This document shows, piece by piece, positions 1 to 32,346 of a stretch of DNA of 32,346 nt. The translations under genes and the position numbers were made by a program. Source of the DNA: a bacterium (GTDB lineage Bacteria > Actinomycetota > UBA4738 > HRBIN12); NCBI GenBank assembly GCA_023251895.1, contig JAHEXX010000011.1:1-32346 (forward strand), given 5' to 3'. Within the stretch, counting starts at the first letter, position 1. Every line of letters begins with the position of its first letter. The notes under the pieces are model-generated. The model searched no databases. It was not told where the DNA came from and saw only the letters and a list, made by a program, of their open reading frames with translations.

Positions 1-121
1 CTAGCGCGCGACCCCCGAGGGATGCGGCAGGGCGACGAGGACTTCGGCCATCATGCGATCCCCCTTCGCGTCGAGTCGTGCGGAACGGCAGAGAAGCATA
101 CCGGCGAACCCAGGCCCGGGT

Positions 122-526
122 CTAGAAAGGGTTGACGTCGGTGTGGGGGTTGACGTCGGTGTGGGGGTTGACGTCGGCGTGGGGAATGTGCGGGGCGACG
201 GGGGTTAGGGGCGTGATCCGCTCGATGATGGAAGCCGGGATGTGCGTGACGGCGCGGAACCCCTCGCCGTCGGTGAGGACTTCCTGGGCGACCGAGACGA
301 AGCGGGGGCCATCGCTCACCAGGAACCCTACGGTCTGGACGAGGTAGTCGGACCGACAATCCTCGGGGTCCTCCTGGTCTAAGTCGAACCAGGCATCGTG
401 CCAGGTGACCAGGACCAGGGAGTACTCGGCCTCAGCCGCGGAGCCCTGGGCGGACTGGAGCCGCTCCAGGCGCCTCGGCTCCGAGCCCTGGGGCTCCCCG
501 TGACCGCTGACCCTGACGACGCGCAC
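122..526 (-). CDS. hypothetical protein with C-terminal HTDVNP hexapeptide repeats
   Basis: 134-aa ORF with plausible composition (EYSLVLVTWHDAWFDLDQEDPEDCRSDYLVQTVGFLVSDG); divergent from radA; no family recognised. Confidence 0.6.
   Translation of the reverse strand: MRVVRVSGHGEPQGSEPRRLERLQSAQGSAAEAEYSLVLVTWHDAWFDLDQEDPEDCRSDYLVQTVGFLVSDGPRFVSVAQEVLTDGEGFRAVTHIPASIIERITPLTPVAPHIPHADVNPHTDVNPHTDVNPF
131..184. repeat. three tandem 18-bp repeats (gttgacgtcggtgtgggg), third copy with one mismatch
   Basis: Direct reading of 131-148, 149-166, 167-184; in frame with the minus-strand CDS. Confidence 0.95.
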
Positions 527-645
527 GAGGCCTTCCCTCCCTTCCGTACGACTAGGTATCGGCAGGACTTGTCCGGAGCGAAGCAGCGGCGTTGCTCATT
601 TTCCGGAGAGGGGGCGGGTTAGGCCCTTCGGCTGCCCCGGCGGAG

Positions 646-677
646 CGTGTCAGACCCTATCGCTAGGGTCTGACACG
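646..677 (+). promoter_or_regulatory. perfect inverted repeat (14-bp arms, 4-nt loop) containing a candidate PafBC/RecA-NDp-type promoter abutting the radA start
   Basis: CGTGTCAGACCCTA-TCGC-TAGGGTCTGACACG; includes GTGTCAGAC-N8-TAGGGT, then 7 nt to GTG at 677. Confidence 0.6.
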
Positions 678-2065
678 TGGGCAAGGTGCGGACGCTCCAT
701 TCCTGCTCCGAGTGCAGCCAGCAGGTGGCACGGTGGACCGGGCGGTGCCCGGGCTGCGGTGCCTGGGGGACCATCGAGCAGCGGGCCGCCGGCGGCACGG
801 CATCCTCCGGCCCGGTGGCCCTCCAGACCCTCGCGCGCGACGGCGATGAGGAACGGCGCGTCCCTACCGGCTTCCCCGGCCTTGACCGGGTGCTCGGCGG
901 CGGCCTGGTGCCGGCGTCCGTTGCCCTCCTGGCGGGCGAGCCCGGCATCGGCAAGTCGACCCTTCTCCTCCACCTGGTCGCACATCTGTCGGCAGCCGGG
1001 CTCTCCTGCCTCCTGGCCTCGGGAGAGGAATCGCGCCGTCAGGTCGCCCTGCGAGCCGAGCGGCTCGGCATCCCGGGCCAGGCGGTGACTTTCGTTCCGG
1101 GGCGGCAGCTGGGGGAGGTCCTGGAGGCGGCCCGCTCCCTGCGGCCGTTCCTGCTGGCCGTGGACTCGATCCAGGCCCTCCGGGATCCCGAGAGCACCTC
1201 GACGCCCGGGGGGCCCTCCCAGGTCCGAGCCTGCACCGACGCGCTGGTCGGCATGGCCAAGTCGGAGGGGATCGCCGTGGCGTTGACCGGGCACGTGACG
1301 AAGGAAGGCGACCTGGCGGGGCCCCGCACGCTGGAGCACGCGGTGGACGTCGTGCTCACCTTCGATGGCGATGCCCGGTCGGGACTCCGTGTGCTCTCTG
1401 GGGGCAAGAACCGCTTCGGGCAGGAGGGCGAGACCGCCTGGTTCGAGATGGGTTCCGACGGACTGCGCGAGATCGACCCGTCGGCCCTCCTCGTGTCCGA
1501 GGGTCGGGAGGCCGGCTCGGCCACGGCTCTGCCGCAGTCCGGGCGCCGGGCCCTGGCCGTGGAGGTTCAGGCCTTGGTGGCGCCCACCGACGGTCCCGCC
1601 CGTCGGCAGGCCACGGGGCTTGACGCCCGGCGGTTCCAGTTGGTGGCGGCGGTCCTGGACCGCTGTGGGCGTGTCCCCCTGGCCCGAGCTGAGCTATTCG
1701 GGGCCTCGTCGGGGGGCTTGCGGATCGAAGATCCAGCCTGCGACCTGGCCGTGGCGGCCGCCCTGGCCTCGGCCTGGGCTGGCGTCCCGCCGCCGGAGGG
1801 CAGCGCGTTCGTAGGCGAGATCGGGCTGACCGGCCAGGTGAGGGGGGCTCCGGGGATGACCCAACGGGTGCGGGCGGCCCGGGCCGCCGGCCGGACCACC
1901 GTTTTCGCGGCAGCGGACCCGGTGCCAGATGGGCTCGTCCGGCTCGTCCCGGTTCGTCACGTCCGCGATGCCTTGGCGTGGGCGGCCGCCGGCGCGGCCC
2001 GGGTCGCACCGGAGTGGCCGGCCGAGGCCCACCGAGCAGCTGAGCGAAGCAAAAGAGCCCTCTGA
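677..2065 (+). CDS. radA: DNA repair protein RadA/Sms
   Basis: N-terminal C4 zinc motif (CSECSQQVARWTGRCPGCGAW), Walker A GEPGIGKST, KNRFG motif, Lon-like C-terminal domain. Confidence 0.96.
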   Translation: MGKVRTLHSCSECSQQVARWTGRCPGCGAWGTIEQRAAGGTASSGPVALQTLARDGDEERRVPTGFPGLDRVLGGGLVPASVALLAGEPGIGKSTLLLHLVAHLSAAGLSCLLASGEESRRQVALRAERLGIPGQAVTFVPGRQLGEVLEAARSLRPFLLAVDSIQALRDPESTSTPGGPSQVRACTDALVGMAKSEGIAVALTGHVTKEGDLAGPRTLEHAVDVVLTFDGDARSGLRVLSGGKNRFGQEGETAWFEMGSDGLREIDPSALLVSEGREAGSATALPQSGRRALAVEVQALVAPTDGPARRQATGLDARRFQLVAAVLDRCGRVPLARAELFGASSGGLRIEDPACDLAVAAALASAWAGVPPPEGSAFVGEIGLTGQVRGAPGMTQRVRAARAAGRTTVFAAADPVPDGLVRLVPVRHVRDALAWAAAGAARVAPEWPAEAHRAAERSKRAL

Positions 2066-2079
2066 CCAGGGCTTTTGAC
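2051..2079 (+). terminator. possible intrinsic terminator overlapping the radA stop
   Basis: aaaagagccct-ctgacc-agggctttt, hairpin with a 2-nt bulge and a T-run. Confidence 0.4.
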
Positions 2080-2154
2080 TTGCGGTTCAGCCGGCCGCCG
2101 TGTTACTCTGGCTGAGGTTTTCCACCGCCCATCCTCGTCATCCCAGGGGGTCGA

Positions 2155-2667
2155 GTGTTCCGCAAAGGCGACACGGTTGTGCATCCAGAGCACGGTGCTG
2201 CAGTCATCGAGGAGCTACGCGAACGGGAGTTTCTAGGCGAGAAGAAGAAGTACTTCGTCCTGCGGGTTGCCTACGGTGACCTCACCCTATTGGTCCCGGT
2301 CGACAGCACTGAGGAGGTCGGGCTCCGCGAGGTCGTCGGCAAGAACGAGGTCAAGAAGGTCCTGAACGTGCTCCGCCAAGACGAGTCCAAGATGGCAGCC
2401 AACTGGAGCCGACGGTTCAAGAACAACATGGAGAAGCTGCACTCCGGCGATCCATACCAGGTCGCTGAGGTGGTCCGGAACCTGTCGATCCGCGAACGCG
2501 AGAAGGGCCTGTCGGCCGGCGAGAAGCGGATGGTCATGAAGGCCAGGCAGATCCTGATCTCCGAGCTGTGTTACGCCACCGATTGCGACGAGACCAAGGC
2601 CGAGGGGATGATCGACAAGGTCCTGGAGGAGGCACACGGGGCCAAGCTCCCCGCCAAGGTGGTCTAG
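2155..2667 (+). CDS. carD: CarD family transcriptional regulator
   Basis: MFRKGDTVVHPEHGAAVIEELREREFLGEKKKYFVLRV, typical CarD/CdnL N-terminus; GTG start. Confidence 0.95.
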   Translation: MFRKGDTVVHPEHGAAVIEELREREFLGEKKKYFVLRVAYGDLTLLVPVDSTEEVGLREVVGKNEVKKVLNVLRQDESKMAANWSRRFKNNMEKLHSGDPYQVAEVVRNLSIREREKGLSAGEKRMVMKARQILISELCYATDCDETKAEGMIDKVLEEAHGAKLPAKVV

Positions 2668-2712
2668 TCCTCGTTCCTTGCACTCTGGTCGCGGGCGGGG
2701 CACCGTAAGCCG

Positions 2713-3783
2713 ATGACTGGGAGGGAGCGCTCGCGGCAGCCCCGGGGTCTCTTGGTTGAAGGGGTTCGGCTGATCTTCGTGGCCCTGCTGGCAACGGCCG
2801 GGTTCGAGATCGCCAAGAGCACGTCCTCGGATCCGGCCACTACGCGCGTCCTGCTCCTGGTGTTCATGGGGGCCGGCGTGGGTTACGTGATGGGCGGCGT
2901 CATGGGCCGCCTGACGGCTAGGACCATCTCCAAGACGGAACGCGAACTCCGGCGCAGTCCGCCTGCGGAGCTCGCCGCCGGCACGGCCGGGCTGATCGCC
3001 GGGCTCGTGATCGCGGCCCTGATCAGCATCCCCCTCTACCGCCTCCCGGCCGGCGCGGCCTGGACCTCGGTCGTGTTCGTCTATCTGACCATGGGGGCGC
3101 TTGGGTACCGGATCGGCCGGGTTCGGCGCGACGAGCTGCTCGGGTTGTTCGGGCTGAAACCTCGGGCCGCCGGATCGGCCCCCGGCGAGATCAACGTGGT
3201 GGACACCAGCGCCCTCATCGACGGCCGCATCGCTGATCTGGTGCACACCGGGTTCCTGGCGGGGCCCCTCCTGATCCACTCGGGGGTGATCGGGGAGCTC
3301 CAATCCATCGCCGACTCCTCCGATCCGAAGCGGCGGACGCGGGGTCGGCGGGGGCTCTACGTTCTTGCGGAGCTCCAGCGGGCGCCCACCGTGGAGGTGG
3401 TCCTGGTCGATGAGGCCGGCGTGAACGACGTCGACGCCGCCCTCGTCCGCCTGGCACGCGAGCGCGGAGCCACGCTCGTCACGGTCGACGCGAACCTGGC
3501 CAAGGTAGCGGGAGCCGTGTCGGTCCCGGTGCGGCAGATCAACGCGCTGGCATCGGCGTTCCGCACGCCCTTCGGCCCGGGGGACGAGGTGTCCGTGCAG
3601 CTGATCAAGGAGGGGCGGGAGCACCGCCAGGGGATCGGCTATCTCGACGACGGGACGATGGTTGTGGTGGAGGACGGGCGCGACCATATCGGCGAGGCCG
3701 TGTCGGTGCGGGTCACAAACGTGATCCAGACCTCGACCGGGAGGATGGTCTTCGCCGCTCTCACCGGCCGCGAGTCGTCGTGA
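2713..3783 (+). CDS. membrane-anchored PIN/TRAM domain protein (YacL-like)
   Basis: TM segments, then VVDTSALIDGRIADL PIN core and C-terminal TRAM-like region (IKEGREHRQGIGYLDDGTMVVVEDGRDHIGE). Confidence 0.92.
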   Translation: MTGRERSRQPRGLLVEGVRLIFVALLATAGFEIAKSTSSDPATTRVLLLVFMGAGVGYVMGGVMGRLTARTISKTERELRRSPPAELAAGTAGLIAGLVIAALISIPLYRLPAGAAWTSVVFVYLTMGALGYRIGRVRRDELLGLFGLKPRAAGSAPGEINVVDTSALIDGRIADLVHTGFLAGPLLIHSGVIGELQSIADSSDPKRRTRGRRGLYVLAELQRAPTVEVVLVDEAGVNDVDAALVRLARERGATLVTVDANLAKVAGAVSVPVRQINALASAFRTPFGPGDEVSVQLIKEGREHRQGIGYLDDGTMVVVEDGRDHIGEAVSVRVTNVIQTSTGRMVFAALTGRESS

Positions 3784-4469
3784 CCTTCGGTGCCGTCGTC
3801 GTGATCCTGGCGGCTGGGGCCGGTAAGCGCCTGGGTCGTGATGAGCCCAAGGGGTTCATCACTCTCGGCGGCCGACCCCTGTTCGCGCACTCGCTTGGAG
3901 CCGCAAGCGAGTGCCCGGACGTGGACGCGCTGGTGCTGGCCGTACCGCCGAACCTCGAGCCGCGAGCAACGACAGTGGGAACCGCCAAGCCGGTCACCGT
4001 CGTAGCCGGTGGCGAGACCCGCCAGGGATCGGTCCTGGCGGCCCTGGCGGCGGTGCCCGAGGAGGTCCTGTCTATCGTGATCCACGATGCCGCGAGGCCG
4101 TTCGTGACGCCTGGGCTCTTCTCCGTGGTGCTGGGGGCCCTGGCGGGATCCGACGCCGCTGGGGTGATCCCCGTCATCCCCGTGCCGGACACGGTGAAAC
4201 GCGTGCGAGAGGGGCTCGTGGCGGGGACGGAGGACCGGGGGCACCTCTCGCTGGCGCAGACCCCCCAGGCGTTCCGGGCCGCCGAGCTGCGTGACGCCCA
4301 CTCGCGCGCAGCCGCGGCCGCCCGCGTCTTCACCGACGACGCGTCCGTGATGGAATGGGCCGGCTACCGGGTCCGGACCGTCCCCGGCGATCCGACGAAC
4401 TTCAAGATCACGACGGCGGAGGATCTGGCATTGGCCGAGCTGGTGGCCGGGGAGTGGACGCGTGCCTGA
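3780..4469 (+). CDS. ispD: 2-C-methyl-D-erythritol 4-phosphate cytidylyltransferase
   Basis: VVVILAAGAGKRLG nucleotidyltransferase motif, IHDAARPFVTP; GTGA overlap with upstream stop; next to ispF. Confidence 0.95.
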   Translation: MTFGAVVVILAAGAGKRLGRDEPKGFITLGGRPLFAHSLGAASECPDVDALVLAVPPNLEPRATTVGTAKPVTVVAGGETRQGSVLAALAAVPEEVLSIVIHDAARPFVTPGLFSVVLGALAGSDAAGVIPVIPVPDTVKRVREGLVAGTEDRGHLSLAQTPQAFRAAELRDAHSRAAAAARVFTDDASVMEWAGYRVRTVPGDPTNFKITTAEDLALAELVAGEWTRA

Positions 4470-4938
4470 GCAGCGGGTGGGCCTGGGGTTCGACGTGCAC
4501 CCTCGCCAGATGGGCCGCCCCCTGTTCCTGGGCGGCGTGCGGTTCGAGGGAGAGCTCGGGCTGGCCGGGCATTCCGACGCTGATGTCGTGTGTCACGCGT
4601 TGGCGGACGCCCTGCTCGGGGCGGCGACGCTCGGTGACATCGGCGAACACTTCCCCGAAACGGATCCGGAGATCGCCGGGATCGGTGGCCTCGACCTGCT
4701 GGCCCGAGCGGTGGCGATGGTGATGGAGCACGGGCTCCGCCCGGCGTCGTGCGACGTGACCGTGGTGGCGGAGCGCCCGGCCGTTGCTCCCCGGCGGGAG
4801 GAGATGCGACGGAACCTGGCGGCGGCCCTCGGGATCCCCGTAGAACGGTCCTCGGTGAAGGCGTCCAGGCCCGAGGGCCTGGGCTTGGCCGGAGACGGAG
4901 CGGCGTGCCTGGCGCTGGCCGTCCTGACCGAGGCGTGA
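4462..4938 (+). CDS. ispF: 2-C-methyl-D-erythritol 2,4-cyclodiphosphate synthase
   Basis: GLGFDVH, GHSDADVVCHALADALLGAATLGDIGEHFPETDP. Confidence 0.97.
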   Translation: MPEQRVGLGFDVHPRQMGRPLFLGGVRFEGELGLAGHSDADVVCHALADALLGAATLGDIGEHFPETDPEIAGIGGLDLLARAVAMVMEHGLRPASCDVTVVAERPAVAPRREEMRRNLAAALGIPVERSSVKASRPEGLGLAGDGAACLALAVLTEA

Positions 4939-5708
4939 GCCGAGGCCGCCGGGCCGGCTCCCGGACGCGGGTGCGTCGGCCCCCGAACGTTGTCGCCGGG
5001 CGGCGAGCGGCCTTCGAGGCCGTTCGGTCGGGCGTGGCCGAGGAGGTGCTGGTCGCACGGACGTCGCGGGCCACGCCGGGTCTCCGAGAAGTGGTGGAGG
5101 CGGCGGGTCGGGCCGGCGTGCCGTTCCGGGAGGTCGACCGGAGCGAGCTCGACGAGCTGGCCGAAGACCACCAGGGGGTCGTGGCCGCGGTCCGGGTGCC
5201 CCGGTCACTTACCGAGCACGACCTGGCCACCTGGCCCTTCGCCGACGACGCGATCGTCGTAGTCCTCGACGGCGTCACCGACCCCCAGAACCTGGGAGCG
5301 GCTGCCCGCTCGGCCGAGGCGGCCGGAGTCGCCATGCTCGTAGGCCGGGTCCACCGCGCCGCGCCGGTCACCCAGGCGGCGATCCGCGCTTCCGCCGGCG
5401 CGCTGCTCCACCTCCCTCATGCGCAGGTGCCCAACATCGCCCGCGCCCTCGATCGGCTGAAGGACGCCGGGTTCTTCGTTGCCGGGCTGGACGACTCGGC
5501 GCCCGTCGCGGTCTTCGACGAGCCGTGCCCGCCTGGCCGCGTGGCGCTGGTTGTGGGGAGCGAGGATCGGGGGGTGTCCCGGCTGGCACGTGAGTCGTGC
5601 GACGTCCTCGTGTCCCTCCCGATGCGCGGCCAGGTTTCGTCACTGAACGCGTCGGCGTCGCTGGCCGCGGCCCTGTACGCCTGGGTTCTGCCCACTCGCG
5701 CGTCCTGA
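4935..5708 (+). CDS. rlmB: TrmH-family 23S rRNA (guanosine-2'-O-)-methyltransferase
   Basis: VVLDGVTDPQNLGAAARSAEAAGV, GSEDRGVSRL, LPMRGQVSSLNASASLAAALY; GTG at 4935 overlaps the ispF stop; the listed upstream ORF start lies inside ispF. Confidence 0.92.
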   Translation: MSRGRRAGSRTRVRRPPNVVAGRRAAFEAVRSGVAEEVLVARTSRATPGLREVVEAAGRAGVPFREVDRSELDELAEDHQGVVAAVRVPRSLTEHDLATWPFADDAIVVVLDGVTDPQNLGAAARSAEAAGVAMLVGRVHRAAPVTQAAIRASAGALLHLPHAQVPNIARALDRLKDAGFFVAGLDDSAPVAVFDEPCPPGRVALVVGSEDRGVSRLARESCDVLVSLPMRGQVSSLNASASLAAALYAWVLPTRAS

Positions 5709-5784
5709 GCCCCCGGCTCGCTTGCTTGAACGGGTCGTCGGCGCGGGCTAGCGTGCGATGGTTACCTCACGAAGGGAGGCACCC

Positions 5785-6204
5785 ATGGACCAGGTCCCAC
5801 CTCCCCCGCCCTCGTCGTTCCCACCCCCGAGCGGCGGCGGATCAGCAGCCCGCCCGGGGGTTATCACGGCGGTCGCGGTCCTTCTGTTCATCGGTGGCGG
5901 CTTCTCGATCTTGGGCGGCCTGATCGCGGTTACCGGGGGCTCGGCCTTCGTCGGGTTCGGCGGTGGCGTGTTGATCATCTACGGCATCCTGTACCTGGCC
6001 CTCGGCGCGGGCATGATCTGGGCGGGGACGGGAATCCTGAAGCTCCAGAAGCAGGCCTGGACGGTGGCCCTCGCCCTGGCCGGCATCGGTGCCGTGCTCA
6101 ACCTCATCAACATCGGCGGGGCAACCAGCGGCGCGATCGTCGGCCTCGCCATCGACGGGTTCATCATCTGGACTCTCTGGACCAACCAGGCGTTGTTCCA
6201 GTAG
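5785..6204 (+). CDS. proline-rich N-terminus membrane protein
   Basis: MDQVPPPPPSSFPPPSGGG followed by hydrophobic segments; SD gggagg before ATG 5785. Confidence 0.8.
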   Translation: MDQVPPPPPSSFPPPSGGGSAARPGVITAVAVLLFIGGGFSILGGLIAVTGGSAFVGFGGGVLIIYGILYLALGAGMIWAGTGILKLQKQAWTVALALAGIGAVLNLINIGGATSGAIVGLAIDGFIIWTLWTNQALFQ

Positions 6205-6311
6205 CCGGCTGAGGCCTGCGCAGGCCGCCGGCAGCGCCTCGTTCCGGGCGGTTTGCCGCGCTCGACCCACTTCCCTAGTGTTCGTCGCGGCATCGAGGAA
6301 GGAGCAGTCGC

Positions 6312-7163
6312 ATGGACCAGTTACCGCCACCACCTCCGCCGCCTCCTCCTCCGGGGTCGACCCCCGGGGCCGGTGGCGGGTTCGGGGCCCGGGGCATCGG
6401 CGACATCCTGAGCGAGGCGTTCGAGCTGTACCGAGCCAACTACGTTGTTCTATGGCAGATCGTGGCCGTGGTCGTCGTTCCGCTCACGATCCTGCAGTAC
6501 TACCTGACGGATTCGGCGCTCGCACTGAAGAAGAGGACGATCGAAACCGCGCTCGGCAAGTTCACCGTGACAACCACCAGCACGAGCTTCGGCCGGACCG
6601 TGCTGCTTCTGTTCGTCGGAGGGCTGATCGCCGCTCTGATCACGCAGGTGCTCACCGGAGCCATCGCGCGCGCCGCTGCAGGCACGCTGGTCGGTGAGAC
6701 CCTCACCGTGGGCGGTGCGTTCGAGTACGGGTTCGCCCGGCTGTGGTCGATCCTGTTGGTCGGCCTCCTCGTCGCGTTGGCCGTGGTGGTGGGCCTGATC
6801 CTGCTGGTCATCCCGGGGATCATCGCCGCGGTGATGTTCTCGGTGGCCCTCCCCGCGCTGGTCGTGGAGGGGAAACGCGGAACCGAAGCGATGCGGCGCT
6901 CGTGGGATCTGGTCTCCGGACACTTCTGGCACGTGCTCGGCGCCTACATCGTCGCGTTCCTGATCGCTGGCGTGGTGAACGCCATGCTTGCGGCACTGTT
7001 CCAGGGGTGGTTCCTGAGCGGGGTGGCGGCCGCGGGTGGATCCATCCTCACCACGCCGTTCACCGCCCTGGTCGCGATGCTGATCTACCTGGACGTCCGG
7101 GTCCGCACCGAGGGCTTGACCGAGGACCGGCTGCGAGCCGACCTCCGCGGCTCCGGGACCTGA
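6312..7163 (+). CDS. proline-rich N-terminus multi-pass membrane protein (glycerophosphodiesterase-membrane-domain-like)
   Basis: MDQLPPPPPPPPPPGSTPG, then IGDILSEAFELYRANYVVLWQI and several TM segments; SD aaggag. Confidence 0.82.
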   Translation: MDQLPPPPPPPPPPGSTPGAGGGFGARGIGDILSEAFELYRANYVVLWQIVAVVVVPLTILQYYLTDSALALKKRTIETALGKFTVTTTSTSFGRTVLLLFVGGLIAALITQVLTGAIARAAAGTLVGETLTVGGAFEYGFARLWSILLVGLLVALAVVVGLILLVIPGIIAAVMFSVALPALVVEGKRGTEAMRRSWDLVSGHFWHVLGAYIVAFLIAGVVNAMLAALFQGWFLSGVAAAGGSILTTPFTALVAMLIYLDVRVRTEGLTEDRLRADLRGSGT

Positions 7164-7177
7164 GCTCGGATCGAGCT

Positions 7178-7221
7178 GCCACGCCGGCCTCGGGGAGTAG
7201 ACTCCCCGAGGCCGGCGTGGC
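7178..7221. repeat. perfect palindrome, 21-bp arms, 2-nt spacer, right arm entering the tRNA-Thr
   Basis: gccacgccggcctcggggagt-ag-actccccgaggccggcgtggc. Confidence 0.97.
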
Positions 7222-7284
7222 GCAGCCCGGTAGCGCAAGCGACTTGTAATCGCTAGGTCGTCGGTTCGAATCCGACCGCCGGCT
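7211..7284 (+). tRNA. tRNA-Thr (anticodon TGT)
   Basis: Acceptor GCCGGCG/CGCCGGC, anticodon stem agcga-CTTGTAA-tcgct, T-arm gtcgg-TTCGAAT-ccgac; CCA not encoded. Confidence 0.95.
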
Positions 7285-7415
7285 CCTCCGCTTCCCCACC
7301 CTGTCGGGGCTGGCGGCTCGTGCGTGCCGTTCGACCATGGGCCGGGAGCACCACGTGACGTGGGGCGCCGGGGACGGGCCGACCGGGGGACTCAAGGATC
7401 CCGGCCCCAAAGCCG

Positions 7416-8165
7416 ATGCCCTGGTTCATGTCCAGACGCGCCCGCGCGGCCCTGCTGGCGTGCATGGTCATTGCGCTCGGACCAATGACCCACGCCTCAG
7501 GAGACGCCATCCTCCAACAGGCCCGCAAGCAGCGGGAGGCCACGAAGTCGCACCTGGGGACCCATCGTAAGCATCTGCGGATCCTCAGTCGGGAGTCTTC
7601 GTTCCTGGGGAAGCTGGTTCGGATCCGCTCGGCCCAGGGCGAGTATCCGCGGCGTATGATGGTGCTGATCCGCCAGCGCGCGGCGACGGGTAGGGCGGTG
7701 ACCCACCAGCGGCGACTGATCAGGCGGCTGTCAAGGGGCAGGAAGCGCCTCGCGGTCGTGATCGACCGATTGGCCCCGCTGAAGGTCTGTCCGGTCCGAG
7801 GGTTCGAAGCGATCTCGGACGACTTCGGCGTGATGCGCATCGAACCGACGCCCCACGCGCACATGGGCAACGACATCCCCGCGCCATACGGGGCCCCCAT
7901 CGTGGCACCGTTCGACGGGTTGGCCGTCGCGGTGACCAGTGACCTGGGGGGCCTGGGGGTCAAGGTCTACGGGCCCTATGGCCACGCGTACAACGCGCAC
8001 CTCTCGGCCCTGGGCACGCTGGGAGGCGTGAAGGCCGGCACCGTGATCGGCTACGTCGGGACGTCGGGCGACGCCACGAGTTCTCACGACCACTTCGAGT
8101 GGCATCCGGGGAACGGGCCGGCGGTCGACCCCCACATCTACCTGCTGCGGGCCTGTTACCCGTAG
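7416..8165 (+). CDS. M23 family metallopeptidase-like protein
   Basis: Signal-peptide-like N-terminus, basic helical region, then HMGNDIPAPYGAPIVAPFDG...GVKVYGPYGHAYNAHLSAL...SSHDHFEWHPG; start could be 7428. Confidence 0.85.
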   Translation: MPWFMSRRARAALLACMVIALGPMTHASGDAILQQARKQREATKSHLGTHRKHLRILSRESSFLGKLVRIRSAQGEYPRRMMVLIRQRAATGRAVTHQRRLIRRLSRGRKRLAVVIDRLAPLKVCPVRGFEAISDDFGVMRIEPTPHAHMGNDIPAPYGAPIVAPFDGLAVAVTSDLGGLGVKVYGPYGHAYNAHLSALGTLGGVKAGTVIGYVGTSGDATSSHDHFEWHPGNGPAVDPHIYLLRACYP

Positions 8166-9748
8166 GGCCATTCAGAGCGGCGGATCACCCGACCGGCTCG
8201 CTCGCGAGGTTCGCCGTCCCAGACCACCCGCCCGGCCACGATGACGGCGAGGATGCCCTCCGCGTACAAGTGCGGCGCGCCGAACGTGGCCCGGTCGGTC
8301 ACCGACGCCGGGTCGAACACCACCAGGTCGGCAACCGCGCCCTCGTGGATCCGGCCTCGGTTGCCCAGGGCGAACCGGTCGGCCGGTAACGAGGTCATCT
8401 TCTTCACCGCAGTCTCAAGGGGCAACACGCCCTCGGCCACGTATCGTCCCAGCACTCGGGGGAACGTCCCGTAATACCGCGGGTGCACGTTGAATCCGGC
8501 CATGGGTCCGTCCGGCGAGATGCCGAGACCGTCGGACGCCACCATCACGTCGTCGCGGGCCAGGATGGTTCGGACGTCCTCCTCCAACATCGCGTGCCCG
8601 ATGACACTGGTGTTCGGGTCCGCCATCAACAGGTCGAACACGGTATCCACTGGGTCGGCTCCCCGGTCCTCGGCCACCTGCTGGATGCTCCTGCCGGTCA
8701 GCTCGTCCGAGCCGGCGTGGCCCACGATGACGATGCGATCCCATCCCAGACCGTCGGCGCAGCATTGCCAGCCCTCCTCGCCCCGCTGCACCGCCGTCCT
8801 CAGCCGTTCGTGGGTGGCCGGGTCCGACCGAAGGGCCGGCAGCTCCTCCGGCGAGGCCCACGCAGGGAGGCACGATGACAGCGAGCTCTCCCATGCCGCA
8901 TACGGGTACTGGTCGGCCGAAACATCGGCGCCGCGCTCACGCTCCGAGTCGATCAGGGCCAGGAGCTCGGCAGCACGGCCCCACGCGCGACTGGTCTCGA
9001 CCTTCAGGTGGCTGATGTGCGAGGGAGCGCCGGTCCGCCGGCCGATCTCGATGCACTCCGCCACGGCGTCGAACACCGGCGCCCCCTCGCCCCGGATGTG
9101 GCTGGCGTAGACGCCGCCGTATCGTGGGAGCTCTTGGGCGATCTCCACGATCTCGTCGGTCGATGCGTGGATCCCTGGGGCGTAGATCAAGCCGGTCGAC
9201 ATGCCGACCGCGCCGGCATCGAGCCCCTCTGCCAGGAGTCGCCGCATCTCCGATAGTTCGTCGGCCGTCGGGGCCCGCCGTTCCATGCCCATGGCCTGTC
9301 GTCGGAGCGCCCCGTGACCCACCAAGGCGGCGACGTTGATCGCCGGTCGGCACGCGTCGAGCCGCTCCAAGTACTGGGCGAACGTCTGCCACGACAGATC
9401 GAGCTGATCGGGACGTACGTTCATCAGCTCGGCGGCCTCGGCCGCACCGGCGGGCGGCGCGGCCGACGTCCCGCAATTGCCGACGACCACCGTCGTTACT
9501 CCCTGGCGGAGCATGCTGTCCATCCACGGCTCGACGAACGGCACGAGATCCGAGTGATTGTGGACGTCGATGAAGCCGGGCGAGATCGCGTGGCCCATCG
9601 CAGTGATCCGTTGTGCCGCTTCGGGTTCGGATTGGCCCTCGCCTCCCACGATCGCGATCCGATCGCTCTTCACCCCGACGAATCCGGGAACCGTGGGCCC
9701 CCCCAATCCGTCCACGATCGACGCGCCGGCTATCAGGAGGTCGAGCAT
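8156..9748 (-). CDS. amidohydrolase / N-acyl-D-amino-acid deacylase family
   Basis: LLIAGASIVDGLGGP, GFIDVHNHSDLVPF, YASHIRGEG, SDGLGISPDGP; 10-bp convergent overlap with the M23 gene. Confidence 0.9.
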   Translation of the reverse strand: MLDLLIAGASIVDGLGGPTVPGFVGVKSDRIAIVGGEGQSEPEAAQRITAMGHAISPGFIDVHNHSDLVPFVEPWMDSMLRQGVTTVVVGNCGTSAAPPAGAAEAAELMNVRPDQLDLSWQTFAQYLERLDACRPAINVAALVGHGALRRQAMGMERRAPTADELSEMRRLLAEGLDAGAVGMSTGLIYAPGIHASTDEIVEIAQELPRYGGVYASHIRGEGAPVFDAVAECIEIGRRTGAPSHISHLKVETSRAWGRAAELLALIDSERERGADVSADQYPYAAWESSLSSCLPAWASPEELPALRSDPATHERLRTAVQRGEEGWQCCADGLGWDRIVIVGHAGSDELTGRSIQQVAEDRGADPVDTVFDLLMADPNTSVIGHAMLEEDVRTILARDDVMVASDGLGISPDGPMAGFNVHPRYYGTFPRVLGRYVAEGVLPLETAVKKMTSLPADRFALGNRGRIHEGAVADLVVFDPASVTDRATFGAPHLYAEGILAVIVAGRVVWDGEPRERAGRVIRRSEWPYG

Positions 9749-9793
9749 GGCGTGGCACGCTACCGCGGCGATCGGGGTGGGGCAAGCGGCCGG

Positions 9794-10783
9794 CTACGCG
9801 GCCACGATGATGCGGTTGCGGCCCTGTTCCTTCGCCGCGTACACGGCGGCGTCGGCCCGAGCGATGAGCTCGTGAGCCGATTCGGAACCGTCCCACGAGG
9901 CCAGGCCCGTTGAGCAGGTGATCCCTTGGGGCATCCTCTCGCAAAGCCGCTGCACGATGCGCTGGGCGGCGTCCAGGGGGCAACCCGGCAGGATGATGGC
10001 GAACTCGTCGCCGCCGAGGCGGGCCAGGGTGTCCCCGTCGCGCAGCTGGCCGCGCCAGCCGGCGGTGACCTCCTTCAGGAGGCGGTCGCCCGCCTGATGT
10101 CCCCTGGAGTCGTTGAATGCCTTGAAATGGTCGAGGTCGATGATGGTCACGCACAGGGGAGCCGTGAGGACGGACGAACGCTCCACGACGTCCACGATCT
10201 CCTCGTCCCATGCCCGGCGGTTGGCCACCCCGGTGAGTGGGTCGGTCCGCGCAAGCTGGTTCAGCTGGAGCGAGTGGTCGCGCAGGAACTCGAACAGCCG
10301 TTGCACGCCGAACCCGATGCCGGCGGCCAGGACCAGGATCGTGAGGCTCCCCGGGAGCTGGGCCGCACCGTCCTGCGTAAGGATCATGGGGATGGCCAGG
10401 ACCGTCGCCAGGCTGGCGACGCCGACGGCGAGCTCCAGCACACTGCCGAAGACGGCCAGCCACAGGAGCGGCACCAAGACGAGCTGCGCGTACATCGAGT
10501 CCGGCCCGCCGGTGGCCTGACGGATCAACGCCGCGACCATCAGATATCCGAGGGCGGGCCCGACCTGGACGGCCGGCGGGAGCCTGTCCCAAGGCAGGAG
10601 CTGCATGGCCGAGAGCGTGAGCGCCGCGAGCGTGGCTGCCTTGATCAGTGCCGGAGCCTCCCCGCGGGTGGAGTTCGACAGGCCGACCGCCAGGAGAGCG
10701 AAGAAGGCGGCCCCGATCAATGGGCCGACCGTTCGGAACAGGCCCTCCCGGCCGAAGGGCTGCGACGGCGCGACCGTGGTCAT
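9794..10783 (-). CDS. membrane GGDEF diguanylate cyclase
   Basis: Hydrophobic N-terminal region, DPLTGVANRRAWDEE, RDGD-TLARL-GGDEF (intact RxxD I-site and GGDEF). Confidence 0.93.
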   Translation of the reverse strand: MTTVAPSQPFGREGLFRTVGPLIGAAFFALLAVGLSNSTRGEAPALIKAATLAALTLSAMQLLPWDRLPPAVQVGPALGYLMVAALIRQATGGPDSMYAQLVLVPLLWLAVFGSVLELAVGVASLATVLAIPMILTQDGAAQLPGSLTILVLAAGIGFGVQRLFEFLRDHSLQLNQLARTDPLTGVANRRAWDEEIVDVVERSSVLTAPLCVTIIDLDHFKAFNDSRGHQAGDRLLKEVTAGWRGQLRDGDTLARLGGDEFAIILPGCPLDAAQRIVQRLCERMPQGITCSTGLASWDGSESAHELIARADAAVYAAKEQGRNRIIVAA

Positions 10784-10942
10784 CCCTGCATCCCGTTCCT
10801 CGTCCCTACTCGAAGCCGTGTTCCGGGTAGCTCGCTCTACCTTCTTTTCGGCATTCCGGGGACATTCGAAACAGGCCCCGAGAGGCGGATTTGCCCGAGT
10901 CGAAAGGCCGTAGGCCGAACGGCGCGTATCGACGGGGCTCCG

Positions 10943-11716
10943 TCAGGCGATGACCAGGCCCCGGCGCCGACGGATCCGCCGGTCGATGACGCCGAAGACG
11001 AACAGGTCGACGGCCACTCCGATCAGCATGATCACCGCCAGGACGGCGAGCAGGAGCGCGAGGTCCGACCCCGATCGGACGAGCAGGTGGCCCAGCCCCA
11101 CGGCATTGGCCGCGGAAACGACGAGTTCGCCCGCCATCAGCGCGCGCCAGGCGAACCCCCAGGCCTGCTGCAGGCCGGCCACGTAGCCGGGAAGCGCGGC
11201 CGGGAAGATGATGCTGCCGTACAGGGCCCACCCCTTCGCGCCGAGCGTCCGCCCTGCCTGCTGGAGCAGCGGCGGCACCTGCCGGAGGCTGGCCATCGTG
11301 GCAAGCGTCACGGAGGGGAAGGCGCCGACGAAAGCCACGAAGACCACCGCCCGCTCCGTTGCGCCGAACCACACGATGGCCAGCGGGATCCAGGCGGGGG
11401 ACGGGATCACCTGGAGGGCCACGATCAGCTTGCCAAAGCCCCGGCGTGCGAAGTCCGACGCAGCAAGCCCCATCCCGATCAGCGTCCCTACCAGGATGGC
11501 GGCGACGAACGAGAAGACCAGCCGGATCAGCGTCTTGAGGGTCGCTTCGGGGATCGTGCCGTCGGCGATCTTGTCGCGAAGCGCACGCCAGGCCGATAGC
11601 GGCGAAGGAAGGATGGAGGGCCAGATCGCCGCCACCACGATCCACAGGAGAAGGGCCGTCCCGATGGCGGTGAGGACGGGCCCGGCCTCGTCAAGTGCCC
11701 GTCTCGCGCGCGACAA
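10943..11716 (-). CDS. ABC transporter permease, nitrate/sulfonate/taurine type (SsuC/TauC-like)
   Basis: Multi-TM; IPSPAWIPLAIVWFG and LGAKGWALYGSIIFPAALPGYVAGLQQAWGFAWRALMAGE. Confidence 0.9.
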   Translation of the reverse strand: MSRARRALDEAGPVLTAIGTALLLWIVVAAIWPSILPSPLSAWRALRDKIADGTIPEATLKTLIRLVFSFVAAILVGTLIGMGLAASDFARRGFGKLIVALQVIPSPAWIPLAIVWFGATERAVVFVAFVGAFPSVTLATMASLRQVPPLLQQAGRTLGAKGWALYGSIIFPAALPGYVAGLQQAWGFAWRALMAGELVVSAANAVGLGHLLVRSGSDLALLLAVLAVIMLIGVAVDLFVFGVIDRRIRRRRGLVIA

Positions 11717-12536
11717 CCTTGTCCACCTCCCTCACCAGGTACTCGTGGATGTCCGAGGCGACCTTCGTCAGCAGCACGTCGTCCAGTCGTCGCGGACGCG
11801 ACGCGTAGATCCGCTGTTCCTCGAGCAGCCGCCCCGGAGGCGCCGACATCACCAGCACTCGGTCGGCGAGGAACGTCGCTTCCCGTACGTTGTGGGTGAC
11901 GAAGACGAACGTCTTGCGGGTCTCGCCTTCCGACCAGACGCGCTCGAGCTCGCGCTGGAGCACCTCCCGGGCCTGCGCGTCGAGGGCACCGAAGGGCTCA
12001 TCGGCGAGCAGGACGTCCGGGTCGCACGCGAGTGCCCGGGCCAGGGCCGCCCGCTGCCGCATGCCCGCGGACAGCTCGTGCGGCTGGGCGTTCGCGAAGC
12101 GCCCCATGTTCACCTTCTCCAGCCAGTCCATCGCCCGCTCGGTCCGCTCGCCGTGAGGCACGCCGATCAGCCTCAACGCGAACTCCACGTTCCCCACGAC
12201 CGAGAGCCACGGGAACAGCGCGGGCTCCTGGAACAGCACGGCCCGGTCGGGGCCGGGGCCCGGGATGGGCGCTCCGTCCAGGAGGACCTCGCCGCTGGTG
12301 GGCCGTTCCAGTCCGGCCAGGATGTTGAGGATCGTCGTCTTCCCGCAGCCGGTCGGGCCGAGCAGGCACAGGAACTCCCCCGAGTGGACGTCGAACGACA
12401 CGTCGTCGAGGGCCACCATGCGCTCGCCGGCGGCGCTCCTATAGGCCTTCACAACCTGACGCAGGGCCAGCTTGGGCTGCTCGCCCTGGGCACGGAGCGG
12501 TGTCGGTTCGACGGGCCTTCGGAGTCCTCCACTCAT
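11691..12536 (-). CDS. ABC transporter ATP-binding protein, nitrate/sulfonate/taurine type (SsuB/TauB-like)
   Basis: Walker A GPTGCGKTT, Q-loop FQEPALFPWL, signature LSAGMRQR, Walker B VLLADEPFGALD. Confidence 0.93.
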   Translation of the reverse strand: MSGGLRRPVEPTPLRAQGEQPKLALRQVVKAYRSAAGERMVALDDVSFDVHSGEFLCLLGPTGCGKTTILNILAGLERPTSGEVLLDGAPIPGPGPDRAVLFQEPALFPWLSVVGNVEFALRLIGVPHGERTERAMDWLEKVNMGRFANAQPHELSAGMRQRAALARALACDPDVLLADEPFGALDAQAREVLQRELERVWSEGETRKTFVFVTHNVREATFLADRVLVMSAPPGRLLEEQRIYASRPRRLDDVLLTKVASDIHEYLVREVDKVVARETGT

Positions 12537-12715
12537 CGCAGCCGGAACTTCTCCGCCATCTCGATCTGTACGACCTTGCCGTCCTGGATCACCAAGACGA
12601 CGGTGCCGAACTGAACCCGTCGCACGATCGCGGCGACCTTGGCCAGCACGGTCTGCTCTTCGTCGGTGAGGTCGGACAGGTCGCCGGGTCCTTGAGGGAG
12701 CCGCTCGTTCGCCAC
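12533..12715 (-). CDS. small DUF2292 / YezD-like protein, 60 aa
   Basis: VANERLPQGPGDLSDLTDEEQTVLAKVAAIVRRVQFGTVVLVIQDGKVVQIEMAEKFRLR; AAGGA SD upstream; ATGA overlap with the ABC ATPase start. Confidence 0.85.
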   Translation of the reverse strand: MANERLPQGPGDLSDLTDEEQTVLAKVAAIVRRVQFGTVVLVIQDGKVVQIEMAEKFRLR

Positions 12716-12792
12716 GGACTGTTCCTTCTCGGGCTGTCGGAGATGGCGCGTACCTCCGCCGCGCCCGCTCCCCGCCATCCTAGCGGCGGGAC

Positions 12793-13890
12793 CTACTCCG
12801 AACCAGGCGGGACGAAGACCGGCACCCGCTCCCGCTCCGCCTCGACCGTGGTGATCGCGGCCTTCTCGGCAGCCTTGAGGTGCTTCCTCGTGCTGAAGAA
12901 GTAGTGGAGGGCCGCCCCGAACCCCACGCCGACGAAGGCACCGTAGGCCTGCCACCTGACCGAGGCCTTCTTGGTGAGCGCGGTGGTCACCCAGTGGTGG
13001 TCGGGGCGGCTGTGCGCGTCGATCGCCCCCCAGATGGGCAATCCGACGACGACGGTCGCGAGGAGAACCCAGAACAGGGTCTCGGTGGGCATACCCACCA
13101 GCTTCAGGCCCGAGGCCATGAGCACGTACACCAGGCAGACCCGGATGAACGCGTCGGGCGCTCGCGACGACAGGTGCGCACCCACGTACACGCCCGGGAC
13201 GGCGCCGATCAGGACCGACTCGGTCAGGCCGAGCTGGAAGTCGCCGTACGCGAGGTGGGCCAGGGCGGCGGCGGCGACCAGGGGGATGGCCTGCACCAGA
13301 TCGGTGCCGACGAGGTTCCGGCCGTGGATCCGGGGGTAGAGCATCATCAGCAGGATGATGATCAGCGAGCCCGAGCCCACCGAGGTCATCCCGACCATCA
13401 AGCCGCCGGCCGCTCCGATGGCCAAGGTCGCCACCTTCTTGACCTCCAGCCGCGCATCCGGGTCGTCCGGCTCGATCAGGCCATCGCGGACCCTGGCGGT
13501 GTGCCGATGGTGCAGATAGGCCTTCAGGGCGATCGCGCTCGCTGCGATCAGTAGGAACGCACCGAGGATCGCTTTCAAGCGCACCTGCACCTGGTCCGGG
13601 TCGCCCAGTGCCCGCAAGACGAATACCCCGGCGAAGGCGGTGGGGATGGAACCGACGGAAAGCCATCGCACCAGATCCCAGTTGACGGTGCCCCGTCGCA
13701 TGTGAACGGCGCCCCCGACCGGCTTCATCACGAGGGCGGCCACCAGGTCGCTGGACACGGCCGCGAGTGGCTCCACGTGGAACAGCAGGACGAGCATGGG
13801 CGTCATGAGGGCGCCGCCGCCCATGCCGGTGAGCCCGACGGTGAAGCCCGCACCGATCGAGGCCAGCGCCACCAGCCAATCGACGTGCAA
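12793..13890 (-). CDS. TauE/SafE (TSUP) family sulfite/organosulfur exporter
   Basis: GFTVGLTGMGGGALMTPML repeat motif, multi-TM; TTG 13890 has SD GAAGGGA; TTG 13908 is the longer alternative. Confidence 0.88.
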   Translation of the reverse strand: MHVDWLVALASIGAGFTVGLTGMGGGALMTPMLVLLFHVEPLAAVSSDLVAALVMKPVGGAVHMRRGTVNWDLVRWLSVGSIPTAFAGVFVLRALGDPDQVQVRLKAILGAFLLIAASAIALKAYLHHRHTARVRDGLIEPDDPDARLEVKKVATLAIGAAGGLMVGMTSVGSGSLIIILLMMLYPRIHGRNLVGTDLVQAIPLVAAAALAHLAYGDFQLGLTESVLIGAVPGVYVGAHLSSRAPDAFIRVCLVYVLMASGLKLVGMPTETLFWVLLATVVVGLPIWGAIDAHSRPDHHWVTTALTKKASVRWQAYGAFVGVGFGAALHYFFSTRKHLKAAEKAAITTVEAERERVPVFVPPGSE

Positions 13891-13911
13891 TCCGGTTCCC
13901 TTCGGCAATGG

Positions 13912-13939
13912 AAAAGGCCACGGCGAACGCGCCGCGGCC
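13912..13939 (-). terminator. terminator/attenuator hairpin in the TauE/SafE leader
   Basis: Minus strand GGCCGCGGC-gcgttc-GCCGTGGCC-TTTT (9 bp with one G-U). Confidence 0.6.
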
Positions 13940-13967
13940 TCCAGTTGTCCGGTCAGCTGCGTGGCTG

Positions 13968-13996
13968 ACGGTAGCAGCGGCCCGTGCCCTCGTCAA
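13968..13996 (-). promoter_or_regulatory. candidate sigma70-type promoter for the TauE/SafE operon
   Basis: Minus strand TTGACG-N17-TACCGT. Confidence 0.6.
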
Positions 13997-14103
13997 TCAG
14001 CCCTTCGGACCGAAGGACCCCCAGCCGTGGGGCCCTCCTGCCCATATCGTTCGAGCTTTCGGCCTCGAATCTGTCGCTAGAAGCGGAAACCAGGGGGTGC
14101 GAG

Positions 14104-14511
14104 ATGGCCGACACGGACACACTCTCGTTGGTCCTGTTCTCGGGAACCGACGACAAGCTGAATGCGGCCGCCGTTCTCACGGCCGGAGGGGCCGCCATGG
14201 GCCGCAGGGTCAACATCTTCCTGCAGTACTGGGCCCTGGACGCGTTCCGGACGGACCGGATCCATAAGGACCACGGCGTGGCCCCGGAGGCCGGTCCGGA
14301 GGGGCACGGGGTGCTGCAGCGGCACGGAGGACAGCACTGGAGCGAGATTCTCGGCCAGGCCAAGGGGATCGGCGAGGTGGGCATCCACGCCTGTTCGCTG
14401 TCGATGGAGATGTTCGGCATCACCAAGGACGATCTCGATCCTTTGGTCGACGACGTGGAGGGGGTGGCGTCCTTCTTCCTGGAGGTCGACGGCCCCGTGA
14501 CCTTCATCTAG
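14104..14511 (+). CDS. DsrE/DsrF/DrsH-like family protein
   Basis: LSLVLFSGTDDKLNAAAVLTAGGAAMGRRVNIFLQYWAL...IHACSLSMEMFGI; single conserved-position Cys. Confidence 0.88.
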   Translation: MADTDTLSLVLFSGTDDKLNAAAVLTAGGAAMGRRVNIFLQYWALDAFRTDRIHKDHGVAPEAGPEGHGVLQRHGGQHWSEILGQAKGIGEVGIHACSLSMEMFGITKDDLDPLVDDVEGVASFFLEVDGPVTFI

Positions 14512-14523
14512 GGGGTGTGGACG

Positions 14524-14763
14524 ATGACGACGACTGAGGTTTCCCGCTCGATCGACGCGCGGGGCATGCCCTGCCCGGGGCCACTGATGACGCTGATCGG
14601 CGCCATCCGGGAGGGGCAGGTGGGTGACGTGATCGAGGTGCTGTCGAGCGACGAGGGCTCGCGGACCGACATCCCGGCATGGATCAACAAGGCCGCCCAC
14701 GAGCTGGTAGAGGTCGTTCAGGAGGATGGCTTCGCGCGGTTCGTGGTCCGCAAGGCCCGGTGA
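14524..14763 (+). CDS. TusA-like sulfurtransferase
   Basis: SIDARGMPCPGPLMTLIGAIREGQVGDVIEVLSSDEGSRTDIPAWINKAAHELVEV; CPxP motif. Confidence 0.92.
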   Translation: MTTTEVSRSIDARGMPCPGPLMTLIGAIREGQVGDVIEVLSSDEGSRTDIPAWINKAAHELVEVVQEDGFARFVVRKAR

Positions 14764-14769
14764 TCGACG

Positions 14770-15936
14770 ATGCCGGCTCGGATCGTCGTCCTGGGGGGCG
14801 GGGTCGGCGGGACCCTGGCGGCGAACCTGCTGTCCAAGGAACTCGGCCGCGACGCAAGGATCACGGTGGTGGATCCCACGGGGATGCACGTCTATCAGCC
14901 GGGCTACCTCTACGTCGCCTTGGGTCAGGCCAACGGACGCTGGCTCGCCCGGGATGAACGCACCCTGCTGCGCAGGGACGTGCAGCTCGCCGTAGAGCGG
15001 GCTGTCCGCATCCATCCCGAAGCGGGAACCGTTCAGCTCGAGCGGGGTGGCAACCTCGAGTGGGACTTCCTGGTGATCGCCACCGGCGCCCGCCTGGTCC
15101 CGGATCAGATCCCGGGATTGGTGGAGGGGGCGTACGAGTTCTACTCGCTCGAGGGGGCGCAGCGTCTCCGCGAGGAGCTGCGGCGGTTCAGGGGTGGCCG
15201 CATCCACATCGGCGTATCGGGCATCCCCTACAAGTGTCCGCCGGCGCCGGTCGAGTTCACGCTGATGCTGGAGGAGTACCTGCGAGAGCGGGGCATCCGC
15301 GATCGGAGCCAGGTGACTCTGCTGTCGCCGCTGAACCGGGCCTTCACGATCGAGTCGGCCTCCAAGCTTGTGCAACCGATCATGGAGGAGCGCGGCATCG
15401 GCCTCACGACGTTCTTCAACGTCGAGGAGATCGATCCGTCGGCCCGCGTCATCACGTCGCTGGAGGGCGAGAAGGTCGAGTCCGACCTGATGATCATCGT
15501 TCCGCCGCACCGCGGCCAGACGGTGGTCACCGATTCGGGTCTCGGCGACGTCTCCGGATGGCTCCCCACCGACAAGCTCTCGTTGCAGGTGGAGGGCTAC
15601 GAGCGGGTGTTCGCGATCGGAGACGCAACCAACCTGCCCATCTCCAAGAGCGGGTCCACGGCGCACTTCGAGGCGCCCGTGGTGGCGAACCGGATCGCGT
15701 CGCTGATACGGGGCACGGCCCCCAAGGCGAACTACCCGGGCCAGGTCATGTGCTTCCTGGAGACGGGGAACGGGAAGGCGACGGCGCTGCGGTTCGACTA
15801 CGAGCATCCGCCCGTACCGCCGCACCCCGCCCGCATCTGGCACCTGGCCAAATGGATGTTCAACCGCCTGTACTGGGAGACGGTACCCAAGGGCCGGATC
15901 CCAGAATGGGCCCCGATGGTGAGGAGCAAGAGATGA
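14770..15936 (+). CDS. FAD-dependent oxidoreductase, sulfide:quinone oxidoreductase-like
   Basis: IVVLGGGVGGTLAANLL dinucleotide fold, VIATGARLVPDQIPG, Cys in YKCPPAPVE and VMCFLETG, VFAIGDATNLP. Confidence 0.9.
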   Translation: MPARIVVLGGGVGGTLAANLLSKELGRDARITVVDPTGMHVYQPGYLYVALGQANGRWLARDERTLLRRDVQLAVERAVRIHPEAGTVQLERGGNLEWDFLVIATGARLVPDQIPGLVEGAYEFYSLEGAQRLREELRRFRGGRIHIGVSGIPYKCPPAPVEFTLMLEEYLRERGIRDRSQVTLLSPLNRAFTIESASKLVQPIMEERGIGLTTFFNVEEIDPSARVITSLEGEKVESDLMIIVPPHRGQTVVTDSGLGDVSGWLPTDKLSLQVEGYERVFAIGDATNLPISKSGSTAHFEAPVVANRIASLIRGTAPKANYPGQVMCFLETGNGKATALRFDYEHPPVPPHPARIWHLAKWMFNRLYWETVPKGRIPEWAPMVRSKR

Positions 15937-16166
15937 GCACGCAGATCGCGAAGACGCTGGACCTGAAGGGGCTGAGCTGTCCGTTGCCGATCGTGAAGAC
16001 GGCGCAGGCCATCAAGCAGCTGCAGCCAGGTGAGCTGATCGAGGCGCTGGCGACCGATCCAGGATCGGTGCCGGACTTCAACGCCTGGTCCCGGAGCACC
16101 GGCCATGAGCTGGTGGAACAGACCGAAGAGGGCGGTGTCTACCGCTTCGTAATCAGGAGGAGATGA
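15933..16166 (+). CDS. TusA-like sulfurtransferase
   Basis: TLDLKGLSCPLPIVKTAQAIKQLQPGELIEALATDPGSVPDFNAWSRSTGHELVEQ; ATGA overlaps at both ends. Confidence 0.93.
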   Translation: MSTQIAKTLDLKGLSCPLPIVKTAQAIKQLQPGELIEALATDPGSVPDFNAWSRSTGHELVEQTEEGGVYRFVIRRR

Positions 16167-16699
16167 GTGCGATGGCGGTACAGGAAGCCGAGCTCGAGGC
16201 GCCGGTCCGCGAGCACGAGGAGCACGCCCACGACAAGCTGGTGATCATCGCGTGGAGCGGTGACCTCGACAAGGTGTGGCCGCAGATGATCCTCGCGACG
16301 ACCGGGGCGGCCATGGGCATGCAGACCACGATCTTCTTCACGTTCTGGGGGTTGTTCTCGCTGGTGAAGGAGAACGTCCGGATCACCGGTGACAACTGGA
16401 TGCAGAAGATGGTCGCGATGATGGATCACCCCGGCATGGAGCACCTGAAGCTCGGGAAGATGAACTTCGCCGGCGCCGGACCCAGGATGATGCTGAAACT
16501 GGGCAAGGATCACAAGGTCGCCAGCCCCGGCGAGCTGCTCGAGATGGCCCGCGAGCTGGGCGTCCGGTTCGTTCCCTGCCAGATGACGATGGACCTCCTG
16601 GGGCTCTCGCGGGAGGACATGATCGATGGACTGGACGAGCCTGCCGGTGCCACCACGATGCTGCTCGAGGCCCAGGACGCCGTCACGCTGTTCATCTGA
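16163..16699 (+). CDS. DsrE/DsrF/DrsH-like family protein
   Basis: KLVIIAWSGDLDKVWPQMILATTGAAMGMQTTIFFTFWGLF...VPCQMTMDLLGLSREDM; ATGA overlap with tusA-like gene. Confidence 0.92.
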   Translation: MSAMAVQEAELEAPVREHEEHAHDKLVIIAWSGDLDKVWPQMILATTGAAMGMQTTIFFTFWGLFSLVKENVRITGDNWMQKMVAMMDHPGMEHLKLGKMNFAGAGPRMMLKLGKDHKVASPGELLEMARELGVRFVPCQMTMDLLGLSREDMIDGLDEPAGATTMLLEAQDAVTLFI

Positions 16700-16758
16700 G
16701 GGCGCCACCTCGGGCCCCGGCGAGCAAGGGTTCCGGGTCGGTTCGCACCCCCGGACAT

Positions 16759-16799
16759 GAGAGCCGAGAGGCACCATCCCTCCCAGCCTCTCGGCTCTC
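16759..16799 (+). terminator. strong hairpin after the sulfur-relay operon
   Basis: Perfect 14-bp stem gagagccgagaggc/gcctctcggctctc, 13-nt loop; no T-tract. Confidence 0.55.
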
Positions 16800-16871
16800 G
16801 CCTTCCAGGATTGGACCGCAACGCACCAGACTCGATAGGTTCGGGACGACAGGGGAAAGGAGGTGGCGGCT

Positions 16872-17168
16872 ATGGGGCTGCTGGACAAGGTGAAGGACAT
16901 CGCCGGCCAAGGCGTGGAGGCGGCCAAGAAGGGTGTCGATGCCGCGCAGGGCAAGGTGGAGGAGGTCCAGACCCGAAGGAAGGCCGATGATCTCGCCAAG
17001 CAGCTGGGCTACCTGATCGTGAAGGAGCGGACCGAAGGAGCCACAGCCGGCGAGGAGACCGATCGGATGGTCGCCGAGATCGTCGAGTTGGAGAAGAAGA
17101 TCGCCGCCGACGCGGAGGCAGCGCCAAGGGGTGACACCGAGGGCGGGGCCGAGGCCTCGTCAGAGTAG
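16872..17168 (+). CDS. small charged helical hypothetical protein
   Basis: MGLLDKVKDIAGQGVEAAKKGVDAAQGKVEEVQTRRKADDLAKQLGYLIVKERTEG; SD aaaggaggt. Confidence 0.8.
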   Translation: MGLLDKVKDIAGQGVEAAKKGVDAAQGKVEEVQTRRKADDLAKQLGYLIVKERTEGATAGEETDRMVAEIVELEKKIAADAEAAPRGDTEGGAEASSE

Positions 17169-17194
17169 CCTCGGCCCAACCCTCGGAGCCCCTT

Positions 17195-17350
17195 CTAGGC
17201 CGCGGGGAGCAGCGGCCTGATCAGCTTCGCGAGCATCGTTCCCTCGTCCTTCTGTTCGGAGATCATCCACACCGGTTCCCCCACCAGTCCGGTCATCGAC
17301 TCCCCCCCGAGGACATTGGTCTCGCCGTCGTGGTTCGCGGTGACTGCTAT
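17195..17350 (-). CDS. possible small protein (51 aa), ATA start or unresolved 5' end
   Basis: Stop-free high-GC3 frame IAVTANHDGETNVLGGESMTGLVGEPVWMISEQKDEGTMLAKLIRPLLPAA*; AAGGA upstream; starts 10 nt after the upstream stop; absent from the ORF track. Confidence 0.45.
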   Translation of the reverse strand: MAVTANHDGETNVLGGESMTGLVGEPVWMISEQKDEGTMLAKLIRPLLPAA

Positions 17351-17360
17351 CCGTCCTTAC

Positions 17361-17741
17361 CTACGCCTCGGGGGCGAACAGCTGGAAGAACAGAGGGAAC
17401 GTGAGGACGAGCGCGATGCCCACGAGGACAGCCGTCCAGGTGAAGACCTTCTTGGGGTCCACCTCCTTGCCCCGCCACGCGACTCCCAGGATCGCCCATA
17501 CCCCGAAGTACACGATCACGGTGATGATCGTCTTCCCCGACAGCGAACCCACGCGGGAGCTGAACTCGAGCTTGGACTTGATGGTCGCGTTGGCTTCCGT
17601 CAGCGTCGTGAGGATCCCCAACACGACCGCGGCGATGCCGGCCGAGAGGAACCCGGCTGCAACCGGGCCGAACGGCTTGGCCGGGGCCTCGGCCTGACCA
17701 CCGCCCCCGGTAATCTGGCCCTTCACTTCGGTCTCTGCCAT
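17361..17741 (-). CDS. small multi-pass membrane protein, unknown function
   Basis: 126 aa, about 3 TM segments (VAAGFLSAGIAAVVLGIL; TIITVIVYFGVWAILGVAW; VLVGIALVLTFPLFFQLF). Confidence 0.85.
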   Translation of the reverse strand: MAETEVKGQITGGGGQAEAPAKPFGPVAAGFLSAGIAAVVLGILTTLTEANATIKSKLEFSSRVGSLSGKTIITVIVYFGVWAILGVAWRGKEVDPKKVFTWTAVLVGIALVLTFPLFFQLFAPEA

Positions 17742-17760
17742 GGATCTCGCCTCCTCTCCG

Positions 17761-18276
17761 CTACATCACCGGCTTGACCTTGGTGATCAGGGCCCCGAAG
17801 AGCCCCGCGATCGCGGCGATCACCACCGCGAGGGTGAAGAACGCCATCAGGCCTCGCCGCACCTCCTGACGCTTGATCAGTTCCTTGCCGTAGTACGCGA
17901 CCCCGAAGGCCACCGCCGTGGCGATCAGCGGCGCGATCCAGGCGATGTGCTCCTTCCATTCCATGCCGAAGTTGTGCCAGTCGGCCGTCTTCGGGCTGGC
18001 CAGGAGGAGGTTCTTCGGCGAGTTCGGGTCGGCTGCATCCCGGTACCAGGGGTACACGATCCACGTCCCGGTGAGGACGGTGACCCAGGCCGCCGTGGCC
18101 ATGATCCAGGTCCCGATCTTCAACCGCCGGGCGCGTTCGACGATGCCCGCCTCGGTGACCAGCCCTGGCCGCAGGCTCCACAGTCCGGCCAGCCCGCCGG
18201 CGAAGGCCAGAAGGAACACCGCCCCTGCCCCCATGCCGTGGATGATGCCCCAGAACTCCCTGCCCGTGAGCTCCAT
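17761..18276 (-). CDS. multi-pass membrane protein with membrane-proximal His residues, possible heme/quinone interaction
   Basis: REFWGIIHGMGAGAVFLLAF...WHNFGMEWKEHIAWIAPLIATAVAF; about 4 TM segments; SD ggagg. Confidence 0.85.
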   Translation of the reverse strand: MELTGREFWGIIHGMGAGAVFLLAFAGGLAGLWSLRPGLVTEAGIVERARRLKIGTWIMATAAWVTVLTGTWIVYPWYRDAADPNSPKNLLLASPKTADWHNFGMEWKEHIAWIAPLIATAVAFGVAYYGKELIKRQEVRRGLMAFFTLAVVIAAIAGLFGALITKVKPVM

Positions 18277-18377
18277 GAGTCATCCTCCCTTCTCTACTAG
18301 GCGGCAGTGTCCGGTGCGTACTCGGCTGCAGGGAGGGGCCAACGGCCCGGGGCCGAGGGGTCGGTTGTCCCGGGAGG

Positions 18378-20558
18378 CTACGAGCCGGGCAGGAAGACCC
18401 GGAAGGAGGCACCGCCGCCTGGGCGTTCCTCCACCCAGGCCCGGCCCCCGTGGAGTTCGGCGAACCGGCCGACCAACGAGAGGCCGACGCCCACGCCGGG
18501 GGAGTGCTGGGACGGGTTCGGTCCCTGCCGGAAGGGCTCGAAGACGGCCTCCCGCAGCTCCTTGGGGACCCCTGGACCCTCGTCCTCCACGACCAGCAAC
18601 AAGCCTCCGTCCTGGGCCAGAGCCTTCACCCACAGACGCGTTCCGGTCGGCGTGTGCCGGGCTGCGTTCGCCAGAAGGTTCTCCAGGATCCGCTCGACCT
18701 TGGCGGCGTCGATCGACGCGACCAGGGCCTCGGCCTCGATCTCCACCGCCCGGCCCAGCGCCGTGTCCGACTCCTGGACCACATGGCGAACCAGGGCCCC
18801 GACATCGGTGGGCCGGCGCTGGGGAGCTATGATCCCTCGCTGGAGCCGGTCCAGGTCGAGCAGGTCGGACAGGAGCCGCTCCAGCTTGCGGGCGTTGGCC
18901 GCGATCCGGCGAACCAGGTCCTGGGCGTCATCCGTGGCGATGCTCGGCCCGGCCTGCTCCAGGGTGAGGGCGGAGCCCAGGATCGACGTGAGCGGCGTGC
19001 GGAGGTCGTGGGACACCGCCTCCAGGAACGTGTTCTTCATCTCGTCGAGGGCCCGCAAGCGCTGGGTCGCCTCACGCTCGCGCCGGAACGCCTCCGAGTA
19101 CTTGCGCTCGCTCCTACGGAGGGCCTGCTCGGCGCGCTTGCGTTCCGTGACGTCCACCATCAGCCCGCGGAGCTGCACCACGGACCCTTGCGCGTCGCGG
19201 ACGAGGTGGATCATGTCGCGGAGCCAGACGATCCCGCCAGCGGTGCTCGCCCGGTACTCCAGGCTCTCGTCACCTCCGCCCGCAACGGCGGAACGGAGGG
19301 CTGCCAGGGCGGTCTGCCGGTCCTCGGCGACGATGTGGTCACCCCACCCGCGCGGCTCGGACAGCCACGCCTGGACTTGCTGTCGAAAGATGTCTGAGGC
19401 GCCTCCGGACAGGAACGTCAGTTGGAGCGTCGCCGCGTCGGCCTCCCAGAAGATCGCCTCCAGGCCTTCCACGAGCTCATGGAACCGCTCCAGCTCGTGG
19501 AACCGGCGGGCGTTCCCCAGGGCCAGAGACGTGATGTCGGCGACGCCGCCGGCCAGACGCACGTCCCGGCCGGTGAACGAGGCTTCCTGGTGGGAGGCGA
19601 GTATCACGAGTGCCCCGAATCCCTCTGGGTCCCATCGCATCGGCGCGACCAGGGTCTCCCGGGGCTCGGTCTCGAATCCCACGGCGACGCTCGCCTCCCG
19701 AATCATCTCCCGGGGCAGCACGAAGGGCTCCTCCAGGGAGAGGAGGAACCGGGCCGCGGTGTCGGGGTCGACGTGGCGCATCTGCTCGAAGGCCCGCACT
19801 CGAGCGGGGTCCGTGCCCCCGTGCCCGACCAGCTCGAACGCACCGTTCTCCTCGTTCCGCACGTAGGCGGCCACCGCCGAGCACGGGATGAGATTGGGGA
19901 TCGCCGCGAGGGCCTCTCTCAGCACGGCCTCCGTTTCATGCACGCCCGTGAGGGCTTGCGAGATGCCGAGGAGCGCCGAAGCGGTCTCCGCCGCCTCCCG
20001 CTCCAGCTGGAACAACCGGGCGTTCTCGAGGGCGACGGCGGCGTGCGAAGCGAGCACCTCCAGCAAACGCATGTCTCCCATGTCGAATCGATCGATGCCG
20101 AGTTTCGACAGGACGATGACGCCGATGACCCGGTCCGCGTACAGCAACGGCACGGCGAGCATGGACTCGTCCACCTCTGGGGTGCCGGCGATCTGGACGG
20201 CCCAAGGCACGTCCATCGCGTTCGGCGTGTAGAAGGACTCGCCGGTCGCGGCGACGTGGCCGGTGATGCCCTCGCCCACCTTGGTGATGAGCTCCTGGAA
20301 GGTCTCGCTCTGGTACTCGGTGAGCTCCCCCCGGAAGACGATGGGAACGAGGGTCTCCCCGTCCGAGCGGAGCAGGTAGATCCGGCAGTTGTGATAGTCG
20401 ATGAGGGTTCGGAGCTCAGCCGTGACGGCCTCGCCGATCGCGTGGACGTCGTTCAGACGGTTCAGGTGGGGGGCCAGGTTGTGCAGCATCTTGAGCTGGG
20501 CGACGGACCGAAGTTCCTCGTGCGCGAGCTCCTCGCTCCTCTGTACGGCGTCGACCAC
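18378..20558 (-). CDS. GAF/PAS sensor histidine kinase
   Basis: GAF-like regions, PAS region, H-box AVSHDLRTPLTSILG, N-box ENLLANAARHTPTG, G-boxes; start set to GTG 20558 because the upstream ORF translation is low quality and overlaps the divergent gene. Confidence 0.93.
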   Translation of the reverse strand: MVDAVQRSEELAHEELRSVAQLKMLHNLAPHLNRLNDVHAIGEAVTAELRTLIDYHNCRIYLLRSDGETLVPIVFRGELTEYQSETFQELITKVGEGITGHVAATGESFYTPNAMDVPWAVQIAGTPEVDESMLAVPLLYADRVIGVIVLSKLGIDRFDMGDMRLLEVLASHAAVALENARLFQLEREAAETASALLGISQALTGVHETEAVLREALAAIPNLIPCSAVAAYVRNEENGAFELVGHGGTDPARVRAFEQMRHVDPDTAARFLLSLEEPFVLPREMIREASVAVGFETEPRETLVAPMRWDPEGFGALVILASHQEASFTGRDVRLAGGVADITSLALGNARRFHELERFHELVEGLEAIFWEADAATLQLTFLSGGASDIFRQQVQAWLSEPRGWGDHIVAEDRQTALAALRSAVAGGGDESLEYRASTAGGIVWLRDMIHLVRDAQGSVVQLRGLMVDVTERKRAEQALRRSERKYSEAFRREREATQRLRALDEMKNTFLEAVSHDLRTPLTSILGSALTLEQAGPSIATDDAQDLVRRIAANARKLERLLSDLLDLDRLQRGIIAPQRRPTDVGALVRHVVQESDTALGRAVEIEAEALVASIDAAKVERILENLLANAARHTPTGTRLWVKALAQDGGLLLVVEDEGPGVPKELREAVFEPFRQGPNPSQHSPGVGVGLSLVGRFAELHGGRAWVEERPGGGASFRVFLPGS

Positions 20559-20678
20559 GGCATCCTCCGGCCCGGCGGGCGAGCGGCATCGTCTTACCCT
20601 CGAATGGGGTCCTCTCCGGTTGTCGGGTTCCAGGCGGGGATGCTTGAACCGGCGCGAGGAGCCGCTAGCGTTCGGTTC

Positions 20679-20972
20679 ATGAATGCGACATACCCCCGCG
20701 ACGACGCCGCGTCTGAAGAGGGTGGCCTGGACCCCCGGTCCCGGCGGATCCTGGACTTCGAGCGAGACTGGTGGAAGCATCCCGGATCGAAGGAGCGGGC
20801 CATCCGAGAGCGGTTGCGTATCTCGCCCACGCGCTACCACCAGCTGCTGAACCAGATCATCGACCGCACGGAGGCCCTGGAGTTCGATCCGATGCTGGTT
20901 CGGCGGCTGCGTAGGCTGCGGGAGGCCCGCCGTCGCAAGCGCTTCGCCAGGCGGCTCGGCCTCGAGTTGTAG
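20679..20972 (+). CDS. DUF3263-like protein
   Basis: LDPRSRRILDFERDWWKHPGSKERAIRERLRISPTRYHQLLNQIIDRTEALEFDPMLVRRLRRLR. Confidence 0.85.
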   Translation: MNATYPRDDAASEEGGLDPRSRRILDFERDWWKHPGSKERAIRERLRISPTRYHQLLNQIIDRTEALEFDPMLVRRLRRLREARRRKRFARRLGLEL

Positions 20973-20994
20973 GCCGAGGGCACTGGGGTAGGAT

Positions 20995-21546
20995 GTGCCC
21001 GGCAACCACGAGCCTGCCTCGAACAGGAGCTTCTACCTATCCTTGGCCGGTAGCACGCTGAAAGCCGCTGTGGTGATCGCCCTCCTGGTGGGCGGCATCG
21101 TCGTGATGGCCAACGCCTTCGAGAATCAAGGTGGTGGCAAGGCGATCGGCACCTCGAGCCCCTCGTCCTCGCCCTCGTCCTCGCCCTCGCCCTCGCCCTC
21201 GAAGCCGCCGAAACAACCGCCGCCGCCGCAGCTCCAGGGGACGAAGATGTTCGTCTACAACACCACCACGCAGAGCGGGCTGGCTGCCGCCACCGCCAAC
21301 AGGTTGGTGAAGCGGTTCGGGGTCGTCGTCCCGGGCCTGGGCTCTAAGTCCGCCTACGTCGGAGACGCATCGGCCCGCGACACCACAGCCGTGTACTACC
21401 GAGACTCCGCCTACAAGGAGAGCGCCCAGTGGCTGGCCGAGCACTTCTTCCCCCAGGGCACCACCGTCGGGAAGCTCCCGCCCGGCACGAACGTTCCCAA
21501 GGATGCCCTGATCGTCGTCTACCTGGGTAACGATTTCATCGCCTAG
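20995..21546 (+). CDS. LytR C-terminal domain protein (membrane anchor, Pro/Ser linker, LytR_C)
   Basis: TM segment, SSPSSSPSSSPSPSPSKPPKQPPPP linker, then KMFVYNTTTQSGLAAATANRLVKRFGVV... Confidence 0.85.
   Translation: MPGNHEPASNRSFYLSLAGSTLKAAVVIALLVGGIVVMANAFENQGGGKAIGTSSPSSSPSSSPSPSPSKPPKQPPPPQLQGTKMFVYNTTTQSGLAAATANRLVKRFGVVVPGLGSKSAYVGDASARDTTAVYYRDSAYKESAQWLAEHFFPQGTTVGKLPPGTNVPKDALIVVYLGNDFIA
21162..21201. repeat. hexanucleotide low-complexity tract (tcgtcc/tcgccc)n
   Basis: Direct reading; encodes the Ser/Pro linker. Confidence 0.85.
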
Positions 21547-21547
21547 C

Positions 21548-22270
21548 CTGGACCGGATCCGAGACGCCGCCGCCGCGGCCGGCATCTTCCTCGACTTCGA
21601 CGGGTCGCTCTCCGACATCGCGGCCCGCCCGAGCCTGGCCGAGGTGTATCCCGGCGCGCGGGAAGCGGTCGCCGCCCTGGTCGCTCGGTACAGAGTGGTT
21701 GCGGTCGTCTCGGGCCGGAGGTCGGAGGAGGTGGCGGGATTGCTGGGCGTGGCCGGGGTCCGGTACGAGGGGCTGTACGGCCTGAGGGAGTCGCTGCCCG
21801 AGCTGTCGCCGGAGCTGCTCGAGGCCGTGCGCGACATCGCCTCTGCGGTGCCTGCGGCTTGGGTCGAAGAGAAGGGGGTATCCGTGGCGGTTCACTACCG
21901 GCAAGCTCCGGACCCGGCCGAGGCCCGGGTTGCGCTCGTTGCCGACCTCCTGCTGGTCGCGGAGCGGGCCGAGCTGGAACTGGTGGAGGGGAAGCGGGTC
22001 CTCGAGCTCCTCCCCGCGGGGCCGCCCCGCAAGGGCGGCGTCGTGGAGCGGGTGGCGGTCGAAGAGGGTCTTCGTGCCGTGCTCTTCGCCGGCGACGATG
22101 CTGCCGACCTGGATGCGTTCGCCGCACTCGGCCGGCTGGCGGAGCGCGGCGTGTTCGGTGTGAAGGTCGTGGTCCGGGGGGACGAGACGCCGGAGGGGCT
22201 CACGGCCACGGCGGACCTGGTCGTCAACGGCCCGGCCGGGCTGGTGGAGCTCCTGCGTCAGCTGGCCTGA
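21548..22270 (+). CDS. otsB: trehalose-phosphatase (HAD family)
   Basis: FLDFDGSLSDIA (HAD motif I), VVSGRRSEEV, LFAGDDAADLDAF; the listed ORF (from 21644) lacks motif I; start is non-canonical (CTG 21548 or ATT 21533). Confidence 0.88.
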   Translation: MDRIRDAAAAAGIFLDFDGSLSDIAARPSLAEVYPGAREAVAALVARYRVVAVVSGRRSEEVAGLLGVAGVRYEGLYGLRESLPELSPELLEAVRDIASAVPAAWVEEKGVSVAVHYRQAPDPAEARVALVADLLLVAERAELELVEGKRVLELLPAGPPRKGGVVERVAVEEGLRAVLFAGDDAADLDAFAALGRLAERGVFGVKVVVRGDETPEGLTATADLVVNGPAGLVELLRQLA

Positions 22271-23745
22271 GCCCTTGCCCGTCGCCGGAGCGCGACCTCC
22301 AGGTCCTCGATCTGCGCGCCGACCCACCGGGCCGGAGGGTTGGCCAGCACCAGCCGGGCCAGGCCCCGGGCCCTGCGGGCCCGTTCCTCGCCCGGCATGG
22401 TCAGCGCGTCCGCCAGGGAATCGGCCATCTCCCCGATGTCGAACGGGTTCACGCCCATCGCGTACCGGCCCAGGCGCCCGTAGGCGCCGGCGTTGCGCGA
22501 AAGCACGAGGACGCCGTGGCGTCGGTTCACCAGGGGCCCTTCCATGGCCACCAGGTTCATCCCGTCGATCACCGGGTTCACCAGCAGCACGTCGTACAGC
22601 CCGTAGGCGGCCAGGGTGGCGTCGTGGTCGTCACGGATGCGGACGTCCACGGGCTGCCAGTCCTCGGTCCCGAGCTCCCGGTTGATCCGGGCGGCCGCCT
22701 CCACGCACCGCTCCGTGTACTTCCGGTACTCGGGTAGCTCCTCGCGCGACGGGCTGAGCAGCGCGAGGAACCGGACCCGTCCCCTCCATTCGGGGTGGCG
22801 GGACAGGAACTCGGCGAACGCGTCGAAGCCCCGCACGATGTTCTTCGTGAGCTCCAACCGGTCGACCCGCAGGATCAGCCGGTTGTCGCCACGCCACCGG
22901 TTCAACTCCCTGCGGAGGCGGCGGACCTCCGGCGAGGTCGCTCGCTGTCGCATCGCCGCCGGATCGACCGAGATCGGATGGACCCGCACCAGGGTCTGCC
23001 TGCCTTCCAGGAGGACCCGGGACCTCGCCAGGTCGACCCTGGCCCCCGGGAGGAGCCTGCTCGACAGGAGGAAGTTCTCGGCCCACGCCTCCGAGTGGAA
23101 CCCCAAGACGTCGGCCCCCAGCATGCCGCGGAGGAGCTGCTCGCGGATGCGATCCGGCAGGATCCGAAGGTAGGTCGCGCCCGCGAACGGGGTGTGGGAG
23201 AAGTGCGCGATCAACGCGTCCGGCCGCAGTTCCCGCAGCATCCTCGGCACGAGCGCCAGGTGGTAGTCCTGCACCAGGAAGACCGGCTCGGCCGAGCTCC
23301 GGCCGGCCTCGGAGGCCAGGGCCTCGGCGAACGCGCGATTCACGGTCACGTAGGCGTCCCAGGCCTCACCGAACCGCTCGTCGAATACGGGCTGTCGCGC
23401 CGTGTCCCACAGGTAGTGGTGGGCGAACCACAGCACGCGGTTGGACACCACGTTGTAGTAGCGGTGGTAGGTCTCCTCGGGGATCGGGAGGTACCGCACG
23501 CGGTAAGGGAAACCTGCTGCCTCCACATCGACGAGGCCGTCCGGGGATCTTTCGGTCATCCCCCGGTCTCCATCCGACATGGCGGCGCACACCCACAGCC
23601 CCCGGGCGGACTCCACCGCCCCAACGAGGGCGGTGACCAGCCCGCCGGTGCCTCGCTGGGGCACCAGCTCGTCCCGGTCGTCCAGCCCGAACGTGACCGG
23701 GCCTCGGTTCGACGCGACGATCAGCGGCGCGTCCCGCAGGGTCAC
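22258..23745 (-). CDS. otsA: alpha,alpha-trehalose-phosphate synthase (GT20)
   Basis: APLIVASNRGPVTF, VQDYHLALVPRMLRE, HFSHTPF, RVDRLELTKNIVRGFDAF, NPVIDGMNLVAMEG; GTGA overlap with treT stop. Confidence 0.93.
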   Translation of the reverse strand: MTLRDAPLIVASNRGPVTFGLDDRDELVPQRGTGGLVTALVGAVESARGLWVCAAMSDGDRGMTERSPDGLVDVEAAGFPYRVRYLPIPEETYHRYYNVVSNRVLWFAHHYLWDTARQPVFDERFGEAWDAYVTVNRAFAEALASEAGRSSAEPVFLVQDYHLALVPRMLRELRPDALIAHFSHTPFAGATYLRILPDRIREQLLRGMLGADVLGFHSEAWAENFLLSSRLLPGARVDLARSRVLLEGRQTLVRVHPISVDPAAMRQRATSPEVRRLRRELNRWRGDNRLILRVDRLELTKNIVRGFDAFAEFLSRHPEWRGRVRFLALLSPSREELPEYRKYTERCVEAAARINRELGTEDWQPVDVRIRDDHDATLAAYGLYDVLLVNPVIDGMNLVAMEGPLVNRRHGVLVLSRNAGAYGRLGRYAMGVNPFDIGEMADSLADALTMPGEERARRARGLARLVLANPPARWVGAQIEDLEVALRRRARAQAS

Positions 23746-24983
23746 GGCAGCGTCGCGATCAGCCGAAGGTAATCCTCCATCTCGCGGAGCGTGAGGAACC
23801 GCTCCCGGACCCGGGTCCGGGCGGTTTCGCCCATGTCCCGGCGCCGTCCCGGATCTCTGAGCAGCTCCACCGTGCGCTTCGCGCACGCCTCCGGGGAGTC
23901 CACAAGGAAACCGGAGCGCCCGTCCTCGATCTGCAGGCGGATCCCGCCCGCGGCCCCCCCCACCACCGGCGTCCGCTTCCACATGGCCTCGGCCACGACC
24001 AATCCGAACCCCTCCCGGATCGATTTCTGGATCACGACCTCCGACCGGGACTGGAACGCATTTACCTCCAAGTTGCCGACGCCGTCGAGGTTGGTCAGGA
24101 GGTGGATATCGGGGTCACCGTCCCGTCGCTCCTCCGTGAGGCCCAGGTAGTGTCGGCCCTCGGGGTCGTCGTCGGCCATCGAGCCTGCCAGCGCGAGTTG
24201 CAGCCCCGGGACCTCTTCTCTGGCCAGTCGGTACGCGTCGATCACGCCGATGGGGTCCTTCCACGGGTCGAACCGCGATACCTGGGTCACCAGCGGGCGG
24301 CCCGGGTCCACGCCGTACCGGGCCAGAACGCCGACGGCCTCCTCCTCTCCCAAGGACATGTTCTTGTCCGAGAGCGGGTCGATGGAAGGGGGGATGAAGG
24401 CGAGCCGGGGGCCGGCGATGCCGGGCTGGGCGAACTCCTCCATCGTGAACACGGCCGCGTCGTACCGGTCCACCAGGGGCAGGAAGAAATCCCACACGGG
24501 AGGGAACGGGGTGGACAGATCGATGTGGCAGCGCCATAGCCATCTTCCGGACCGCCGTCCCCGCTCCTCCATGGCCTGCACGATCGCGGCAGGCTGCGGA
24601 TCGTGCACGAACCACACGTCGAAGTCCTCGGAGAGCTGATCGGCGTTGGCTCGGACGCGCTCTCCGTAGACGGCCTCCGCGTCCTGGTCCCAGTCCACCT
24701 CGGCGCCCTGCAGCGCGTTGTGCACGGACTTGGTCACCGCGAAGAACGGCTCCGATCCCTCCAGCACGGCCCACGTGACGTCGATCCCGAGGTCGCGGAG
24801 CAGAGGAACCTGCGTGATCAGGAGTTCGGCCACGCCGCCGCCGTACGCGGTGCTGTTCAACATCAGGACGCGGGCTCCGCGAAGCGGCCGAGCCGCCTCT
24901 CGGAGCCGCTCGACCGCCTCGGGTCCGGCGGCATCCGCGTAGTCGTCGAGATGCTTGGGCGGCACGGTAACGGTCTGGAGCAC
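23742..24983 (-). CDS. GT4 glycosyltransferase, TreT-like (trehalose glycosyltransferring synthase)
   Basis: LMLNSTAYGGGVAELL, WFVHDPQPAAIVQAM, WRCHIDLSTP, QVSRFDPWKDPIGVIDAY, IQKSIREGFGLVVAEAMWK. Confidence 0.9.
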   Translation of the reverse strand: MLQTVTVPPKHLDDYADAAGPEAVERLREAARPLRGARVLMLNSTAYGGGVAELLITQVPLLRDLGIDVTWAVLEGSEPFFAVTKSVHNALQGAEVDWDQDAEAVYGERVRANADQLSEDFDVWFVHDPQPAAIVQAMEERGRRSGRWLWRCHIDLSTPFPPVWDFFLPLVDRYDAAVFTMEEFAQPGIAGPRLAFIPPSIDPLSDKNMSLGEEEAVGVLARYGVDPGRPLVTQVSRFDPWKDPIGVIDAYRLAREEVPGLQLALAGSMADDDPEGRHYLGLTEERRDGDPDIHLLTNLDGVGNLEVNAFQSRSEVVIQKSIREGFGLVVAEAMWKRTPVVGGAAGGIRLQIEDGRSGFLVDSPEACAKRTVELLRDPGRRRDMGETARTRVRERFLTLREMEDYLRLIATLP

Positions 24984-25014
24984 GGGGGGAGTGTACCGGC
25001 CCGACCCGGCGCGG

Positions 25015-25437
25015 CTAGGTCTGGTTCTGCAGCTCTGCCAGCGCCCGTTCCCTACGTTCCTCGCGCTGTTCCAGCGTCATGCCGAGGACCTGCTCGGCGA
25101 TCTGGGTAAGGACGATGGGGGAGAAGGGCTTGGTCACGTACTCCACGGCACCGGCCCGCCAGCCGGCGAGACGGTCCTCCTCCTGGGTCTTGGCCGTGAG
25201 CAGGACCACCGGGGTGTGGTGCGTCTCGGGGGCCTCCAACAGCTCCCGAAGGATCGTGAGACCGTCCTTCGCTGGCAACATGATGTCGAGCACGATGAGG
25301 TCCGGCCGCTCCGTCACGGCCAGGTCCCGCCCCCGCTCGCCGTCCGGCGCCTGCAGCACCTGGTGTCCGGCGAACTCGAAGTTCACGCGGCACAGCAGGA
25401 GGACGTCAGGTTCGTCGTCGATCACCAGAACACGCAC
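25015..25437 (-). CDS. single-domain response regulator (receiver)
   Basis: VRVLVIDDEPD, DLIVLDIMLPAKDG, VLLTAKTQEED, EYVTKPFSP; GTG 25437; no DNA-binding output domain. Confidence 0.92.
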   Translation of the reverse strand: MRVLVIDDEPDVLLLCRVNFEFAGHQVLQAPDGERGRDLAVTERPDLIVLDIMLPAKDGLTILRELLEAPETHHTPVVLLTAKTQEEDRLAGWRAGAVEYVTKPFSPIVLTQIAEQVLGMTLEQREERRERALAELQNQT

Positions 25438-25568
25438 GACCCACCCCGTTTCTCTCCTTGTTGTTTCGGCACGCAGGTGGCCCGGGTGCATGGCCCGTAA
25501 GCACGAATCAGCACCGTCCTTTTTCAGTAGTGAGGTCCGCGCAGCGTCCGGCCGCGCGGACCGGCGCG

Positions 25569-25597
25569 TTGACACTCCCCTACCCCGTCCCTACATT
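25569..25597 (+). promoter_or_regulatory. sigma70-type promoter for the Rrf2 gene
   Basis: TTGACA-N17-TACATT. Confidence 0.75.
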
Positions 25598-25617
25598 GGC
25601 CGAGCAGGAGGGATTCG

Positions 25618-26082
25618 TTGCTCAAGATCTCCCAGAAGCTGGAATACGCGATGCGGGCCATGATCGAGCTGGCGCTGCGAAAGGACGACGGCGCGCTGGT
25701 GCCGGCCCGGGAGATCGCGGAGCGACAACAGGTCCCCTTGCGGTTCCTGGAGCAGCAGCTCGGCGCGTTGCACAAGGCCGGCCTGGTGGAGAGTTTCCGA
25801 GGTGCCGGCGGGGGGTGTCGCATCGCGCGGGACCCTGCCGAGATCCGGGTGGCCGACATCGCCGACGCCATCGAGGGCCAGCTGTTCCCCATGTTCTGCC
25901 TGGAGCCCTCCGACCACACCTGCTTCCAGGACTCGAGGTGTGGGCTCCAGGGGTTCTGGGCGGACGTGGCGATCGCCATCCAGCGGGTCTTCGAGGAGAC
26001 CACCGTGGCGGACCTGGTGTCCCGGCAGAAGCGGATGAAGCCGCTGTTCGCGCCGGGCGAACTGATGAGCCGCCTGAACTAG
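25618..26082 (+). CDS. Rrf2 family transcriptional regulator, probable Fe-S sensor
   Basis: MLKISQKLEYAMRAMIELAL, wHTH region, C-X7-C-X5-C (FCLEPSDHTCFQDSRCGLQ); TTG start with SD aggaggg. Confidence 0.92.
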   Translation: MLKISQKLEYAMRAMIELALRKDDGALVPAREIAERQQVPLRFLEQQLGALHKAGLVESFRGAGGGCRIARDPAEIRVADIADAIEGQLFPMFCLEPSDHTCFQDSRCGLQGFWADVAIAIQRVFEETTVADLVSRQKRMKPLFAPGELMSRLN

Positions 26083-26133
26083 AGACGCCGGCCCGTACGT
26101 ACTGAACCTGATGTAGGCTCCGGGCGGGACCTT

Positions 26134-26161
26134 CCCCGGCCGGAGACGTTCCCGGCCGGGG
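26134..26161. terminator. GC-rich hairpin between convergent genes
   Basis: ccccggccgg-agacgttc-ccggccgggg, perfect 10-bp stem. Confidence 0.55.
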
Positions 26162-26179
26162 TCCGCGGTCGATGATCCC

Positions 26180-26332
26180 CTACGAAGCCTTGCCCAGGAT
26201 GCGCATGACCTTCGTGCCGCAGACCGGGCAGATGCCCTGCGCAGCCTTCCGGCCGTTCTTGAGGGTCACCTCTGTGCCCTCGAATTCGCGCTTGGCGCGG
26301 CACTTCACGCAGTACGCCTCGTACTTGGCCAC
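26180..26332 (-). CDS. small zinc-ribbon protein (DUF5679-like), 50 aa
   Basis: VAKYEAYCVKCRAKREFEGTEVTLKNGRKAAQGICPVCGTKVMRILGKAS; two CxxC; SD gaggg upstream. Confidence 0.88.
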   Translation of the reverse strand: MAKYEAYCVKCRAKREFEGTEVTLKNGRKAAQGICPVCGTKVMRILGKAS

Positions 26333-26520
26333 GCTGGCCCTCCCTTCCCCGACAACCTTGGAGGCCGCCGTCATGGCGGCCTCGTACGCACGATGCTCCC
26401 CCCTCCCAGGCACGTATGCAAGCACATCCCGTGCCTGAATCGTGCCTGATCGAGGTCGCCGCCGGGGCCCTTTCCCGAATACCATGAGCCCACACATACG
26501 CACGAAGGGACAGACGGGCC

Positions 26521-28482
<1,962 letters not shown>

Positions 28483-28538
28483 TCAGGGGCCGAGCTCCCA
28501 CCAGGTGGAGTGCTGGGCAGCAAGTAGTCTGGGCCATA

Positions 28539-30322
28539 CTAGTTGATCTGCTCGAGCATGAACGCCAGCTCCAGCTCGACGTGGTGGATGACCTCATCGA
28601 TCTGGTTGGCGTGGTGGCCCGTGCCGTACCGGTGCACCTGAACGTGGCCCCCGCGGGACCGAAGGGCGTCGACCCACCGCATGGCCTGGCCGATTGGGCA
28701 GCGGCTGTCGTGCTCCCCCGCGATGACCAGCACCGGCGCCCGCACGCGGTCTATGTAGGTCATGGGGTTGCGCTCCCGGTACAGGTCCGGAAACTCCTCC
28801 GGGCTCCCGCCGAGCGTGGCCAGGTCCCAGGCTCGGAGCGGCGGCGAGCATTCGTAGTGGCAGGCCTCGTAGTCGCCGACCGGGATGCCTCCGATCACGG
28901 CTCGCCACCGCTCCGGGTTCAGCCCGGCGTTCAACAGCGCGAGGTACCCGCCCCACGACCAGCCTTCCAGGACCACACGCTCGGGGTCGGCGACTCCCTG
29001 CGCGACCAGCGCGTCGAGGCAAGCGAGGATGTCCTCCGTCTCCGGAAACCCGATGTTCCCCTTCAGGGCCCTTCGGAACGCGACGCCGTACCCTGTGGAA
29101 CCGCGGTAGTTGACCAGCGCCACTGCGAAACCGAGGTCCACGAACGCCTGGACCTGCGGATCGAAGCGGTCCGCATAGTGCGACTCCGGCCCGCCGTGGA
29201 TGTCCATCACGAGGGGGAACGGTCCCCCGCCCGGTGGAGTCGCGAGGAACGCCTGGATCCGCTGCCCCGCAGGGTTCTCGAACCAGAGCGGTCGGTAAGG
29301 GCGTCCCTCGGGCGCCGGCTCGCCCTCCGGCGCGAGAACCGGGCGGCCGCCGGCCGTCAGTATGGCCGGCGGCCGGACGCTGTTGCTGGTACGCAGCCAT
29401 ACCTCGCCGTCCGGCCGAACGGCGGCGTCGGTGATCTCGCCGCGGGGATCGATGAGCAGCGTGAGCTCACGGGTGGCGAGGTCCAGGCGGTACAGCTGGT
29501 CGTACCCCTCGGACTGGTGGCGTAGCAGGAGCGCCGAGGCGTCGGGCCACCAGCACACCGGGAAGACCGCGCCCGGTAGGCCGATCTCGACGTCCTCGCG
29601 CTCCCCGGCGGCGAGGTTCCACAGGGCGGGCCGTTCGAATGCCTGCCGCTCGTGCACCACGGCCAGCCGGGGGTCTCCCGGGATCGGCGACCAAGCCACC
29701 GGCTCGAGATCCATGCCGGGATCGTGCAGTTCCCCCACGGCCTCGCCGGTCCGTAGGTCGAACGCTCGCAGCGCCATGTGGAGCAGGTCCCCGTGCTCGG
29801 CGTGCCGGACGCACAGGAGCGCCCCGTCGGCGGAGAGCCCGCCGGCGTTCTGGGGCCATTCCCGACCCACGATGAGCGGCGAGGAGTGCCGGTGGATCTC
29901 GACGGCCTCGCCCCCGTCGGTCGAAGCGTAGACGATGTACTCGGCGTCGCCGGAGAGGCCGACCGCGGTCACGCCGGCGACCATGGAAAGGCCCATCGCC
30001 CAGCCGTCGGGGACGCCCTCGACCAACCCCTCCGGCTCGGCGCCGCCGAACGACGCGACGAGCCAATGCCCGCGCTCGTCACCGGTCGGGTCGTGCCACC
30101 AGGCAACGCCGTCACCTTCGGGTGTGACGAAGGCGGCCTCGACCCCGACCGCCTCGTCCGTGACCTGCCGCCGTTCGCCGGTGGATAGGTCCCACGTCCA
30201 CGCCTGCTGGGAGCCGCTCTCGTTCGAGATCAGGGCCAGCCGCTCAGGGGCTACCGCCGACCAAGACGGGAGCCGAGATCGATCGCCGCGAACCGGCGCT
30301 TCCAGACAGGTTCCTCGGACAC
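28539..30322 (-). CDS. S9 family peptidase (prolyl oligopeptidase-like), with an apparent N-terminal frameshift
   Basis: Beta-propeller region then LVMDIHGGPESHYADRF, LEGWSWGGYLALL, VLVIAGEHDSRCPIGQA, GTGHHANQ; intact listed ORF is 28539..30026, coding-like sequence continues upstream in frame to about 30265, N-terminus VSEEPVWKRRFAA in another frame. Confidence 0.85.
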
Positions 30323-30326
30323 CTCC

Positions 30327-31433
30327 CTACGCTAGCGCGCGCGGCTCGTCCGAGGGAAGCCGTCGATGCTCCTCCGCCCTCGGCGAGTTGGGCCTCCGCT
30401 CCGGGTGCCGGACCAGAGGCCGCAGCCGGACCGTCAGCAGGGCGATGGCCAGAAGCGCCACGCCGGACAAGAGCAAGGCGAGCGGCCAACCGAGCGACTC
30501 GCTGAAGTAGTACCCGATGGTCCACAGCGTGTACACGAACAGCCCCGCGGCGCCGGACCTGAGCAGCACGGTCTGCCGGAGCGCCACGCTGCCCGCAAGG
30601 AACGCCGCGGAGACGGCGAGCCCTAGGAGCAGGTTCGACCCGGGTCCCTTCTCGGACATCACCATGGGTCCCACCAGCCCCGTCAGGGACCCCAGCGCCA
30701 GAGCCGTCCACACGGGCCGCAGGACCGAGCGCCACCCCGCCAGCACCCACGCGATGCCTAGCGCGGTGACCAGCCCGCCGGTCCAGATCCCGGGGTGCCT
30801 GTGGAACGTCTCCCAGCCGGCCCGGTCGGCCGCCGCCACGATTCCAGCGACCGTGAGGATGCTGGCCCCGAGCAAGGCGGCCTGTTCCATGCTTCGGGTA
30901 CGGAACTGGAACAGCGTCCAGGCCAGGAACGTCGCGCCGATCCCGGCGATCAGGACCGCGTAGTCCGCGAGGCCGGCCGCCACGTCGTGGGACAGGATCC
31001 ACAGGAACCAGGCGGTCGCGGCCACCGACACGCACCACAGGACGTCCGCGAGCCTTGCGAGCGCGGGCTCGTGGCTCCGTCGGAGCGACCATCCCGCGGC
31101 CAGGAACAGCGCGGCGGCAACGCCGGTGAGGGCGAGCCGCAGGCCGGGGGCGAGCTGGTCCCAGGTCTGGGCCGTCACGGCCAGGCCCGCCCCGACCACC
31201 AGCGCTGCCCCCACGTAGCCGATGGCCTCGGCGATCAGGGGAACCCGGGGCTCGGGGACAGGGGAAACCCGCCGGCGGGGCGGGGCGTGGGCCTCTTCGA
31301 ACGTGCGGATGGCCTCCGCCTGGGCCTTCGTGATCAGGGCCGCGCCGGTCCACCGGTCCAGCTCCCTCCGGAGTTTCTCTTCGGGAACCGCGCCGGTGCC
31401 CGGCCTGATGAACTCGGGCGCGCGCATACTCAT
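30327..31433 (-). CDS. DUF2157-like multi-pass membrane protein
   Basis: RRELDRWTGAALITKAQAEAIRTFE then many TM segments; ATG 31433 or 31427. Confidence 0.85.
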   Translation of the reverse strand: MSMRAPEFIRPGTGAVPEEKLRRELDRWTGAALITKAQAEAIRTFEEAHAPPRRRVSPVPEPRVPLIAEAIGYVGAALVVGAGLAVTAQTWDQLAPGLRLALTGVAAALFLAAGWSLRRSHEPALARLADVLWCVSVAATAWFLWILSHDVAAGLADYAVLIAGIGATFLAWTLFQFRTRSMEQAALLGASILTVAGIVAAADRAGWETFHRHPGIWTGGLVTALGIAWVLAGWRSVLRPVWTALALGSLTGLVGPMVMSEKGPGSNLLLGLAVSAAFLAGSVALRQTVLLRSGAAGLFVYTLWTIGYYFSESLGWPLALLLSGVALLAIALLTVRLRPLVRHPERRPNSPRAEEHRRLPSDEPRALA

Positions 31434-31524
31434 CACCCCTTCGGCTTCAGGGTCGCTCGAGCCTCGGCGCCGACATAGGGCTGATGGGCCCCCGCCGCGG
31501 CGGACCACCGGAGGTATCTGCGGC

Positions 31525-31555
31525 TTGCCATCCCAGCCGGATTTGGAGGTACAAT
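31525..31555 (+). promoter_or_regulatory. candidate groEL promoter
   Basis: TTGCCA-N19-TACAAT just upstream of CIRCE. Confidence 0.5.
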
Positions 31556-31558
31556 CCC

Positions 31559-32346
<788 letters not shown>

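Follow-up and report, generated by a model that had tools for sequence, protein, structure and literature searches.

A five-gene operon in which a predicted type III sulfide:quinone oxidoreductase (SQR) is encoded between two TusA-like and two DsrE-like sulfur carriers was identified in the window, by which we mean the whole stretch of 32,346 nucleotides analysed here, and the same five-gene set is kept in uncultured Actinomycetota, Dormibacterota, and Chloroflexota. We consider it probable that this operon oxidises sulfide and passes the resulting sulfur along in sulfane form, bound to proteins, with the carriers arranged in two units. In the searchable open literature, an operon with two carrier pairs, the two layouts in which it occurs, and the DsrE1 subtype coupled to it (all described below) appear to be undescribed. 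The operon and its neighbour consist of the following features:

12793..13908, minus strand: TauE/SafE permease, operon neighbour with diverging transcription (Pfam TauE, 2e-43)
14104..14511, plus strand: dsrE1, 135 aa, single Cys97 (ACSLSM), 'QYWAL' subtype (Pfam DrsE_2, 3.6e-14)
14524..14763, plus strand: tusA1, TusA-like carrier, CPGP, Cys17 (Pfam TusA, 9.5e-22)
14770..15936, plus strand: sqr, 388 aa, predicted flavoprotein of the type III sulfide:quinone oxidoreductase family, Cys156/Cys328 (NCBIfam NF049943, 6.3e-107)
15933..16166, plus strand: tusA2, TusA-like carrier, CPLP, Cys16 (Pfam TusA, 3.9e-25)
16163..16699, plus strand: dsrE2, DsrE2-like, 178 aa, single Cys139 (PCQMTMD) (Pfam DrsE_2, 1.5e-45)

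The five genes lie on one strand at 14104-16699 in the order DsrE1-TusA1-SQR-TusA2-DsrE2, all of them at the positions given in a preceding sequence-only reading, and their Pfam families are, in order, DrsE_2, TusA, Pyr_redox_2/FCSD_central, TusA, and DrsE_2. The successive gaps are 12, 6, -4, and -4 bp. Of the several ATGA overlaps described previously, those at the SQR/TusA2 and TusA2/DsrE2 junctions are present and no others, and whether the TusA2/DsrE2 genes overlap hinges on where DsrE2 starts, since an alternative ATG at 16172, which agrees with the relatives, gives a protein of 175 aa and a gap of 5 bp. A search of the region for sigma-70-like promoters and terminator patterns gave neither. 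Across the five proteins (857 residues) there are six cysteines only, of which the flavoprotein has two and every carrier has one (DsrE1 C97, TusA1 C17, SQR C156 and C328, TusA2 C16, DsrE2 C139), in agreement with the earlier description of one cysteine in each DsrE and a CPxP motif in each TusA. Each of the six is a predicted sulfur-handling site and is invariant in the relatives.

Within the order of the window genome (27 genomes, its own included), nine other genomes carry a complete locus, all with the same five-gene order and with SQR identities of 73-79%, and in a tenth the five genes are split over two contigs, a recurrence that exceeds chance. A strong DsrE1 match (at least 200 bits) was found in 12 of the 397 genomes sampled from the phylum, 11 of the 12 belonging to this order. 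A scan of genome contigs returned 534 SQR relatives, the best 80 of which were examined together with the window (81 loci). Among these 81 best loci, the three-gene core dsrE1-tusA1-sqr occurs in 26, spread over several phyla of bacteria and also archaea; the mirror form, with tusA2-dsrE2 after sqr, occurs in 14 (Actinomycetota, Chloroflexota, and Dormibacterota); an inserted form, dsrE1-tusA2-dsrE2-tusA1-sqr, occurs in 27, all Chloroflexota; and tusA1-sqr alone occurs in nine, some cut by a contig end, besides a few truncated or odd loci. The pair order tusA2-dsrE2 is constant in every five-gene locus, while its position relative to sqr differs. The five-gene order is therefore not unique to one genome, which the earlier reading had listed as an outcome that would speak against it.

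The flavoprotein matched the type III SQR model NF049943 at 6.3e-107 and 357.9 bits, under the 525-bit cut-off of the model, which was made for a selenoprotein subtype; the type III label comes from this match. Its best structure matches were chains of human SQOR (E about 1e-40), followed by solved structures of archaeal and bacterial SQR and of flavocytochrome c sulfide dehydrogenase, whereas NADH dehydrogenase-like structures were far weaker, the best being YjlD (about 1e-8). The protein is accordingly predicted to belong to the type III SQR family, and the possibility raised at the outset, that it groups with non-sulfur NADH dehydrogenases, is not borne out. C156 and C328 align with the redox cysteines of SQOR, and both are kept in 81/81 loci (the best 80 of 534 and the window); because the search pattern for the relatives already contained C156, only C328 is an independent test. 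The predicted structure of SQR, made from 10 close orthologues, has low confidence (pLDDT 54), including the C-terminal membrane-helix/quinone region, and was set aside.

Both TusAs are assigned to the TusA family by their domain and CPxP cysteine, but they lie outside the NCBI equivalog for the sulfurtransferase TusA, against which they scored 43 and 54 bits (cut-off 78). The CPGP of TusA1 is present in 78 of 79 relatives among the best loci, the lone exception being cut by a contig end, and the CP[MLI]P of TusA2 in 42/42. DsrE1 and DsrE2 each have a DrsE_2 domain with a conserved active-site cysteine (68/68 relatives for DsrE1; the PCQM of DsrE2 in 43/43), and with one cysteine each they lack the Cys-X7-Cys hallmark of DsrE3A (PMC4175335). 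DsrE2 matched the SulfCarrDsrE2 model NF047629 at 6.2e-25 and 88 bits, below its cut-off of 210, and DsrE1 gave no match. The AlphaFold model of DsrE1 (pLDDT 91) has as its best PDB fold match 2qs7 (SSO1126, DsrE2B; TM 0.87, 39% identity). According to a previous study, SSO1126 (2QS7) is the Sulfolobus counterpart of DsrE2B, and DsrE2B was unreactive with all sulfur compounds tested (PMC4175335), so a carrier role of DsrE1 cannot be taken for granted.

By their trees, the two TusAs and the two DsrEs are ancient paralogues. Within the window, TusA1 and TusA2 share 39% identity and DsrE1 and DsrE2 share 29%; TusA2 forms one clade over both five-gene layouts (SH-aLRT 97). An additional tusA-dsrE2 pair is present on another contig of the window genome and also in genomes of the order without the SQR operon, and TusA2 and DsrE2 group with the TusA (support 99) and DsrE (100/100) of this further pair. 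Recent tandem duplication, considered as an origin of the pairs and as a point on which the earlier proposal could fail, was thus ruled out by the TusA and DsrE trees. Instead, dsrE1-tusA1-sqr and tusA2-dsrE2 were probably separate, older cassettes that became joined, with the pair added to the core, and the mirror look would have arisen because the two cassettes, each in its usual order, came to adjoin. A test of DsrE2 as one clade, bearing on single versus double recruitment of tusA2-dsrE2, gave a p-AU of 0.18. We also observed that the separate tusA-dsrE2 pair adjoins a nickel-superoxide-dismutase-like gene (HCDLPCGVYDP) on contig C50 of the window genome (L052, 6923-8827) and in L139 and L141, with a signal-peptidase-like gene also beside it; the arrangement recurs in several of the order's genomes, some of which lack the SQR operon.

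DsrE1 varies with the added pair. Its 'QYWAL' segment is present in 41/41 five-gene loci vs 2/26 three-gene loci, the remaining 24 of the 26 having 'TFWGL' or similar (best 80 of 534 and the window). In the DsrE1 tree both five-gene layouts fall together (100/100), and a grouping of the mirror form with the three-gene Actinomycetota is rejected (p-AU 0.0009), whereas in the SQR tree the mirror form joins the three-gene Actinomycetota (99/98), the opposite grouping having a borderline p-AU of 0.04; the branches are long, the groups were defined once a first tree had been seen, and convergence could mimic this discordance. The branching of the TusA1 tree gave no resolution. Either block transfer of dsrE1-tusA2-dsrE2 or adaptation of DsrE1 to new partners would tie DsrE1 to TusA2-DsrE2, and together the subtype and the discordance with SQR suggest that DsrE1 is a partner of TusA2-DsrE2, not the mirror mate of TusA1. 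A strict rule that this DsrE1 subtype needs TusA2-DsrE2 is refuted by L072 and L083, where the subtype occurs although their operons contain no tusA2-dsrE2; the L072 genome gave no strong DsrE2 match, and the L083 genome gave a moderate one on another contig.

As to the neighbourhood, ArsR-type regulators are located beside 44 of the 81 loci (best 80 of 534 and the window), the window's not being among them. Two that were examined matched the ArsR/SmtB metalloregulator subfamily, with the BigR match below cut-off, and in most of the flanking regulators a single cysteine is conserved close to the C-terminus, unlike known persulfide sensors with two cysteines. Occasional neighbours are OsmC, a class III aminotransferase, a tyrosine phenol-lyase-like enzyme (Chloroflexus), and a sulfhydrogenase-like NiFe hydrogenase (L056); in Chloroflexus L076, L079, L080, and L081, the gene after TusA1-SQR encodes a tyrosine phenol-lyase/tryptophanase-like enzyme, possibly a source of sulfide from cysteine. 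TauE, an OscA-like small protein, and an ABC permease were rejected as operon members (0 of about 98 related loci match), as was an ABC ATPase (scattered matches only). At 10943-12745 of the window, a taurine/nitrate-type ABC ATPase and permease and a DUF2292/OscA-like sulfur-starvation protein, adjoining TauE, possibly form a sulfonate uptake block.

Several gene groups elsewhere contain related proteins. A second cluster in L105 (9601-13124, Chloroflexota) comprises DsrE1-like, small DsrE, TusA, FlpD/MvhD-like, and HdrA-like genes, so that a relative of DsrE1 is also linked to an Hdr-type complex. On Rhodococcus jostii RHA1 plasmid pRHL3 (L260), a DsrE-TusA pair immediately precedes genes for a 4Fe-4S protein and a molybdopterin oxidoreductase, with an ArsR regulator and MBL-fold genes nearby, and on Halopiger xanaduensis plasmid pHALXA02 (L259) a haloarchaeal TusA and an SQR-like oxidoreductase are followed by a DUF1641 protein, possibly another flavoprotein partner. 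About half of the genomes of the order, not the window's, have a gene for a rhodanese domain that is interrupted by a single in-frame TGA, suggesting that the rhodanese contains selenocysteine (for example G004:C47:9801-10079, G006:C53:2811-3083, G008:C26:7763-8035, and G012:C121:6924-7196).

Among known systems, Methylacidiphilum fumariolicum SolV has a type III SQR adjoining TusA and DsrE2 (MFUM_v2_0219-0221), and this operon was up 1.7-1.8-fold in sulfide-adapted cells, which form elemental sulfur (PMC10205796). It differs from the window in having one TusA and one DsrE, with sqr listed first and no second pair; by this analogy, which likens descriptions rather than sequences, the window operon would be an enlarged form of a smaller, sulfide-induced operon. 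The cst operon of Staphylococcus aureus and the yrk/sqr cluster of Bacillus licheniformis also combine SQR with TusA-/DsrE-type carriers and TauE (PMC9918477, PMC5480029), but they have rhodanese domains, a persulfide dioxygenase, and a CstR-type repressor. The window operon lacks all three (the first two by Pfam), and its neighbouring TauE is not conserved. In Metallosphaera, dsrE3A-dsrE2B-tusA likewise combines two DsrE with TusA, thiosulfonate group transfer from DsrE3A to TusA has been shown, and a further DsrE (DsrE4) is encoded downstream of SQR; unlike the window genes, this cluster is associated with dihydrolipoamide dehydrogenase and with a complex of the Hdr-like kind, and DsrE3A has two cysteines vs one in DsrE1 (PMC4175335). 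The SQR of Acidianus was reported as type V (PMC8551704). The (rhd-)tusA-dsrE2 cassette of sulfur oxidisers shares with the window the order tusA then dsrE2 and a conserved cysteine in each, but the window has no attached rhodanese, and neither DsrC nor a sulfur-oxidising Hdr cluster was found in its genome.

The earlier reading noted that the window lacks dsrAB, sox, and hdr genes, and the search for a further route of the sulfur widens this in part to the genome. DsrC was found in 0/27 genomes of the order, with E. coli positive as the control. HdrB-type (CCG) matches occur in 27/27, and three places inspected in the window genome were rejected as sulfur-oxidising Hdr, as they look like lactate-utilisation LutA, glycolate-oxidase GlcF, and a membrane oxidoreductase by sequence and neighbours; no sulfur-oxidising Hdr cluster was seen there, nor, by motif, a clear persulfide dioxygenase among its metallo-hydrolases. 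The SoxY search matched none of the control genomes and has no bearing on Sox presence. Since the window genome is 94% complete, these absences are provisional; they leave storage or export of sulfur, biosynthesis, and re-reduction as candidate fates.

For the operon itself we infer substrate, direction of transfer, and partner pairing as follows. The type III SQR, at the membrane surface, would pass electrons from H2S through FAD and Cys156/Cys328 to the quinone pool, leaving a persulfide. TusA1, the most constant SQR neighbour among the carriers, would be the likely first acceptor, and DsrE1, TusA2, and DsrE2 would form a second relay unit that may hold the sulfur or pass it to an acceptor encoded outside the operon. 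The most likely purpose would be removal of sulfide with a gain of electrons, the product being handled by protein carriers.

The original proposal of two carrier pairs for one oxidoreductase holds in so far as the pairs are distinct ancient paralogues retained with SQR, which would also suit an arrangement with DsrE1-TusA1 as input and TusA2-DsrE2 as output, two independent pairs mirroring each other in function. Such pairing is nevertheless improbable, because tusA2-dsrE2 sits between dsrE1 and tusA1 in the 27 inserted loci and DsrE1 covaries with TusA2-DsrE2, not with SQR. The self-containment that was also proposed is not supported: the search gave no further step of sulfane-sulfur oxidation, and elsewhere a core having a single TusA and a single DsrE occurs by itself (PMC10205796).

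Slightly better placed, though still unlikely, is a role in which SQR-made sulfane sulfur mainly supplies Fe-S clusters, thio-modified tRNA, and the molybdenum cofactor, with detoxification or energy secondary. In E. coli, TusA takes part in thiolating tRNA and in making the molybdenum cofactor, as PMC4175335 states, no terminal sulfur-oxidation pathway was found in the window genome, and a rhodanese-type gene, read from sequence, adjoins SUF-like genes elsewhere in it; against this role, the related operon is sulfide-induced (PMC10205796), and the genome already has the other tusA-dsrE2 pair, also found in relatives without the operon. We give least credence to a reverse or cycling flow, in which polysulfide or sulfane sulfur is re-reduced, for example by a sulfhydrogenase-type hydrogenase, and the carriers act as a sulfur buffer: Methylacidiphilum cells do turn polysulfide or sulfur back into H2S, using H2 or methanol (PMC10205796), and a sulfhydrogenase-related NiFe hydrogenase lies upstream of the L056 locus, L062 having a comparable run of genes, but such neighbours occur in few loci and are absent from the window.

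Sulfide oxidation with transfer to protein carriers, which we prefer to these alternatives, might be extended further. As a tentative possibility, tusA2-dsrE2 captured DsrE1, the three proteins becoming a new relay that feeds a sulfur acceptor of its own, and TusA1-SQR continued as the donor. If so, a two-stage, protein-only sulfane-sulfur chain would lie behind SQR, with rhodanese and persulfide dioxygenase not needed in the operon, and the relay would have moved between SQR backgrounds as a block.

The acceptor of the persulfide after SQR is an unclear point in many bacteria and archaea, and here SQR is genetically linked to small carriers. The two layouts allow a clean test of the direct acceptor of SQR and of the contribution of the second pair. 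The operon also flags a capacity for sulfide oxidation in lineages of Actinomycetota, Dormibacterota, and Chloroflexota known mostly from metagenomes.
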